DNA of 64,000 bases from Methanobrevibacter sp. (GTDB taxonomy: Archaea > Methanobacteriota > Methanobacteria > Methanobacteriales > Methanobacteriaceae). The notes under the pieces were generated by a model. It was not told the DNA's origin. It ran no database searches and saw only the letters and a list, made by a program, of their open reading frames with translations. Both the position numbers and the translations under genes were made by a program. Location: assembly GCF_030539665.1 (NCBI RefSeq), contig NZ_JAUNXR010000002.1, positions 62,001 through 126,000 of the forward strand. The letters are read 5' to 3'. Shown one piece after another: positions 1 to 64,000 of this stretch (positions within the stretch are counted from its first letter, which is position 1; the number at the start of each line of letters is the position of its first letter).

Positions 1-264
1 TGCAATGATAGCAACTTGACCATCCATATAATCGGATAAATCAGTGATATCGTTTTTATCAGAATTACAATCTTCAAGTGCTAAATCAATAAGATTTTTC
101 TTAGACATTCTTATAACAGCTTTTCCTAAGAGAGATTTTCTCATTTCTTGGAGCTGTTTTGCTGGAATGTTTAATAAGTCGACAATTCCAACAACATCAT
201 AAGAGTCTATTAACCCTTTGAGTTCACTAACTTCTTCTTTTTTCCATTCAGCAACATGAGCCAT
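1..264 (-). CDS. rpl10: Ribosomal protein L10 (P0), N-terminal part only
   Basis: This is the first 88 codons of the acidic stalk protein P0/L10, which anchors L12 dimers on the large ribosomal subunit and recruits translation GTPases. The sequence begins [12 protein letters not shown] and continues with a helix (about residues 14-35) and a stretch reading [17 protein letters not shown], as in archaeal L10. The ATG directly follows the stop codon of L1, so the two are translationally coupled. The gene runs off the left edge, so its C terminus cannot be seen. Identity is clear from sequence and operon order. Confidence 0.93.
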
Positions 265-903
265 CTAGATCACCCTCACAGTTGGACCCATAGTTGTTTT
301 AATAAACATGGATTTTATTTGACTTCTTCCTTTATCTAATTGGCGGTCTAAGACAGTAAGAACAGTTTCAATATTTTCAGCTATCTCTTCATCGGTCATA
401 TCTTGACTTCCAACAATTACTTGGATAGAAGGTTGTTGTTTAATACCTACTTTAATGGTATTTTGTAACCTTTCTAAAAGTGGATCTAATTTGATACTAG
501 CTGGCACTGGTTTTGGCATTTTATTACGTGGACCAAGAACTGGACCTAAAAATCTACCAACAAGTGGCATCATATCAGCTTGAGCTACAAAGAAATCAAC
601 AGAGTTTGCTGCACGTTTTGCTGCTTTTCTGTCTTTTCCTAAAGCTTCTAAATCCTCTTTGTTTAATACAAGATCGACACCAGCGTTTTTAGCTTGAACA
701 ATGAGTTCCCCATCAGCAATGACTCCGATTTTTACTTCTTTGCCACGGCCATTAGGAAGAGTAACTTCCTCATTAAACCTATTTTCTGGTTTTTTGACAT
801 CTAAGTCACGGACATTAATAATAGCATCCATAGACTGTGTGAAGTTCCTCGGCTTTGACTCTTCTTTTGCCTTCTTCACCGCTTCTATTACATCTTGTGT
901 CAT
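265..903 (-). CDS. rpl1: Ribosomal protein L1
   Basis: L1 forms the mobile stalk next to the ribosomal E site and in archaea can repress its own operon by binding the mRNA leader. The protein is 212 aa, the usual archaeal length, and carries the family signature around GPRNKMPKP (about residues 124-132). I chose the ATG at 903 because a GGGGGAT ribosome binding site precedes it; the upstream ATG (921) would add six unconserved residues. It lies between rpl11 and rpl10. The 168-bp spacer before it (904-1071) could hold the autoregulatory leader, but I did not identify the L1-binding structure. Confidence 0.95.
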
Positions 904-1071
904 ATTATCCCCCATGAACAATTGTTCATTGGTTAATTGGTTTCATGAGTATCTACTTAAGAAAAAATCTTTTTCGATTGCATGAATAAAAACAGTATAT
1001 CAATTATAATTATGAATTATAACATCATATACACTGTGTATAAATTTAATTCTATTCTATACTAATGATAT

Positions 1072-1554
1072 TCATTCTACTAAAATATCATCATATACTC
1101 CAGCATCTACATCTTTTTGTGCATCTCTTGGGTCTTTACCGTCAACAGAAAGTCCCATACTTACACAAGTTCCCATAACCTCTTTAACTCCAGCTTTGTA
1201 ATCGTTAGCAAGTAAAGAATCGAATTTCATTCTTGCGATTTTTAAAGCTTTGTCAATCGGTAAATCATTAACAATGTCTAAACCTGGTTCATGGGAAGCT
1301 TTTTCTATGCCTAATTCTTCCATAATAAGTGATGTAGTTGGTGGTGTACCAATTTCGACTTCGAATTCTTTGGTATCACGATCAATACTAATTTTTACAG
1401 GAACTTTCATACCTGCGAAATCAGCACTTTTATTGTTGATTTCTTCAACAACTTGCATCATATTAATACCGAAAGGTCCTAATGCTGGGCCTAATGGAGT
1501 TCCAGCAGTTGCGCTTCCACCTTCGATAAGAACTTCGACTGTATCTTTAGCCAT
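1072..1554 (-). CDS. rpl11: Ribosomal protein L11
   Basis: L11 binds the GTPase-associated region of 23S rRNA. The 160-aa product starts [13 protein letters not shown] and has the conserved proline-glycine rich N-terminal segment [14 protein letters not shown] (about residues 18-31), typical of archaeal L11. Its start codon overlaps the stop codon of spt5 (TAATG), so translation is coupled to the transcription elongation factor upstream. The C-terminal RNA-binding domain follows from about residue 75. Confidence 0.96.
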
Positions 1555-2021
1555 TAGTCAGCCTCCTTTTGTATGATTCTAATTTGATCAGCTTTTACAG
1601 TAACCGGAATAGGTACTGCTGCTTCTATTAACTCGAGAACTACTTCTTCACGTGATTCATCTATACGAACCACTTTAGCTTTTTCTCCTTTGAAAGGACC
1701 TGAAATAAGTTCAACAATACTCCTTTCTTTAATTGAAGAAATAATAGGTTCTGGTTTTAAGAATCTTTTTGCCTCTTCAAAGGTAATTCCATGTTTACCT
1801 TCAACAACCCCTCTTAAATGTTGAACTTTAAGATTCGGATTTCTTAAATCAATTTTTGTTGAAGATTCAACTAAGATGTACCCTTTTAAAGATTCAGGGG
1901 CAAGGATTGATGAAATACCAACACCATCTAGGTGAGCTTTACGAGCTAATAACCTAGCTACATTCTTTTCTTGACCAGCAGATGTCTTAAGAGCGTATAT
2001 GGTATTCTCAGTATTTTCCAT
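1554..2021 (-). CDS. spt5: Transcription elongation factor Spt5 (archaeal NusG)
   Basis: Spt5 binds the RNA polymerase clamp, usually with Spt4, and raises processivity; its KOW domain contacts the ribosome. The 155-aa protein has an N-terminal NGN domain (about residues 5-85, with [18 protein letters not shown] and GYILVE) and a C-terminal KOW domain (about 95-150, with [19 protein letters not shown]). Gene order SecE-Spt5-L11-L1-L10 is the conserved archaeal arrangement. The start at 2021 gives a normal length. A 215-bp AT-rich spacer (2022-2236) separates it from secE and has TATA-like runs, for example near 2110-2115. Confidence 0.95.
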
Positions 2022-2236
2022 GAAAAATTCACCTATTCAATATTTCTACTTGTTAATAAAATCAATTATTAAATAAAAGTATTATAGAAACCATGATTAA
2101 ATCAAGATTTATATAATATTAATAGTTTATAAAAAGTAGTATTTAAATGTTTCAAAAAAAAGGTTATTTGAAATGAAAAAATAGTTTAAAAAAAATATCT
2201 TATTGAGATTAATAATAAAAAATTGGAATAGGAAAA

Positions 2237-2416
2237 CTATAATCCAATTAATTGACTTATTAAAACAATAACAAAACCGATGATACCAATTACAACAATA
2301 CCCAAAGCAGTGATTTTAGAAAACTGCATGTATTCTTCACCATCTGGTTTTCTTGATACTTTTAATACTCTTTTACAATCTTTCCAAGTTTTTTCTAATT
2401 TTTCTTGCGCATTCAT
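2237..2416 (-). CDS. secE: SecE / Sec61-gamma preprotein translocase subunit
   Basis: This 59-aa gene fits the small translocon subunit that clamps SecY. The translation begins MNAQEKLEKTWKDCKRVLKV, a cytosolic amphipathic helix, then SRKPDGEEY, and ends in a single membrane helix (about residues 35-58) rich in Ile, Val and Gly. Size, topology and its position between ftsZ and spt5 all match archaeal SecE. It was found by reading the minus strand in an apparently empty gap. The ATG at 2416 is the only sensible start. Confidence 0.9.
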   Translation of the reverse strand: MNAQEKLEKTWKDCKRVLKVSRKPDGEEYMQFSKITALGIVVIGIIGFVIVLISQLIGL

Positions 2417-2528
2417 TTTAAAAATCCCAATAAAACTATAAAATAAAAATTATGTTAAAATAAAGCAATGAAAATAATTTATAATTTATTAATTAATAAT
2501 GTTTTGCATCAAATAATAAAAAATAAAA

Positions 2529-3653
2529 TTAGAAGATTCCATCAATGAAATCATCTAAGTCATCTTCATCATCTTTAATGATAGCAGATTCATTTACCTT
2601 AATCCTATCAGAATCGTCTTCAGATTGGATTCCGGAAACTACAATAGTGGTTCTGATTGTATTGTCTAAGGACTCGTCAATTTGAGCTCCCCAAATAATA
2701 TTTGCTTCCGGATCAAGTTTGTCTGCAACAACTTGTACAATCTTTTCAGATTCATGTAAAGTTAAGTCAGAATTACTTGAAATGTTAATTAATGCACCAG
2801 TAGCATTGGATACATCAATATCTAATAATGGGCTGCTTAATGCTTCATGTACAGATTCTAAAGCTCTATCGCCAGAATTGGATTCTCCCATACCAATCAT
2901 TGCCATTCCAGAACCTTCCATGATACTTCTGATATCAGCAAAATCAAGACTTACTAAACCTTGTTTTGTGATCAATTCGGTAATTCCTTTAACAGCTCTT
3001 CCCAAGATTTCATCAGAAACCATGAATGCTTTGTTTAAAGGTAAATTAGGAGCAACTTCCAATAATTTGTCATTTGGAATAATAATTACAGTGTCAGCAG
3101 CTTCTTTAAGTTTTGCCAAACCTTCTTCTGCATTTTCTCTTCTTCTGATTCCTTCAGCTGAAAACGGCATGGTAGCTACTGCAACAGTCAATGCACCTGT
3201 TTTTTTAGCTAATTTAGAAATGATTGGAGCTGAACCAGTACCGGTTCCTCCACCAAGACCACAGGTAACAAATACCATATCTGCGCCTTCTAATTCATCC
3301 CTAATTTCATCTTCACTTTCTTCAGCACACTCTTCTCCAATTTCAGGTTGGCCTCCAGCACCAAGCCCTCCACAGGTTTGCTTTCCAAGAAGAATCTTTT
3401 TGCTAGCTTCACTATAATATAAATCTTGCGCATCAGTGTTTACAGTAATTGTTGTAGCACCTTCAATACCCATTTCGTTCAATCTTGAAACTGTATTGTT
3501 TCCTGCTCCACCTGCTCCTACAACATAGATATTTGCTTTATTTCTATTTATTATATCTATAAGATCATCATCAATATCAGCGGAAATTTTTTCAGGTGGT
3601 TTCTTTTCCATTCTTTTTTCGGATTCTTTAATTGCATCATCTATAAATTTCAC
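2529..3653 (-). CDS. ftsZ: Cell division protein FtsZ
   Basis: Tubulin-like GTPase that polymerises into the division ring. The 374-aa protein has the GAGGAG nucleotide-binding segment at residues 46-51, the tubulin signature [10 protein letters not shown] at 132-141, and the catalytic T7-loop region [10 protein letters not shown] near 237-246. An N-terminal extension of about 38 residues precedes the GTPase fold, and the acidic tail ends in FIDGIF, a probable binding motif for division partners. The start codon is GTG at 3653, preceded by GGGGT. A TATA-like TTTAAATA lies about 55-60 bp upstream (near 3710). The 294-bp spacer 3654-3947 is AT-rich and shows nothing else. Confidence 0.96.
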
Positions 3654-3947
3654 AAACTAACCCCACATAGACTACTTTAAATTGTTAATATTTATATTTT
3701 AACTAATATTTAAATGCAACTACTATATGAATGAAAATAATTTAAAATGAATAACAATAACTAAAAATACTTTAAATCATCCATATAGCACCAATAATCA
3801 ATTAATGATTAAAATACGAATAATAAACCATTATAACATTAAATAATGGCGAAAATTGTTAAAATCAAATATTTAATACTATTATTATATATACATTCTT
3901 CAAGTAATTTAAAGATTACGATTTTTAAAAATAAATTAAAAAAATAG

Positions 3948-4520
3948 CTATGGTCTAGGCATAGCAATAATTTCATGGAATTTTAAATCAAAGACATTAG
4001 TCATATTAGCAGGTGTTAAAACAGCCGCTGAATCCAATCCCTGGCCTCTTCCACCAATAGCAATAATTTCCTCATCCACAGGAATAAGTCCAGCATCAGC
4101 AGTCATGATAGATATTTCAGCACCTACCTTAATACCGTGTGAAAACATCCTAAGTGTTTCAGCAATAATATCAGAAGGATTAATTCCCCCAAACCTGTTA
4201 GTTATTCCACGGCCAACACCGCTCAAAGCATGGGATCCTATGAAAGTATAGATCCCTTTTTCATTTAGTTTCCCGATCATTTCATCAGAAATGTCCAATT
4301 CATTAGGATTCTTAAAACCGGCATGATGAGTTACATTGATTATCTTAACATCAATATCATCAAGTGCATCAGCCAACAACAATGCAGATTCACCAGTTGC
4401 AGATGCCACAACAACATAATTTATATCATCAGAGCGTTCTAATCTTTCCTTAACAAGTTCAATTACTTTTGCAGTATTTTGCTTACCTTCTTTGTCAAAA
4501 TATTCTACCTTTTCCTCCAT
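3948..4520 (-). CDS. Pyruvate kinase C-terminal-domain-like protein
   Basis: A 190-aa protein resembling the isolated C-terminal alpha/beta (allosteric) domain of pyruvate kinase, without the catalytic barrel. A beta strand with VVVASATGESALLLADAL (about residues 36-53) is the family's recognisable segment; the tail has GGRGQGLDSAAVLTPAN. Stand-alone proteins of this type occur in methanogens, with no established function. It is divergent from the CofE-like gene with a 62-bp shared promoter gap. The ATG at 4520 is preceded by GGTGG. It cannot be pyruvate kinase itself. Confidence 0.8.
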   Translation of the reverse strand: MEEKVEYFDKEGKQNTAKVIELVKERLERSDDINYVVVASATGESALLLADALDDIDVKIINVTHHAGFKNPNELDISDEMIGKLNEKGIYTFIGSHALSGVGRGITNRFGGINPSDIIAETLRMFSHGIKVGAEISIMTADAGLIPVDEEIIAIGGRGQGLDSAAVLTPANMTNVFDLKFHEIIAMPRP

Positions 4521-4582
4521 ATAACCACCAGTTTCAATTATAATTATATAATCCGATATCCTATATATTATTTAAGATTTAC

Positions 4583-5446
4583 ATGAATTCATTAAATAAC
4601 ATAAAACATACTGAAATTGAAGATTATTACATAATACCTATTGAAACTGGCTACATCAAACCAAATGAAAATTTGGATGTTATAATAGAACCTGCAAAAG
4701 AATTAATGGAAGATGGAGATTATCTGGTAATTGCCGAAACTCCAATATCCATATCACAGGGAAGGCTTGTTGATGAGGCGAATTATAAACCTGGAATTAC
4801 AGCAAAACTACTTGCAGGAGTCTGGAGCAAATACCTATGGGGATATTTGTTCGGACCCCTCCTGGGAATTAAAAAAAGAACGATAAAAAACTTAAGAAGA
4901 TTGCCTCCTGAAACACAAGCACACAAAGAGGTTGTCCTACAGCTATATGGATTGAAACATGCTTTAAAACCAGCTTCAGAAGCAGGGATTGATTTGAGCA
5001 ATGCTCCCGGAACCAGCGTTTCGCTTTTGCCTGAAAATCCTGAAAAGGTAGCATCAGAAATTAAGAAAGAGATAAACAAAGACGTAAAGGTAATGATTAT
5101 CGATACCGATGCAACATATATGAAAAATGGAAAATATTTTACAGGACTTCCAATAGCCATTGATGGAATTGAAGCGGACAAGGGAGTTTTTGGATATGTT
5201 AAAGGACAGCTGTCCGAAAATATGGGATCCACACCTTTAGGATGTTCCGATGAAATTAGTGTTGAGGAAGGGTTGAAAATAGCAAATATTGCTGAAGACT
5301 ATCAGAAATCATTAGAAACTGCAATGGCAACCATACACAGCGTCAAATCAGTTTTAGGAACTGATGAGGGAGGGGTAACCATTGAAGCATTGGACTCAAT
5401 AACCCATACTCCGGCAGTGATAATTAGAAAGAAAAATTTATATTAA
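4583..5446 (+). CDS. CofE-like protein (F420-0:glutamyl ligase family paralogue)
   Basis: The 287-aa product resembles the F420-0:gamma-glutamyl ligase fold: an early segment DYLVIAETPISISQGRLVD (about residues 47-65), a central IIDTDATYM (about 172-180) that fits the ligase metal-binding motif, and GVFGYVKGQL. Canonical CofE is about 250 aa and has a tighter motif order, so this is better called a family paralogue of unknown substrate. A TATA-like TATATATT at about 4561-4568 sits about 20 bp before the ATG, which suggests a leaderless or very short leader mRNA. It is divergent from the pyruvate-kinase-like gene. Confidence 0.7.
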   Translation: MNSLNNIKHTEIEDYYIIPIETGYIKPNENLDVIIEPAKELMEDGDYLVIAETPISISQGRLVDEANYKPGITAKLLAGVWSKYLWGYLFGPLLGIKKRTIKNLRRLPPETQAHKEVVLQLYGLKHALKPASEAGIDLSNAPGTSVSLLPENPEKVASEIKKEINKDVKVMIIDTDATYMKNGKYFTGLPIAIDGIEADKGVFGYVKGQLSENMGSTPLGCSDEISVEEGLKIANIAEDYQKSLETAMATIHSVKSVLGTDEGGVTIEALDSITHTPAVIIRKKNLY

Positions 5447-5506
5447 TATAAAACCATATTATTAATATTATAAATTATAGTTCCATAACTGTTTAGGAGA
5501 AACTAC

Positions 5507-6025
5507 ATGATTGATGACCCATTAGTAAAATCTTTATTATTAAGCATACTAGAAACTGAAGAAAATTTAGAAATCGTCAAATGCCTTATTGATGGAATAG
5601 GTACTGATGAGGAAATTGCTGAAAAAACCGGCATAAAATTGAATTTTGTTAGAAAATTTTTATACAAACTATATGATGCAGGATTAGCAAGCTACAAAAG
5701 AAGCAAAGACCCTGAAACCCAATGGTACACCTACAGCTGGAAATTCGATGAAGAAGAAGTTATAAATATAATTAAAAATTCTTCAGAGCTTACCCTCAAA
5801 CAATTAAATGAAGAATTAGAAAACGAAGAGTCAAACATGTTTTTCATTTGTCCGGAAGGACATTACAGATTAAACTTTGAAAATTCATCAGAACTAGAAT
5901 TTATCTGTCCGGAATGTGGTGAAGAATTGATTTTCCACGACAATGCTGAAATAATTGAAGAGTTGAAAAGGGACATTGAAATTGTAGAGAATAATTTCAA
6001 ATCATTTTCAAAGAAAATCAAATAG
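5507..6025 (+). CDS. tfe: Transcription initiation factor TFE (TFIIE alpha homologue)
   Basis: TFE helps TBP and TFB open promoters by stabilising the melted complex. The 172-aa protein has an N-terminal winged helix (about residues 1-90) and a C-terminal zinc ribbon. The ribbon reads CPEGH at residues 115-119 and CPEC at 134-137, so the first knuckle offers Cys115 and possibly His119 rather than the usual CxxC. It heads a probable three-gene operon with an HD phosphohydrolase (5-bp gap) and an ArcS-like protein (6-bp gap). A GGAGA site precedes the ATG. Confidence 0.92.
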   Translation: MIDDPLVKSLLLSILETEENLEIVKCLIDGIGTDEEIAEKTGIKLNFVRKFLYKLYDAGLASYKRSKDPETQWYTYSWKFDEEEVINIIKNSSELTLKQLNEELENEESNMFFICPEGHYRLNFENSSELEFICPECGEELIFHDNAEIIEELKRDIEIVENNFKSFSKKIK

Positions 6026-6030
6026 ATACA

Positions 6031-6513
6031 ATGGAAATAGAAGTCTTAAAAAAGGCCAAATGCCCCGAAAATGTCATAGATCATTGTATTGCAGTTTATA
6101 AAAAATCTATGAAAATGGCTAAAGATTTTGATAATGTTGATTTAGATCTTATTAAAACAGGTTCTCTACTTCATGATATTGGTAGAAGCAAAACCCATGG
6201 AATAAAACATGCCATCGAGGGTGCAAAAATAGCTGAAGAACTCGGTTATGATGAAAAGGTATGCAATATCATAGAAAGACATATTGGAGCAGGAATAACC
6301 GAAAAAGAAGCAGAAGAACTAGGGCTTCCAATAAAATCATATGTTCCCCAAACGTTAGAGGAAAAAATTGTTGCACATAGCGATAACCTGATAAGTGGAA
6401 CCGAAGAAGTGGACCTTAATTTTGTAATTGATAAAATTAGAAGAAAAGTAGATAATCCTGAAGAAAAAATAGATAGGCTTATTTTACTTCATAATGAACT
6501 TAAACAAGCGTGA
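6031..6513 (+). CDS. HD-domain phosphohydrolase
   Basis: A 160-aa stand-alone HD protein, probably a metal-dependent phosphohydrolase acting on a nucleotide or phosphoester. The full HD set is visible: His18, His48-Asp49 in LLHDIGR and Asp118 in AHSDN. The size fits a small archaeal HD family of unknown substrate. It is packed between tfe and the ArcS-like gene with gaps of 5 and 6 bp, so the three are almost certainly co-transcribed. Its substrate cannot be read from the sequence. Confidence 0.85.
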   Translation: MEIEVLKKAKCPENVIDHCIAVYKKSMKMAKDFDNVDLDLIKTGSLLHDIGRSKTHGIKHAIEGAKIAEELGYDEKVCNIIERHIGAGITEKEAEELGLPIKSYVPQTLEEKIVAHSDNLISGTEEVDLNFVIDKIRRKVDNPEEKIDRLILLHNELKQA

Positions 6514-6519
6514 ACAAAA

Positions 6520-7428
6520 ATGAAAGTAATATGCTCAAGTGAAGAATCTCTCTACCGTCCAGAAGCTGTTAGATGGAGAGAAAGAATGGAACTTATGAAA
6601 CCAATGGGAGATACTGTAGTCCTACTTCCATGCAGTATGAAAAAACCTTATTCTAATTCTAAATCACACATGCAGTTTAGAAAAGCTACACGTTCATTTC
6701 AAGAACTAATAATAACTTCTCCTTTTGGAATATGCCCAAGGGAACTTGAAAATACATTCCCGATCCAATCATATGATGTTGCAGTTACAGGGGACTGGTC
6801 ACAGGACGAGATTGATGAAGCTGGAAAACTTCTTAAGGAATATGTAAAAGGAAAAAATGTCGTTGCAAATGTAAGCGGAGGATATGAAGAAGTTTGCAGA
6901 CAGTATTTGGATGAATGCACATATACCTGTGAAAACGGAAGACCAACTTCACCAGATTCAATCTACAACTTAAGAACCGAACTTAAAAATCATGAAAAGG
7001 TTCCTAGAAGAGAAAAAGTCCTGCATGAACTCAGATCAATTGCTGTTTATCAATGGGGTCCGAAAGCTGTTGAGTTTATACCAGACAATGTGAAAACCCG
7101 TGGAAGATACCACAGGAAAATCATGGTGGACAATCAGCCTATAGCTATGCTAAATAGAGATTATGGCCTTTATACTCTTAATTTGAAAGGGGGAGAAATT
7201 CTTAAAGATTTGGGATTGAATATTGTAAATATCGATTTCAATCTTGAAACTAATACAGTATTTGCACCAGGAATTAATAAGGCATCCCACAACATAATTC
7301 CTCAAGATGAGGTTGTTGTTGTAAAAGACGATGAGGTTGTTGGAGTTGGAAAAGCGGTGATGACTGGCCGTGAAATGGAAGCATGCAAAAACGGGATTGG
7401 TGTAAAAATAAAATATAGGGTAAAATAA
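6520..7428 (+). CDS. ArcS-like protein (DUF5591 core plus PUA), archaeosine-related
   Basis: ArcS acts on tRNA carrying preQ0 at position 15 to make archaeosine. The diagnostic motif PCSMKKPYSNSKSH (residues 37-50, with Cys38) is present, followed by a middle region and a C-terminal PUA RNA-binding domain (about residues 215-300, with GVNK-like FAPGINKASHNI and VGVGKAVM). At 302 aa it lacks the N-terminal TGT-like domain of full-length ArcS (usually 550 aa or more). That part may be a separate gene outside the window, or this may be a distinct subfamily. It is third in the tfe operon. Confidence 0.8.
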   Translation: MKVICSSEESLYRPEAVRWRERMELMKPMGDTVVLLPCSMKKPYSNSKSHMQFRKATRSFQELIITSPFGICPRELENTFPIQSYDVAVTGDWSQDEIDEAGKLLKEYVKGKNVVANVSGGYEEVCRQYLDECTYTCENGRPTSPDSIYNLRTELKNHEKVPRREKVLHELRSIAVYQWGPKAVEFIPDNVKTRGRYHRKIMVDNQPIAMLNRDYGLYTLNLKGGEILKDLGLNIVNIDFNLETNTVFAPGINKASHNIIPQDEVVVVKDDEVVGVGKAVMTGREMEACKNGIGVKIKYRVK

Positions 7429-7433
7429 AACCC

Positions 7434-8531
7434 TTAATTACTTTTTTTTGTATGTATTGCAGATTCCACCAATGTTGACATTGTGGACAGCAGCAATATT
7501 GATTTTAAAGAACTTTTGTGTATTTCCCTTAGCTTGTTAATACTTTTAAGAAGTTCTATATTTTCTTCTTTTGTAAGTGAAGCTCCTCTCCAAGCGTTTA
7601 TCCAATACATAAGATAAGGATCTATTGTAACCTGCACCTCTTTTGGATAATTTACAGTTAGTTTTCTGCAATATGTATATGAATCCATTAGCTCTTTCAA
7701 GAATCTTGCATCAACATCATGAGTTATTGACTTGTCCTCACCAGAATCACGAATATAATAATTGCAACACATGTAATTGTTTAAAAATACTATGCCTTTT
7801 GCCTTAAGGAAAACTTCAAATGAGAATGCCAAATCCTCCCCGCAACGAAAATCGGGAAAACGAATATCATTATTTTTAATGAAATCTGCCCTGTATATCT
7901 TGCTCCAAACTGCAGGGGGAATGTTTAGGATATCTATTTCTTCCTGAATGTCCTCAATAACAATTTCATCGATTGGCCTATCCCTATTGTAATTTGATGG
8001 ATTGTCCCTTCCATAAAGGATTCTTTTAAAAACGCTTTTCCAAAGAGCATCGGAAATATTTAAAGGATTTGCCTCCTGAAATTCTTCACCAGGATAATTT
8101 GTCTCTAGATCGTCAATAAATGGAGAATAGGATTTCTGAACCTTATCTGGAAATATTCGCCTAAAACGAGCAAATGCAACATCAGCATCATGTTCAACTA
8201 TTGCAGCATATAAAGTTTCGCAAGCGTCTTCAACAAATCTGTCATCAGGATCCAAAAACATCAGATAATTTCCTGTAGCCTCCTCAATCCCCCTATTTCT
8301 GGGAGCGGTTGCAGATCCGCTATTCTCTTCAAAATGAATGGCTTTGCAACAGTCATATTTAGCGGCGTATTCATCAATAATTTCCCCACTATCGTCTTTG
8401 GAACAGTCATCAACCATAATAATTTCAAGATTTTCATGGCCGATTGTCTGATTGATTAGCGAATCAATACCTCCCCTCAAGTGAGGACCTACATTAAAAA
8501 TAGGTAAAATAATACTTATCTTATCATCCAT
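7434..8531 (-). CDS. Family 2 glycosyltransferase
   Basis: A 365-aa inverting GT-A glycosyltransferase, likely cytosolic and building surface glycans. The N terminus KISIILPIFN, the DDCSKDD motif (about residues 42-48) and the metal-binding DPDD (about 92-95) are standard for the family. It starts at the ATG at 8531, which has a GGTGG site; the upstream alternative (8555) would add eight residues without support. It is convergent with the ArcS-like gene, with stops only 5 bp apart, and is transcribed alone. Sugar donor and acceptor are unknown. Confidence 0.88.
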   Translation of the reverse strand: MDDKISIILPIFNVGPHLRGGIDSLINQTIGHENLEIIMVDDCSKDDSGEIIDEYAAKYDCCKAIHFEENSGSATAPRNRGIEEATGNYLMFLDPDDRFVEDACETLYAAIVEHDADVAFARFRRIFPDKVQKSYSPFIDDLETNYPGEEFQEANPLNISDALWKSVFKRILYGRDNPSNYNRDRPIDEIVIEDIQEEIDILNIPPAVWSKIYRADFIKNNDIRFPDFRCGEDLAFSFEVFLKAKGIVFLNNYMCCNYYIRDSGEDKSITHDVDARFLKELMDSYTYCRKLTVNYPKEVQVTIDPYLMYWINAWRGASLTKEENIELLKSINKLREIHKSSLKSILLLSTMSTLVESAIHTKKSN

Positions 8532-8718
8532 AATTTTTCCACCATAAATATACAAAGAATATTATTTTCAATAAAGAGTATATGTTTTTATAGAATAAAT
8601 AATTTAATATTGAAAAGATGGTTAATTTTTGATGTGACAATACATTAGTTATATATATTATTACTAATACACTTATTAATAGACAATTAATTTTCTTATA
8701 TAATGAAGGAGGAATTTT

Positions 8719-9003
8719 ATGTCAGAAGAAATGATTAACAAAGTTAGAGATGCTGTCGCAGTAATAAATGACCCTCATATGGGAGTAAGTATCGTAGAAA
8801 TGGGTATTGTACAAGATATCGATGTAGACGGCGACAAAGCTAAAATTGTCATTAAACCAACCAACCCAGGTTGTATGAGTGTTGCACGTATCGCAGCTGA
8901 TGCAAAAAATGAAGCTGAAAAAGTTGAAGGAATCGAAAAAGCTGAAATTGTTATTGAAGGACACATGATGGCAGATTCCATTAACGAAATGATTAACAAA
9001 TAA
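8719..9003 (+). CDS. DUF59/MIP18-family iron-sulfur assembly-type protein
   Basis: This 94-aa protein is a lone DUF59 domain, as in SufT, PaaD and the N terminus of ApbC/Mrp carriers; the family is tied to iron-sulfur cluster assembly or delivery. The motif VRDAVAVINDPHMGVSIVEMG (split here between residues 9 and 29) and the later NPGC (Cys53) are diagnostic. A strong GAAGGAGG site precedes the ATG, a TATA-like TTATATAT lies about 65 bp upstream, and a stem-loop follows the stop codon, so it is probably a monocistronic, well expressed gene. Confidence 0.87.
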   Translation: MSEEMINKVRDAVAVINDPHMGVSIVEMGIVQDIDVDGDKAKIVIKPTNPGCMSVARIAADAKNEAEKVEGIEKAEIVIEGHMMADSINEMINK

Positions 9004-9030
9004 AAATGTGTCCATACACATTTTATTTTT
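9003..9030 (+). terminator. Stem-loop with T-rich tail after the DUF59 gene
   Basis: A 9-bp perfect stem (9003-9011 with 9016-9024) closes a CCAT loop and is followed by TATTTTT. Archaeal termination mainly needs the T-run, so the hairpin may act in 3'-end stability instead. It separates the DUF59 gene from tRNA-Ile. Confidence 0.6.
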
Positions 9031-9113
9031 AATAAATGGATAACATTTATATATAATGAAAAATATAGTATAATTGTTGATTGAAATCAATATGATTTCT
9101 AATTTGTTTTTAT

Positions 9114-9188
9114 AGGCTAGTGGCACAGCTTGGTTAGCGCGCTCGGCTGATAACCGGGAGGTCATGGGTTCGAATCCCATCTAGCCTA
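9114..9188 (+). tRNA. tRNA-Ile (anticodon GAT)
   Basis: A complete 75-nt cloverleaf. The acceptor stem has seven perfect pairs (9114-9120 with 9181-9187). The anticodon loop is CTGATAA with GAT, flanked by the CTCGG/CCGGG stem, and the T arm is ATGGG/CCCAT around TTCGAAT. The discriminator is A9188 and CCA is not encoded. The D stem GCAC/GCGC has one apparent A-C mismatch at positions 12-23. There is no intron. TATA-like runs lie upstream near 9046-9055. Confidence 0.95.
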
Positions 9189-9311
9189 CTATTTTTAATA
9201 TTTTAACACTTTTAAGATAATTTTATATTCAAATAACTGTTTTTTTATCCTTAATTTTTTATAATTTAACAACCTAATAACTATATAACTTAAATGAAAA
9301 AAGGTTTTATA

Positions 9312-9815
9312 ATGTGGGAAAAATTAAGGGAAAAATTTGAAAAATATCCTGCCAGAATGAAGGTAGCTAAAAAGATGATCGAACTTGGATTAAGTTTGAA
9401 CGATGACGGGAAAATATATTGTGGTAACCTTAAAATAAGTGACAAGTCACTAGCTACTGCCGCCAATGTCGATAGAAGAGCAATAAAATCAACAATTGAA
9501 GTCATTCAAAACGATCCCGAATTATTCAATCTTTTTAACAACATCATGCCTGCAGGAACACTTTTAAAAAATATTGCTAAAAGTTTAAATCTCGGTGTGA
9601 TTGAAATTGAAGTGACCTCTGAAAATGAAAATATTCTTTCTGCAGTTACAAAGATAATATCTGAAAAAAAAGTAAATATCCGTCAGGCCTATGCCGAAGA
9701 CATTGAAATGGAAGAATATCCTCACTTAACCATAATTACTAATGAAATGGTTCCAGGAGACACCATAAACGAATTCTTAAAAATAAAAGGAGTAAATAGA
9801 GTTTCTATTTACTAG
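9312..9815 (+). CDS. ACT-domain predicted regulator of amino acid metabolism
   Basis: A 167-aa protein with an N-terminal helical, probably HTH-like part (about residues 1-85, including [19 protein letters not shown]) and a C-terminal ACT domain (about 93-167), which binds small ligands such as amino acids. This layout matches a conserved archaeal family predicted to regulate amino acid metabolism. The ATG at 9312 has an AAGGT site; an upstream in-frame ATG (9294) would add six residues. Its 3' end overlaps that of hypC by 4 bp, so the two genes converge. The target is unknown. Confidence 0.75.
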
Positions 9816-10090
9816 TCTAACATACCGGCATCTTTTCTTGCCAGTTCCATTTCTCTATCTTCTTCTTCGAGAACTTCCATTAATTCTTCCCAAGCTTCAA
9901 GAGATTCTTTTGCTGCTTCCTCGGTTAATTTTTCAATAGCATAACCTGCATGTATTAACACATAATCGCCTATTTCAACATCAGGTAACAAACTTATTTT
10001 TGCTTCTTGTCTTACCCCTCCAAAATCAGCAAATAAACATCCTTCTTCTTTATTTATCTCTACTACTTGAGCAGGTGCTGCAATACACAT
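9812..10090 (-). CDS. hypC: Hydrogenase maturation chaperone HypC
   Basis: HypC works with HypD to build and carry the Fe(CN)2CO unit into [NiFe] hydrogenases, central to hydrogenotrophic methanogenesis. The N terminus MCIAAPA gives the essential Cys2 after Met removal, and [15 protein letters not shown] (about residues 41-55) is the second signature. At 92 aa it is somewhat longer than bacterial HypC (about 75-90) because of an acidic C-terminal helix. An AAGGAGG site precedes the ATG. It is not next to other hyp genes here. Confidence 0.93.
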
Positions 10091-10185
10091 GATTTAATCC
10101 TCCTTAAAAATAGTTTGAAAAACAAAATATTATTATAAACTATATAAATAGATTATATATAAAATTATCTAAATGTGGTGAATAA

Positions 10186-11487
10186 ATGAAAAATATAGTA
10201 ATAGGTTCAGGACCTGCCGGAAGACTTGGATCACTTGAGCTTGGAAAATTAGGTGAAGAAGTTCTATTAATTGAAAAAAACCATATTGCAGGAACCTGCT
10301 TGAATGAAGGATGCATGGTTATTTGTGCATTGACAGACATTACAAAATATATTGAAACAAATAACAGATTCAATGCCCTTGGATTTGTCAAAAGCCAGCT
10401 TGACATTTCATATGAAAAGATTACTGAAAAAATAATTGAAACCCAGAAAAAGCTTAGAAAATTAAACCAGATGGAAAATGAAAGTGTTGGAAATACAATA
10501 ATATATGGAGAGGCCAGCGTCGAAGGAGAAAATGTCATTGTAAATGGTGAAAGTTTCAGTTATGAAAAGCTTCTAATAGCTACTGGAGCAAGGCCATTCA
10601 TACCGGACATTCCAGGAGCCGAATACGGCCTTACAAACAAGGACATTTTGAAAATCGATTCTATTCCCAAAAAGCTAGTGATAATCGGCGGAGGAATAAT
10701 AGCCTGTGAAATAGCGAACATCTATGCAAAGCTTGGAAGTGAAGTGACAATACTTGCAAGAAGCGGATTTCTAAAGGACATAAACGATTCAGCCATAAAC
10801 AAATACATTCTGGAAAATTTAATTCCTGAAGTGAAAGTCTATGAAAATGTGGATGTTTGCAAGATTACCAAAAATAGCGTCATAACTTCAACTGGGGAAA
10901 AATTTGAGGGAACTGCATTTTTTGCAACTGGAAGAGTTGCCAACTCTGAAATTGTTAAGGACGTTGTGGAATTAAATCCAAATGGAACCATAAAAGTCAA
11001 TGAGTTTATGCAAACTAGTGAAGAACACATATATGCTGCCGGAGATGTTACTGGAGGATATCAACTAACACCAGTAGCGAGAAAAGAAGGAATATGTGCC
11101 ACTAGAAACATGGCTGGGTATGCAAATAAAATAAGCTACGATGATATTCCTCAAGCGTTGACATTGAATCTTGAAGTCAGTTTTGTTGAAGATAAAAACA
11201 TACCTGAAAACGCTGAAATTGTAGACATTGCAATACCTGGAATAGCCGGACCTGGAATATTCTGGAATATTCTAACAGGAGATACTGGAATGGCAAAGAT
11301 ATCCTTTGATGCAAATGAAAATAAAATCAAAAAAATAGCTACCATATCCCCATCATCAGGAGACGACATAGCTTATCTATCATACTTAATGAGAGAAAAC
11401 TATGATTTGGACGATTATGCTGACTTTATAGAGGTACATCCGTCAACTGATACAAACTATAAAATAATAAAAAATATGTGGTTATGA
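10186..11487 (+). CDS. FAD/NAD(P) disulfide oxidoreductase, dihydrolipoamide-dehydrogenase-like
   Basis: A 433-aa flavoprotein of the pyridine nucleotide-disulfide oxidoreductase family. It has an FAD-binding GSGPAG (residues 7-12), a redox-active pair Cys38 and Cys43 in GTCLNEGC, a second Rossmann motif GGGIIACEIA near residue 169, an AAGDVTG motif, and a C-terminal HPSTDTN matching the catalytic His-Pro region of lipoamide dehydrogenases. It is about 30 residues shorter than typical enzymes. No 2-oxoacid dehydrogenase genes are nearby, so its disulfide substrate is unknown. A GGTG site lies before the ATG. Confidence 0.82.
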   Translation: MKNIVIGSGPAGRLGSLELGKLGEEVLLIEKNHIAGTCLNEGCMVICALTDITKYIETNNRFNALGFVKSQLDISYEKITEKIIETQKKLRKLNQMENESVGNTIIYGEASVEGENVIVNGESFSYEKLLIATGARPFIPDIPGAEYGLTNKDILKIDSIPKKLVIIGGGIIACEIANIYAKLGSEVTILARSGFLKDINDSAINKYILENLIPEVKVYENVDVCKITKNSVITSTGEKFEGTAFFATGRVANSEIVKDVVELNPNGTIKVNEFMQTSEEHIYAAGDVTGGYQLTPVARKEGICATRNMAGYANKISYDDIPQALTLNLEVSFVEDKNIPENAEIVDIAIPGIAGPGIFWNILTGDTGMAKISFDANENKIKKIATISPSSGDDIAYLSYLMRENYDLDDYADFIEVHPSTDTNYKIIKNMWL

Positions 11488-11495
11488 AAAAACCA

Positions 11496-12545
11496 TTATT
11501 TTTTTACTTTTTCTATTATTCTTTCCGCTAAAAGATCTTGAGAAATAGCTATGTCTGCAGAATATTTTTTACATCCTGCCCTAAGATCATCAGCAATATC
11601 CAAAGCCTCTTTTATCTTATCATTCAAGTTATAAACTTCGGCTTCTATTGTAGCGCCCTTGAATACCTCTTCCATATTGTGATATCTTCCCCATTTAATT
11701 CTTGTAAGGGAAATGCTAGGAACCTCACAGGCCACCGCTTCCTGAATGGTTAAACCATCATCAGTTACAACAGCCAAATCAATATAATCAAATAAATCAG
11801 ATAACCAGTTGATATAACCCAGATAGATGATATTTTCATTCAGGTTATCCAAATAATCATCATGCAATGGAAGACCTATTAAAACCAAATTATAATCATC
11901 AGTCAATTCTGCAAAGTTATTGGCGCCTTCAATCATTCCTTTAAATATTGAAGATCCTGAAGAGAACAAAATGGTTCTTTTATTTTCATCAAATTTCTTC
12001 TCTTCCCTTAATTTTTCCAAAGCTTTATTTTTATCTCCCTTAACAAGACCATGGTTTACAGGGAAATAGGTTTTTGAAACACCTTTTGGGAGATTTTCAT
12101 GTTTATAAAGGTTTGCTTCAGGCAAAACAAAACACGGATTGAATTTTGTACAGACTTTTGTATCCAAAGGAGTACAAATAATGGAAGCTGCTGGCTTGCC
12201 TGCCAATTTGGCGCCAACTGAACCTACAATAGCTCCTCCACCAATAACTCCTAAAACAAAGTCCACATCAAGTTTTTTAATAAGCTTTCTGATTTCAAAT
12301 GTTGCATTAATCATTTTAAAAGCTGCCTTAATTGCTGATTTTTTTGTTGCAACAAAACCCCCTGCAACGGGAATTGAAATCTTGTGCCATGAATAACCAT
12401 TATTTTTAAATAAAATTCCTGGAGCTGATTTATCAAGAGCTATTTCACATTCAACACCCTGTTTTTCAAGTGCTTTAATAGTGTTTAAAGCTATAGAAGC
12501 ATCCCCACCAAGACCTCTACCAGTAATAACAACTAACGCCTTCAT
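11496..12545 (-). CDS. MurG-like glycosyltransferase (probable pseudomurein pathway)
   Basis: A 349-aa GT-B (family 28-like) glycosyltransferase resembling MurG. It has an N-terminal glycine-rich loop ITGRGLGGDASIAL (residues 7-20), a second GGGAIVGSVGAKLAG stretch (about 101-115), and a C-terminal sugar-nucleotide region VVTDDGLTIQEAVACEVPSIS (split, about 258-278). Its partner gene 9 bp upstream is MraY-like, and such pairs are linked to pseudomurein precursor synthesis in Methanobacteriales. It probably transfers a sugar onto the lipid-linked precursor at the cytoplasmic membrane face. Confidence 0.72.
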   Translation of the reverse strand: MKALVVITGRGLGGDASIALNTIKALEKQGVECEIALDKSAPGILFKNNGYSWHKISIPVAGGFVATKKSAIKAAFKMINATFEIRKLIKKLDVDFVLGVIGGGAIVGSVGAKLAGKPAASIICTPLDTKVCTKFNPCFVLPEANLYKHENLPKGVSKTYFPVNHGLVKGDKNKALEKLREEKKFDENKRTILFSSGSSIFKGMIEGANNFAELTDDYNLVLIGLPLHDDYLDNLNENIIYLGYINWLSDLFDYIDLAVVTDDGLTIQEAVACEVPSISLTRIKWGRYHNMEEVFKGATIEAEVYNLNDKIKEALDIADDLRAGCKKYSADIAISQDLLAERIIEKVKK

Positions 12546-12554
12546 AGAATCCCT

Positions 12555-13526
12555 CTATAATTTACCTAATCTTACTTTATTGTTGTTAGAACGTCTGTTT
12601 GAAATGAAATTTGCATTTCTTGATGCATACGGATTGAATAACAATCTTCTGAATCCTAACATTATCAATATTGGATTTCTGACAACATACTGAGTGTCTT
12701 TCAAAATCAATTTTCTCAATAGATCTCCAAGGCCTCCACCAGTCAATACATCCATGAAGAAATCTCCAAATGTTGGATTTTTAATGCCCAGATTTCTTGA
12801 AAGGAATGGTCTTAGAGTACTTCTCCTTACGAATGCTGTAAGAGCAGTGGTTATTAATCCTAAGACAATAACTCCAACCAAACCTCCGAGCAAGTAGAAT
12901 GAAATACCCAATGCAATTGCAAATGAATGATTTCCGACTTCCCCAAGCATTATCTTTCCTGAGAAATCCAATGGACAGTATCCTAAACATACTATTAACA
13001 ATACCAATGGAGTATAGAATGCAGGAAGCTCATTAACAGGAGGTACGCCGAAAGCTACCATTAGAATAATAGTGACTAAAGACATTATGATTGTAATCAT
13101 ACAGGTTGTACCTGGCTGCATATCTGAAATATTGATTGGCTGAATTAAAAGTGCAATGAAAATTGCTGCAAATCCCAAATCCAAATAGAATCCCGCAATC
13201 ATCACCAAAATCATACCTATTCCTCTTGCGAGCTGACCCCATTCAATTGAAATAGATGCGATTCTTTGACGTCCTAAAATATCATCAAATAGTGCAAAAA
13301 CCCCTATGATTAAAATTAGACTATTGTATCCAGGCAAGAAGTAAAAACATAAAATTAAAAATGGAACTATTCCTATAGCTCTTGGAATTCCTCCCCTTAC
13401 ATTAGGATATAGGTTTCCCAAGTACCCCCTATTACCTAAATATCTAAATACCATTGTTAAAGCCACTGTACCTAAAGCGGATAAAATGAATATATAGATA
13501 AATACAATAACCATTGATTCATACAT
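12555..13526 (-). CDS. MraY-like phospho-sugar transferase (probable pseudomurein pathway)
   Basis: A 323-aa polytopic membrane protein of the MraY/WecA (GT4) superfamily, which loads a phospho-sugar onto a polyprenyl phosphate. About nine to ten hydrophobic segments are visible; FALFDDILGRQR (about residues 75-86) fits the catalytic Asp-Asp motif, and the loop LGIKNPTFGDFFMDVLTGG follows near the C terminus. I chose the ATG at 13526, which has a GTGAT site, over GTG at 13535. It lies 9 bp before the MurG-like gene, so the two form an operon. Substrate by inference only. Confidence 0.72.
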   Translation of the reverse strand: MYESMVIVFIYIFILSALGTVALTMVFRYLGNRGYLGNLYPNVRGGIPRAIGIVPFLILCFYFLPGYNSLILIIGVFALFDDILGRQRIASISIEWGQLARGIGMILVMIAGFYLDLGFAAIFIALLIQPINISDMQPGTTCMITIIMSLVTIILMVAFGVPPVNELPAFYTPLVLLIVCLGYCPLDFSGKIMLGEVGNHSFAIALGISFYLLGGLVGVIVLGLITTALTAFVRRSTLRPFLSRNLGIKNPTFGDFFMDVLTGGGLGDLLRKLILKDTQYVVRNPILIMLGFRRLLFNPYASRNANFISNRRSNNNKVRLGKL

Positions 13527-13592
13527 AATTATCACGAAATAAAAAATAAAATTCTATTAAAATAATATTATAGCATTAATATTATATATAAT

Positions 13593-14654
13593 TTAAGAAA
13601 TTGCATATCTCAAAATTGCAGCAACTCCTCCTAAAGATTCCAATTGTTGTCCACCTTCATGTTCGGAACTTATGACCACAACTTCACCACTCATATTTTC
13701 AACAATTTCCATGATGCTCTCCAGATTGTTTTTAGGAATTTCCAAATCCAATACAAGCAATTTTTCAACAGCACCCATATTTACTGCATCCTTTGTTTGT
13801 TGAAGGCCGTAAACCACTTTTGAAGAATTTTTAGCAATGTTGGTGAGTAGATCGTTTACTGCCATTATTTCATTGGCAACCCTATTTTCCACAGTTAGTT
13901 TTTCCACTGTTCCCTTTTTAATCACTTCACCAATACCTACCCTTCCCCCAGTGCCTATGTTTTCAACAATGGACTTTTTAGCCAGATCTTTATATTTGTC
14001 TTTTAGAAAGTCATAAAAATCATTCTTAACGAAACCAGGACCTGCAACGATTATGTTTTGAATGTCATCAAATTTTAGAATTGCGTCAACGATTTTTTGA
14101 TAGAACTGTAGAATGTTCTTATTTCTGTTCTTATCGATTATGCGCTTACCTGAAACAGAACCGTTAATCGGGCCGTAATACTCTATTCCAAATTGTCTGA
14201 TAAGGCCCAATGTGGCAGTGTCATCTTCAAGAACCACTATGATTGCAGATAACTTTTTAGAAGATTCAATAGCTTGATTGACCCTTTTTATAGCATACTT
14301 TGACCATTTGTCCTTTTTAATTATAAGTGGAGTATTCAACTTAACCTCCAAGGTGTGGTGAGATCCTAATGGAATCAAATCTTCAGGACCCCTTGTAATT
14401 ACCCCTGTCAATCTTAATTTACCAGTGAATATATGAAAACTTATACTTTCAACTTCGATACCTAAGAAAAATGTTTTTTTGACACCCCTGTCGCTTCTTA
14501 GCTTATCCCCAGTATTGTCCTGTATACGTCTTGTTGTTTTAGAAGAAACATTGTCCCCAACTTCAACAATGTGTGAAAGATGCCATAAGTCATCTAATGT
14601 TTCGGGAAGTAGCTCCATCATTCCTTCTTTTTTGTCTTGTTTTAAAATTTTCAT
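13593..14654 (-). CDS. pelA: Pelota (mRNA surveillance / ribosome rescue factor)
   Basis: aPelota recognises stalled ribosomes with an empty A site and, with the GTPase aEF1A and ABCE1, splits them. The 353-aa protein has the Sm-like N domain (about residues 1-130, with ETLDDLWHLSHIVEVGD), a central eRF1-like domain (about 130-255) lacking the GGQ hydrolysis motif, as expected, and a C-terminal domain ending SEHEGGQQLESLGGVAAILRY. It is separated from the MraY-like gene by 66 bp and is divergent from tyrA. Confidence 0.94.
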   Translation of the reverse strand: MKILKQDKKEGMMELLPETLDDLWHLSHIVEVGDNVSSKTTRRIQDNTGDKLRSDRGVKKTFFLGIEVESISFHIFTGKLRLTGVITRGPEDLIPLGSHHTLEVKLNTPLIIKKDKWSKYAIKRVNQAIESSKKLSAIIVVLEDDTATLGLIRQFGIEYYGPINGSVSGKRIIDKNRNKNILQFYQKIVDAILKFDDIQNIIVAGPGFVKNDFYDFLKDKYKDLAKKSIVENIGTGGRVGIGEVIKKGTVEKLTVENRVANEIMAVNDLLTNIAKNSSKVVYGLQQTKDAVNMGAVEKLLVLDLEIPKNNLESIMEIVENMSGEVVVISSEHEGGQQLESLGGVAAILRYAIS

Positions 14655-14720
14655 AATCTCACTAATTATATGGTTGCTAATTATATATAATACTTAAAAT
14701 TAAAAATAATTAATGATAAC

Positions 14721-16022
14721 ATGAATATTGGAATAATTGGTGGGACCGATGGTCTTGGAAAAACAATAATAACATACTTACATGATGAATTTGACGTAGC
14801 TATAAGTGGTAGGGATCACCAGAAAGGTGAAAAGGTAGCAAACATGTATGATGTTGACTATTATGAATCTAATACCGAACTGGCTGAAAATAGCGATATT
14901 GTAATTGTTTCCGTTCCCATAAATTTTACACCATCCGTAATAAGAGAAGTTGCGCCCTATATGCAGGAGGGTTCACTTTTAGTTGATGTAACTTCAGTAA
15001 AAGAAGAACCCAGCAAGGTAATGGCGGAATCATTGCCTGACACTGTAGATTATATTCCAACTCACCCTATATTCGGACCTAGAACCGTCAATTTGGACAA
15101 CCAAGTTATTGTTCTTACCCCTATTGAAAAAGGACCATGGTACGAAAAGGTCTACAATTTCCTCAAAAGCAAAAATATGGAGATTATTGAAACCACTCCA
15201 GAAAAGCACGATGAAATGATGGGAATTGTGCAGGTTCTAACTCATTTTTCATTCATCTGTTCCGCTTCAGCAATGGAAAAATTAAAAGTGAAAATCAGCG
15301 AAACAGAAGACTTTGAAAGTCCCATCTACAATCTGATGATAGATATGATTGCGAGAATCGTATCCCAAAATCCATATTTAACCTATTTTATTCAAACTAT
15401 GAATCCTAATGGAGTAAAAATTAGAAACACCTTTGCGGATGCCGTTGTTGAACTTAAGGAAACCATCAACAATGGAGATGAAAGCACATTCGTCGAAATA
15501 GCCAATAGGGCAACTAAAAATATGGGAGATATTCAAGCGGCACTGGGTAGAAGTGACAAGGCAATCAATGCATTGAGTCATGAAAACATCATTTTAAATG
15601 AAAAGATCGGAGAGACTGTGGGACTTAAGCATATCTATTCCGGAAAGGTCCACATCGGAATTCTTGAAAAGGTCACCAAAGACACTATCTTTTTGAAGAA
15701 GGGCAATAAAACCAGGAAACTTAAGCTATCCAACATAGAAGTGTTGAGTCCTGAAGACCTTTATGAGTGGAAAATAGACAACTACAACCATATTGTTGAA
15801 GACATAAGCTGTGAATTTAATAAGCGCGTAAACTTGGAAATTATTCTGGAAACCATAAAAAACATTGAAAACATCATTTCATTTTCAATAATTGACATTT
15901 ATACAGGACCACAAATCCAAGATGACCATATAAGCATTACATTCAAGATTACTGCACTTTATAAAGAAGCCATCGAAAAGGCAAAAGAAATATTAACCGG
16001 TTTTGGTGGAGTTATAAGATAG
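14721..16022 (+). CDS. tyrA: Prephenate dehydrogenase with C-terminal extension
   Basis: Converts prephenate to 4-hydroxyphenylpyruvate in tyrosine synthesis. The Rossmann motif GIIGGTDGLG is at residues 4-13, and the catalytic His region THPIFGP follows at about 115-121. The dehydrogenase part ends near residue 290. The remaining 140 or so residues are an extension; its last 70 resemble a ferredoxin-like (FDX-ACB type) fold with DDHISITFKITALYKEA. That is an inference from pattern. The next small gene starts 8 bp after the stop. Confidence 0.88.
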   Translation: MNIGIIGGTDGLGKTIITYLHDEFDVAISGRDHQKGEKVANMYDVDYYESNTELAENSDIVIVSVPINFTPSVIREVAPYMQEGSLLVDVTSVKEEPSKVMAESLPDTVDYIPTHPIFGPRTVNLDNQVIVLTPIEKGPWYEKVYNFLKSKNMEIIETTPEKHDEMMGIVQVLTHFSFICSASAMEKLKVKISETEDFESPIYNLMIDMIARIVSQNPYLTYFIQTMNPNGVKIRNTFADAVVELKETINNGDESTFVEIANRATKNMGDIQAALGRSDKAINALSHENIILNEKIGETVGLKHIYSGKVHIGILEKVTKDTIFLKKGNKTRKLKLSNIEVLSPEDLYEWKIDNYNHIVEDISCEFNKRVNLEIILETIKNIENIISFSIIDIYTGPQIQDDHISITFKITALYKEAIEKAKEILTGFGGVIR

Positions 16023-16030
16023 TGATAAGT

Positions 16031-16273
16031 ATGGAGAAAAATCAAATAAAAGCAAAAGGATTTTCAAATGGCAGGGAAGTATATGTTGATCTGATCTATA
16101 ACGATGATGGAACTGTATGTAGCAAATATGGAGACAGGATGCTTTGCACATGTACAGGCAGAACAGGAGATACGGCCACCCAATTCGTTTATGATGGAGA
16201 TAAAGTTTATTGTCCCTCATGCAATCGTACACTTGAAGTTGTGGAAACTTATGAAGATTCCACACAAAACTAA
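16031..16273 (+). CDS. Small zinc-ribbon-like protein, unknown function
   Basis: An 80-aa protein with cysteines CTC and, about 25 residues later, CPSC, plus one more Cys before them. This could bind one zinc or iron. The start is either the ATG at 16031 or the GTG at 16024-2 bp upstream (16022), which overlaps the tyrA stop; both place it directly behind tyrA. I do not recognise a family. Composition is soluble and it has no membrane segment. Confidence 0.65.
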   Translation: MEKNQIKAKGFSNGREVYVDLIYNDDGTVCSKYGDRMLCTCTGRTGDTATQFVYDGDKVYCPSCNRTLEVVETYEDSTQN

Positions 16274-16536
16274 TTTTTTTATTTCGGGTTAAGATTAAAA
16301 TGTTTTGTTTTAAAATATACGAACAATATTATTTTTTTTAAAAATACCCTAGATTAAACAATATACCCCATAAGCATCATCAAATCATCAGATAAATGAA
16401 AACTTATTTTAACATCTTAAAAATTAAAAAATAAAGTAAAATATAATTTTTTAACAAAAAACAAGATTTCTAATAAAGATTTTAAAAATAGTATAAATAG
16501 AAACATTTATATATGATGAAAACATAGTATATAAAT

Positions 16537-16555
16537 GTAGCTACAAAATAGCTAC
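16537..16555. repeat. Perfect 7-bp inverted repeat with CAAAA loop
   Basis: GTAGCTA and TAGCTAC flank CAAAA. It begins about 25-30 bp downstream of a TATA box, so it would sit at the 5' end of any transcript from that promoter, or could be an operator there. Confidence 0.6.
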
Positions 16556-16681
16556 TGTTACGATTAAAAAATTATTCATAACAATATTTATTTTTACTGT
16601 ATTTTAACTTTTTAAACATGATTTTGCTAGTAGATAATAGTTCGTTTTAATATAATAAAACAAACAAAATCAAACGAAAAC

Positions 16682-16689
16682 TTTATAAA
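16682..16689 (+). promoter_or_regulatory. TATA box, proximal promoter of cdc48
   Basis: TTTATAAA preceded by the purine-rich CGAAAAC, a BRE-like context, and 47 bp before the ATG. A GGAG ribosome binding site (16724-16727) follows. Confidence 0.6.
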
Positions 16690-16736
16690 AGATAACAACA
16701 TTTAATAATAAGTGATATTACAAGGAGACTGATATA

Positions 16737-18929
16737 ATGGTAAAAGATGAAATGACTTTAAAAGTTGCAGAATCAATCTCTCAAAGAGATATCGGACATG
16801 GAATCGCAAGACTCGATCCTGAAGTAATGAACGAGATGGGATTACAAGAAGGAGATCTCATAGAGGTTATTGGAGACAGAAAAACAGCAGCTATCGTAGC
16901 TGCATCCCAAACCGACATAGGTTTAGGAGTAATTAGAATTGACGGACTTGTACGTAAAAATGCTGGTGCATCAATTGGCCAAGAAGTTTTAATTAAGAAA
17001 ACCAAAGCAATTGAAGCTAAAAAAGTAGTTCTTGCACCAATCGAAAATAACATAAAAGTACAAGGTGACGTACGCAGCTTATTTGCAGGAAAAGTAATGG
17101 TACAAGGTGACATCATTACCTCCCAAGTAAGAAGCAGACCAAGATCAATGGGAATGGGTTTTGACAGTTTATTCGATAACTTCATGGACTTTTCACCAAT
17201 GACTGAAATCAAATTTGCAGTAGTTTCAACAAACCCTGCAGGTATTGTAATTGTTGGAGAAAACACCGAAGTAGAAGTTAAAGAAGAACCAGTAGACGTT
17301 GCAAGCATTGACGGTGTAAGCAACCTTCTTGATGTAACTTACGAAGATATCGGTGGACTTAAAGAGGAAGTTAAAAAAGTAAGAGAAATGATTGAAATTC
17401 CTCTTAAAAGACCAGAATTATTTGAAAAATTAGGTATTACCCCTCCAAAAGGAGTTTTAATGCAAGGACCACCAGGTACTGGTAAAACCTTACTCGCAAA
17501 AGCAGTAGCTAATGAAAGTGACGCACACTTCATTTCCATTGCTGGACCAGAAATCATGAGTAAATACGTAGGTGGATCTGAAGAAAACTTACGTGAAAAA
17601 TTCGAAGAAGCAGAAGCAAATGCACCTTCCATCATATTTATCGATGAATTAGACGCAATTGCACCAAACAGAGAAGACACCCAAGGTGAAGCAGAAAGAA
17701 GAACTGTAGCACAACTCCTTACCTTAATGGATGGTCTTAAATCCAGAGGACAAGTTGTAATTATTGGTGCAACCAACAGGCCAGATTCAATTGACCCTGC
17801 TTTAAGAAGACCAGGAAGATTCGATAGGGAAATTGAAATCGGAGTACCTGATGAAGAAGAAAGATTAGAAATTCTCGAAATCCACACCAGAAGCATGCCA
17901 CTTGCAGAAGATGTAGACTTAGAAGAATTCGCTAAAGTAACCCATGGTTTCGTTGGAGCTGACTTAGAATCATTATGTAGGGAAGCTGCAATGAGAGTAG
18001 TTAGAAGAATTATTCCAGATATCAAAAGCGATGAAGAAATTTCTGAAGACATTCTTAAAAAGATCATTGTTGAACCAAAAGACTTTAAAGAAGCATTAAA
18101 AGAAATTCAACCATCTGCACTTAGAGAAGTAATCGTTCAAGTACCAGATATCAAATGGGACGATATTGGTGGACTTGGAGAAGTAAAACAAGAATTACAA
18201 GAAGCTGTAGAATGGCCGTTAAGATATCCTGAAAAATTCCAAAAATTCGGTATCAGACCACCTAAAGGAACCTTACTTTACGGTATTCCAGGTACAGGTA
18301 AAACCTTACTTGCAAAAGCAGTAGCTAACGAAAGTGAAGCTAACTTTATTTCCGTAAAAGGTCCAGAATTATTATCCAAATGGGTAGGAGATTCTGAAGC
18401 GGGAGTAAGAGAAGTCTTTAGAAAAGCTAGACAAGCTGCACCAACCGTAATTTTCTTCGATGAAATCGATTCCATCGCAAGCAGCCGTAGTGGAAACGAT
18501 GGTGACAGTGGAGTTACCAAAAGAGTTGTAAACCAACTTTTAACTGAAATGGACGGTATGGAAGAATTAGAAGACGTTGCAGTCATTGCAGCTACTAACA
18601 GACCAGACATTTTAGACGCTGGACTTATGAGACCTGGAAGATTTGATAGACATATCAAAGTAGATGTTCCAAATGAAGAAGGAAGGTTAGCTATCTTTAA
18701 AGTACATACTAAAGATATGCCACTTGCAGATGATGTAGACTTAGAAAAATTAGCACAAGAAACCGAAGGCTATGTTGGTGCTGATATTGAGTCCGTATGT
18801 CGTGAAGCTGCAATGTTAACTTTAAGAGAAAATATTGATGCTAAAGAAGTAAGCAAAAAATACTTCCAAGAAGCTCTTGAAAAAGTTAAACCTTCAGATG
18901 ACGACAAAGAATTATTACAATACATGTAA
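16737..18929 (+). CDS. Cdc48/VAT AAA+ ATPase
   Basis: Hexameric unfoldase that extracts and unfolds proteins, in archaea probably for the 20S proteasome. The 730-aa protein has the N-terminal double-psi barrel domain (about 1-190), AAA domain D1 with Walker A GPPGTGKT at 244-251 and Walker B FIDELDAI at 301-308, and D2 with Walker A GIPGTGKT at 516-523 and FFDEIDSI at 573-580. The C terminus ends LLQYM, which resembles the HbYX proteasome-docking motif but has Gln where a hydrophobic residue is expected. It is monocistronic, between its own promoter and terminator. Confidence 0.96.
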
Positions 18930-18943
18930 ATGTATAACTAAAG

Positions 18944-18970
18944 TGGAGACTTTATTGTCTCCATTTTTTT
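18944..18970 (+). terminator. Stem-loop and T7 run after cdc48
   Basis: A 7-bp perfect stem (TGGAGAC with GTCTCCA) around TTTATT, followed directly by seven T residues. Confidence 0.75.
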
Positions 18971-19044
18971 ATAAATCCAATTAATACTTTTTTTAAAAAA
19001 AATAATACTTAATTTATTATAATAAAAATAATATATACTAATTC

Positions 19045-19878
19045 ATGAGCAGGCATATTGTAGATGGATTAGGAAAAAGCAAAGTTACAATAGAAAACGG
19101 TAAAGTGACAAATGTTACAGAACCCAAAATCAGCTATTGTCCTCTTTTTGATCATCACAGAAATATTAAAGAAATAACTCCTGAAGCCGTAAAAGAAAAT
19201 ATGGAGTTTAGAATAAAAGATTTTGGAATGTGTACCAAAAACAGACAATTAAGAATGAAAGATTATCTTAATTTTGGAATTTCCGAAATAATTTGTACTC
19301 TTTTTAAAGAAGACATAATAGATTGTGCTGTAATGGTATGTGAAGGATGTGGAACTGTTCTTATCCAAGAAGCAGAATTAGCGCAAGGTGTTGGAGGCAG
19401 AGTCTCAGGACTTGTGGAAACTAGCCCAATCCCAGAAGTTATTGAAGGAATTGGAACAGATAACGTTTTAAATATAGAAACTGCCGAGATAAACCAAATC
19501 GACGGAATAAAAAAAGCTATAAGAAACGGATATAAGAATATTGCAGTTACAATTGCTTTAGCCAAAGACATTGAAGAAATCAATAGACTTAAAGAGACCT
19601 ATCCTAATGTCAATATTTATGTTTTTGCTGTTCATACAACAGGAATTTCCAAAGAGGATGCCAGAGAATTATTTGATGGAAGTGATGTCATTACCGCATG
19701 CGCATCCAAACACATAAGGGAAATTGGAGATGAAGAATCTTTAAAAACTGTTGGTCAGTCAATACCCATCTATTCAAAAACCAAAAATGGTAAAAAGTTT
19801 CTTGAATTGAGATTGAAACATATTGGTGGAGAAAAGCCTAAAAAAGAAAATCCTGATTTACCTAATCCTTTAATTTAA
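19045..19878 (+). CDS. Methanogenesis marker protein 8 (DUF2099)
   Basis: A 277-aa protein of a family found almost only in methanogens and relatives, with unknown biochemistry. The fit rests on YCPLFDHHR (about residues 32-40), a conserved VCEGCGTVLI (about 98-107, two Cys), the ELAQGVGGRVSG stretch and a C-terminal ACASKHIRE. Other conserved Cys residues suggest metal or cluster binding. It lies 15 bp before the thiC start, so it is probably co-transcribed with it. Confidence 0.82.
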   Translation: MSRHIVDGLGKSKVTIENGKVTNVTEPKISYCPLFDHHRNIKEITPEAVKENMEFRIKDFGMCTKNRQLRMKDYLNFGISEIICTLFKEDIIDCAVMVCEGCGTVLIQEAELAQGVGGRVSGLVETSPIPEVIEGIGTDNVLNIETAEINQIDGIKKAIRNGYKNIAVTIALAKDIEEINRLKETYPNVNIYVFAVHTTGISKEDARELFDGSDVITACASKHIREIGDEESLKTVGQSIPIYSKTKNGKKFLELRLKHIGGEKPKKENPDLPNPLI

Positions 19879-19893
19879 ATGGGAGGAATTAAT

Positions 19894-21168
19894 TTGACAC
19901 AAAAAAGTGAAGCACAAAAAGGCAATGCAACACCAGAAATGGAAATCGTTGCTGAAAAAGAGAATATCTCTATTAACAAACTCATAACATTAATAGCAGA
20001 AGGAAAAGTAGTTATACCAAAAAATATTAATGGAAATAGTCAGGCCTGCGGAATTGGTAAAGGTTTGACAACAAAAATCAATGCAAATATTGGATCTTCA
20101 AGTAAAATAGATGATATTGATTTGGAAGTCAAAAAAGCGAAAGTGGCTGTTGAATATGGTGCAGATGCAATTATGGACTTAAGTACCGGTTCAGATTTAA
20201 TAACTTTTAGAAAAAAAATTATGGATGCTGTAGATGTACCTATCGGAACAGTACCTATTTATGAAGCAGGAGTAGCTACTTTAAGGAAAGGTAAAGAAAT
20301 CATCGAGATGGACCCTGAAGATATCTTTAAATCAATTGAAAATCAAGCTAAAGAAGGTGTAGACTTTATGACTCTACACTGCGGCATAACAAAAGAACTT
20401 GTTGAAAAACTGCAGATAGCTAAAAGGATGATGGGTGTTGTAAGTAGGGGAGGAACATTTTTAACATCCTGGATTTATCACAATGATCAGGAAAACCCAT
20501 TATATGAAAATTACGATTACATTTTAGAGATAGCCTATGAAAATGACATTACCCTTAGTTTAGGAGACGGTTTAAGGCCAGGGTGTCTTTCAGATGCAAG
20601 CGACATTCCTCAAATTCAGGAATTAGTAAATCTTGGAGTGCTTGTTAAAAGAGCGCAGGATGCAAATGTGCAGGTAATGGTAGAAGGCCCAGGACACATG
20701 CCACTTAATCAGATCAAGGCCAATATGGAACTTCAAAAGACAATATGTTATGGAGCCCCATTCTATGTGTTAGGACCTCTCGTAACCGATCTTGCACCAG
20801 GCTATGACCACATCACAGGAGCAATCGGAGGAGCCATAGCCGCATTTAGTGGAGCTGACTTTTTATGCTATGTTACTCCAGCAGAACACCTAACACTACC
20901 TAATTTGGAGGACGTGAAGGAAGGAGTTGTTGCATCCAAGATAGCTGCTGAAGCTGCAGATGTTGCAAACGGTCTCGAATCCGCATGGGCAAGAGAAAAA
21001 GAAATGGCAGTGGCCCGTAAGAATTTTGATTGGGAAAAACAATTTGATTTGGCCATAGATAAATCCAAACCACGCTCTTACAGAAACAAGTGCGAATTGG
21101 ATGACGATGAAATGTGTGCAATGTGTGGAGAATACTGCGCAGTCAAAATAGCAAAAGGAGATTTTTAA
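19894..21168 (+). CDS. thiC: Phosphomethylpyrimidine synthase ThiC
   Basis: Radical SAM enzyme that rearranges aminoimidazole ribotide into HMP-phosphate for thiamine. The 424-aa protein matches archaeal ThiC in length. It has the GDGLRPGC segment, EGPGHMP and a C-terminal cluster-binding motif CAMCGEYC, an arrangement specific to ThiC. I favour the TTG start at 19894, because GGGAGGAA lies 7 nt upstream; the in-frame ATG at 19879 would itself consume that site. No TPP riboswitch is visible in the short gap after marker 8. Confidence 0.94.
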   Translation: MTQKSEAQKGNATPEMEIVAEKENISINKLITLIAEGKVVIPKNINGNSQACGIGKGLTTKINANIGSSSKIDDIDLEVKKAKVAVEYGADAIMDLSTGSDLITFRKKIMDAVDVPIGTVPIYEAGVATLRKGKEIIEMDPEDIFKSIENQAKEGVDFMTLHCGITKELVEKLQIAKRMMGVVSRGGTFLTSWIYHNDQENPLYENYDYILEIAYENDITLSLGDGLRPGCLSDASDIPQIQELVNLGVLVKRAQDANVQVMVEGPGHMPLNQIKANMELQKTICYGAPFYVLGPLVTDLAPGYDHITGAIGGAIAAFSGADFLCYVTPAEHLTLPNLEDVKEGVVASKIAAEAADVANGLESAWAREKEMAVARKNFDWEKQFDLAIDKSKPRSYRNKCELDDDEMCAMCGEYCAVKIAKGDF

Positions 21169-21205
21169 TTAATTGAATAATCTCCCAACTTTAAAAATAA
21201 AAACA

Positions 21206-21213
21206 TTTATATA
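21206..21213 (+). promoter_or_regulatory. TATA box upstream of first glutaredoxin
   Basis: TTTATATA with an A-rich upstream flank, 52 bp before the ATG; a GGAGATGAT ribosome binding site follows at about 21246. Confidence 0.6.
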
Positions 21214-21257
21214 TCGAATAGTTTCTATTATCAACACTAAAAAACGGAGATGATAAT

Positions 21258-21605
21258 ATGAACTACGAATCAAAAGATAGTGACATTACCCATGTAGCAG
21301 GAAACAACGCAGAAATGAGTGAAATCGAATGGAAACATGTTGATGGAGAAAACCACGGAAACATTAAATTGTTTGCACTTTCCACCTGCGGATGGTGTAA
21401 AAAAACCAGAATGTATCTAGAAGAAAATGAAGTTGCATATGATTACGTTTATGTAGATTTAACTACAGGTGCTCAACGTGACATTGTAATGAGGGAATTT
21501 GAAGAATACAACCCAGACATGTCATTCCCAACTATCGTAATCAACGGCAGCGAAGTAATCATCGGATATGAACCTGATGAAATGGCAAAAGAATTGAACA
21601 TATAA
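21258..21605 (+). CDS. Glutaredoxin/thioredoxin-like protein 1 (CGWC)
   Basis: A 115-aa thiol-disulfide protein. After a 35-residue N-terminal extension comes a thioredoxin fold with CGWC at 44-47 and a cis-Pro region MSFPTIVI (about 91-98). The ending GYEPDEMAKEL fits glutaredoxins. It is paralogous to the next gene and upstream of a ferredoxin:disulfide reductase, which is the likely electron donor. It has its own promoter and a 3' hairpin, so it is expressed independently. Confidence 0.88.
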   Translation: MNYESKDSDITHVAGNNAEMSEIEWKHVDGENHGNIKLFALSTCGWCKKTRMYLEENEVAYDYVYVDLTTGAQRDIVMREFEEYNPDMSFPTIVINGSEVIIGYEPDEMAKELNI

Positions 21606-21614
21606 ATGTTTAAA

Positions 21615-21643
21615 GTAGGATACCGTTGAAAAATGTATCCTAC
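21615..21643 (+). terminator. 9-bp stem-loop after first glutaredoxin
   Basis: GTAGGATAC and GTATCCTAC form a perfect stem around an 11-nt loop. No T-run follows immediately; the nearest is at about 21678. It may stabilise the 3' end rather than terminate. Confidence 0.5.
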
Positions 21644-21734
21644 AATCATTTATAATTCAAATAAAGAACCAATACTCTTTTTTTAAACCAATTAAAACTT
21701 AAAAATTATATTCAAAACTCATTTTACCAAAAAC

Positions 21735-21742
21735 TTTATATA
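21735..21742 (+). promoter_or_regulatory. TATA box upstream of second glutaredoxin
   Basis: TTTATATA after an AAAAAC flank, 52 bp before the ATG, the same spacing as in the paralogue. GGAGATGAT follows. Confidence 0.6.
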
Positions 21743-21786
21743 TTTTAAAAAAATATAATAGGAATTACATTATAGGAGATGATATT

Positions 21787-22143
21787 ATGGTAAATGAAAC
21801 AGAAAACATAAACATTAGTGACGTAAATGGTAGTGACGAACAGTTAAGCAACATTCACTTCCACCATGTTGATGGAGAACAAAAAGGTTTTATCCAATTG
21901 TACGGACTTTCCACCTGTGGATGGTGTAAACAGACCAGAATGTTTTTAGAGGAAAATGAAATTGCTTACGACTACATCTACGTAGACTTAACATCTGGTG
22001 AAGAACGCGAAGCAGTTATGGAAGAACTTGAAAAATACAATCCAGACATGTCCTTCCCAACATTAGTAATCGGACATTCAGGAGTAATTGTTGGTTACGA
22101 ACCAGAAGAAATAGCAACTGCATTAGCAATTCCAATGGAATAA
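21787..22143 (+). CDS. Glutaredoxin/thioredoxin-like protein 2 (CGWC)
   Basis: A 118-aa paralogue of the preceding protein: same N-terminal extension, CGWC at 44-47 and MSFPTLVIG. It is transcribed with the FTR-rubredoxin protein 15 bp downstream. The two copies share promoter spacing and ribosome binding site, so the duplication included the control region; divergence is greatest in the first 25 residues. Confidence 0.88.
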   Translation: MVNETENINISDVNGSDEQLSNIHFHHVDGEQKGFIQLYGLSTCGWCKQTRMFLEENEIAYDYIYVDLTSGEEREAVMEELEKYNPDMSFPTLVIGHSGVIVGYEPEEIATALAIPME

Positions 22144-22158
22144 GAAAAAGGTGATAAC

Positions 22159-22644
22159 ATGGGTAAAGCTTATGACGATTTCAAAAAGGATACCGAAAAA
22201 ACCGGATACCGTGTGAATCCTGATGTTGAATTTGTTGAAATGTTACTTGAAAACATACAAGTGAATGATGACAGATATGGGTATCCTGCTTGCCCATGTA
22301 GATTAGCATCTGGAAAACGTGAAAAAGATCTCGATATCATATGTCCATGTGATTATAGGGATTCTGATTTAGATGAATATGGATTCTGTTTCTGTGCTTT
22401 ATACGTTTCCAATGACGTCATTGAAAACAATAAAAAGATTCATTCAATTCCAGATAGGAGAATGAAAGCTTTGAAAGCAAAAAAAGAAGCAGAAAAACAT
22501 GAAACCGAACAGATAACCATTGGAGGTCTCCAATATCCAGTATGGAGATGTAAAGTATGTGGTTATTTATGTGCTCGTCCAGAAGCACCAGAAATATGTC
22601 CAATTTGTAATGCTGACAAGGACAGATTTGAAAAATTTATGTAA
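22159..22644 (+). CDS. Ferredoxin:disulfide reductase (FTR catalytic domain fused to rubredoxin)
   Basis: A 161-aa two-domain redox protein. Residues 1-100 are an FTR catalytic-subunit domain with C45-P-C47, C62-P-C64 and C77-F-C79, which hold a [4Fe-4S] cluster beside an active disulfide. Plant-type FTR has CHC at the third site; here His is replaced by Phe. Residues 125-161 are a rubredoxin-type iron site with CKVC at 131-134 and CPIC at 147-150. Such fusions in methanogens reduce thioredoxin-like proteins from ferredoxin. It should serve the upstream glutaredoxin. Confidence 0.88.
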   Translation: MGKAYDDFKKDTEKTGYRVNPDVEFVEMLLENIQVNDDRYGYPACPCRLASGKREKDLDIICPCDYRDSDLDEYGFCFCALYVSNDVIENNKKIHSIPDRRMKALKAKKEAEKHETEQITIGGLQYPVWRCKVCGYLCARPEAPEICPICNADKDRFEKFM

Positions 22645-22653
22645 GTGTCTTAT

Positions 22654-24309
22654 ATGCAATACCAAGAATTAGTTAATATTTACTCAGATTTAGAAAGTAC
22701 TACAAAACGTTTGGAAAAAACAGACATCATAGCAAATTTCTTTAAAAAGCTTGATGGGGAAACATTATCTGAAGTAGGATTAATGATTCGAGGTAGAGTT
22801 TTTCCAGCCTGGAGCGGTGAAGAAATAGGGATTGGAAATAAGCTCTTGATGAAAGCAGTTGCAGAAGCAACAGGCACTACAGTAGACAAGGTTGAGGATG
22901 CTGTGCGAGACGAAGGAGATATAGGTCTTGCATGCATCAAACTCTTTAAAAATAAAACTCAGCAAACTTTTTTCTCACAGCCGCTAACAATAGATTTTGT
23001 TTTTAATAGCTTAAGAAAATTAGCTACCATTAGCGGTGCAAAGTCAACTAACCGTAAAATAGCGATACTGCTGGAACTTCTATCACAGGCCACACCTGTC
23101 GAAGCCAAATACCTTACAAGAACAGTTGTAGAGGAGCTTAGAATTGGAGTGGGCGAAGGAGTTTTGCGTGATGCAATAGCTCAGGCATTTGACATTGATA
23201 AAAAAATTGTAGAACGTGCACAAATGCTTACAAATGATTTAGGATTAGTTTCACTAGTAGCTATGGAGGATGGAGCTGAAGGACTTAAAAAACTTAATTT
23301 GAATCCTGGAACTCCTGTTAAACCAATGCTTGCTCAGCTTTCACCGCCATTAAATGAGATTATTGATGAGATGGGCTTGGCAATTTGTGAGACAAAATAT
23401 GATGGAATTCGTCTCCAAATCCATAGGAACGACGATGAAATAACAATTTTTACTAGAAGACTGGAGAACATAACCCATGCACTTCCAGAAATTGTTGATT
23501 TGATTGACGAACATCTTCCACATCATAATTTTATTATAGAAGGTGAAGTAATAGCTACACAAGATGGAAAGCCTCTATCTTTCCAGAATGTTTTGCATAG
23601 GGTTCGCAGAAAGCATGATATTGACAAGGCTATTGAAAACGTTCCTTTAAAGTTATTCCTATTTGATTTACTTTTCTATAAGGTACCTATGCTTGACGAG
23701 CCTTTGATTGAAAGACGTAAAAAACTTACTGAAATTGTAGATACAACACCGGATGCCCTTAATTTAAGTAATATGGTATACGGTACTCCTGAAACAATTC
23801 CTGAAATAGAAGCATTATTTGAATTGTCTATTGAACAACACCATGAAGGAATCATGATTAAAGATGCAAATGAACCATACATTCCTGGATTGAGAGGTAA
23901 AAAAATGCTTAAATGGAAAGCTGAACCTGAAACTTTGGATATGGTTGTTTTGGGAGGAACACATGGAGTTGGAAAACGTGCAAACTTTATTGGATCATAT
24001 TTAATGGGCCTTAGAGGAGAAAATGATGAGTTCAAGACTGTTGCATATGTTGCAACCGGTTTTGATGATGCCACTTTAGAATATATGACCAAAAAAATGG
24101 AAGAGTATAAGATTAGTGAAAAGGGCAGGCAGATAACCGTTGAACCTAAACTAATATTCGAAATAGCATTTAGCGAAATTGTAAAAAGCCCAGAATATGA
24201 AACAGGATACTCCTTAAGATTTCCTGTGTTTAAAAATCTTAGAAAAGATAAGGGACTTAATGATGTTGATACCGTTGAAAGATTGATTTCAATGTATATC
24301 AACCAGTAA
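22654..24309 (+). CDS. lig: ATP-dependent DNA ligase
   Basis: Seals nicks in replication and repair. The 551-aa protein has an N-terminal DNA-binding domain (about 1-220), the nucleotidyltransferase core with the adenylated Lys248 in ETKYDGIR, then GEVIATQDG and KWKAEP (motif V), and an OB-fold C terminus. The ATG at 22654 matches archaeal ligase N termini (MxYxEL) better than the GTG at 22645 directly after the FTR stop. It may be co-transcribed with the redox genes. Confidence 0.95.
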   Translation: MQYQELVNIYSDLESTTKRLEKTDIIANFFKKLDGETLSEVGLMIRGRVFPAWSGEEIGIGNKLLMKAVAEATGTTVDKVEDAVRDEGDIGLACIKLFKNKTQQTFFSQPLTIDFVFNSLRKLATISGAKSTNRKIAILLELLSQATPVEAKYLTRTVVEELRIGVGEGVLRDAIAQAFDIDKKIVERAQMLTNDLGLVSLVAMEDGAEGLKKLNLNPGTPVKPMLAQLSPPLNEIIDEMGLAICETKYDGIRLQIHRNDDEITIFTRRLENITHALPEIVDLIDEHLPHHNFIIEGEVIATQDGKPLSFQNVLHRVRRKHDIDKAIENVPLKLFLFDLLFYKVPMLDEPLIERRKKLTEIVDTTPDALNLSNMVYGTPETIPEIEALFELSIEQHHEGIMIKDANEPYIPGLRGKKMLKWKAEPETLDMVVLGGTHGVGKRANFIGSYLMGLRGENDEFKTVAYVATGFDDATLEYMTKKMEEYKISEKGRQITVEPKLIFEIAFSEIVKSPEYETGYSLRFPVFKNLRKDKGLNDVDTVERLISMYINQ

Positions 24310-24384
24310 ATATCACATTTTAACTGCAATTTCTCAAATCCACTTCCTATCTCTTTTTTAAACTGATTCAAGAAATATTTTCTT

Positions 24385-24783
24385 ATGGAAATTACTGATG
24401 ACAAACTTATAAAAATAGCGCTTATTACAACACTTGTTGGAATTATCGGCCTGATTGTTTTTACCCCTTCAATTGAAGTTAAAGAAGTCAATGTTGAAGA
24501 CCTTACAAAGGGAATGATCGATGAGCAAGTAGCCATTGCAGGAGTTGTGGAAGAGATAAAACCTTCTTCCAGCGGCAGCACCTATTTTTTAAAGGTTAAC
24601 GATGGAACAGGACTTATTACTGCAATAGCTTTTGATTCTGTTGTAAGTGATATGGAGGATTCTAATTTAAGCATTGAAATGTTTAAGGATAAGAAGGTTA
24701 GGATTGATGGAAAGGTTACTGAATATAACTCAAAAATGGAATTGATAATATCTGACAGCAGCTCAATAAAAATTTTAAATTAA
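24385..24783 (+). CDS. Membrane-anchored OB-fold (nucleic-acid-binding type) protein
   Basis: A 132-aa protein with one N-terminal membrane helix (about residues 8-26) and an OB-fold domain (about 44-130): VAIAGVVEEIK, the strand FLKVNDGTGLITAIAF and a final strand MELIISDSSSIKIL, the layout of tRNA-anticodon/ssDNA-binding OB domains. The domain would face outside if the helix is a simple signal anchor with the positive side in. The substrate may therefore not be nucleic acid. Function unknown. Confidence 0.7.
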   Translation: MEITDDKLIKIALITTLVGIIGLIVFTPSIEVKEVNVEDLTKGMIDEQVAIAGVVEEIKPSSSGSTYFLKVNDGTGLITAIAFDSVVSDMEDSNLSIEMFKDKKVRIDGKVTEYNSKMELIISDSSSIKILN

Positions 24784-24859
24784 TGCAAATATTTTCACCA
24801 TATAGAAAAGGTTTTTATAGTAGCAAACTTAAAATAGAAACGGTAATAGGTGATGATAT

Positions 24860-26248
24860 ATGCAAGTTTTAGAATATTTAGCTCACGTAGGGTTTAATGA
24901 TCCAGTTATCATAAGTCTATTCCTAATATTTGTTTTGGGAGTAGGTCTTCAATGGATTGCTCAGATAAAGGAGATACCTGGTATTGTACTACTGTTACCT
25001 GCAGGTATGTTTTTTGGAGCTTATCTAGGATTAATCAACCCAACAACCTTATTTGGAGAATCTTTTTATACATTAGTGACTTTAGGAGTAGGTTTCCTTT
25101 TATTTGCAGGAGGCCTTCATTTAGACCTGTCGAAATTAAAAGAAAACGAGAAGCTGGCTATTGGTAGGCTCATTCCAATAAATACGATTTTATGTCTTAC
25201 AGTAGGGACATTGGCAATAACCTATTTGTTTTCAATGAAATGGTATGATGCATTGTTGATTTCCTCACTATTGGTTGTATCCGGACCTACAGTTATCGGA
25301 CCAATTTTAGATTATGCAAATCCAAATCCTAAACTTAGACATATTGCCAATTGGGAAGCTATTATTACTGATCCTTTAGGTGCAGTGATGGCTACAATCA
25401 TAATGTATCTTTTAATTATATTCCGTAATCCAAACAGCATTATGACTTCCACAACTTCCCCATTTAATTCAGCTCTTCATTTGGCATTGCAACATTCCAT
25501 TTTCCATATTTCAGTATTTGACGATATCCTATTTGGAGATCTGGTCATTACTGCAGTTTTAGGTATTTTCATGGGATGTTTGCTTGGAGTATTGCTTGCC
25601 GCATTTTATATACAGGCAAAAAACAGAGGTTATATTCAAAAAAACTATTTGCTCCTTGTTGTTTGGATGTTAGTCTTCGGAGGAGTTCTTTTAGGTGAAA
25701 TACTATTCCCTGAATCAGGATTATTTACTGCATTGGTAATCGGTATTGTAATTGCAAATAAAGAGAAAAAGAATGCTGCAATCACTAAAAAACTGAATGA
25801 ATTTGCTGAACCGATAATAATAGGTATTTTATTTATAGCATTATCCTCAATGGTAAATATAGGCCAATTGATTGATTATTTAATTCCAAGTTTAATATTG
25901 GTGGCATTATATGTAATCGTCATAAGACCTTTAACAGCATTTTTAGGGGCATACAAATATGACATAACCCTGAAAGAAATACTGTTCCTAGGATTTATCC
26001 ATCCAAGAGGAATAGTTGCTGCTGCATCTGCATCATTGTTTGCTTTGAAGCTTGAAGCAGGAGGAATTCACATACCTCAACTAGTTCCAGTTGTATTTAT
26101 CGTTATTTTGGCAACTGTCATTATCTACGGTTTATTTACACCTGTGCTAACAAGAAAGTTAGGATTAAGTATGGATAGCCCTAAGAAATCATATGAAGAT
26201 AATGAAAGAAGCATCCTGAAAACCCTTGGTTTGAAACTTAATAAATAA
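24860..26248 (+). CDS. Cation:proton antiporter (CPA1/NhaP type)
   Basis: A 462-aa integral membrane protein with about 12-13 hydrophobic segments. It is probably a Na+(K+)/H+ exchanger. The motif around ISSLLVVSGPTVIGPI, followed by WEAIITDPLGAV with Asp in the membrane (about residue 174), matches the CPA1 ion-binding region, and the later FIHPRGIVAAASASLFAL is the conserved Arg region. It has its own ribosome binding site GGTGAT; an upstream T-rich, TATA-like TTTTTATAG lies near 24811. Confidence 0.88.
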   Translation: MQVLEYLAHVGFNDPVIISLFLIFVLGVGLQWIAQIKEIPGIVLLLPAGMFFGAYLGLINPTTLFGESFYTLVTLGVGFLLFAGGLHLDLSKLKENEKLAIGRLIPINTILCLTVGTLAITYLFSMKWYDALLISSLLVVSGPTVIGPILDYANPNPKLRHIANWEAIITDPLGAVMATIIMYLLIIFRNPNSIMTSTTSPFNSALHLALQHSIFHISVFDDILFGDLVITAVLGIFMGCLLGVLLAAFYIQAKNRGYIQKNYLLLVVWMLVFGGVLLGEILFPESGLFTALVIGIVIANKEKKNAAITKKLNEFAEPIIIGILFIALSSMVNIGQLIDYLIPSLILVALYVIVIRPLTAFLGAYKYDITLKEILFLGFIHPRGIVAAASASLFALKLEAGGIHIPQLVPVVFIVILATVIIYGLFTPVLTRKLGLSMDSPKKSYEDNERSILKTLGLKLNK

Positions 26249-26305
26249 ACTTTTAATTATTGAAAAATAAAAATGATATACAACTAAATAAATCGAGGAA
26301 AATAA

Positions 26306-27670
26306 ATGTCAGCAAAAAAAAGATTATTTGGAACATTTGGAGTTAGAAGGACAGCTAACGATGTTCTCACTCCTGAATTTGCATCAAGACTTGCAGCATG
26401 TTACGGAACTTTAATAAAAGGAAAAGTGGCAGTTGGTGGAGATACAAGAACAACAAGCAGAATGTTAATGGATGCCGTCAAAGCAGGATTGCTTTCTGCA
26501 GGTTGTGATGTGGTGGATTTAGGAATTCTCCCAACCCCTGCCGTTCAATTTGCTGTAAGGAATTATTATGACGGAGGAGTTATGATTACTGCTTCACACA
26601 ATCCTCCAAAATACAATGGCCTTAAATTCTTAGATGGATTCGGTATTGGAATTCCTGATGAAATGGACTTGGCTATTGAAGAAATGTACTTTGATGGGGA
26701 ACCTGATAGGGTAAACTGGGATGAGATTGGAGAAGAATATTCAAATGACAACATAATCCAGGAATACATTGATAGAGTAATAGAAACCGTTGATGCCAAT
26801 GCGATTCGTGAGGCTAAATTAAAGGTAGTCCTCGACTGCGGATCCGGAGCAGGATGCTTTACAGCACCATACCTTTTAAGGGCTCTTGGATGCGAATTGA
26901 TTACACTTAACTGTCAAGCTGACGGATTTTTCCCAGGCCGTGACCCGGAACCTATTGAAGAAAACCTAACAGAACTAATAGATGTTGTAAAACAATTAAA
27001 TGCTGACATTGGTCTTGCACACGACGGTGATGCAGATAGAACAATATGTATTGACGAAAAAGGAAACTTCGTTTTGGGAGACAAGACATTTACACTTGTG
27101 GAAAAACAGATGCTTAAAGAAAATGACGGTGGAATAATAGTAACCACAGTTGCAACCTCACAGGCAATCTATGACATCGCAGAAGAATACGATGGAGAGG
27201 TAATAGCTACTGCAGTTGGAGATTTACTTGTAGCTCGTGAATTAAAAGATAAAGAAGGATTATTTGGAGGGGAAGAAAACGGAGGTTTGATTTTCCCAGA
27301 ATTCGTCTATGGAAGAGATGCCGCAATGACTGTTGCAAAGATCCTTGAAATAATTGCTAAAGAGAAAAAACCATTATCCGAACTTGTATCAGAATTACCT
27401 ATATATTATTCCAAAAAGATGAAAATAGAATGTGCGGATGATTTGAAGGAATCCGTAATGGAAAGCATTGCCAAAGAAATCAGTGAAACAACCGACTTTG
27501 AATTAGATACAACTGACGGAGTGAAGATATTGAAAGAGGATGGCTGGGTCATTATAAGGCCATCAGGAACCGAACCTATATTCAGATGCTTCGCAGAATC
27601 AGACAGTCAGGAAAAAGCTAATGAAATGACCAAATGGGGCATAGACCTGGTCAAAAAATATACCTGCTAA
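26306..27670 (+). CDS. glmM: Phosphohexomutase (phosphoglucosamine mutase type), copy 1
   Basis: A 454-aa alpha-D-phosphohexomutase. The catalytic Ser97 is in TASHNP, the Mg-binding loop DGDAD is at 240-244, the sugar-binding loop has GEENGG, and the phosphate-binding RPSGTEP is near the C terminus. Phosphoglucosamine mutase activity (GlcN-6-P to GlcN-1-P) is the best guess; phosphomannomutase is an alternative. A second paralogue lies at 32783-34129, next to a GlmU. It is transcribed alone, behind the antiporter. Confidence 0.85.
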   Translation: MSAKKRLFGTFGVRRTANDVLTPEFASRLAACYGTLIKGKVAVGGDTRTTSRMLMDAVKAGLLSAGCDVVDLGILPTPAVQFAVRNYYDGGVMITASHNPPKYNGLKFLDGFGIGIPDEMDLAIEEMYFDGEPDRVNWDEIGEEYSNDNIIQEYIDRVIETVDANAIREAKLKVVLDCGSGAGCFTAPYLLRALGCELITLNCQADGFFPGRDPEPIEENLTELIDVVKQLNADIGLAHDGDADRTICIDEKGNFVLGDKTFTLVEKQMLKENDGGIIVTTVATSQAIYDIAEEYDGEVIATAVGDLLVARELKDKEGLFGGEENGGLIFPEFVYGRDAAMTVAKILEIIAKEKKPLSELVSELPIYYSKKMKIECADDLKESVMESIAKEISETTDFELDTTDGVKILKEDGWVIIRPSGTEPIFRCFAESDSQEKANEMTKWGIDLVKKYTC

Positions 27671-27987
27671 ATAGATGGTGAACAAGGAAAAAATCAATGA
27701 GAACACCAGTTAAGAGTTCTTAAAAGATTTCATTTCCTTTTTAAAATACAGTGCTGATAGATTAACGGCCAATAAACTTTCAGCACATTCAAACATTCCA
27801 ATTCAAAACCAGTTTTGGTCTGATGGAAACATGGCAAATAATAGCCATTGTGAACCATATGAAAGAAATAACCATTGTGGTTGGCTGTGAATGAACCATA
27901 TGACTCAAAAAAAAGAGTTTGACTTTTTTTCTTTTTATTTAACTTTAAAATCAATATCAATGAAATTAAATTTGTTTAAAATAATAT
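27671..27987. other. Structured spacer with short repeats
   Basis: No convincing gene. It contains a 7-bp inverted repeat (27751-27757 with 27780-27786), two copies of TGAACCATATGA (27851-27862 and 27892-27903), two near-copies of ATARCCATTGTG (27841-27852 and 27868-27879), and a T-rich stretch at the right end that would read as poly-A on the minus strand. It lies between two converging genes, so it may carry both 3' ends or a small RNA. Confidence 0.45.
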
Positions 27988-29124
27988 CTAAAAATTTTCC
28001 AAACATTCTTCTTTTAAGAAAAATGCATCCTCATTTTCCGGATTCTTAAGTAATACCTTATCAAAACTAGTTACTGCTTCCTCAAATCTTTGCAATTCCA
28101 TTAAAACTACACCTTTGTTTAGCAAAAAGTCAATATTGTTTTTTTCAATATCAATAGCAGCATTATAACAATCCAACGCCTTGTCAAATTGTCCCAAATC
28201 AATATATGCATTTCCCATCCTGTTTAGTGCATCTGCATCCTTTTCGGAATCGCCTAAAGACAATTCAACCGCTTTGTTGAATGATTCAATAGCTTCCTCC
28301 AATTTGCCCATGTCAGTCAAAAGGTTTCCGCGAGCATTCCAAACTTCAGGGTTTTCTCCATCAATCTTAATCAGTTTATCATAAACGTCTAATGCTTCGT
28401 CAAATGCATTTAAAACTTCTAAAATAAATCCCCTCCAATACAAGACTATTGGATTGTTTGGATTTGCCTCATATGCCGCATCACTTGCATCCAAAGCTGC
28501 AAAGACATCCCCCGCATTTAGAAGTGCTATAGCTTTGTTGTTTATGATGTATTCATTATCCTCATCAATTGCCAATGCCTTGTCATAACATTCAATAGCT
28601 CCTCCAAACTCCCCCAATCTTGAAAGGTTATCTCCCTGCTTATTCAGCAAATAAACGTCATTTGGATCTATTTTTAAGGCAGCATTATAACATAATGTGG
28701 ACTTGTCATACTTTCCCGTATCAAAAAGAATATCTGCCCTTTGTGTAATCATGGCCTTTTCGTCAATTTTATCCCCTTTCCAATCATCCACATCGAGCTT
28801 TTTAAAATGAATTATTTGAAAATCGTCATTGTCCTTTATTTTTCCAGCATATTTCTTCTTAAACTCTTTAACCATTTCCTGAGAGTTTTTATAGCCTTCT
28901 GCTCTTGCTAATTCATCATTGTCTTTTAAATCCTTATATTTGATGGTTTCAACATCTTCAACAATGGCTTCAAATATCTTCTTTTTTTCTTTTGAAACTA
29001 GATTCCAGTAGCAGTATAGCCTATCCCCTTTTTTCAATGGAGTTTTCCAAAGCTTACGGATTGTCATTGTTTTTTTACCTGTGATTATATCAATATCCTG
29101 ACTTGAAAATGACAAAATAGGCAT
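27988..29124 (-). CDS. ASCH-domain protein with TPR repeats
   Basis: A 378-aa fusion. Residues 1-115 form an ASCH (PUA-like, RNA-binding type) domain, with GKKTMTIRK and LKKGDRLYCYW. From about 125 onwards there are about seven TPR motifs of 34 residues with the usual W/L-G-Y-A-P pattern, for example KYDKSTLCYNAALKIDP. TPRs normally mediate protein contacts. The ATG at 29124 has a GGGGGAG site; the upstream alternative lacks support. It lies 15 bp after a radical SAM gene at the end of a long minus-strand run. Function unknown. Confidence 0.8.
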   Translation of the reverse strand: MPILSFSSQDIDIITGKKTMTIRKLWKTPLKKGDRLYCYWNLVSKEKKKIFEAIVEDVETIKYKDLKDNDELARAEGYKNSQEMVKEFKKKYAGKIKDNDDFQIIHFKKLDVDDWKGDKIDEKAMITQRADILFDTGKYDKSTLCYNAALKIDPNDVYLLNKQGDNLSRLGEFGGAIECYDKALAIDEDNEYIINNKAIALLNAGDVFAALDASDAAYEANPNNPIVLYWRGFILEVLNAFDEALDVYDKLIKIDGENPEVWNARGNLLTDMGKLEEAIESFNKAVELSLGDSEKDADALNRMGNAYIDLGQFDKALDCYNAAIDIEKNNIDFLLNKGVVLMELQRFEEAVTSFDKVLLKNPENEDAFFLKEECLENF

Positions 29125-29139
29125 TTGAAACTCCCCCAA

Positions 29140-29847
29140 TTAATTTATAACTTGCGCTCCGAATTCTGCTGTTTTGACCTTGATTGTTCCATCAAAATAA
29201 TCTTTTAGGGATTCCGCCAGTTTAGTGAGTTCTACTGCATTTGGATTGTCTACATGCTCTAGGGCAGGATCCAATACGTTCTTGTTTCTGAACTGCTGAA
29301 TCGTATAGATGTCTGATTTGACAGAACTGGCTATTTTTCTAATATCTTCATCCTTATGTAAAGTTGGAACCACGGTTGTCCTGGTTTCCAGCGTTACTCC
29401 GTAGCTGTTGATAATCTCCATTGAATTTTTAACGTCCTCTCCGACATCTTCTCCAACAACGTGTCTGTAATCTTCAAATGGAGCTTTTATATCCAATGAA
29501 ACAAAATCAATTAAATCTTCCTTTAAAAGCTTATCCAATTCTTCAGGATAGATTCCGCTAGTGTCAAGCTTTGTTTTTAGATTTAATTGCTTTACATATT
29601 TCAAAATTTCTTTAACGGCTTCTGTTTGTAGTAATGGTTCTCCTCCAGAAATCACTATTGCATCCAAAAAGTCCTTTGAGGAATCTATTTCTTCACAAAT
29701 CTCTTCCAATGTTACTTCAGTATGGTCATTTATCAATTCCACATTATGGCAGAATCTGCAGCATAGCGGACATCCTGACATGAATATGACCAGGGACATG
29801 TTTCCATGAAATTCAACAGAGGAGATTACCGTTCCACCAACAAACAT
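29140..29847 (-). CDS. Radical SAM protein, anaerobic RNR-activase-like
   Basis: A 235-aa radical SAM enzyme with the cluster motif Cys26-x3-Cys30-x2-Cys33 in CPLCCRFC, followed by ISGGEPLLQ (SAM-binding glycine-rich motif). Length and order match the NrdG/PflA-like activases that make a glycyl radical on a partner. No partner glycyl-radical enzyme is in the window, so the target is unknown. Its start overlaps the hisC stop by one base. Confidence 0.8.
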   Translation of the reverse strand: MFVGGTVISSVEFHGNMSLVIFMSGCPLCCRFCHNVELINDHTEVTLEEICEEIDSSKDFLDAIVISGGEPLLQTEAVKEILKYVKQLNLKTKLDTSGIYPEELDKLLKEDLIDFVSLDIKAPFEDYRHVVGEDVGEDVKNSMEIINSYGVTLETRTTVVPTLHKDEDIRKIASSVKSDIYTIQQFRNKNVLDPALEHVDNPNAVELTKLAESLKDYFDGTIKVKTAEFGAQVIN

Positions 29848-30944
29848 TATTCTAAAACCTTTTTCATAATTTCAATGAACTTTTCATTTTCATCCTGAGT
29901 ACATATACTGATTCTTACCCAGTAATCGTCAAGCCCCTTGAAGGAAGTGCAGTCACGCACAATTATTCCTTCAGCCATTAGCTTACGAGTTAATTCTGTT
30001 GCTGTCATTCCAGTATCTTCAACATTGAATAGGATGAAGTTTGATTTTGATGGAAATACCTTAAGAGAATCGATCTTATCCAATTCTGAATATAAATATT
30101 CCCTACTAGCTATTCCATCCCTGATTGATCTTTCGATGTATTCCTTGTCCTTAAGAGTTTCCAAAGCTGCAATATATGATAATCTTGTTAAGGAGAATAC
30201 TGGTTTGATTCTGAAGATGTATTCAATTACTTCCGGAGAGGATATTCCAAAACCAATTCTCATTCCTGCCAAACCCATTACTTTGGACATGGTTCTTATT
30301 ATGAATATATTCGGATACTTTTCAATCATATCCTTGTTTGTTATTTCTGCAAATTCGAAATATGCCTCATCAACGACTACCAGTATATCTTCATTTATCT
30401 CAGCAATCCTTGCAATGTCCTCTTGGGATATCAGAGTTCCTGTTGGATTGTTTGGAGTGCATAAGAATATCATTTTTGTTTTTTCTGTAATTGAATTTAT
30501 TACAGAATCAACATCTAGCTTATTTTCCTCCATATCCCAACGAGCATATACAGGTACTGCACCATATTGCAATAAAAGATACTCATAGTACATATAAGAT
30601 GGAAGAGGGACAATAAATTCATCACCTTCATCAATAAAAGTCTTAGCTAATACATCGATTATTTCATCTGCTCCATCCCCACCAACGATTACCTGATCGT
30701 CATCCACACCAGAATAAAGTGCATATTCATGTATAAGTTCTCTCAAATCAGATTCCGGATATCTGTTGATGTTTACCTCTTCACGAATGGCTGCAAGGGC
30801 TTTTGGAGAAGGACCCCATGGGTTTTCATTGGAACCCAATTTAATGATATCCTCCTTTTTAAGGCCGAATTCGGCAGCTATCTCATCCTGAGATCTTCCT
30901 GGAACATAAGAATCCATTTCACTTACAATTTGTCTCGGTTTCAT
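29847..30944 (-). CDS. hisC: Histidinol-phosphate aminotransferase
   Basis: PLP-dependent fold-type I aminotransferase converting imidazole acetol phosphate to histidinol phosphate. The 365-aa protein has [12 protein letters not shown] (about residues 39-50), the NNPTG motif, DEAYFEF and the PLP-lysine region [15 protein letters not shown]. Relaxed activity on aromatic amino acids is possible. It sits between the gamma-CA-like gene (3-bp gap) and the radical SAM gene, in the apgM-glmM-glmU run. Confidence 0.9.
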
Positions 30945-30947
30945 AAT

Positions 30948-31430
30948 TTAGTCTTCTTTATAATTTTTAGAAAGTTCGCAGTATTTATCTGCATTTTCTT
31001 GAATGTGTTTTACTTGTTCTGGAGTTAATTGCTTAACTACCTTTGCAGGAACTCCCAAAATCAAACTTCCTTCTGGAAATTCTTTGCCTTCACTTACAAC
31101 GGCACCAGCACCTACAATACAGTTTTTGTTAATATGTGCACCATTCAAAACGGTTGCATTCATACCAATCAAAACGTTATCTTCTAATGTACAGCCATGA
31201 ATAACAGCACCATGACCTATTGAAACATTATCTTTAATTTCAACCGGGAATTCATCAGAACAATGAATTACGCAGTTGTCTTGAACATTGGAATTGTTTC
31301 CAATTTTGATTGGGGCAACATCTCCACGAATTACTGCACCATGCCAAACTGATGCGTTTTCGCCTAATTCAACATCCCCCAATACTTGAGCACCTGGACA
31401 TATTATTACAGAGTCTTTTTTATTAATCAT
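30948..31430 (-). CDS. Gamma-carbonic-anhydrase-like left-handed beta-helix protein
   Basis: A 160-aa hexapeptide-repeat protein, trimeric in this family. The three metal-ligand histidines are visible in VIHC, SIGHG and VIHG, and the pattern of V-x-x-G hexads runs across residues 15-125, with a C-terminal helix. It may be a carbonic anhydrase or a small-molecule acyltransferase; the loop carrying the proton-shuttle Glu of Cam is not obvious. It is 12 bp downstream of glmU. Confidence 0.82.
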   Translation of the reverse strand: MINKKDSVIICPGAQVLGDVELGENASVWHGAVIRGDVAPIKIGNNSNVQDNCVIHCSDEFPVEIKDNVSIGHGAVIHGCTLEDNVLIGMNATVLNGAHINKNCIVGAGAVVSEGKEFPEGSLILGVPAKVVKQLTPEQVKHIQENADKYCELSKNYKED

Positions 31431-31442
31431 AATATAACATCC

Positions 31443-32732
31443 TTAATCTTTAGGTTTGTCTTTATTTTTATCTTGGATAATATGATTTTGTTTTACCAAT
31501 ACACGAGTATCGGAAGGCACATCATCATATAACAAAACGCCTGAACCGATTGTGGAATTGTAACCTACCTGAACACCTGGAGACAAACTTGAGTTAATTC
31601 CTGTTTTAACAGAATCTCCAATAATAGCTCCGAGTTTACGTCTACCACTATCTATTTTGCGGCCTTTAACCTTGGTCTTAACGTTTTCATTGTCAAAACG
31701 CAAGTTTGCAATGTTGGTTCCGGCAGCAATATTACAATTGGAACCTATTACAGAGTCACCAACATAGCTCAAATGGCTGACATTGGTATTTTCCATAATG
31801 ATTGAATTTTTAATTTCAACGGCATTACCAACATGAACATTGTCACCGAAATAGGTATTTCCCCTAATGTAGGAATTAGGACCTATGTCACAGTTTTTAC
31901 CTATGTAAACGTTACCCTCGATATATACTCCTGAACGAATTACGCTTCCTTCATCAACATATACCTCTCCATGAATGGAAACTCCCTGTTCAACAGTTCC
32001 CCTGATTTCGGTTTTAAGCTCGGAAATCACATCTTCATTAACTTCAATAAGCTCCCAAGGCCTTCCCACATCAATCCAATCCTTATCTGTTTTAAGGCCG
32101 ATTACCTTTTTGCCGTCTTCAATCTGCATGGTAACTGAATCTGTGATTTCATATTCTCCGCGTTCAGACAATTCTGTCTTTTCGATTTTATCAAAGATAT
32201 CCCCATTGAACATGTAGATACCTGCGTTAATCAGATTGCTTGGAGCTTCTTCAAGACTTGGCTTTTCAATGATGCTTTTAATATTATTTCCATCAAGTTC
32301 AACCACACCAAAGGCAGTCGGATCCTCCACTTCAGTCAGTAACATTAAAGTGTCAGGAGATTCGCTATTGAATTCTGTTATGATTTCCTCAATAACATCC
32401 TCATCCAGAATAATGTCTCCATTTAAAACAATCAAACTTTCATTAATGAAATCCTTGGCATAGCTTATCGCATTAGCTGTTCCTAAAAAGTCTTTTTGTC
32501 TAGCATAACTTATATTAACGCCAAAATCAGAACCGTCACCAAAATAATCCCTGACTATTTCTTCCTTATATCTTACAATAAGTAAAATATCTGTAATTCC
32601 GTTTTCTCTTAAAGATTCAATATTGTGCTGAATGATCGGTTTTCCAGCAACCGGCAACATTGTTTTAGGCTTGGTGAGTGTTAACGGCCTCATTCTAGAC
32701 CCTTCACCAGCACTTAAAATTATAGCTTTCAT
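31443..32732 (-). CDS. glmU: Bifunctional GlmU-type sugar-1-phosphate nucleotidylyltransferase/acetyltransferase
   Basis: The 429-aa protein couples a nucleotidyltransferase domain (residues 1-230; LSAGEGSRMRPLT and LNGDIILD) to a left-handed beta-helix (about 250-410) with hexapeptide repeats such as NCDIGPNSYI. It would acetylate glucosamine-1-phosphate and form UDP-GlcNAc, feeding pseudomurein and glycans. The gene follows glmM by 50 bp, which supports the same pathway. Archaeal homologues can also use glucose-1-phosphate and dTTP, so the substrate range is not certain. Confidence 0.86.
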   Translation of the reverse strand: MKAIILSAGEGSRMRPLTLTKPKTMLPVAGKPIIQHNIESLRENGITDILLIVRYKEEIVRDYFGDGSDFGVNISYARQKDFLGTANAISYAKDFINESLIVLNGDIILDEDVIEEIITEFNSESPDTLMLLTEVEDPTAFGVVELDGNNIKSIIEKPSLEEAPSNLINAGIYMFNGDIFDKIEKTELSERGEYEITDSVTMQIEDGKKVIGLKTDKDWIDVGRPWELIEVNEDVISELKTEIRGTVEQGVSIHGEVYVDEGSVIRSGVYIEGNVYIGKNCDIGPNSYIRGNTYFGDNVHVGNAVEIKNSIIMENTNVSHLSYVGDSVIGSNCNIAAGTNIANLRFDNENVKTKVKGRKIDSGRRKLGAIIGDSVKTGINSSLSPGVQVGYNSTIGSGVLLYDDVPSDTRVLVKQNHIIQDKNKDKPKD

Positions 32733-32782
32733 TTTATGAACCTCATTTTAAATATTGTTAATATTTATACTGTTTGAAATAA

Positions 32783-34129
32783 TTATAAGTTTTCATTGAT
32801 TATTCTCAAACATACATCACGAATAAATTCTGCCCTTTCACTATCTTTTGACTCCAATGTTATGCGGACATAATCTTCAGTACCTGATGGCCTTACCAAA
32901 ACCCAGCTGCCATCGTCAAAGGTTATTCTAACTCCATCAATACCATTTATTTCCTTAATGTCGTCAAATGCTTCTGACAATAACTCTTCCATATTTTCCA
33001 TAATGGCTATTTTGGCCTCTTTGGAACATGTGACTTTTTCACGAATGTTAGGGTATGAAGGAATCTCCTCTAAAAGTTCTGATAATTTTCCTTCCTTTGA
33101 AACCAGTTCGGCCATTCTCAAACCTGAAAGAATACCGTCGGGACACATGCAGAAGTCCGGGTGAAGCCATGTACCGGAAGGTTCTCCACCAAATGTGGCC
33201 TCTTCTTCAATTATAACTTCTGCCACATTTACATCTCCAACCTTAGTTCTTAAAACGCTGCCTCCAACAGATTCCAATGCCTCATCCATACATATTCCTG
33301 CATCAACTGTTGTTACAACAACTCCACCAAATTGTTTTGAGATTAATGCAAGCAAACTGTCGAATGGAGATATGTTTCCTTTTTCATCTACTGTAATCAT
33401 CCTATCTGCATCACCGTCATGAGCAATTCCCAAATCTGCCCCAACAGCTACGACAGTTTTCATTAAGTCCTGAAGGTTGTCTGCATTAGGTTCAGGGTTT
33501 CTTCCTGGGAAAAATCCATCTGGTTGGGAGTTTAAGGTTGTTACTTCACAACCTGCTTTTCTAAATACTAAAGGTGATATTTCAGAACCTGCTCCAGATG
33601 CGCAGTCAATTACTACCTTGAAACCTTCCTTAATGTCAACCAAATTAACCAAGTCATCTATATATTGGCCTTTGATTTCCTCATTATATTTCAATTGACC
33701 AATTTTATCCCATTCAACTGAAATATACTCGCAGTTATTGTATATTCTTTCAATTTCCTCTTCCTGAATTGAAGTATAAGCCATACCATTCCTATTCCAT
33801 ATTTTGATTCCGTTGTATGGTGATGGATTATGGGAAGCGGTAAGCATAATTCCTGCATCAGCATCTAATTTTTCACATGCATATCCCACCAGAGGTGTTG
33901 GAACCATGCCTATTTTTATAACGTTTACTCCACCTTCCAAAAGACCTGCACAAATAGCCTGATCAAGCATTTCATTGGAAGTTCTAGTATCATATCCTAA
34001 AACGACATCTCCGGAATTTCCCAAATAATATGCCAATGATTTACCTACCTTCAAGGCCAATTCTGCAGTTACCTCTTCTTTTACAAGGCCCCTTATGCCC
34101 GATGTTCCAAATAGCTTTTTATCCGCCAT
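32783..34129 (-). CDS. glmM: Phosphohexomutase (phosphoglucosamine mutase type), copy 2
   Basis: A 448-aa phosphohexomutase. Ser99 lies in TASHNP, the DGDAD metal loop is at 238-242, and RPSGTED comes near the end. Adjacent glmU makes GlcN-6-P to GlcN-1-P the probable reaction. Compared with copy 1 at 26306, the phosphate loop is RPSGTEDYVR instead of RPSGTEPIFR, which suggests a different sugar phosphate. The start has an AAGGAGG site 12 bp after apgM. Confidence 0.85.
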   Translation of the reverse strand: MADKKLFGTSGIRGLVKEEVTAELALKVGKSLAYYLGNSGDVVLGYDTRTSNEMLDQAICAGLLEGGVNVIKIGMVPTPLVGYACEKLDADAGIMLTASHNPSPYNGIKIWNRNGMAYTSIQEEEIERIYNNCEYISVEWDKIGQLKYNEEIKGQYIDDLVNLVDIKEGFKVVIDCASGAGSEISPLVFRKAGCEVTTLNSQPDGFFPGRNPEPNADNLQDLMKTVVAVGADLGIAHDGDADRMITVDEKGNISPFDSLLALISKQFGGVVVTTVDAGICMDEALESVGGSVLRTKVGDVNVAEVIIEEEATFGGEPSGTWLHPDFCMCPDGILSGLRMAELVSKEGKLSELLEEIPSYPNIREKVTCSKEAKIAIMENMEELLSEAFDDIKEINGIDGVRITFDDGSWVLVRPSGTEDYVRITLESKDSERAEFIRDVCLRIINENL

Positions 34130-34141
34130 AGAGGAACCTCC

Positions 34142-35380
34142 TTAAGCTCCAAACTTATGGGAATTGTTCATTAAATCCATTAAAATGTTCATGACATCTG
34201 AACCGCGAATTCTGCCAAGTCCACCTTTTGCAGCATCAACTTCGGAGAACTTTTCAACATCGTCAACCCTTACCTCAGGACCCATGATGATCATAGGGAC
34301 AGGATCTCCGGAATGATTCATGACAGAAATAGGAGTTGAATGGTCAGCTGTTAAAATCAAATAAACATCTTCCAGGTTTTTAAGCTTGCTCATTACAACG
34401 TCGTCAACCTTTTCAATGAATTCAAGTTTTTCCTTCATATTTCCATCGTGACCTGCTTCATCAGCACCGTCAATGTTTACAAGGAAAAAGTTGTGATCGG
34501 TATTTTCCACCTGATCGATGATGGTATCCACAATATTATCCAAATTGGTGTCAACTCCACCAGTAACATCATCCATTTCAATAATATCCATTCCTGCAAA
34601 TCTGCAGATACCCATAATAAGGCCTGTTTCAGCAATACATGCGGAATTTACTTCATACTTCTCATTAATAGGCTCTACAACAGGAACTGCACCTGCACCA
34701 CGAGGAATGATAATGTTAGCTGGAGGCTCACCATTTTCAATTCTTTCGAGGTTGACCGGATGATCCTTAACCATCTCATAAGATTTGGCCACTAGCTTGT
34801 TTAAAATATCGGCAGTTCTTTTAGCTTCTTCAGAATCATCTAGCGGTTTGACTTCTTTTGGCTTGTTTCCTTCAACCTTAGGGTCAGCGTCACTTACCTT
34901 ATCGGACAACCCTTCACCCCTAAGCACTAAAACTGCCCTATGACCTGTGGATTCCTTGAAAATAATTTTAATGTCAGGATAGTCTTCAAGAACCATGGTG
35001 TTTAAAACGTCGACGATGTCCTTGGTTCCTTCCCTAATTCTTCCTGCACGCCTGTCTGTAACAATTCCATTTTCATCTGCAGTTGAAAAATTACATCTGA
35101 ATGCAATATCTCCCGGAATTACATCTACGCCAACACCTGAAGCTTCAAATGGACCTCTTCCAGTGTAAACAACATACGGATCATAGCCTAAAATTGAAAT
35201 GTGAGCTGTGTCACTACCGGGAATTATTCCTGGAGCAATAGAATCCATAATACCAGTAATACCATTTTTTGCCATTTCATCCATATTTGGAGTGTTAGCA
35301 GCTTGAAGTGGAGTTTGATTATCAAGCTCTTTTAAAGGACGGTCTCCCATACCATCCATGATTAATATGATTCCTTTCAT
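34142..35380 (-). CDS. apgM: 2,3-bisphosphoglycerate-independent phosphoglycerate mutase (archaeal type)
   Basis: Interconverts 3- and 2-phosphoglycerate in glycolysis/gluconeogenesis. The 412-aa protein has the alkaline-phosphatase-superfamily metal motifs MDGMGDRP (residues 8-15), [13 protein letters not shown] with the nucleophile Ser, GADEAGHDG and TADHSTP. Archaeal-type enzymes are about 400 aa, shorter than bacterial GpmI, as here. It leads the run apgM-glmM-glmU-gammaCA-hisC. A GGTGAT site precedes the ATG. Confidence 0.92.
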
Positions 35381-35518
35381 AATATCACCTTTTGAATTTA
35401 AAAAAATAAAAAAAATTATTGCTATTATATTAAATATTATATTACAAAGTTTAAATAATTTTATTTTTTAAGTGAATTGAGTTAAAATTCAATCAGTAAA
35501 AAAAGTAAATAAAAGAAG

Positions 35519-36211
35519 TTAGATTAGTATAATGCCAACAATCGCACCTGTAATTGTAGCAATCAAATTAACATGTTCGTTTGTAAGCATTTCCTTTCTC
35601 TCGAATGTAGCTCCAAGAAAACTGTCCATAAAACAACCTATGGTTCCGGAAACGATAGCTACAATCAATCCTGAAAATGGATTTGATACAATTCCCAAAA
35701 GATATGCCGCTATTCCGATTATTGCAGCCCCTCCAATTCCGGCAGCAGTTCCTAAAACAGATACTGCACCGTCAGTTCCAGGCTCTACTTTTTTAAATGT
35801 TGTAATAAGGCGAGGGGTTGTTGTTACTCCGATTTCACTAGCTAAAGTGTCTGCAGTTGCTGTTGAAATCGCTCCAATGAATCCTCCTACAAACGGCAGG
35901 TAATAACCTCCAAAGGCAGCCATCATAAATGCCACTATACCATTGGATATAACATTTTTAGTTGTTCTTTGTCCTTCAAATTCTCCTAAAAATGTCTTAT
36001 AACGTTTTGCATATCTTGTTGCAATTAATGATAAAATCAAGAATAGGATTAAAAGCAAAAGCCAGTTAACTCCTGCTGAGAAAATAATAACGATTCCCAT
36101 TATAACCATGAAAAGAGATCCTAAAAGATCCAACGCTTTTCTTTTGTATGTGAAAAATCCCAATATGAATAATAAAATCACATAACCCCAATTTATCATC
36201 AATTCTTCCAT
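35519..36211 (-). CDS. DUF92 family membrane protein
   Basis: A 230-aa polytopic protein with about six to seven membrane segments. The loop FVGGFIGAISTATADTLASEIG (split, about 108-129) and FFGATF-like FLGATFERK are typical of DUF92. The family includes a phytyl-phosphate kinase in plants (VTE6), so a role in polyprenyl phosphate metabolism is possible but unproven here. It lies alone between apgM and rps3ae. Confidence 0.8.
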   Translation of the reverse strand: MEELMINWGYVILLFILGFFTYKRKALDLLGSLFMVIMGIVIIFSAGVNWLLLLILFLILSLIATRYAKRYKTFLGEFEGQRTTKNVISNGIVAFMMAAFGGYYLPFVGGFIGAISTATADTLASEIGVTTTPRLITTFKKVEPGTDGAVSVLGTAAGIGGAAIIGIAAYLLGIVSNPFSGLIVAIVSGTIGCFMDSFLGATFERKEMLTNEHVNLIATITGAIVGIILI

Positions 36212-36372
36212 ATGAAAACCTGCATTATAATTTGTAATAATATTTGTTTCGATTAATAAATAAACATAACTAAAAAATCAGTGAAAATTAGCTGTTTATG
36301 ACAATTTAAAATAAACTTAAAAATAGCATAAAATTATGAAAATGTTAAAAAAAAGAAGTTGAAATAAAGTAT

Positions 36373-36960
36373 TTAGTTTAATACTTTACTTTTGATAATT
36401 TCCACTCTTTTGAGAGGGTAGATTTTTTTAGCAGTGTGGTAAACTTCACTAGCTAATTTACCGTTTACAGCTGATTTTACTAAGTCATCGAAGGTTTTTT
36501 CAGCTGCTGCTTCTTTTAATAAATCAGTGATTACTTCTCTCATGTATTTTTGTTGGGAAGATTTAGCTCTTCTGGTAGTTACAGCCAATACATGGAGCTT
36601 GATTCTGCGATCATCTTTGGTTTTTACAATTACGGAAGTATCGATTCTACTGGTTCCTCTTCTAATCATACTTCTTACGTAATCGGTAGTGGTTTTGTGA
36701 CCAGTGAATTTGGTGTTTGCTACATCTCCAGCTACATTGTCAATTTCGAATCTGAGTTTGATGTATTGTTTTGAGAAATCACCGGTTAATTCTCTCATTG
36801 TGACTTCTACTCCTCTTCCAATAAGTAAGTCTGCATCTCTTGCTGGAGTTTCGCCTATTTCTTTGTCTTCAAATGAAATTGGAGTTTTTATTGTATACCA
36901 ATTTTTTTCTTTCCATGTATCACGTACTCTACGTCTTGCTTTTGATTTTCCTTTTGCCAT
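36373..36960 (-). CDS. rps3ae: Ribosomal protein S3Ae (eS1)
   Basis: Small-subunit protein found in archaea and eukaryotes. The 195-aa product is very basic, starts MAKGKSKARRRVRDTWKEKNWY and has TTRRAKSSQQKYMREVITD. Length matches archaeal eS1. It is monocistronic. The 382 bp upstream (36961-37342) contain its promoter, a TATA-like TTATATAA near 37093, and a short tandem repeat, but no gene. Confidence 0.95.
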   Translation of the reverse strand: MAKGKSKARRRVRDTWKEKNWYTIKTPISFEDKEIGETPARDADLLIGRGVEVTMRELTGDFSKQYIKLRFEIDNVAGDVANTKFTGHKTTTDYVRSMIRRGTSRIDTSVIVKTKDDRRIKLHVLAVTTRRAKSSQQKYMREVITDLLKEAAAEKTFDDLVKSAVNGKLASEVYHTAKKIYPLKRVEIIKSKVLN

Positions 36961-37232
36961 TATATCGACCTTTAAAAATTTTTCCCTTATAATTAGTTAT
37001 AATAAAATATAGCGCTTGCTACTTTAATTTTGTAAATATTAAATTGTTAAAAATAGTCGGTTATTATCTAATTTTCAACATCAATTACCAAATATTTATA
37101 TAATAAAAGTTTTATTTTTTAAAACCCGCCCATAAAGGTTATAATTAGATATTTTTCTTATGATATATAAATATAACCTACATTATTTAAGCTTAAAAAA
37201 TAAATTTGAATTTTTCGTATTTTTTACTTTAT

Positions 37233-37301
37233 AAATTTGTGGCAATCCACTTGCGAAATTTGTGGCAAATCACTTTATAAATTTGTGATAAATTCAAAAA
37301 T
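37233..37301. repeat. Three tandem 23-bp repeats
   Basis: Units begin AAATTTGTGG, AAATTTGTGG and AAATTTGTGA at 37233, 37256 and 37279, each 23 bp apart, and share most of their downstream part. They lie just after the NifX-like gene's upstream neighbour region, 41 bp before the NifX-like stop codon, in a long AT-rich spacer. Confidence 0.75.
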
Positions 37302-37342
37302 AGCTAAAAAAAATAAAAGTAAAATGAAGATAAAATCTTCAC

Positions 37343-37672
37343 CTAACCGTGCATAAAATTATAGTGTCTTATATATTTGTCGACTGCTTCCATAACTGGA
37401 GTTTCTTCTTCAACCACTAGCTTAATGCCTAAATCTTCAGCTTTAAGTTTGGTTTTGAAACCATATTGTTCACTTATGATAACATCACAATCTTCACATG
37501 CAACCAATACATCTGAACCTTGATGTTTTGCTGACTTTTTAATATCCAACTCACGGCGTTCAACGAATGTAACCCCATCCTTATCAGACCAATCATAAAT
37601 ATACAATGAATTTGCCTTTCCAAGATGCAAATTAACAGTTTTACCGTCAGTTGAAGCAACTGCTATTCTCAT
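37343..37672 (-). CDS. NifX/NifB-C-terminal-like (dinitrogenase iron-molybdenum cofactor) domain protein
   Basis: A 109-aa protein of the NifX/NafY-like fold family, used in several Fe-S or metal cofactor carriers. It opens MRIAVASTDGKTVNLHLGKA (the family's N-terminal signature) and has CEDCDVIISEQYG. I set the start at 37672 (GGTGAT site) because the upstream 15 residues do not look like the family. It overlaps no gene but abuts the Isf-like gene. No nif genes are near. Confidence 0.85.
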   Translation of the reverse strand: MRIAVASTDGKTVNLHLGKANSLYIYDWSDKDGVTFVERRELDIKKSAKHQGSDVLVACEDCDVIISEQYGFKTKLKAEDLGIKLVVEEETPVMEAVDKYIRHYNFMHG

Positions 37673-37676
37673 CAAA

Positions 37677-38243
37677 TCACCTAATCTTTTTAATAATGTT
37701 AGCCACATTTTCTCCAAATAACTTAATGGTATTTATTCCTTCTTCATCTTCCATTGCAGTTCCTTCAGGGCCTGCAAACACCATATTCCAATATGTACTT
37801 CCTGCAATAATCATATTGTTAATTGGGAAAAACATAGTCATTTCCTGAAGTGTTAAAGTTTGTCCTCCTCGTCTTGCAACAGCGATTGGGCCTCCAACCA
37901 TCCAATCAAGGAACTTGTCATTTCCACGTGAGACCTTACCGATTCTTTGAAGGGCAGCCATAATGTCTCCCCTTGCAGTTCCGAAATATACAGGTGCAGC
38001 TGGAATGAAACCGTCAGCTTCCCTTATTTTTTCAATAATCTCGTTTAAACCATCGTCAATGACACATTTGCCAGTTCCAACACATCCGTTGCATGCAATA
38101 CAAGACTGGATATTTTTACCTCTTAATTGAATTACTTCAGCTTCAACACCGTTTTTTTCAATCTCTTCAGCACATATCTCCAACACATCTTGAGTATTAC
38201 TGTTAAGACGTGGACTTCCATTTAATAAAATAACTTTTGACAT
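37677..38243 (-). CDS. Iron-sulfur flavoprotein (Isf/NADPH:FMN reductase family)
   Basis: A 188-aa FMN-binding flavodoxin-like protein with the compact cluster motif Cys48-x2-Cys51-x2-Cys54-x5-Cys60, which defines Isf proteins of anaerobic archaea. The FMN loop is NGSPRLNSNT (residues 8-17) and the second FMN segment is APVYFGTARGD. Isf relays electrons from ferredoxin and may remove O2 or peroxide. It is translationally close to the NifX-like gene (4-bp gap), and they may form a redox operon. Confidence 0.88.
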   Translation of the reverse strand: MSKVILLNGSPRLNSNTQDVLEICAEEIEKNGVEAEVIQLRGKNIQSCIACNGCVGTGKCVIDDGLNEIIEKIREADGFIPAAPVYFGTARGDIMAALQRIGKVSRGNDKFLDWMVGGPIAVARRGGQTLTLQEMTMFFPINNMIIAGSTYWNMVFAGPEGTAMEDEEGINTIKLFGENVANIIKKIR

Positions 38244-38287
38244 TTATATCGACCTAGTAAATATTTATTTTTAATATAAAATAAATT

Positions 38288-38659
38288 TTATTCAACAATT
38301 TTGAAGTTGCTGCAAGTCAATACATAATCATAGAATGGTGGATTAATAGCTAAACCAAAGAAATGGTTGTCTTTAAAGTGTGATGTTAAAATATCAGCAC
38401 CTGTAGCTATTTCAACGTCAAAATCCTCTTCATTTTTGAGGCTGTTCAATGTATATGTTATGTATCTGTAATCACTGAATACTGGAATCAAGTATTGTGA
38501 CTGGGAGAAATATAGATTAAAAGCCCCTTCATTGCTCACTATCATGTACAATTCATCGTCAAATACAGCGTGGTCAATCTGGTATATAAGTTCGTCAGAT
38601 TCGTTAAATGCAAATTGGTCTAATAGAAATCCTATATTATTCCTTTTTAATTGCTCCAT
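38288..38659 (-). CDS. Hypothetical protein
   Basis: A 123-aa acidic soluble protein, starting MEQLKRNNIGFLL (ATG at 38659 with GGTGAT). It is rich in aromatic residues, with no membrane helix and no catalytic motif I can name. It sits 44 bp upstream of the Isf-like gene and is probably in the same transcript. No family recognised. Confidence 0.65.
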   Translation of the reverse strand: MEQLKRNNIGFLLDQFAFNESDELIYQIDHAVFDDELYMIVSNEGAFNLYFSQSQYLIPVFSDYRYITYTLNSLKNEEDFDVEIATGADILTSHFKDNHFFGLAINPPFYDYVLTCSNFKIVE

Positions 38660-38714
38660 ATCTATCACCTGAATTTGTTTAATCTGTCATTATAAATAAA
38701 CTTTACTATTGTTC

Positions 38715-39146
38715 ATGCAGAAAAAACATAAACTTTTAAATAAAATTCAACAAATTAAACTCATGAATGAAAAACAGTTAAAATATATTGCAGTTGGCCT
38801 ATATTCCGCAATTGTCATAATATTCGTTTTGGGAATAATAACTGCAGACATCTATCTTTTCGTTGCATCAACAGCTCTTCTTATTTTGAGCATGCCGATA
38901 GTTCTGAAAAATCCTGATGTAATTGCAATTCCTAAAAAGCTTCATATAGGATCTGAAGTTGCATTTGAAAAAACTTTTTACATATCAAACATAATCCTAT
39001 TTTATGCTTCAATAGCCATCATCACATTAAGGAACACCTTCCCAAAATATGCAATAACAGGATATGTCCTTTTGATTGTTATTGCCATGAACTGCATTAT
39101 CTTTAAAGTGATTCAAAAAAATATAGAAAAAAAGTATATTGGATAG
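38715..39146 (+). CDS. Small membrane protein, unknown function
   Basis: A 143-aa protein with about four hydrophobic segments (near residues 22-43, 45-63, 88-108, 112-133) and a basic N terminus. The ATG at 38715 lies 24 bp after a TATAAATA box (38691-38698), which implies a leaderless mRNA. An alternative is the ATG at 38763. No known family. Confidence 0.6.
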   Translation: MQKKHKLLNKIQQIKLMNEKQLKYIAVGLYSAIVIIFVLGIITADIYLFVASTALLILSMPIVLKNPDVIAIPKKLHIGSEVAFEKTFYISNIILFYASIAIITLRNTFPKYAITGYVLLIVIAMNCIIFKVIQKNIEKKYIG

Positions 39147-39163
39147 CTATTTGATGAAAATAG

Positions 39164-39907
39164 CTATACTTCTGCACCATCAAGTGCATGGCGACATTCG
39201 CAGTCGGTGTCTTCCAAGTTTTTAATTGTTTCAAATATCAAATCAACTAGTTCTCCTTTTTTTACTTCCATTATTTCGAAAACTTCGTCAATTGTTAATT
39301 TTTCATCAGAGATTCCTGCAGCAAAGTTGGATACTATGCAGATTGAACTGTAGCATATTTCACGTTCACGTGCAAGAACAACTTCTGGAACTCCAGTCAT
39401 TCCTACAATGTCTCCTCCGAGAATTTTGAACATTTTGATTTCGGCAGGAGTTTCAAATCTTGGCCCTTCGGTACATACGTAGGTTCCTCCGCTGATTACA
39501 TCCCCAACATCAGATATTACTTCGTTTAAGGTTTTGCAGTATGGTTCTGTGACGTCAACGTGAACAACCTTATCGTTGAAGAATGTCTTGTCCCTTGCAT
39601 GTGTGAAATCCAGGAAATCGTTTGGAAGTACGAATGATCCCGGAGGCATTTCCAAGTTAAGTGACCCTACAGTGTTGGTAGCTATAACCTGAGTCACTCC
39701 CAACTTGCTTAATGCATCAATATTAGCCTTGTAGTTTATTTTATGTGGAGGAATGCTATGATTTCCAGAGTGTCTTGGTATGAAAGCAACCCTTTTGCCG
39801 GCAATGTTAAGAAGTGAAACATTTACATCTCCGATTCTTTTATCTTCAACGGAATCTGCCCTTTCGGCAATTTCGTAAACTCCACTTCCCCCGATTATTC
39901 CAATCAT
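39164..39907 (-). CDS. mtnP: S-methyl-5'-thioinosine/thioadenosine phosphorylase
   Basis: A 247-aa purine nucleoside phosphorylase of the MTAP class. It recycles the by-product of polyamine synthesis and radical SAM chemistry; in methanogens the substrate is often methylthioinosine. It has the phosphate-binding IIGGSGVYEI (residues 3-12), RHSGNHSIPPHKINYKAN, the base-binding CTEGPRFETPAE and GMTGVPEVVLA. I chose ATG 39907 with AAGGATGAT; longer starts extend into rtcB. It follows rtcB by 4 bp. Confidence 0.92.
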   Translation of the reverse strand: MIGIIGGSGVYEIAERADSVEDKRIGDVNVSLLNIAGKRVAFIPRHSGNHSIPPHKINYKANIDALSKLGVTQVIATNTVGSLNLEMPPGSFVLPNDFLDFTHARDKTFFNDKVVHVDVTEPYCKTLNEVISDVGDVISGGTYVCTEGPRFETPAEIKMFKILGGDIVGMTGVPEVVLAREREICYSSICIVSNFAAGISDEKLTIDEVFEIMEVKKGELVDLIFETIKNLEDTDCECRHALDGAEV

Positions 39908-39911
39908 ATTA

Positions 39912-41360
39912 TCATCCTTTTGTAACTGCAAGAGGAGAAACTTTTGCAACCAGTCTTGCTATTCCAACAGCATCGGATATTTTTACAACTGTATCAACAT
40001 CCTTGTAAGCTCCAGGAGCCTCTTCTGCAATAACGTTTTTTGTAGTTGCCTTAATCTTGATTCCTTTTTCATCCAATGTTTCTTCAATTTCTTCAGCTGT
40101 AAAGTCTTTTTTAGCCTGTGATCTTGACAAGACCCTTCCTGCACCGTGGGCTGTTGAACCGAATGTTTCCTCCATTGCTATTTCTGTTCCTTTCAATATG
40201 TATGAGGAGGTTCCCATGGTTCCCGGAATCAATACAGGCTGGCCTATTTCACGGTATTTTAATGGAATCTCTTCACGTCCAGGACCGAATGCACGTGTAG
40301 CGCCTTTCCTGTGAACCAGAAGGTCTGATTTTACTCCTTTATAGCTGTGAGTTTCTTTTTTAGCGATATTGTGAGCAACATCATATACTACGCCCATGTC
40401 CATGTCCTCTGCAGATTTGCCTAGAACTTCCTCAAAGGATTCCCTGATCCAGTGAGTCATCATTTGACGATTTGCCCATGCATAGTTAGCGGCTGCAAAC
40501 ATTGCCTTCAGGTAGTTTTGAGCCTCTTTACTGTTAAGGGGTGCACATGCCAATTGCCTGTCCGGAAGGTCCAGTTTTAATTCCTTGTAAGCCTTATCCA
40601 TTATTCTCAAGTAGTCTGAACATACCTGATGACCGCAACCTCTGGAACCACTGTGAATCATTATTGTAATCATTCCCTTTTTGAGGCCGAATGCTTCGGC
40701 AGCTTCCTCGTCATAAATCTCGTCAACTACCTGGATTTCTAAAAAGTGATTTCCTGAACCGAGTGATCCCAATTGTGGAATTCCTCTTTTTTTAGCTTTT
40801 TCAGATACCAAACTGCTGTCCGCTTCCTTGATACGGCCGTTCTCTTCCAAATATTCCAAGTCTTCTTCCCAGCCATATCCATTTTTAACAGCCCATTCAG
40901 CACCATAATCAAGAACATCGTCGATTTCGTTTTCTTTAAGTCTTATTTTTCCTTTACTGCCTACACCAGAAGGTATGTTTTTGAATAAAACTTCCACAAG
41001 CTCATCGAGTTTGTCTTCAATATCTTCTTTTGTTAAATTGGTTCTGATTAATCTTACACCGCAATTAATGTCAAAACCAACACCCCCTGGAGATACAATC
41101 CCATTTCTTTCGCTGAAAGCTGCTACTCCTCCAATTGGAAACCCGTATCCAAAATGAATATCTGGCAATCCAATTGCAAACCTTTGAATTCCCGGAAGAT
41201 GTGTTATGTTTGCAATCTGTTCAAGTGCGCTGTCTTCCAAGGCCTCAAAACTTTCATCATCAAGATATAATTTTCCGCTAGCCCTCATCTTCTTGTCATA
41301 GCTACCTGGAATCTTATAGGTATATTCCCCAACTTTAGTTACTACATCTCTAATACTCAT
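39912..41360 (-). CDS. rtcB: RNA-splicing ligase RtcB
   Basis: GTP-dependent ligase joining 2',3'-cyclic phosphate to 5'-OH RNA ends in tRNA splicing and repair. The 482-aa protein has the metal-ligand motifs [19 protein letters not shown] and [12 protein letters not shown], and the GTP-binding His/Lys region AHGAGR. No intein is present. It is co-directional with archease, with one membrane gene between. A tandem repeat sits upstream (41377-41415), and GTGAT precedes the ATG. Confidence 0.96.
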
Positions 41361-41376
41361 AAAATCACAACAGTTA

Positions 41377-41415
41377 ATTAAATACTTTAGATAACATTAA
41401 ATAACTTTAGATAAC
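41377..41415. repeat. Two tandem 19-20-bp repeats upstream of rtcB
   Basis: ATTAAATACTTTAGATAAC (41377-41395) and the same with one extra A (41396-41415), then a partial third ATTAAATAA. It begins 17 bp before the rtcB start codon on its upstream side and covers the likely TATA/BRE position (TATTTAAT on the minus strand). Confidence 0.7.
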
Positions 41416-41463
41416 ATTAAATAAATAATTTTGTTAAAGTTACAAAAAGAAAAAAAGATAGGT

Positions 41464-41787
41464 TTAGTTTCTGAATAAATCCAAAATACCAGCTATCAAA
41501 ATTAGGATAGCTCCGATTAATCCAAAAACAGAGGATCCCAATATAACTAAAATAGATGATATTATCAAGGCTACGCCAGCTATCTGTGAGTTTTTAAATG
41601 AAACCCATCCAAATATTATGGCTAAAACTGATCCAACCAATGAAACAGTCCCCAAACTTAATGTCAATGGTGTTGTAAAACTTCCGATAAAAAGAACAAA
41701 AGCGCTAGCCACAAAAGCAATGAATCCACCGATTGTTGCTATTGACGCTTCCAAACCCCTATAAACTCTTTTTCTATAGTACATCAT
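41464..41787 (-). CDS. Small DUF4064-like membrane protein
   Basis: A 107-aa protein with about four hydrophobic segments separated by short loops, beginning MMYYRKRVYRGLEAS. The glycine-rich helices, including LGSSVFGLIGAILILIAGILDLF, recall DUF4064. The SD GGAGATGA precedes the ATG. It lies between archease and rtcB on the same strand, with no evident link. Confidence 0.65.
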   Translation of the reverse strand: MMYYRKRVYRGLEASIATIGGFIAFVASAFVLFIGSFTTPLTLSLGTVSLVGSVLAIIFGWVSFKNSQIAGVALIISSILVILGSSVFGLIGAILILIAGILDLFRN

Positions 41788-41835
41788 TTCATCTCCTTTT
41801 TACTTACTTAGTATCCTCTAATTAAATAAATGTTT

Positions 41836-42273
41836 CTATAAGTCAAGTATTGCTTTTGTTTTATGGATTCCATCCTCTTCATGCACATCCATCAGATGAA
41901 AGGTGACCGCCTTCACTTCACATCCCCTTTCATGAATTTCCCAGTTGATCTCCTCGCCCCTTACTGTTGCATCTAATATGTATTCGTCCTTTTCCTTTGA
42001 TATTTCAACATCGAAATCTGAAAAGAGCATGAATTCAACTTCATGTAAAAACAGGAGCTCTTCAAGAAAATCATAAAGTAAAGATACTTCGTCTTCTGAG
42101 CTTATTGTAAACTGTAATTCTTTTGATTTTGATATGTTGTCAGTATTTGAAATTACATTAAACATGGCCAAACCTGAATTTTCAAAACTTTCTTCCATGG
42201 TTTTTCCATAAGCTACAAATCCAACGTCGGCAGTTACATCAAAAAATTCGAAGGGTTTTTCAATATTTTCCAT
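41836..42273 (-). CDS. Archease (RtcB activator)
   Basis: Archease promotes RtcB guanylylation and turnover. The 145-aa protein has the family elements FFDVTADVGFVAYG (about 9-22), the central SSEDEVSLLYDFLEELLFL, and a C-terminal region that positions metal-binding Asp residues, ending in AILDL. The usual DHTAD motif reads DVTAD here, so the His is replaced by Val. The start (42273) has GGTGA. It is upstream of rtcB on the same strand, with the DUF4064 gene between. Confidence 0.9.
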   Translation of the reverse strand: MENIEKPFEFFDVTADVGFVAYGKTMEESFENSGLAMFNVISNTDNISKSKELQFTISSEDEVSLLYDFLEELLFLHEVEFMLFSDFDVEISKEKDEYILDATVRGEEINWEIHERGCEVKAVTFHLMDVHEEDGIHKTKAILDL

Positions 42274-42365
42274 GATTTTCACCAAAAATATTACTTTTCA
42301 AATGGGGTCTTTCTCTTTCTTTATATTATATTTTTTTACAATATTAAATTAGCGATGTGATAAAA

Positions 42366-42545
42366 ATGATGAAAAATTACGATACAACAATAAAAGCAGA
42401 TTTGAGGAAAAAAAATACATTTGACGACAGCATAAGATTTAGCTCAATTGACATTCAAGCTTGCATGGTAATATTTGCAGTTGCAGCAATATTACTTTTA
42501 TCAGTAATCTCTGTTGTAATGGCTCCAAATCCTTATTTTATTTAA
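42366..42545 (+). CDS. Small single-pass membrane protein
   Basis: A 59-aa ORF with a charged N-terminal half and one membrane helix (about residues 33-54, IQACMVIFAVAAILLLSVISVV), preceded by GTGAT. The coding pattern and ribosome binding site are plausible. The gap after it (42546-42685) holds a 7-bp inverted repeat (42568-42574 with 42598-42604). No family known. Confidence 0.5.
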   Translation: MMKNYDTTIKADLRKKNTFDDSIRFSSIDIQACMVIFAVAAILLLSVISVVMAPNPYFI

Positions 42546-42685
42546 AGATTCTACCAAACCCTGAGCCGAACATTACTGCAAATAAACCATGCAAAATAAT
42601 GTTCATACAACAGAATTAAATATGAAGGAAAAAGAAGCCAACACAATCCAGCAATAGTATTAATATCCCTTTAAATCTTTTTCCT

Positions 42686-43804
42686 TTATAATTTAATACA
42701 ATCTATTTCTTTCGGATTAAACCTAAGGATTATTTCACGGGAATTTCCCCTGACGCCCTTACCAGTAAATTTAGTATCAATCAATCTTAAGAATTCTAAT
42801 TTTTCCAAAGTCCTGTTGAAAGTGGCATAGCTAACATTTTCTTGTTTTTTAAATAGTTCAGAGAGATCACCAGCTGTTAAAATCTCATCACTATCCATTA
42901 TGAACTTAAGCAAAGTCTTTTCAACATCTGAAAGGGACTTGATTGTTTCAATTAGGTTAACTGGAACCAATGATTCAATAGCCTTATCCAAATGCTCCCG
43001 AGTGATTTGTTTTGCGGCATCGGCCTCTGCAATGTTTCCAACTGATTTTAAAAGATTGATACCGATTCTCAAGTCACCACTTTCGAATGTGTACTGTGCA
43101 ATCTGCTCCAGAATGTCATCATCCATAACATTTGCAAAAAATCCTGCATTTACACGATCGCGGAGAATTGATTCTATTTCACTATAGGAATATGGCTGGA
43201 AAGTAATGTCTTGAGGAATGAAAACTGAATTTACGTTTTTGTCAAGTGCAAATCTCATTTCCAGGTCAGACAATATTGCAAAAACACCTACCTTAACACC
43301 AGGATACTCTTCATAAGCCCTTAACAAATCATAGAATACCTTGTTAGCATTCTTACTTTGGAATAAATAATTCACATCATCCAAAGCCACTATTAAAGCT
43401 TTTCCTTCCTTTTGAAGATACTGCATGACCTGACCATAGATTCTAGAAAAAGGAACTCCTGTCTCCGGAGGCAAATGGCCAAAAATCTTTTTATAGATTT
43501 GTGAAAATATTCCAAAACGAGTTGTATGCAACTGGCAGTTAATGTAAACGCATATTACCTTTTCAGTGTTTTTTTCAACCAACTCGAATACCTTTCTCAT
43601 AGCTGTTGTTTTTCCAGTTGCACAAGACCCTAAAACCACAGAATTTGATGGTTTTCCCCCACCGATAGCTGGCCTAATTGCCATTGCCATAGCTTCCATC
43701 TGTGTATCCCTATAATTATAGTTAGGAGGCATATAATCAGGGTCAAAAGCATTGATATTGGAAAATAAGCTTTCGTCATGCATTAAAATATCTTCAATTC
43801 CCAT
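42686..43804 (-). CDS. Orc1/Cdc6 replication initiator
   Basis: AAA+ origin-binding protein. The 372-aa product has Walker A GSCATGKT (residues 59-66), Walker B ALDD (140-143), and a C-terminal winged helix (about 285-370) that contacts origin DNA. The divergent N terminus and weak core suggest the second Cdc6 of Methanobacteriales, rather than the one next to the origin. No ORB-like cluster or long intergenic origin flanks it here: the upstream gap is only 99 bp. Confidence 0.9.
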   Translation of the reverse strand: MGIEDILMHDESLFSNINAFDPDYMPPNYNYRDTQMEAMAMAIRPAIGGGKPSNSVVLGSCATGKTTAMRKVFELVEKNTEKVICVYINCQLHTTRFGIFSQIYKKIFGHLPPETGVPFSRIYGQVMQYLQKEGKALIVALDDVNYLFQSKNANKVFYDLLRAYEEYPGVKVGVFAILSDLEMRFALDKNVNSVFIPQDITFQPYSYSEIESILRDRVNAGFFANVMDDDILEQIAQYTFESGDLRIGINLLKSVGNIAEADAAKQITREHLDKAIESLVPVNLIETIKSLSDVEKTLLKFIMDSDEILTAGDLSELFKKQENVSYATFNRTLEKLEFLRLIDTKFTGKGVRGNSREIILRFNPKEIDCIKL

Positions 43805-43903
43805 GATTGAATATTATATTAAAACTAGTATAAAAATAATGTTATTTTTAAACGGACAATATAACAAAAAGGCCTTAAAATTGCTTAAAAAATAAAAAAA
43901 GAG

Positions 43904-44626
43904 TTATAAAAATAAAATATCAACATTTGTGTTTTCACTGACCCAATTTGTTAATTTTTCTGCATATTCCAACTTTTTCTTTTTGATATCATCAGCTTCC
44001 TGCAAAAACTTTTCATTGTCTGGTCTTGAATACTGGGTTACAATATCTCCAAAGTCCATTCCAGCCAACAATACCTCCTGTGCACCTAATGCAACAGCCA
44101 GGAAAATTGCCCTATCCCCATCTGTAAATCCTCCAAAATTATAAAGATTTCCATGAGGCTTTGACTGGGTTGTTCCCAAAACATTATCAAAATAAGGAGT
44201 GTAATCTATAATGTTATCCAGATTGTTTCCATGAGCATGGATGACAACAGCGGAATCCCTTGTATTTGCAAGCAGGATATCATCCAGCTTCCCATCCAAA
44301 TCTGTGACAACGATATCTGGAATTATCCTCTCCTCGATTAATGCGGTGGTGGCGCCGTCAGCAGCTATTAGAACATAGTCATTAAGATCATAGTCATTTT
44401 TAAGTTCGATTATATTGTTTTTTAATGAAGGTCCAGCTCCAAAAACTATGCATTTGTCTATTTTTCTATTGTTTGTTACTTTTAAATACAAATCATCCAA
44501 TGTAAGAGGATTCTGTTTAAATAATATCTCATCCAATTGTTTTGCACAGTATTCGTCATCTTCCTGTGAAAATCCGAAATCATCTAGAATATCATTATAC
44601 CATCTTTGCCAAAGACCGAATTCCAT
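43904..44626 (-). CDS. mptE: 6-hydroxymethylpterin diphosphokinase, MptE type
   Basis: Archaeal enzyme adding pyrophosphate to 6-hydroxymethyl-7,8-dihydropterin on the way to tetrahydromethanopterin. The 240-aa protein has VFGAGPSLKNNI (about 60-71), AADGATTALIE, PDIVVTDLDG and the C-terminal GMDFGD, as in the DUF115/MptE family. I chose the ATG at 44626 with GGTG upstream. It is transcribed alone; the gap upstream holds a pseudogene fragment. Confidence 0.88.
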   Translation of the reverse strand: MEFGLWQRWYNDILDDFGFSQEDDEYCAKQLDEILFKQNPLTLDDLYLKVTNNRKIDKCIVFGAGPSLKNNIIELKNDYDLNDYVLIAADGATTALIEERIIPDIVVTDLDGKLDDILLANTRDSAVVIHAHGNNLDNIIDYTPYFDNVLGTTQSKPHGNLYNFGGFTDGDRAIFLAVALGAQEVLLAGMDFGDIVTQYSRPDNEKFLQEADDIKKKKLEYAEKLTNWVSENTNVDILFL

Positions 44627-44710
44627 AATTAACACCTTGATTAACTAATTTGTAATGCATTTGTTTTAAATATAATTGGAATTTTGGAATTGAAAATGAT
44701 AATAATGACT

Positions 44711-44872
44711 TCAAATTGTTTTCTTCAATTCCATAATCTCCTTCCTAGTTAATTCTGTGCACTTAATAATAATATCCAAATCAACATTCTCAACCAACAG
44801 GTTTTTTGCCACTTCTTTCCTACCTTCTTGTTTTGCAAAATTAACCACATAATCTCTAGAAACAAATTCCAT
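44711..44872 (-). pseudogene. Truncated copy of the Rpn-like nuclease C terminus
   Basis: A 53-codon open frame whose product is about 80 percent identical by eye to the last 60 residues of the protein at 45162-46061: it starts MEFVSRDYVVNFAK and ends KEIMELKKTI, missing an EGKKEGF repeat unit. About 245 N-terminal codons are absent. It is probably a remnant of a tandem duplication. Confidence 0.75.
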
Positions 44873-45006
44873 ACCCAATCACCAAAATATTTTAAATTAA
44901 AAATTCGTAATCAACATCAATTTTAAACAATGCTTTTGTAGCTCAAATAACAATATAATTTTACACCATATTTATATATTATGCATTTTATGACTTATTT
45001 TTAAAA

Positions 45007-45094
45007 ATAAAATAATATTATTCGAAATAATAAAATTTAAAGCATTTAGAAAAATTTATTCCAAAAAATAAAATTGATACTGATTTTAAAAATT
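45007..45094. repeat. Direct repeat L (88 bp), left of Rpn-like gene
   Basis: About 88 bp nearly matching 46112-46200. The core AAATTTAAAGCATTTAGAAA is identical in both. It is upstream of the truncated copy in transcription direction. Confidence 0.7.
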
Positions 45095-45161
45095 GCAGTC
45101 AAATAAAAGTAAGTAAAAAAACATTATAAAAAAAATAAAAAATAGTAATGAAAACTATCAA

Positions 45162-46061
45162 TTAAATAGTTTTCTTCAATTCCATAATCTCATTCTTAGT
45201 TAATCCAGTGCAATTAATAATAGTATTCAAATCAACATTCTCAACCAACAGGTTTTTTGCAACTTCTTCAAACCCTTCTTTCTTACCTTCTTTTCTACCT
45301 TCGTTTTTTGCAAAATTAATCACGTAATCTCTAGAAACCAATTCCATGTCAAATCCCTCTAATATTTCCTCACATTCATCCTCATCAAATGTATTTTCAC
45401 ATTCAAATACCGTACGCATCATTAAATTATCCAAAAGATATTGATTGCTAACAAGATTGTCCCTATGGATGTTATTTATAATAGCTATAAAATCCTCAAA
45501 TATTTCCCGTTTTTCACGGCTGAATTTCGCATCAAATCCTATAGATAAAAATATTATATCTAATCTATTTATATTTTCATTATTCTTCAGCTTGTTTTTA
45601 ATTATCTCCAGTTGCTCTTCACCGTCAATGGAGTAATATGGCTTTACATTTATTTTTATTTTGCTTCCCAAACCGTAGTCAACCACATCCACTCTCTTTT
45701 CAGATTCTGAAATAGTAAATGAAATCGCCTTTATAGGCTCCTCATGTATTTCACCAATAGCTGCAACATACAATGCATGCTTTCGCAATGCCTTTTTTGA
45801 AGGTTTGGTGCTTTCAAATTCAATGCTATACAACAGATTGTTTTCAAAGCTGATTCCAACCCTGTCGGCAACCATAGCTCCCCTAACAAGATCAGTCAGT
45901 TCGGATTCTATGAATTTGTCAATCCTTTCGTCTTCACCCATGATCTCCAAGATTGCGTTGATGTCCTCCTCGCAAAAACCCTTCTGATGGTTGTCACGAA
46001 AATGATATCTGTCAAAGCCGTCAGAATTCATGATATTTCTAAGTTGATCAAAGACCTTCAT
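45162..46061 (-). CDS. Rpn-like PD-(D/E)XK nuclease family protein
   Basis: A 299-aa protein. Its C terminus has the charged repeat EGRKEGKKEGFEEVAKNLL followed by LTKNEIMELKK, which is the hallmark tail of Rpn/recombination-promoting nuclease and PD-(D/E)XK transposase-like proteins. The middle has DRVGISFENNLLYSIEFEST (split, about 72-91), a possible nuclease core with Asp and Glu. Rpn-family proteins cut DNA and act in recombination or phage defence. The gene is flanked by 88-bp direct repeats. Confidence 0.7.
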   Translation of the reverse strand: MKVFDQLRNIMNSDGFDRYHFRDNHQKGFCEEDINAILEIMGEDERIDKFIESELTDLVRGAMVADRVGISFENNLLYSIEFESTKPSKKALRKHALYVAAIGEIHEEPIKAISFTISESEKRVDVVDYGLGSKIKINVKPYYSIDGEEQLEIIKNKLKNNENINRLDIIFLSIGFDAKFSREKREIFEDFIAIINNIHRDNLVSNQYLLDNLMMRTVFECENTFDEDECEEILEGFDMELVSRDYVINFAKNEGRKEGKKEGFEEVAKNLLVENVDLNTIINCTGLTKNEIMELKKTI

Positions 46062-46111
46062 GAGGTAATATATAATTTAAACTATTATTTAAACTTAATT
46101 TTTGAAATAAA

Positions 46112-46200
46112 GCAATATTATTTGAAATAATAAAATTTAAAGCATTTAGAAAAATTTATTTAAAATAATAAAATTGTTGAGGGCTTTGAAAATTGCATTG
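46112..46200. repeat. Direct repeat R (89 bp), right of Rpn-like gene
   Basis: Matches 45007-45094 with a few substitutions and small indels. It lies about 50 bp before the Rpn-like start codon, so it includes that gene's upstream region. Confidence 0.7.
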
Positions 46201-46222
46201 GACTGAAACTAAAAATAGCCAG

Positions 46223-46867
46223 CTACATCTGTTTCAAGTCCACTGTTCTGCCTGTCAACAACTTAAATCCTTTGACAATGTATTTCAATGTTGTTCCAAT
46301 AAGGATAGCTGCCAATACCGTTCCAATGCCAACACTTGCAAAGAAATTTCCTATGAAAAATCCGCACATCAAGAATGAGATCACAACCATTGAGGAGTCG
46401 AACAAAACCTTGACTTTGGGAAATGGCTGGTTTGAGACGATTGCAACAGCCTGCATAACACCTTCCCCTGCCAGCTGCACTATGTCGGGAGGAAGATACA
46501 GGAAGATTCCAAAGGCCACAATTACGATACTGATAGCTAAAAATACGAATGATCCTACAATTCCGAAATCGGGTATGAAACCTACAAGATAAACTGCAAT
46601 GTTTGTAAACCATCCGAAAATCACACCTGCAACTATCTGAAGCAGGAATTTAGCTTGAAAATCCTTTCTTAGAAGCAGAAATTCAATAAAAACCAAGATT
46701 ATATGGAATCCTATTGTAGCTGTACCTACGTCAATTCCCCAGATAAGTGAAATTGAGTAAGGAATTGAGCTGATTGGAGAAGATCCCAGATTTGATTTAA
46801 ATGAAAATGCTACCCCAATAGTCATTAAAAATAAACCTGTTAAATATAATGGTATCCTTTTGTACAT
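46223..46867 (-). CDS. YczE/YitT-type membrane protein, copy 2
   Basis: A 214-aa integral membrane protein with about five segments. It begins MYKRIPLYLTGLFLMTIGVAFS and has SNLGSSPISSIPYSISLIWG and VAIVSNQPFPKVKVLFD, the same frame of motifs as its upstream neighbour, from which it is separated by 3 bp. The family is of unknown function. It is a tandem duplicate. Confidence 0.75.
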   Translation of the reverse strand: MYKRIPLYLTGLFLMTIGVAFSFKSNLGSSPISSIPYSISLIWGIDVGTATIGFHIILVFIEFLLLRKDFQAKFLLQIVAGVIFGWFTNIAVYLVGFIPDFGIVGSFVFLAISIVIVAFGIFLYLPPDIVQLAGEGVMQAVAIVSNQPFPKVKVLFDSSMVVISFLMCGFFIGNFFASVGIGTVLAAILIGTTLKYIVKGFKLLTGRTVDLKQM

Positions 46868-46870
46868 AAT

Positions 46871-47530
46871 CTACATCTTTTTTAGGTCAACTGGCTGACC
46901 TGTTACATATCTATGGAGTTTCTGTATGTATTTCAATGTGGTTCCTACAAACAAGGCAGAAATTATAGTTCCGATTCCTACGCTTCCCCCAATTATTCCC
47001 AGAAACAGGTAACACAGCACTACAGAACTTGCCACCACTGTAACGTCAAACAATACCTTTATTTTTGGAAAAGGCTGGTTTGACACAATAGCGATTGCCT
47101 GAGTTACACCCTCTACAGACAATGGAATGATATTTGCCGGAACATAGAAGAACAGCCCCAAAGCCACCAGAAAAGTACTCAAAACAATCAATGCAATGCT
47201 TATGTAAAAATTGCTTGGGATAGGTAACATTGCAGTCAGAGATACTGAAATTGATGTGAACCATCCGAAAAGCACCCCTACAAAGACCTGGAGAAAATGT
47301 TTTGGCTTAAAGTCAGACCTCAAAAGGACCAATTCTATACCTACAAGAATTGCATGAAATATTATTGTTGCAATCCCTATTTCGATTCCCCAAATAAGAT
47401 CCATAGTATAGGGAATTGTACTTACAGGAGTTGAACCAAGATTGGATTTTATTGAAAAGCCAACCCCCAAAGTAATCAAAAATAAACCAAAAAAATAATT
47501 AAAAATTCTTTTAAAAGTAAATTCAGACAT
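46871..47530 (-). CDS. YczE/YitT-type membrane protein, copy 1
   Basis: A 219-aa membrane protein paralogous to the next gene. Shared motifs include SNLGSTPVSTIPYTMDLIWG and IAIVSNQPFPKIKVLFDVT. About half of the residues are identical by eye. The start ATG at 47530 is 26 bp below a TATA box on the minus strand, so the mRNA is probably leaderless. The pair is probably one transcript. Confidence 0.75.
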   Translation of the reverse strand: MSEFTFKRIFNYFFGLFLITLGVGFSIKSNLGSTPVSTIPYTMDLIWGIEIGIATIIFHAILVGIELVLLRSDFKPKHFLQVFVGVLFGWFTSISVSLTAMLPIPSNFYISIALIVLSTFLVALGLFFYVPANIIPLSVEGVTQAIAIVSNQPFPKIKVLFDVTVVASSVVLCYLFLGIIGGSVGIGTIISALFVGTTLKYIQKLHRYVTGQPVDLKKM

Positions 47531-47555
47531 TAGTTATAATATTTGTTCAACTAAC

Positions 47556-47564
47556 TATATAAAG
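47556..47564 (-). promoter_or_regulatory. TATA box for YczE-like operon
   Basis: Minus strand reads CTTTATATA, 26 bp before the ATG at 47530, fitting a leaderless transcript. Confidence 0.6.
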
Positions 47565-47810
47565 CATAGAATGTTTTATGAATTAAGAAATTGTAAAGAA
47601 CATGATTGAATATGATGATTAAAGTAAATAATAAACGCTGAAACAATGAACATAACCAATTATTATCTTGAAAAACTTAATGAAATTAAATTTTAAAAAA
47701 TAAAACTAAACAAAATCCTAAAAAGATAATGTTTAAAAAGTATAAAAATTAAAAATTTAATTAGCTAAAAGCTATCTTATATTTATTTTATTAATGGAGG
47801 AATATTGAAA

Positions 47811-48956
47811 ATGGACGATGTTTTATTAATGCTTCCAGGACCAACAACAGTGCATCCTAGAGTGCTCAACGCTATGGCACAGGCTGTTGTTAACCACAGA
47901 AGTGCTAAATACGGAGAAATTTTAACTGAAACAAGCGAATTAATGGCTGATGCTTTCCAAACCAAAAATCAGGCTTACCTACTTACCGGATCCGGAACCG
48001 CTGCAATGGAAGCAGCTATCAGTAACGTCTTAAACCCTGGTGAAAAAGTATTGAACGTTGTAGGTGGAAAGTTCGGTGAACGTTTCATGAAAATAGCTCA
48101 AGCTCATGGAATCGATACTCAAGAGTTAGCTGTTGAATGGGGAACTGCAGTTACACCTGAAGCTGTAAAAGAAGCATTGGATGCTGATGAAGACATTAAA
48201 GCTATTACTGTTGTCCACAATGAAACTTCCACTGGAGTAGCTGCTCCAATCAAAGAAGTTGGAAAAGTTATGAAGGATTATGATGCATTGTACATCGTAG
48301 ATACCGTATCTTCCCTTGGTGGGGATGAAGTAAAGGTAGATGACTTTGGAATCGATGTCTGTGTTACCGGTTCACAGAAATGTCTAGCAGCACCACCTGG
48401 AATGGCTGCAATTACCTTAAGCGACGATGCATGGGACAAAGTTGAAAAAGTTACTCCTAACGGATTCTACCTTGACATGAAGGCTTACAAGAAAAGCGGA
48501 GACAAAACTCCTCCAGAAACACCTTACACACCATCCGTTTCACTTACATATGCAATGAACGAAGCATTGAAAATGGTTAAAGAGGAAGGTTTAGACAACA
48601 GAGTCGCACGTCACCACAAAGCTGCAAAAGCTAGTGTAGATGCGGTTAAAGCTCTCGGATTGGAATTGTTCGCAGACGAAGACGTATCCTCAGCTACAGT
48701 AACTGCTGTAAAAATGCCTGAAGGAATTACCGACGCTGACTTTAGAGGAACCACACGTGACAAGTATGGTGTTGAATTAGCTGGTGGTCAAGATCACCTA
48801 AAAGGAAACATCTTCAGAATAGGTCATATGGGAAACATTTCCTACAAGGAATTACTCCAAACCTTTGGAGCTATCGGAATGACCTTAAAAGAATTAGGTG
48901 TAATTGACGAAGCTGGTGCTGGTGTAGCATCAATTGCAGATTCCTATTCTGCTTAA
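47811..48956 (+). CDS. Class V aminotransferase (alanine--glyoxylate/serine--pyruvate type)
   Basis: A 381-aa PLP enzyme of the AGT/SPT family. It begins MDDVLLMLPGPTTVHPRVL and contains GSGTAAMEAAI, VDTVSSLGGDEV, and the Schiff-base lysine region TGSQKCLAAPPGM. In methanogens a role in phosphonopyruvate, cysteate or alanine chemistry has been proposed; the substrate is unknown. GGAGG precedes the ATG by 10 nt; a TTG at 47805, with a 4-nt gap, is the alternative. It is followed by a T-rich terminator-like run (48968-48990). Confidence 0.87.
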   Translation: MDDVLLMLPGPTTVHPRVLNAMAQAVVNHRSAKYGEILTETSELMADAFQTKNQAYLLTGSGTAAMEAAISNVLNPGEKVLNVVGGKFGERFMKIAQAHGIDTQELAVEWGTAVTPEAVKEALDADEDIKAITVVHNETSTGVAAPIKEVGKVMKDYDALYIVDTVSSLGGDEVKVDDFGIDVCVTGSQKCLAAPPGMAAITLSDDAWDKVEKVTPNGFYLDMKAYKKSGDKTPPETPYTPSVSLTYAMNEALKMVKEEGLDNRVARHHKAAKASVDAVKALGLELFADEDVSSATVTAVKMPEGITDADFRGTTRDKYGVELAGGQDHLKGNIFRIGHMGNISYKELLQTFGAIGMTLKELGVIDEAGAGVASIADSYSA

Positions 48957-49284
48957 GAATGGAATCCTCTCTTTTTTTCTTTTTTTCTTTTGAAAACTCT
49001 TAACAATGATATCGTATCATGATTTTAAAAAAATAGCAATAATTAGGAATCCGAATCCCTAATTAAAAGTTCTAAAATTTTACTTAAGTTTAAACCTTCA
49101 AGAAATGCTGAAATGAAATCCTTGCCATTTACCATATTTATTATAACCTTTAGGACAGGATTGTCGTGACTAGCTGTTTTTTTTTCCAACCGTTTGAACG
49201 TATCGATAGTAAACATGATTACTTTCGTATGATTAATATTATATGGAATGAATATATAATATTAATTACTCAAGGAGTGAAAAT
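48957..49284. other. 328-bp spacer with T-rich terminator and a possible small ORF
   Basis: It starts with the T-rich stretch after the aminotransferase gene, contains the minus-strand small ORF at 49043-49216 and ends with the TATA-like region of the gerW gene. Confidence 0.5.
49043..49216 (-). CDS. Possible 57-aa small protein
   Basis: Minus-strand ORF starting MFTIDTFKRLEKKTASHD and ending in NLSKILELLIRDSDS. The composition is protein-like (amphipathic helices), but there is no strong ribosome binding site and no family is known. It lies between two plus-strand genes. Confidence 0.35.
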   Translation of the reverse strand: MFTIDTFKRLEKKTASHDNPVLKVIINMVNGKDFISAFLEGLNLSKILELLIRDSDS

Positions 49285-49704
49285 ATGGAAGATACAAACG
49301 TTAAGACAACCGTTGAAGAGCTTCAGAAGTTACTTAATATTGAAAATTTCATTGGCGAGCCTATTGAAACTGAAGATAAGCTTCTCATTCCAGTTATGAG
49401 AGCAGGATTCGGATTCGGAAGCGGTCAAAACCTCTTAGGCCAGGAATCAAATGACATTGTTGGTGCAGGTGCAGGTGCCGAACCGGTTTCAATGGTAATT
49501 ATTCCAAAGGACAAGGAAGGCATTGAAGGAATTCGTGTGATAAACCTTACCGGAGGAAATGAAGTCAATAAGGCTCTTAGTGACCTTGGTTTGATTGTAA
49601 CCGACTTGATAAATGAATTCGTCATCAAACCTAAAAAAGAAGATGAAGACTTTGATGAAGCTGAATTCATCGAGCCTGAATTTAAAACTACTGATGAAGA
49701 ATAA
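49285..49704 (+). CDS. GerW (YtfJ) family protein
   Basis: A 139-aa protein of the GerW family, known from Bacillus spore germination but widespread in non-spore-formers. It has the glycine-rich segment RAGFGFGSGQ and GAGAGAEPVSMVIIPKD (together about residues 38-76), the family's core, followed by a tail rich in acidic residues. The next gene is DUF2953, so the pair resembles the Bacillus ytfI-ytfJ neighbours. An 8-bp stem-loop (49692-49713) spans the stop codon. GGAGTG precedes the ATG. Confidence 0.82.
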   Translation: MEDTNVKTTVEELQKLLNIENFIGEPIETEDKLLIPVMRAGFGFGSGQNLLGQESNDIVGAGAGAEPVSMVIIPKDKEGIEGIRVINLTGGNEVNKALSDLGLIVTDLINEFVIKPKKEDEDFDEAEFIEPEFKTTDEE

Positions 49705-49722
49705 ACTTCATCAAAACAATTT

Positions 49723-50295
49723 TTGAAAGTGTGGTTTCTTTTGATTGTTGAAATTATCCTAATAGCCGTCATCCTAATCATAATAGCTTTTCTCCATTTA
49801 GGAGTTGACCTTGTAGGCAATTTCTCAAAAGAAGGATCCGAACTTAACTTTACCTTTGAAGTACTTGTTTTTTCTAGAATAAAGATTTACGGCGTGGAAT
49901 ATCCAAGAGCAAAGGATGAAAAAGATAAAGAGAAGTCTAAAAAGAAAAGAAAGATTACCCTTAATATGGTTGAACCCTGCATTGGAAGCCTTTTGGAATT
50001 CCTGAAAAAATTGATCTTGTCATTGAATGTCAGAAAACTGGAAAGTCATTTGGATTTTGGTTTGAATAGCTACGTGTCAACGGCAAAATATGTTGGTTAC
50101 ATGTGGGCATTTCTTGTATTTCCAAATACTGCATTAAATAATACAAAGTTGAGTGTGACTCCATGTTTTAATGGACCAGTATTTGATTTTAAAGGCATAG
50201 TCGATATCAGAATAAATCTGCTGAAAATGATAATCCCGACATTGAAGCTGCTAAGGGATAAAAATGTTTTGAAACTTATAAGAGAGGCAATATAA
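49723..50295 (+). CDS. DUF2953 membrane-anchored protein (YtfI-like)
   Basis: A 190-aa protein with an N-terminal membrane helix (about residues 4-26), a basic linker (KDEKDKEKSKKKRK, about 64-77) and a soluble C-terminal domain ending in KLLRDKNVLKLIREAI. It lacks a nearby ATG: TTG (49723) and GTG (49729) are the options. Its TAA overlaps the ATG of the next gene. It is the genomic partner of GerW-family genes in Bacillus. Confidence 0.72.
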   Translation: MKVWFLLIVEIILIAVILIIIAFLHLGVDLVGNFSKEGSELNFTFEVLVFSRIKIYGVEYPRAKDEKDKEKSKKKRKITLNMVEPCIGSLLEFLKKLILSLNVRKLESHLDFGLNSYVSTAKYVGYMWAFLVFPNTALNNTKLSVTPCFNGPVFDFKGIVDIRINLLKMIIPTLKLLRDKNVLKLIREAI

Positions 50296-50594
50296 TGATT
50301 GAACCCCACAACGACATTACAAGATTCATAGAGCACACGGTAGCTGAAATCAAGGAGAAGTTCATCACCGTGGAAAACATTGAATTTTGTAGGATAAACG
50401 TTCCCGATTGTGACATATACCTCGTATATGAAACCAAAATCAGATATTACCTCAGCAGACTCTCAAGCTACGAGATGAAAGAAAAGGGAATAATCTATAA
50501 AAAAAATGAGGATTATTTCTACTTTAGCTTTAATGAAAAATATGAGGATAAAGAAGAAATAATAAAAAAGTTTGTAGAAAATGTTAATCTCTAG
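50295..50594 (+). CDS. Hypothetical protein, third gene of the GerW/DUF2953 operon
   Basis: A 99-aa soluble, charged protein with no recognised domain. It begins at an ATG overlapping the DUF2953 stop (TAATG), so it is translationally coupled. Its 3' end overlaps the converging TPP-enzyme gene by 11 bp. Confidence 0.65.
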   Translation: MIEPHNDITRFIEHTVAEIKEKFITVENIEFCRINVPDCDIYLVYETKIRYYLSRLSSYEMKEKGIIYKKNEDYFYFSFNEKYEDKEEIIKKFVENVNL

Positions 50595-52152
50595 GTTTAG
50601 GAATGAATTCCCTACCTACAACAATCTCTACAACATAAGGAAACTTGGTGTCCTTATTTTCATCTAAAAACATTTCAAGTTCCTTTTTGGATTGGATTTT
50701 GACTGACTTGATTCCATATGATTCTGCAAGTTCCACAAAATCGGGATTAATCAGTTCTGTTGCATACGGCTTCATATCATATACTCTTTCTTCGTACTGG
50801 CGTATAATGCCGTATTCATTGTTGTTTAAAATGAAAATCATTATGTTGAGGCCGTACTGTTTGATTGTAGCCAATTCCTGAACGTTCATCTGGAATCCGC
50901 CATCACCGTTGATTACAATGATCTTTTCGTCAGGAACCCCAACTGCCGCACCGATAGCTCCAGGAATACCATAACCCATAGGTGCAAATCCTCCTGAATA
51001 AAGGAGCTTGTAGGCAGAATTACTGGTTTTTAAAAGGGTTGTCCAGCTAGTGTGACTTCCTGCATCAGAGACTATTACATTGTCGTCAAAGACCTTGTAT
51101 ATTGAATTGATTGCTGATTGGGGACGTAAAGGAATTGTATCGTCATCAATACCTTCGGTGTACACTGTTGGAGGAATTTCAAGAATCTCCTTAAACCAAT
51201 CTGAGTAATCCCCTTCAAACTTGATTTCGTCGAGGAAATCCGCAACATGGCCATGATAAGGATAGTCACCCATAAGCACAAGGTCGTTGATGTTGACATG
51301 TATCAGCTTGTCCTCAATGTCATCGATGTTTTTGATTGTTCTTGCTGTAAGACGGGTTCCCAATGCAATGATGCAGTCAGAATTTTCAATTGCATAATCT
51401 GACCTGTCAGAACCCCTGATTCCAGCCAATCCAAGATTCAATTCGTCGTAATCGTCAATGATTCCCTTAGCTGTGAATGTTGTCAGAACCGGAATGTTAT
51501 GTTCCTTGACAATTGCAGTTATCCTGTCCCTTGATCGGATAGCTCCAGAACCTAAAAGGAAAACAGGCTTTGAAGCGCTGGCTATCACCTGCTGAAGGAT
51601 GCATGTGTTTCCATAGTCGAAGTTAGCTATGTAGTTGCCCTTTATAACCTCGTAGTCATCTTCAAGCAGAATGTCCTTTGAAAGATTTAGATGCTTTGGA
51701 CCGCGAGGATAAACCTCAAACGCATCGAAAATCTCATAAAGGTCTGTGATTGCATCTGTAGCATTGTCCGGATCATATGATTCCAATGCAACGTGTTCAA
51801 AAATGTCCCCTAACGGGAAAGCCTGAAACTCGTCCCCATACTTGTTGTATGTTGGATTGTCTCCAGTGATTACAAGCATCGGAACCCTGTCCTTAAATGC
51901 AGTAGCCACTCCCATGACCAGATTCAATGCCCCAGGACCTGCAGTTGCAATACATACACCAAGCTTACCTGTGATTCTTGAATATGCATCTGCAGCATGA
52001 GCGGCCGCAAGCTCATGTCTCATCAGAATGTGTTTTATTGATGATTTTTGAAGTGCTTCGTATAATGGAAGGATCTGTTCGCCAGGAATTCCAAAAATGT
52101 ATTCTATTCCATTTTCCTCTAAAATTTCAACTAGTTTATGAGCTGCATTCAT
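50584..52152 (-). CDS. Thiamine diphosphate-dependent enzyme, acetolactate synthase-like
   Basis: A 522-aa ThDP enzyme of the acetohydroxyacid synthase/pyruvate oxidase class. The catalytic Glu47 lies in MRHELAAAHAADAYSR, and the ThDP-binding motif GDGGFQMNVQE with NN about 26 residues later is intact. No small regulatory subunit lies next to it, and the true ilvB of methanogens is usually in an operon with ilvN, so this is probably a paralogue, perhaps a decarboxylase. It overlaps the dUTPase gene by 4 bp. Confidence 0.83.
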   Translation of the reverse strand: MNAAHKLVEILEENGIEYIFGIPGEQILPLYEALQKSSIKHILMRHELAAAHAADAYSRITGKLGVCIATAGPGALNLVMGVATAFKDRVPMLVITGDNPTYNKYGDEFQAFPLGDIFEHVALESYDPDNATDAITDLYEIFDAFEVYPRGPKHLNLSKDILLEDDYEVIKGNYIANFDYGNTCILQQVIASASKPVFLLGSGAIRSRDRITAIVKEHNIPVLTTFTAKGIIDDYDELNLGLAGIRGSDRSDYAIENSDCIIALGTRLTARTIKNIDDIEDKLIHVNINDLVLMGDYPYHGHVADFLDEIKFEGDYSDWFKEILEIPPTVYTEGIDDDTIPLRPQSAINSIYKVFDDNVIVSDAGSHTSWTTLLKTSNSAYKLLYSGGFAPMGYGIPGAIGAAVGVPDEKIIVINGDGGFQMNVQELATIKQYGLNIMIFILNNNEYGIIRQYEERVYDMKPYATELINPDFVELAESYGIKSVKIQSKKELEMFLDENKDTKFPYVVEIVVGREFIPKPRD

Positions 52153-52607
52153 TCTTCCACCTCCTGATAGCTGCCATTATACTCTCCAGAACCTTCAACC
52201 TCAAAAACAACACCTTGAGCTATTCTGTCGCCTTTTTTTATTTTAAATTCATAATCCCCATGATTATGAATCATAAACATCAAAGTTCCAAAAAATCCAG
52301 GGTCCCCTACCGCTGTTTGAACAGATACAAAAGATCTTAAAAGGGTTGACCTTGGAAGATAGAGCATTGAATATCCCTTTGGAATCTTAATCTTCCTATC
52401 GATACTGGCCAGATAGGCAGTGTGTGGTTTTAAAGTAAAAACGGGTCCTTCTAATTCCTCAATATCCGGAAGGTTCTTTTCATTGTCTATCAATGAACCT
52501 TCTCCTTTCTGAATATAAATTTTATCTAATGCTAAATCAATACCCGAAGGTTGTACTAAATCTTCAAAATCAGGAAACAATTTAGTAAGTTCCTTTTCAC
52601 CAAGCAT
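52149..52607 (-). CDS. dut: dUTPase / dCTP-deaminase family protein
   Basis: A 152-aa trimeric nucleotide hydrolase of the DCD-DUT family, removing dUTP. Motifs include SGIDLALD, RSTLLR, QTAVGDPGFFG, and GDRIAQGVVFEV near the C terminus with GSGEYNGSYQ. Archaeal members can be bifunctional dCTP deaminases/dUTPases; the catalytic Glu of the deaminase (in the region VE) is not certain. The start at 52607 has GGTGA. Confidence 0.84.
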   Translation of the reverse strand: MLGEKELTKLFPDFEDLVQPSGIDLALDKIYIQKGEGSLIDNEKNLPDIEELEGPVFTLKPHTAYLASIDRKIKIPKGYSMLYLPRSTLLRSFVSVQTAVGDPGFFGTLMFMIHNHGDYEFKIKKGDRIAQGVVFEVEGSGEYNGSYQEVEE

Positions 52608-52788
52608 ATTTTTCACCAAAACGTTTTGTAATAGATATTATATTTTTTATCTATATATATTAGTTGTTATACCTACGAATACCGGTAAAATAGTGAAAAT
52701 AAAAAAAAAATAATATTATGATATTTTCTGGATTAAAATACTTATTGTTAAAAATAAAAAAAAAGGAAAAATGCCGATTAAAGCATTT

Positions 52789-54261
52789 CTAGTCTTCCAT
52801 TGGAATGTTCTTGTTGTATTTTGTAAGGAATATTCCTCCGGCCAAAATACCCACTACCAGAATAACTCCTACAATCGCTTCCAAAGGCTCCATCTTCATC
52901 AACAATGAGGAAATACCCCAAACCCAGATGATGATAAGTGCAATTGGAAGGAGGTACTTAATGTCAGCTATCCAAGCCTTTCCAACCTTGAACATTGAAT
53001 TTTTGTTGAGAATATCAACCAGGTGGTCAATACCATAGATCCAACCGAATATTATACATTGGATTGCGATGATAAGCAAGATACCGAACTCGTTTACGAA
53101 TCCGTCCACAATACTTACAAGATAGCTTCCAATTCCAGATGTGAAACATAATGAAATACAGAACCCTACAATACAGAGGATTGTGGTTGCCTTTTTACGG
53201 GATATTCTGAACTTGTCCGCCAATGAACTTGCAAGAGGTTCGAAGTAACCTACAGCAGATGTGATACCTGCAAATAGAATTGCAAGGAAGAACAACGGTC
53301 CAAGAACCCTACCAATACCGCCCATAGCATCAAAGATTGTTGGGAACACGATAAAGATAAGGCTTGTTCCTTCTGTAATGAGCTTCTCGATTGGAACTCC
53401 TGCATTCATTGCCATGAATCCCAAGATTGAGAATACACCGAAGGAAGTGAAGATTTCAAATCCTGAGTTGGATGCAACTACAAGCAAGACATAGTCGTTC
53501 AATCTGGCGTTCTTGTCCAGGTAGCTTGCATAGGTCATAGCAATAGCCTGTCCCATTGAGAGGGAGAAGATGATCTGTGCAAATGCTGAAATCCAGATGT
53601 CCACACGAGTAAGGCTTGACCAGTCAGGGCGCAAAAGCACGTCAAGACCTATTTCATGTCCTGGAAGTGTAAATGAAAATGCAACGATGATTGCCATGAT
53701 GATGAAAAGCAGCGGAATAAGCATTTTAGAGGCCTTACCGATACCGCTTTCAACTGACCTGTGTGAAATGAACCAGATGATGAACCACATTACTGCAACA
53801 CCAGCAACAGACGGAAGGATAACCCTTTCAAGTCCGCCCAATTCAGCTCCTCCACCTACAGATTGTGAGAAGAAAAGGCCAGGATTATTTCCCCATACCT
53901 GGAATGGGCTTCCAACAAGATAAATCAGGTCCCAAGCTACAATAACCAGGTAATAACAGCATACGACAAAAACCAGCAATGCCAAAACCCATCCTACAAT
54001 TTCCAGTTTCGGCTTGATATGTTCCAAAATTCTTGCAAACGACTTTCTAAAACTAAATCCAATTCCATATTCCAAAATTAAGAATGGAACACCCATTATG
54101 ATAATGGCTGTGAAATATGGAATGAAAAATGCACCCCCACCATTACTGTAGAGCACATAACTAAATCTCCAAATATTTCCGAGTCCGACAGCCGCTCCAA
54201 TCATAGCCATTAGAAACGCCAGAGAGCTGTCCCATTGTGGTTGTTCACTTTTATTTGACAT
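52789..54261 (-). CDS. Sodium:neurotransmitter symporter (SNF/NSS) family transporter
   Basis: A 490-aa LeuT-fold transporter with about 12 membrane helices, importing an amino acid with Na+. The N terminus has WDSSLAFLMAMIGAAVGLGNIWRF (split about 9-32), the conserved NSS substrate and sodium site of helix 1. The ATG at 54261 is used; TTG at 54264 is the alternative. It is transcribed alone. Confidence 0.92.
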   Translation of the reverse strand: MSNKSEQPQWDSSLAFLMAMIGAAVGLGNIWRFSYVLYSNGGGAFFIPYFTAIIIMGVPFLILEYGIGFSFRKSFARILEHIKPKLEIVGWVLALLVFVVCCYYLVIVAWDLIYLVGSPFQVWGNNPGLFFSQSVGGGAELGGLERVILPSVAGVAVMWFIIWFISHRSVESGIGKASKMLIPLLFIIMAIIVAFSFTLPGHEIGLDVLLRPDWSSLTRVDIWISAFAQIIFSLSMGQAIAMTYASYLDKNARLNDYVLLVVASNSGFEIFTSFGVFSILGFMAMNAGVPIEKLITEGTSLIFIVFPTIFDAMGGIGRVLGPLFFLAILFAGITSAVGYFEPLASSLADKFRISRKKATTILCIVGFCISLCFTSGIGSYLVSIVDGFVNEFGILLIIAIQCIIFGWIYGIDHLVDILNKNSMFKVGKAWIADIKYLLPIALIIIWVWGISSLLMKMEPLEAIVGVILVVGILAGGIFLTKYNKNIPMED

Positions 54262-54451
54262 CAAAAATCACAATTAATAATTATTAATTATTTATAATTA
54301 TGAATTTATTATTATAAAAGAATTATTATTTTAATGTGTTTTTTCAATGCTGAAAAAATTTCATAGGATGAACCTAATTTTGCCTATTTAAAACCTATGA
54401 AGCTTATATTTTGTTGGGATAAACTAGAAATATCTTATAAGTGGATAAAAA

Positions 54452-54465
54452 GCAATAGCTATTGC
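54452..54465. promoter_or_regulatory. 14-bp perfect palindrome before the Ntn-hydrolase gene
   Basis: GCAATAG followed directly by CTATTGC. It is about 20 bp below a TTATAA box (54435 region) and 17 bp before the ATG at 54483, the position of an archaeal repressor operator or TSS. Confidence 0.4.
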
Positions 54466-54482
54466 CAAAATTAGAGGTTAAC

Positions 54483-55568
54483 ATGACAAGCGAAATATTA
54501 ATTTTAAATAAGAAAAGCATCGTATTGGCGGCAGATAGTGCTCAAACAATTGGAGAACATGTCTATCAAGGAATAGAAAAAATATTTGAATTATCAAAAG
54601 CTCCTGCAATGGCCATGATGACCTATAATAATGGAGAATTTATGGACATTCCATTATCAACTTTGATAAAAGATTATAGGCATAACAGGGATTTTTCTAA
54701 ATTGAAAAATATGGAAAACATTCTAAATGACTTCATAATTTATTTGGAAGAAAACACTAAGAAGTTTTCAAAGCCTGAAATAAAGATAGAAATTAATGAA
54801 TTTAAAAAATATGTTATTAAAGAAATTAAAAAATATGGTCTTGAAAACTTAAAAAACAGATATGCTGAATATGAAACTGATGAAATACTGCCGTTTTTAA
54901 AAAATGAATGTTATGATATAGATTTTTATGAAATAAATGGAGAATATGGCATCCCCATAGAAATCTTGAAAAAATTTTTTTCAAATTATCTAAAATTTAA
55001 TGGAAGTTGTATAGTTTTAACTGGGTTTAATGATAATGAATACTTCCCCTCATTTATTGAATTTAATTTGATATTGAATTATGAGGGAAATTTAATATTT
55101 GAAGTGTTCAATAAAGAAACTAACATTGATGTAGGTGCAATAATACCCTTTGCTCAAAAAGAAGTGATTGAAACGTTTTTAAATGGGATTGATGAAACTG
55201 TGGAAAATACAATAATTGATTATTGGTATGACACTATTGAATTTTGCTTTAATGAATTTATAAAAGAAATCAAAAAAGATAATCCTCAAATAAAAATTGA
55301 TAAAATTAATTTAAATCAAATTATCAATGAAAATCTTGCAGACCAACTTATTTTGACCTTAAATGATGCGAAAAATGATATTGAAGAACCTATATTTGAA
55401 TCTGTAAGATATTTATCAGATGATGAATTGGTCAAAATTGCAAAAATTTTGATAAAAATTACTTCAATAAAAATAAAATTATTAAAACAGCTGGAAACAG
55501 TTGATGAAGAGATAAGTATTGCCATTATAACTAAAAGTAATGGATTGGAATGGCAAAATGGAAAATAA
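54483..55568 (+). CDS. Proteasome-beta-like Ntn-hydrolase (unknown family)
   Basis: A 361-aa protein whose N terminus aligns with proteasome beta subunits. After removal of Met1, Thr is residue 1; Asp is at position 17 in LAADSAQT; Lys is at 32 in EKIFEL, matching the Thr1/Asp17/Lys33 catalytic triad, though with a one-residue difference. Beyond residue 75 the protein is unlike 20S subunits: it is longer (361 versus about 200) and has GFNDNEYFPSFIEF and AIIPFAQKEVI. The ATG at 54483 with GAGGT is chosen, because the ORF's further upstream start (54462) would bury the Thr. It resembles uncharacterised bacterial proteins (from memory). It may be a peptidase or an amide-bond ligase. Confidence 0.6.
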   Translation: MTSEILILNKKSIVLAADSAQTIGEHVYQGIEKIFELSKAPAMAMMTYNNGEFMDIPLSTLIKDYRHNRDFSKLKNMENILNDFIIYLEENTKKFSKPEIKIEINEFKKYVIKEIKKYGLENLKNRYAEYETDEILPFLKNECYDIDFYEINGEYGIPIEILKKFFSNYLKFNGSCIVLTGFNDNEYFPSFIEFNLILNYEGNLIFEVFNKETNIDVGAIIPFAQKEVIETFLNGIDETVENTIIDYWYDTIEFCFNEFIKEIKKDNPQIKIDKINLNQIINENLADQLILTLNDAKNDIEEPIFESVRYLSDDELVKIAKILIKITSIKIKLLKQLETVDEEISIAIITKSNGLEWQNGK

Positions 55569-55827
55569 CAGCTTCTAGTCCAAAATTATAAAAGAGCTTT
55601 GAAATAATAAAATATTTGTCTGTTTATAAACTGAAAAAATAAGATTTATATACTTCCATATGACAACAATTTTCCATAATGAAAACAATTTTTCAGCAAT
55701 AGAACAATAATAATTCTTTGAATTTGATAAATTGGAATATTAATAAGCAAATAATAAAATAAAGATTAAATAGAAGAAATTATAGAATATTGATAACAAT
55801 TCAGTTTTAAATTTGGAAGTGAAACAA

Positions 55828-56100
55828 ATGCCAGTATACAGATCAGAAGACCTCAAAGGAAAAGAAAACATAGTGAGAGATGAGGAGCATTTCAGAAACA
55901 TAGGGAAAAAACATGCAAAAATAACACAAGAAAAAATGAAAATAATCATCGAACAAATCAAAAATGGAGAAGAAATAAAATTGGAAAATGATGAAAATAA
56001 GCATAATCCAGCATATCAAAAAATGTTAAAAGAAAGAAAAGACAGTAAAAGACGCAGATTATTTCAAAAACATATGGAAAGAAAACTTAGAAATTATTAA
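55828..56100 (+). CDS. Small highly charged protein, downstream of Ntn-hydrolase-like gene
   Basis: A 90-aa protein almost lacking hydrophobic residues, rich in Lys, Glu, Arg and Asn, beginning MPVYRSEDLKGKENIV and ending RRRLFQKHMERKLRNY. It could be a long helix or a nucleic-acid-binding adaptor. GGAAGTG precedes the ATG. It is 259 bp after the Ntn-like gene, in a spacer (55569-55827) with several A/T runs. The pairing is only positional. Confidence 0.5.
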   Translation: MPVYRSEDLKGKENIVRDEEHFRNIGKKHAKITQEKMKIIIEQIKNGEEIKLENDENKHNPAYQKMLKERKDSKRRRLFQKHMERKLRNY

Positions 56101-56150
56101 TGATAAAAAAATTAAAAAAAAAGATGAATTAAATTCATCCACTCCTTTTT

Positions 56151-57080
56151 TTAGCCCATGAAATCCAACAATGTTGACTGGTAATCCCTCTTTTTAGGCC
56201 TGGAGACGAGAAACTCCAAAAAGCCGTCCAAGTCATCCTGGTTTTTTATTGCAAAAGAACGATGCCTGTATTCCTTGAGAATCAATTCGTTTCCTGAAAA
56301 GTCAGCAGAGCCTACATCATCAGGCATGAAGCATCCAATCCTCCTGTGCCGCTTTCTTGCATAGTCAACAGTGTTCATTGTTCCGCTTTCACTTGAGCAT
56401 TGGGCCACGAATATTCCGTCAGCCAAGGTTGCAACATACTGGTTTCTTGTATCATAGCTGCTTTTGTTGGCCCCTGCATTTGGCTTGAAGCTTGTTATGA
56501 GACATCCTCCGTTTTCAACTATCATCTGTGCAAGCCTGCTGTTTGGAAGCTGTGAAATCCTGTTTATCCCTACAGGCAGGACTGCAATGGTATCCTCCCT
56601 CATATCAACGGTGGCCATGTGGGCTGTCTTGTCGCATCCCAATGCAAGGCCACTTATGATTGCACGCTCTGTCCTTTCAACAAGGTTCTGGACAAACCTG
56701 TACTCGAAGTTCTGAGTGTCGATGTCAGGCTTGCGAGTTCCTATGACTGCCATGTTCGGCTTTGATAGGATTTCAGTGTTTCCCACTGTGTAGAGAATTG
56801 GAGGGGCCTTGTTTGCCAGATCCTTCAGCTTGCTTGGATACTCCTTGTCAAGGATGGTTACTGCTGAGAATAGAGGGTTCGAATCTATGATATCCAAAAT
56901 GTCCTCAGTAAGCTCCAATGCCTTGTCCAGATCCTCCATGGAGTACTGTTTTTCAAGGTAATCTAAAAACTTATTGAAATTCCCGTATCTGGAAAGAATC
57001 GGGACGTAATCCCTGTTTATCTTGATGGGACTCATCCTCTTGAGGTTTGATAAAAGCAATAGTTCCTTGAATTTTTTCAT
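56151..57080 (-). CDS. DprA/Smf family Rossmann-fold protein
   Basis: A 309-aa protein resembling DprA, which loads RecA onto single-stranded DNA during natural transformation in bacteria. It has the Rossmann motif IGTRKPD (about residues 113-119, usually GSR), ISGLALGCDKTAHMATVD (about 142-159), VLPVGI, and SSESGTMNTVDYARKR. The function in an archaeon is unknown; it may be defensive or act in DNA uptake. I chose the ATG at 57080 with AGGTGA rather than GTG 57089. It is transcribed alone. Confidence 0.82.
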   Translation of the reverse strand: MKKFKELLLLSNLKRMSPIKINRDYVPILSRYGNFNKFLDYLEKQYSMEDLDKALELTEDILDIIDSNPLFSAVTILDKEYPSKLKDLANKAPPILYTVGNTEILSKPNMAVIGTRKPDIDTQNFEYRFVQNLVERTERAIISGLALGCDKTAHMATVDMREDTIAVLPVGINRISQLPNSRLAQMIVENGGCLITSFKPNAGANKSSYDTRNQYVATLADGIFVAQCSSESGTMNTVDYARKRHRRIGCFMPDDVGSADFSGNELILKEYRHRSFAIKNQDDLDGFLEFLVSRPKKRDYQSTLLDFMG

Positions 57081-57421
57081 TGTATTCACCTAAAGGTTAT
57101 AAAAAATAATATATTTTTCACTTCTAATAAATTTTAAGATATTGAAAAAACAGGTTTTGAAAAGAATACCTCAGCATCGGGAAAAGCCCAGATGCTGACC
57201 CATCCGATATTCTTCCAGCATAATGTAGCGTAAAATGTGAATACATATTTCAGTACTAATTCTATTGAAAAAACTATAAATAATCTCCCTTTCAAATGAA
57301 AGCAATTACATGATAAAATAAATAATCGGAGAATTTTAGTGTTTTTGATTCTGTTTGAACGTCAAATGGTGAAATAAAACGTTGAAATCTAAAACACATT
57401 CATCAGGATTCTCCTTTGAAA
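57081..57421. other. Spacer with a hairpin between the DprA-like and DUF4145-like genes
   Basis: It contains the DprA promoter region, an 11-bp hairpin (57171-57198), and a palindrome CTTTCA-AA-TGAAAG (near 57292-57305). No gene seen. Confidence 0.5.
57171..57198. repeat. Stable hairpin: 8+3 bp stem with a one-base bulge
   Basis: TCAGCATC-GGG pairs with CCC-(A)-GATGCTGA around AAAAG. It lies downstream of the stop at 57422 and upstream of dprA, so it may be the 3' end of the upstream gene's RNA or a small RNA. Confidence 0.6.
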
Positions 57422-58780
57422 TTAGAAGATATCGTTTTCAATCTTGTACTCCTTAACTTTGTCATATGCTTCGTTGGAAGTCTTATATCTGCCTAAAGAC
57501 AATATTTTCTCATCACCTATAACGAAAGCATAGAACATTCCATTACGCCTGAAGACGTTATGATTGTTGAAGAAATTGATGTTCCAATAGTTTTCAGCCA
57601 GCAAATCCCTTATAAGCTTTGCTGTGAAATCCGAATTGAATCTTCCGAATATCTGATTCTCGTTAAAGACAACAACCAGATTGTCTTTGATTGCAATGTT
57701 TTCATCAATCTTGGTTTTTTCAAGCTCTGACAATAACCTCCTCTCTTTCATTGACAATTCTTCAGAGGTTTTGGCTTTCAAAAAGAGAGATTTCCTTTTA
57801 GGAAGCATTTTCTCATCATTATCCTCCCTAACGTTAGAATAATTGCTTTCATAAGACCCCTTAGATGAAGGGCTGCTTGTTGGAAAGCTATCCCTATAAT
57901 TGTCAGCGGAATCGTAACTGGAATTACGGTTAGGCAATTTCAAATTACCCTTTTCATCGAATAAAGAACCCTCAAGAGGAGTTGATTTTCCCTCAAAAGT
58001 AGGTTTAGGCACAATAGCCTCCGTGACTGTCTCATAGGAATCCATGACCTTATCAATAACCCTTTTGGAACTATTGTCTGATTTGAGAATCTCATCATCC
58101 ACTCTGCTGTTGGAATCGTCAGCTACAAAACTAATGTCCTCGGTTATTATGATGTCCTCCAATTTGTCCAAGTCCTCGACAGGACCATCATCATTGTCCT
58201 CTTTTGAGTCAATCGAATCGGTGCACTCAACCTCCTGAGCCACAATATTTGAAGACTTCAAATCCTCGTCTGTTTCCAGAATGCTTTCCTCAACCTTAAC
58301 CAGAGGAACATTAGGCAATGTGCTTCCATCCGAATCATCACCAATAATTTCAGAAACCTTATTTTCAACCATGGACTCTATTACTACCTTCAATTCATTG
58401 ACTGAAAAAATGGTATCCTTATTAATATTATCTGCAGGATCATCATATCTCGGAATTATGAAATCATCATCATAATATTTCCTATAAAACCATGTGAGAA
58501 TGTTGAAAAGAATTTTATTCAAATGTAAAGCCCCGGTAGTTGTCGAGTCCTCATGAGTATCCTCATTTCGCTGCATTCTCGCCAAATTCAAAAGACTCCA
58601 AATCTCCCTCGGAATAACCTTATGAACATAAAAGAGATCCTTTATCTTATCATAATTGCTTGAAACATCTGGAGACGGCTGAACCAGTTCCTTTTCATAA
58701 ATCAGATTAAGAATTTGATTAATCAACTTATTTCCATGAGAAGAACTGGTGAAAGAATCTAAAAAAATCGCCTCCTCCAT
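57422..58780 (-). CDS. DUF4145/HEPN-like protein with a C-terminal AP2-like repeat
   Basis: A 452-aa protein in three parts. Residues 1-112 look like a DUF4145/HEPN domain: VIPREIWSLLNLARMQRNEDTHE has the RxxxxH motif (Arg71, His76) typical of HEPN RNases. The middle (about 113-345) is acidic, low-complexity and probably disordered. Residues 347-452 are a copy of the module repeated in the next gene (WNINFFNNHNVF, FYAFV, LGRYKTSNEAYDKV). Start at 58780; no strong ribosome binding site. It is co-directional with the four-repeat gene, 196 bp apart. Confidence 0.6.
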   Translation of the reverse strand: MEEAIFLDSFTSSSHGNKLINQILNLIYEKELVQPSPDVSSNYDKIKDLFYVHKVIPREIWSLLNLARMQRNEDTHEDSTTTGALHLNKILFNILTWFYRKYYDDDFIIPRYDDPADNINKDTIFSVNELKVVIESMVENKVSEIIGDDSDGSTLPNVPLVKVEESILETDEDLKSSNIVAQEVECTDSIDSKEDNDDGPVEDLDKLEDIIITEDISFVADDSNSRVDDEILKSDNSSKRVIDKVMDSYETVTEAIVPKPTFEGKSTPLEGSLFDEKGNLKLPNRNSSYDSADNYRDSFPTSSPSSKGSYESNYSNVREDNDEKMLPKRKSLFLKAKTSEELSMKERRLLSELEKTKIDENIAIKDNLVVVFNENQIFGRFNSDFTAKLIRDLLAENYWNINFFNNHNVFRRNGMFYAFVIGDEKILSLGRYKTSNEAYDKVKEYKIENDIF

Positions 58781-58976
58781 TTTGGAAGCATGGAAATACA
58801 GCCTGTTGCACCTATCTTTTAAAAAATCAAAATTTGAAATTATACCACCTTAAATATAACTTACGTCATTACTGTTATTAAATAGTTGTTATAATTTGGC
58901 AAAGCTACTTCAAAATGATATTTATGGCCCCTTTGCAAATCTTGGGGGAAAAAATTGGAAAGAATTAAAATCCTTT

Positions 58977-60404
58977 TTAATAGTTCCAAAGCTTCTGATA
59001 GGTGTTCTCATCAGTCCTTACCAAAAGGCCAAGATCGATAAGCTGGTCAAGATTTTGCAAAACCTTTGAATCGACCTTGCTTGGAGCTGTAAAACGTTTG
59101 AAGTTCTTTTCAAATTGTTTCAGGTCTTCGAACCGGAATGTGTTTGAGTTCAACTCATTGATAGCGTCAAAGACTATTTTCTGCCATGGAGTCAGACAGA
59201 ATATGATTTCGTTGAGCTCCTCCGGATTGAGTGTTTCTTCCTTTTCATCCCGATTCCAGTTGTTGGCCATCAGTTCATCCCTGGCTTCAATGGCCTCCTC
59301 ACGAGTGTCAAATGTTCCGAAAGTGGTTAAAACCCCATCGATTCTTTTTACCACTGAAAAGCCATTTCTGCGCTTGTAGATATTTTTATCGTGTTTTGGT
59401 TTTTTGACAATCTCATGTTCGAATTCTTCAATCAACGAATCCCTGTTTTTCAAAGCATCATCTAGAGAATCAAAAGATTCCAGAACATACAACATTAGAG
59501 AGTCGTTCATGAAAAACACCCAGAAATGATTGTTTAATTCTATGATATTATTCAAACCTTCCAAATAATCCATATCCCATTCTACATCATTTAGAATATC
59601 TCTAAGAGCCACAGCATCGTCCAGATTATCAAACTTAGCATGAAAATTAGCACCATCAAGATGCTTATTTACAACAAAGACGTTGTTCTTCTTATAGATG
59701 TGCTTCTCACGACGTTCCAGAATATCCTTATCATCAAAATTGGCCAATTCCGCATCTCCAAGATTGGAAAAGACATCCATAAGTTTCGGATATCCCCTTA
59801 CCACTTTGAAGACATAGAACTCATCATTGAATTCAAAAATATTGTGGGATGAGAAATAATCTACATTCCAATCATTTTCTATTAGAATGTCTCTTACAAA
59901 CCTGGCGATATCCGGAGCATCAAAAAATCCAAAGATGTTCTGAACTCCATCCAGGTTTTTCTGAACCATGAACTTCCCTACACGATTTTTGTAGATGTAT
60001 TTTCCGTACTTGCTTGCATTACTTTTTTCTTCATGAGGCTTTTTCGCTTTGGGTTTTTTCTTTTTGAGAATTTTGTCATTGGTGTCATTGGAAATGTTAG
60101 CTTTGGCCTCCTCAAGAGAATCAAAGATTCCATAAATCTTTAGCTTACCGTTTTCATTATGCTTGATAATATAGAACTTGGAATCGTTTTCATATATTGG
60201 ATTTTCACTGTCAAAAGCATCCATATCCCAGTCATTGGCCTCTAGCAATGACCTTACGAAAAGTGCATCCTCTTGTGTTTTGAAAGTTCCATACTTGTTT
60301 CTCTTTCCCTTTATCGTTTTTGTGATTAGGAAAGTCCCATGACGTGTTCTTGAAATGTTATGGCCGTACTTTCCCGCTCTTTTTTGTTTTTGCTGTGTTG
60401 TCAT
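58977..60404 (-). CDS. Multi-repeat AP2-like protein with C-terminal winged helix
   Basis: A 475-aa protein with four copies of a module (about residues 12-106, 134-225, 237-325, 341-390). Each has a basic N-terminal segment with IYK and G-F, then GxFD...A...RD.L...NDW, then a WxxDxF-type half. The pattern resembles AP2/integrase-arm DNA-binding hairpins. The C terminus (about 395-475) is a winged helix (TPWQKIVFDAINEL, VLQNLDQLIDLGLLVR). Short DNA contacts are probable; the role is unknown. It shares the module with the preceding gene, so the two probably belong to one system. Confidence 0.6.
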   Translation of the reverse strand: MTTQQKQKRAGKYGHNISRTRHGTFLITKTIKGKRNKYGTFKTQEDALFVRSLLEANDWDMDAFDSENPIYENDSKFYIIKHNENGKLKIYGIFDSLEEAKANISNDTNDKILKKKKPKAKKPHEEKSNASKYGKYIYKNRVGKFMVQKNLDGVQNIFGFFDAPDIARFVRDILIENDWNVDYFSSHNIFEFNDEFYVFKVVRGYPKLMDVFSNLGDAELANFDDKDILERREKHIYKKNNVFVVNKHLDGANFHAKFDNLDDAVALRDILNDVEWDMDYLEGLNNIIELNNHFWVFFMNDSLMLYVLESFDSLDDALKNRDSLIEEFEHEIVKKPKHDKNIYKRRNGFSVVKRIDGVLTTFGTFDTREEAIEARDELMANNWNRDEKEETLNPEELNEIIFCLTPWQKIVFDAINELNSNTFRFEDLKQFEKNFKRFTAPSKVDSKVLQNLDQLIDLGLLVRTDENTYQKLWNY

Positions 60405-60917
60405 GATATCTTCCCAAAGCAGATTTGTTTGATAAATAATCTTTTAATATTTAAACAAATTAAGTGAATATATTTTATTATAATCTTGTTATTACATAAA
60501 TATTATCCACCTTATTTTTCAATCACGAAAGTTTTTATAAATGAAATATACGAATGGAGTTTTATATTATAAGATATAATAATATGAATCATATGTATAT
60601 TTTAATAAAAAGTTTTAGTAATTATTATAATTATATTAGGAATATAATTAATTATTTTAATTTAAAATAAAAAAATAATAAAAAATTATTGAAAAAGCAA
60701 ACATTATTGATAAAAATATATGAATATTTTCATAAGTATCATAAAATAAAAAATATGAACATTATAATGATATAATTAAAATTTATATTAAAAAATATTA
60801 AATGTTTAAGTTAAATTCTATAACATATAAATAAAATAACAATATAATAACAATATAACTAAATAATGTAAGCAATTGATATCAAAGAATAATTTGCAAA
60901 TTTTTTAAAAAAAATAG
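60405..60917. other. 513-bp AT-rich spacer before the STAND gene
   Basis: Close to 85-90 percent A+T by eye. It contains short tandem-like runs such as AATAACAATAT in two copies (60834-60862) and a TATAAATA box near 60826. No gene visible. It marks a compositional change from the core genome. Confidence 0.55.
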
Positions 60918-63900
60918 GTGGTTTTTCTGTTTAAAAAACATAATATAGAAAATGAATTAAAAAGCATAAACGAATCAGATTTTCAAAATTTAATCAATGA
61001 ATTTTTATATTGGAAAGGTTATATCCCCTGCACTGCTGATGGAAGCCAAGTAGGTAAAAATAAAACAACACGAGGAAATCCAGACAGCCTTTTTAAAAAC
61101 AAAGATGGGAAATATGTATTATGTGAATATACCACACAACAAAATGGCATTGAGGGAAAGTTAAAATCAGACTTAAAACATTGTTTAAAAACTTCTATTC
61201 CAAAATCAGAAATTGCAGAAGTCATATTGGCCTGCAATGTCAAAATAAAATCTGATTACGAACATAAATTAAACGAAGAATTAAAAAAGATTACTGGAAA
61301 TAATGGAACACATATAAAATTAACCATTTATAATATACAAAATTTAGCTTTAGAATTATCAAAATGTTCATTTTCATTTGAATATTTTAAGAATTTAAAT
61401 TTTGAGGATATATATTCTTTAAATAGTTTTGTTGAAAAAGGCCAAAAAGGCATGAGACCTAATTTTAAAAATCCTTTTATCAGTATTGAAAAAAATGAAA
61501 TTAAAATAGTTGAAGAAATTTCCAAACAAATATTATGTAAAAACAAAATTGCAATATATGGAAACCAAGGAATAGGAAAAACTAGATTATCAATAGAAGT
61601 TGCAAGAGAACTTAAAGAAAAACACTATTATCAAATAGTGTTTATTACAAGAATAAATAACCAAATAAAAACCAATATTCGAACTCTATTAGATTATAAT
61701 GAAAAATTTTTAATAGTATTTGATAATTTTGATGAGACATCTGAAAATTTAGAAGAAATAATTAATCTGTTAGAAGAATATGAACAAAAAGATATAAAAA
61801 TAATATTTACCTTAAGAAATCAATTTAAAACCATTTTTGAAAAAACATTAAGTAATTACAAAATTGAAAAAATTGAATTAACAAAAATGGATGATGTAAC
61901 TTTAAAAAATTTAATTTCATCTCTTTTAAAAGAAAATAACTTAACCGCCACAGAATCATTTTTAGAAAAAATTGTTAATATATGTGATGGAAACCCAAGT
62001 CTTGGTATGATGGCTATTCTCCCTATAATTAAGGATGATAATTATGAGTATTTCCAAACTCCACTAAAAATATATGAAAATTATTTTAACAATTATAAAA
62101 ATATTGATTTATATTTTGATGAATCTCTTCAAAAAACATTTGGAGCCATATCTTTCTTCGGACATGTCGATAAAGAGAATACTGAAGTAATTACTTTTAT
62201 AAAAGAAACATTATCAATTACCGCCGAAGAACTCTCCTCCAATATTAAAAAACTTAATAAATTAGAATTTGTTGAACTCAATGCTGAAAAAAATATTGTA
62301 AGAATATCTGACACCATTTTATCAACTTATATCTTCTATAAAACATATATTGAAGATAAACTTCTTGATTTAAACTTATGGTTAAATTATTTTATGAACA
62401 ACAACTTTGATAGAATATACAGCAATATTGTAGACATAACTAACACATTTGGATTTGAAGTAGTAAATTCAAAAATAAAAGAAATAACTAAAAATTTATT
62501 AGAAACTTTAGAAGAAAAAAATGAGAAACTTTTATATTTTTATAAGATGTTTTATGCTTTTTATGACACCAAAACCCTTATTTTCTTAAAGAAGTATGTT
62601 GACGGATTAGATTATGAGGAATTTGATTTAAATCAAAACCTTCAAAAAGCTTACCATTACCATTATTACGAATATATGGAATTGTTATCAAAATTATATT
62701 TATTAGATGAAAATATTTCAGAAAAGGCATTGTTAATAACAATCAAATATATCAAAAAACAATCTTCAAAATTTCTCGATATATCCAAATTAGTTAATGA
62801 TAAATTTACATTTAATAGAAGAAGCGTAGATAATAAATTCAAAAATCAATTTTTCCTAATAGATTTTTTAAAAAACTTTGACACACCAAAAGAACAGGAA
62901 ATTGCAGAAAAATTATTCTTATATTATATAAAAGATACAAATTTCTTTTGGGAAGAACATATTGAACAACAAATTCAAAATATTAATATAACATTTATTC
63001 GTTTTAAAATACCTCATACCAAAGAACTAAGTGATTTAAGAACAAGTGCAATAAACGAAATATTTTCATTATATGGTAAATATCCTGAAGTACACACATT
63101 AATTAATGAATATTGCAGAAGTATTGTGAAAGGTAATGAAGATTTAATAAAAAAAGAACAAATTCTTTTTTCAGATTTCTTCAATAAACAAAGCAAAAAT
63201 AACATTTTAACCAATATTATTTATTTAAACTATTGTAAATCCATTAAAAGAATGAATATAATGCCCTCAAATGACTTAAATTCGTTTAAAGAAAATAATG
63301 CTGTTTTAAATATAATAAACATTTATACAACATTAAATTATGAAGTTGAAAATCATAAAAATGAAAAAGAAATAAAAAACTTAATAATTTCAGATTTAGA
63401 GAACAAAAATATTGACTATGTTAAAAATATTCTAATAACACTTGATAATTTAACTAGTACTTACTCCGATAGCAACTATAACATATATGTTTCACTTTTA
63501 ATGGAAATTTTGCATGAAATAAATAAAGAAATGTTTTATGAAATTTTCAATTATTATGTAGAAGAACAATATACTTTAGGAATTGATAATTTAATAAAAA
63601 AAATACTAACAAACGAATTAATAGACCCAAAAATATTATATTCTTCTTTAAATATCTATCCTAATGAAGAAAAAAATAATTATAAACTAATATTTTTTAC
63701 ATTTATTTTAGAAAAAAATATTGATAAAGAAATATTCAAAGAATTCATAAAGTTTATTAATTCTGATAAAGGAGTATTTGATACACATTATTTTGATTCT
63801 TTTCTAAAATATAATCCTATCTTTTTAGAAAATTTAGATAAAATTGAAAATCGAGAAAATGAAAGCAACATAATACAATATCTCTCAAAACATCTTATCA

Positions 63901-64000
63901 ATTCTGAGAAAAAGCATTATATTTGGTGGGAATTTTGTTGTGAATTTAAAGAATATTTCAAAAATAACACCGATTTATTAAAAGAATTCTACATCTCTTC
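60918..64000 (+). CDS. STAND-type NTPase with N-terminal PD-(D/E)XK-like domain (partial)
   Basis: At least 1,027 codons, running off the right edge. The frame opens right after TAG (60915-60917) with GTG at 60918; an AGGTGG site could also place initiation at CTG 60927. No in-frame ATG is near. Residues 20-110 look like a restriction-endonuclease fold: Pro55-Asp56 in GNPDS, Glu70 in LCEYTTQ. P-loop GNQGIGKT is at 215-222, Walker B FLIVFDN at 264-270, and FTLRNQF fits sensor Arg. The remaining part is long helical repeat sequence. It resembles nSTAND/AVAST-like (Avs4-type) defence proteins. Confidence 0.75.
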   Translation, partial: MVFLFKKHNIENELKSINESDFQNLINEFLYWKGYIPCTADGSQVGKNKTTRGNPDSLFKNKDGKYVLCEYTTQQNGIEGKLKSDLKHCLKTSIPKSEIAEVILACNVKIKSDYEHKLNEELKKITGNNGTHIKLTIYNIQNLALELSKCSFSFEYFKNLNFEDIYSLNSFVEKGQKGMRPNFKNPFISIEKNEIKIVEEISKQILCKNKIAIYGNQGIGKTRLSIEVARELKEKHYYQIVFITRINNQIKTNIRTLLDYNEKFLIVFDNFDETSENLEEIINLLEEYEQKDIKIIFTLRNQFKTIFEKTLSNYKIEKIELTKMDDVTLKNLISSLLKENNLTATESFLEKIVNICDGNPSLGMMAILPIIKDDNYEYFQTPLKIYENYFNNYKNIDLYFDESLQKTFGAISFFGHVDKENTEVITFIKETLSITAEELSSNIKKLNKLEFVELNAEKNIVRISDTILSTYIFYKTYIEDKLLDLNLWLNYFMNNNFDRIYSNIVDITNTFGFEVVNSKIKEITKNLLETLEEKNEKLLYFYKMFYAFYDTKTLIFLKKYVDGLDYEEFDLNQNLQKAYHYHYYEYMELLSKLYLLDENISEKALLITIKYIKKQSSKFLDISKLVNDKFTFNRRSVDNKFKNQFFLIDFLKNFDTPKEQEIAEKLFLYYIKDTNFFWEEHIEQQIQNINITFIRFKIPHTKELSDLRTSAINEIFSLYGKYPEVHTLINEYCRSIVKGNEDLIKKEQILFSDFFNKQSKNNILTNIIYLNYCKSIKRMNIMPSNDLNSFKENNAVLNIINIYTTLNYEVENHKNEKEIKNLIISDLENKNIDYVKNILITLDNLTSTYSDSNYNIYVSLLMEILHEINKEMFYEIFNYYVEEQYTLGIDNLIKKILTNELIDPKILYSSLNIYPNEEKNNYKLIFFTFILEKNIDKEIFKEFIKFINSDKGVFDTHYFDSFLKYNPIFLENLDKIENRENESNIIQYLSKHLINSEKKHYIWWEFCCEFKEYFKNNTDLLKEFYIS

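Follow-up and report, generated by a model that had tools for sequence, protein, structure and literature searches.

What does the 361-aa protein encoded at 54483–55568 (+ strand, the stop being counted in the end coordinate) do, and is it a relative of the proteasome? We addressed this within the window, that is, the whole 64,000-nucleotide stretch of Methanobrevibacter DNA analysed here, and in relatives of the protein across bacteria, archaea and phages. A GAGGT motif at 54474–54478 (+) is the likely Shine-Dalgarno sequence of the ATG at 54483. An in-frame TTG lies upstream at 54462, and TTG is the start codon of several family members; we nevertheless place the start at ATG 54483, because all relatives align from Met-Thr and the upstream extensions carry no conservation. 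In three archaeal members (L042:2531, L038:9860 and L065:4886) the conserved start aligns to ATT and not to ATG, which suggests that ATT may serve there as a rare start codon. Because starts vary in this way, with several TTG and three ATT codons preceding the Thr codon, the conserved position is the Thr directly after the initiator.

The preliminary description had proposed a proteasome-like catalytic set consisting of this Thr, an Asp and a Lys. Numbered without the initiator Met, these are Thr1 (54486–54488, +), Asp17 (54534–54536, +) and Lys32 (54579–54581, +), corresponding to T2, D18 and K33 when Met is counted. The relatives bear the proposal out: the three residues are the sole invariant columns in an alignment of 35 Methanobacteriaceae relatives at 22–36% identity. 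In a 69-sequence alignment spanning many phyla, D18 and K33 are invariant and T2 is kept in >90%, with Ser replacing the Thr nucleophile in two members. Judged from the alignments, this conservation is far beyond chance. At the position manually aligned to the oxyanion-hole Gly47, members carry Gly or Asn, which is Asn49 in the window protein. Two further segments of the window protein correspond to motifs conserved in the family: GFNDNEYFPSF (G..FPS) and PFAQ (FAQ). The window copy and several other archaeal copies lack the RKHYF segment found at the C terminus of most members. Among the archaeal members the window copy is a divergent one, and its active-site residues are intact.

Single-sequence searches of Pfam, NCBIfam, PADLOC and PDB with the window protein gave no match; this includes the Pfam model PF00227, and PADLOC has no model for the hydrolase. 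Apart from a match to phrog_5990 (E = 7.7e-44), a 427-aa phage family without assigned function, the relationship surfaced only through family profiles and fold. The family profile matched the Thermoplasma 20S beta subunit (1pma_B) at both ends (E = 1.9e-4), pairing Thr2 and Lys33 with the mature Thr1 and Lys33 and aligning the C-terminal GG.IDVAVI strands with their Thermoplasma counterpart. By profile match, alignment and model, these strands S10–S11 ('ETVDEEISIAIITKSNGLEW'; 55494–55553, +) are the counterpart of 'SGGMIDVAVITRKDGYV' in 20S beta. An AlphaFold2 model computed from the 69-sequence alignment has a proteasome-beta fold (pLDDT 89, pTM 0.85). In a structure search its top PDB matches were yeast, human and archaeal 20S beta subunits (E 5e-6, with TM by target length reaching about 0.6), and Anbu was within the top 50 solved structures. 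Helices 104–173 and 238–309 of the model are insertions after H1/H2 and between H3/H4, which we delimit as insertion 1 (about residues 97–160; 54771–54962, +) and insertion 2 (about residues 250–309; 55230–55409, +). The short hydrolase forms in the 35-relative alignment lack insertion 1 and have a reduced insertion 2.

The model, the 20S beta matches and the profile alignment therefore describe a beta-like subunit that is complete and carries helical insertions. The remainder of the protein, previously regarded as unrelated to proteasome subunits, thus completes the beta fold and adds two helical insertions to it. Catalytic conservation, profile match and predicted fold together support the earlier assignment of the protein as a proteasome-beta-like Ntn hydrolase. 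Met removal would expose Thr1 as an N-terminal nucleophile, and Thr1, Asp17 and Lys32 would form the active site, an activity that we infer from conservation and fold. There is no propeptide and hence no processing beyond Met removal, so the earlier suggestion of a self-processing protease falls away.

We found that the hydrolase genes are almost always followed by a small gene. A same-strand ORF of 40–100 aa whose start falls between −40 and +60 nt relative to the hydrolase stop is present behind 186 of 202 family genes; among the controls, 838 further long ORFs taken from the same DNA, 227 are followed by one. Most exceptions have a 34–37 aa ORF, an overlapping ORF or an ORF slightly farther off. 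The partner set comprises 155 distinct sequences. Forty of them make up one homologous family, drawn from numerous bacterial and archaeal phyla, whose members share a G..LA.ESL.KI helix and an [FY][FYL]P motif with a single invariant Pro. The profile of this family matches 43 of 40,753 ORFs, all of them in the slot behind a hydrolase; four of the 43 were listed as 'elsewhere' and occupy the same slot inside a longer open frame. The remaining partners split into many small families and the partner therefore evolves fast. Its sequences are nevertheless constrained: a median dN/dS of 0.19 over 62 non-independent pairs indicates that the partner ORFs are under purifying selection, and partner distances follow hydrolase distances (r = 0.75; permutation maximum 0.30). 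The modelled partner is mostly helical, and because pTM is 0.37 despite a pLDDT of 81 it is predicted to have no compact fold alone. No natural hydrolase-partner fusions were found among long hydrolase C-termini. The family at large is a compact two-gene module in which the hydrolase comes first and the partner is a fast-evolving, partly unstructured protein of 35–100 aa.

For the window copy, the usual slot contains no ORF of at least 35 aa. The next ORF (90 aa; 55828–56100, +), at +260 nt from the hydrolase, is a partner candidate by position. Homology of this ORF to the partners of near relatives was rejected, as 866 of 20,000 shuffles reached its score, which is not significant, and it has almost no homologue in the family. 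The partner of the window copy may have been lost or replaced; the module reading is a property of the family at large, and the 90-aa ORF is an unproven candidate.

Other genes of the window, on both sides of the hydrolase, were recorded alongside. The gene at 56151–57089 (−) encodes a DprA-family protein (PF02481, 1.3e-46) in an archaeon, and the PADLOC models ShosA and PsyrA also match it. Two genes at 57422–58780 and 58977–60404 (−) have in common 'IYKxRxGxFxVxKxxDGxxxxFGxFDxxxxAxxVRDxLxxNxWNxD'-like repeats with no Pfam family, and the second has a weak DpnI_C HTH match. A large protein encoded at 60918–64000 (+), open at the window end, has a PD-(D/E)xK-like N terminus and a P-loop, 'IYGNQGIGKTRL'; judged by eye it is STAND-type NTPase-like, and PADLOC gave no match for it. 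The protein encoded at 45162–46061 (−) has no Pfam match and ends in 'EGRKEGKKEGFEEVAKNLL', which we take to be typical of Rpn/transposase-nuclease-like proteins.

A third, RelE/ParE-like ORF is present in ten distinct archaeal loci, with short and long hydrolase forms, and the partner ORF in these loci measures 67–97 aa. Three of the five third genes tested exceed the Pfam cut-off (PF05016). The four long-form partners of RelE loci keep a G...A.[EK].[LMI] helix motif (4 seen against 0.31 expected), an excess to be taken as indicative because the motif was picked after looking. In some Methanobacteriaceae loci the partner is longer and looks antitoxin-like, and a RelE/ParE-type toxin gene comes after it.

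The two genes of the module also decay differently. At 14 loci of one archaeal partner family the hydrolase is broken or missing while the small ORF is mostly open, and one array has four small-gene copies beside just a short hydrolase remnant. Few intact hydrolases stand without a partner, and one seemingly orphaned partner, G041, turned out to be spurious. This asymmetry is suggestive of the small protein being the protective member, a reading tempered because short ORFs outlast a 360-codon gene neutrally and several of the assemblies are drafts.

To place the family, we surveyed its distribution. A single-sequence genome scan found no relative; a search of 139 Methanobacteriaceae genomes found relatives in 38, in a patchy pattern. 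Wider scans brought in 465 relatives from genomes and 153 from viruses. Of each set we retained the best 80, and these cover numerous bacterial and archaeal phyla. As stated in the preliminary description, the window copy is unlinked to the core proteasome genes: the alpha and beta genes of this genome lie on other contigs. Copies are found as cargo at the ends of prophages and satellites. The family gene is the next-to-last gene of the Streptococcus satellite Javan103 and the last gene of the Streptococcus prophage Javan85, and lysis genes or antiterminator Q adjoin the copies in Providencia and Stenotrophomonas phages and in an E. coli prophage. Members were also seen inside phage structural or late regions (L069, Porphyromonas phage, 8001–9245; L233, E. 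coli, 10957–12240), and the small ORF 3′ of the E. coli copy is unannotated. Two rhizobial plasmid copies (L237 and L238) lie no more than a few kb from multiubiquitin and ThiF-family genes, which represent a bacterial ubiquitin-like conjugation locus. The 114 proteins neighbouring chromosomal copies are mostly housekeeping, with a few restriction-modification, AbiE and Fic matches; on these counts, which stand without a control set, residence in defence islands is not supported.

Our best explanation, which we favour tentatively, is that the hydrolase is a toxin-antitoxin-like effector restrained by its small partner. It is the best explanation because of the catalytic set and fold, the partner slot, the purifying selection, the distance correlation, the RelE loci, the decay and the cargo positions. 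The small protein would bind the hydrolase and inhibit it, like an antitoxin or immunity protein. Loss or inactivation of this inhibitor, for example after phage infection, would free the hydrolase, which would then cut or modify proteins so that growth stops; such toxicity could serve a defence role. A wider claim, that bacteria, archaea, prophages and phage satellites share a widespread two-gene conflict module of a hydrolase effector and a hypervariable 35–100 aa cognate inhibitor encoded immediately behind it, sometimes extended by a RelE toxin gene, is possible, and we put it forward with somewhat more reserve. Counting against an effector and its inhibitor are the housekeeping neighbours, the lack of a PADLOC model and the empty slot of the window copy. 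The defence effector named in the preliminary description gains some support from the partner gene, the RelE variants and the prophage and satellite cargo; chromosomal neighbours showed no defence-island enrichment.

The partner data can also be read in terms of ligation, as the preliminary description did when it named Connectase. Connectase belongs to the same superfamily and ligates (PMC8665760), so the hydrolase could be a Connectase-like ligase or processing enzyme acting via a Thr1 acyl-enzyme, with the small protein as its dedicated substrate or tag. One substrate gene beside each enzyme gene would fit the partner slot, tandem small-gene copies could be several substrates, and the invariant Pro of the largest partner family could be a recognition site. 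We consider this rival unlikely: no conserved tail or cleavage motif was found across the partner families, the signature two-helix insertion of Connectase between S3 and S4 is absent from the AlphaFold2 model, and orphan small genes would be useless without the enzyme.

It is likewise improbable that the protein is a peptidase serving ordinary cell functions, its partner an assembly chaperone or adaptor and its presence in phages incidental. The solitary position of chromosomal copies among housekeeping genes and the purifying selection on the partner gene agree with such a role, and small helper factors are often needed for proteasome assembly. However, a housekeeping function fits poorly with the patchy presence in Methanobacteriaceae, the frequent pseudogenes and orphan partners, the cargo positions in satellites and prophages and the RelE-bearing variants.

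That the hydrolase is instead the protease of a toxin-antitoxin locus, degrading the small protein as the antitoxin of RelE or other toxins, is quite improbable, since RelE is absent from most of the bacterial, archaeal and phage loci, which would then be missing the toxin, and the neighbours examined included no linked AAA+ unfoldase, even though antitoxins are classic protease substrates and the ten archaeal loci have the order hydrolase, antitoxin-like ORF, RelE/ParE in short and long forms.

If the hydrolase is indeed an effector held by its small partner, it would be a toxin-antitoxin or phage-defence effector among proteasome relatives, the first as far as we know, and the family could give new sequence-specific proteases or ligases. 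The literature consulted, which consisted of published papers and mostly of freely accessible ones, gave no link of proteasome-like proteins to toxin-antitoxin systems or phage defence; a Salmonella prophage defence protein that came up is an ATPase and unrelated. Many proteins of the proteasome-like superfamily have no assigned function, and here the partner gene makes function testable in two-gene experiments.

Finally, we compared the family with known systems. With RelBE and ParDE it shares, in ten archaeal loci, a RelE/ParE toxin gene placed behind a small antitoxin-like ORF; in contrast to them, a hydrolase gene precedes, and the toxin is missing in most family loci and in the window. 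Connectase, a ligase within the proteasome-like superfamily (PMC8665760), is likewise methanogen-borne, proteasome-like and equipped with Thr1, but it lacks H1/H2 and has the S3/S4 insertion, whereas the window protein has H1/H2 and other insertions. The 20S beta subunit (PF00227; 1PMA) has the same fold, catalytic Thr/Asp(Glu)/Lys and GG.IDVAVI strands, and differs in that the family has no propeptide, contains two large insertions and does not conserve the Ser169 position. The closest description is that of the uncharacterised PMI-4 (proteasome homolog with multiple insertions 4; Fuchs, Alva, Lupas 2021, PMC8665760). PMI-4 shares the beta-like core, Thr1/Asp17/Lys33, the lack of a propeptide, the two insertion sites (one following H1/H2, the other between H3 and H4) and a distribution that takes in bacteria, Euryarchaeota and phages. 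PMI-3 has the same layout, and Table 1 of the survey lists no phage or Firmicute members for it (PMC8665760). The layout of the window protein and the spread of its family fit PMI-4, the two being compared by description only. For PMI-4 the survey reported no informative genomic context and described neither a small partner gene nor RelE-bearing variants (PMC8665760). Both are new here, and the near-universal small partner gene provides a genomic clue where the published survey had none.
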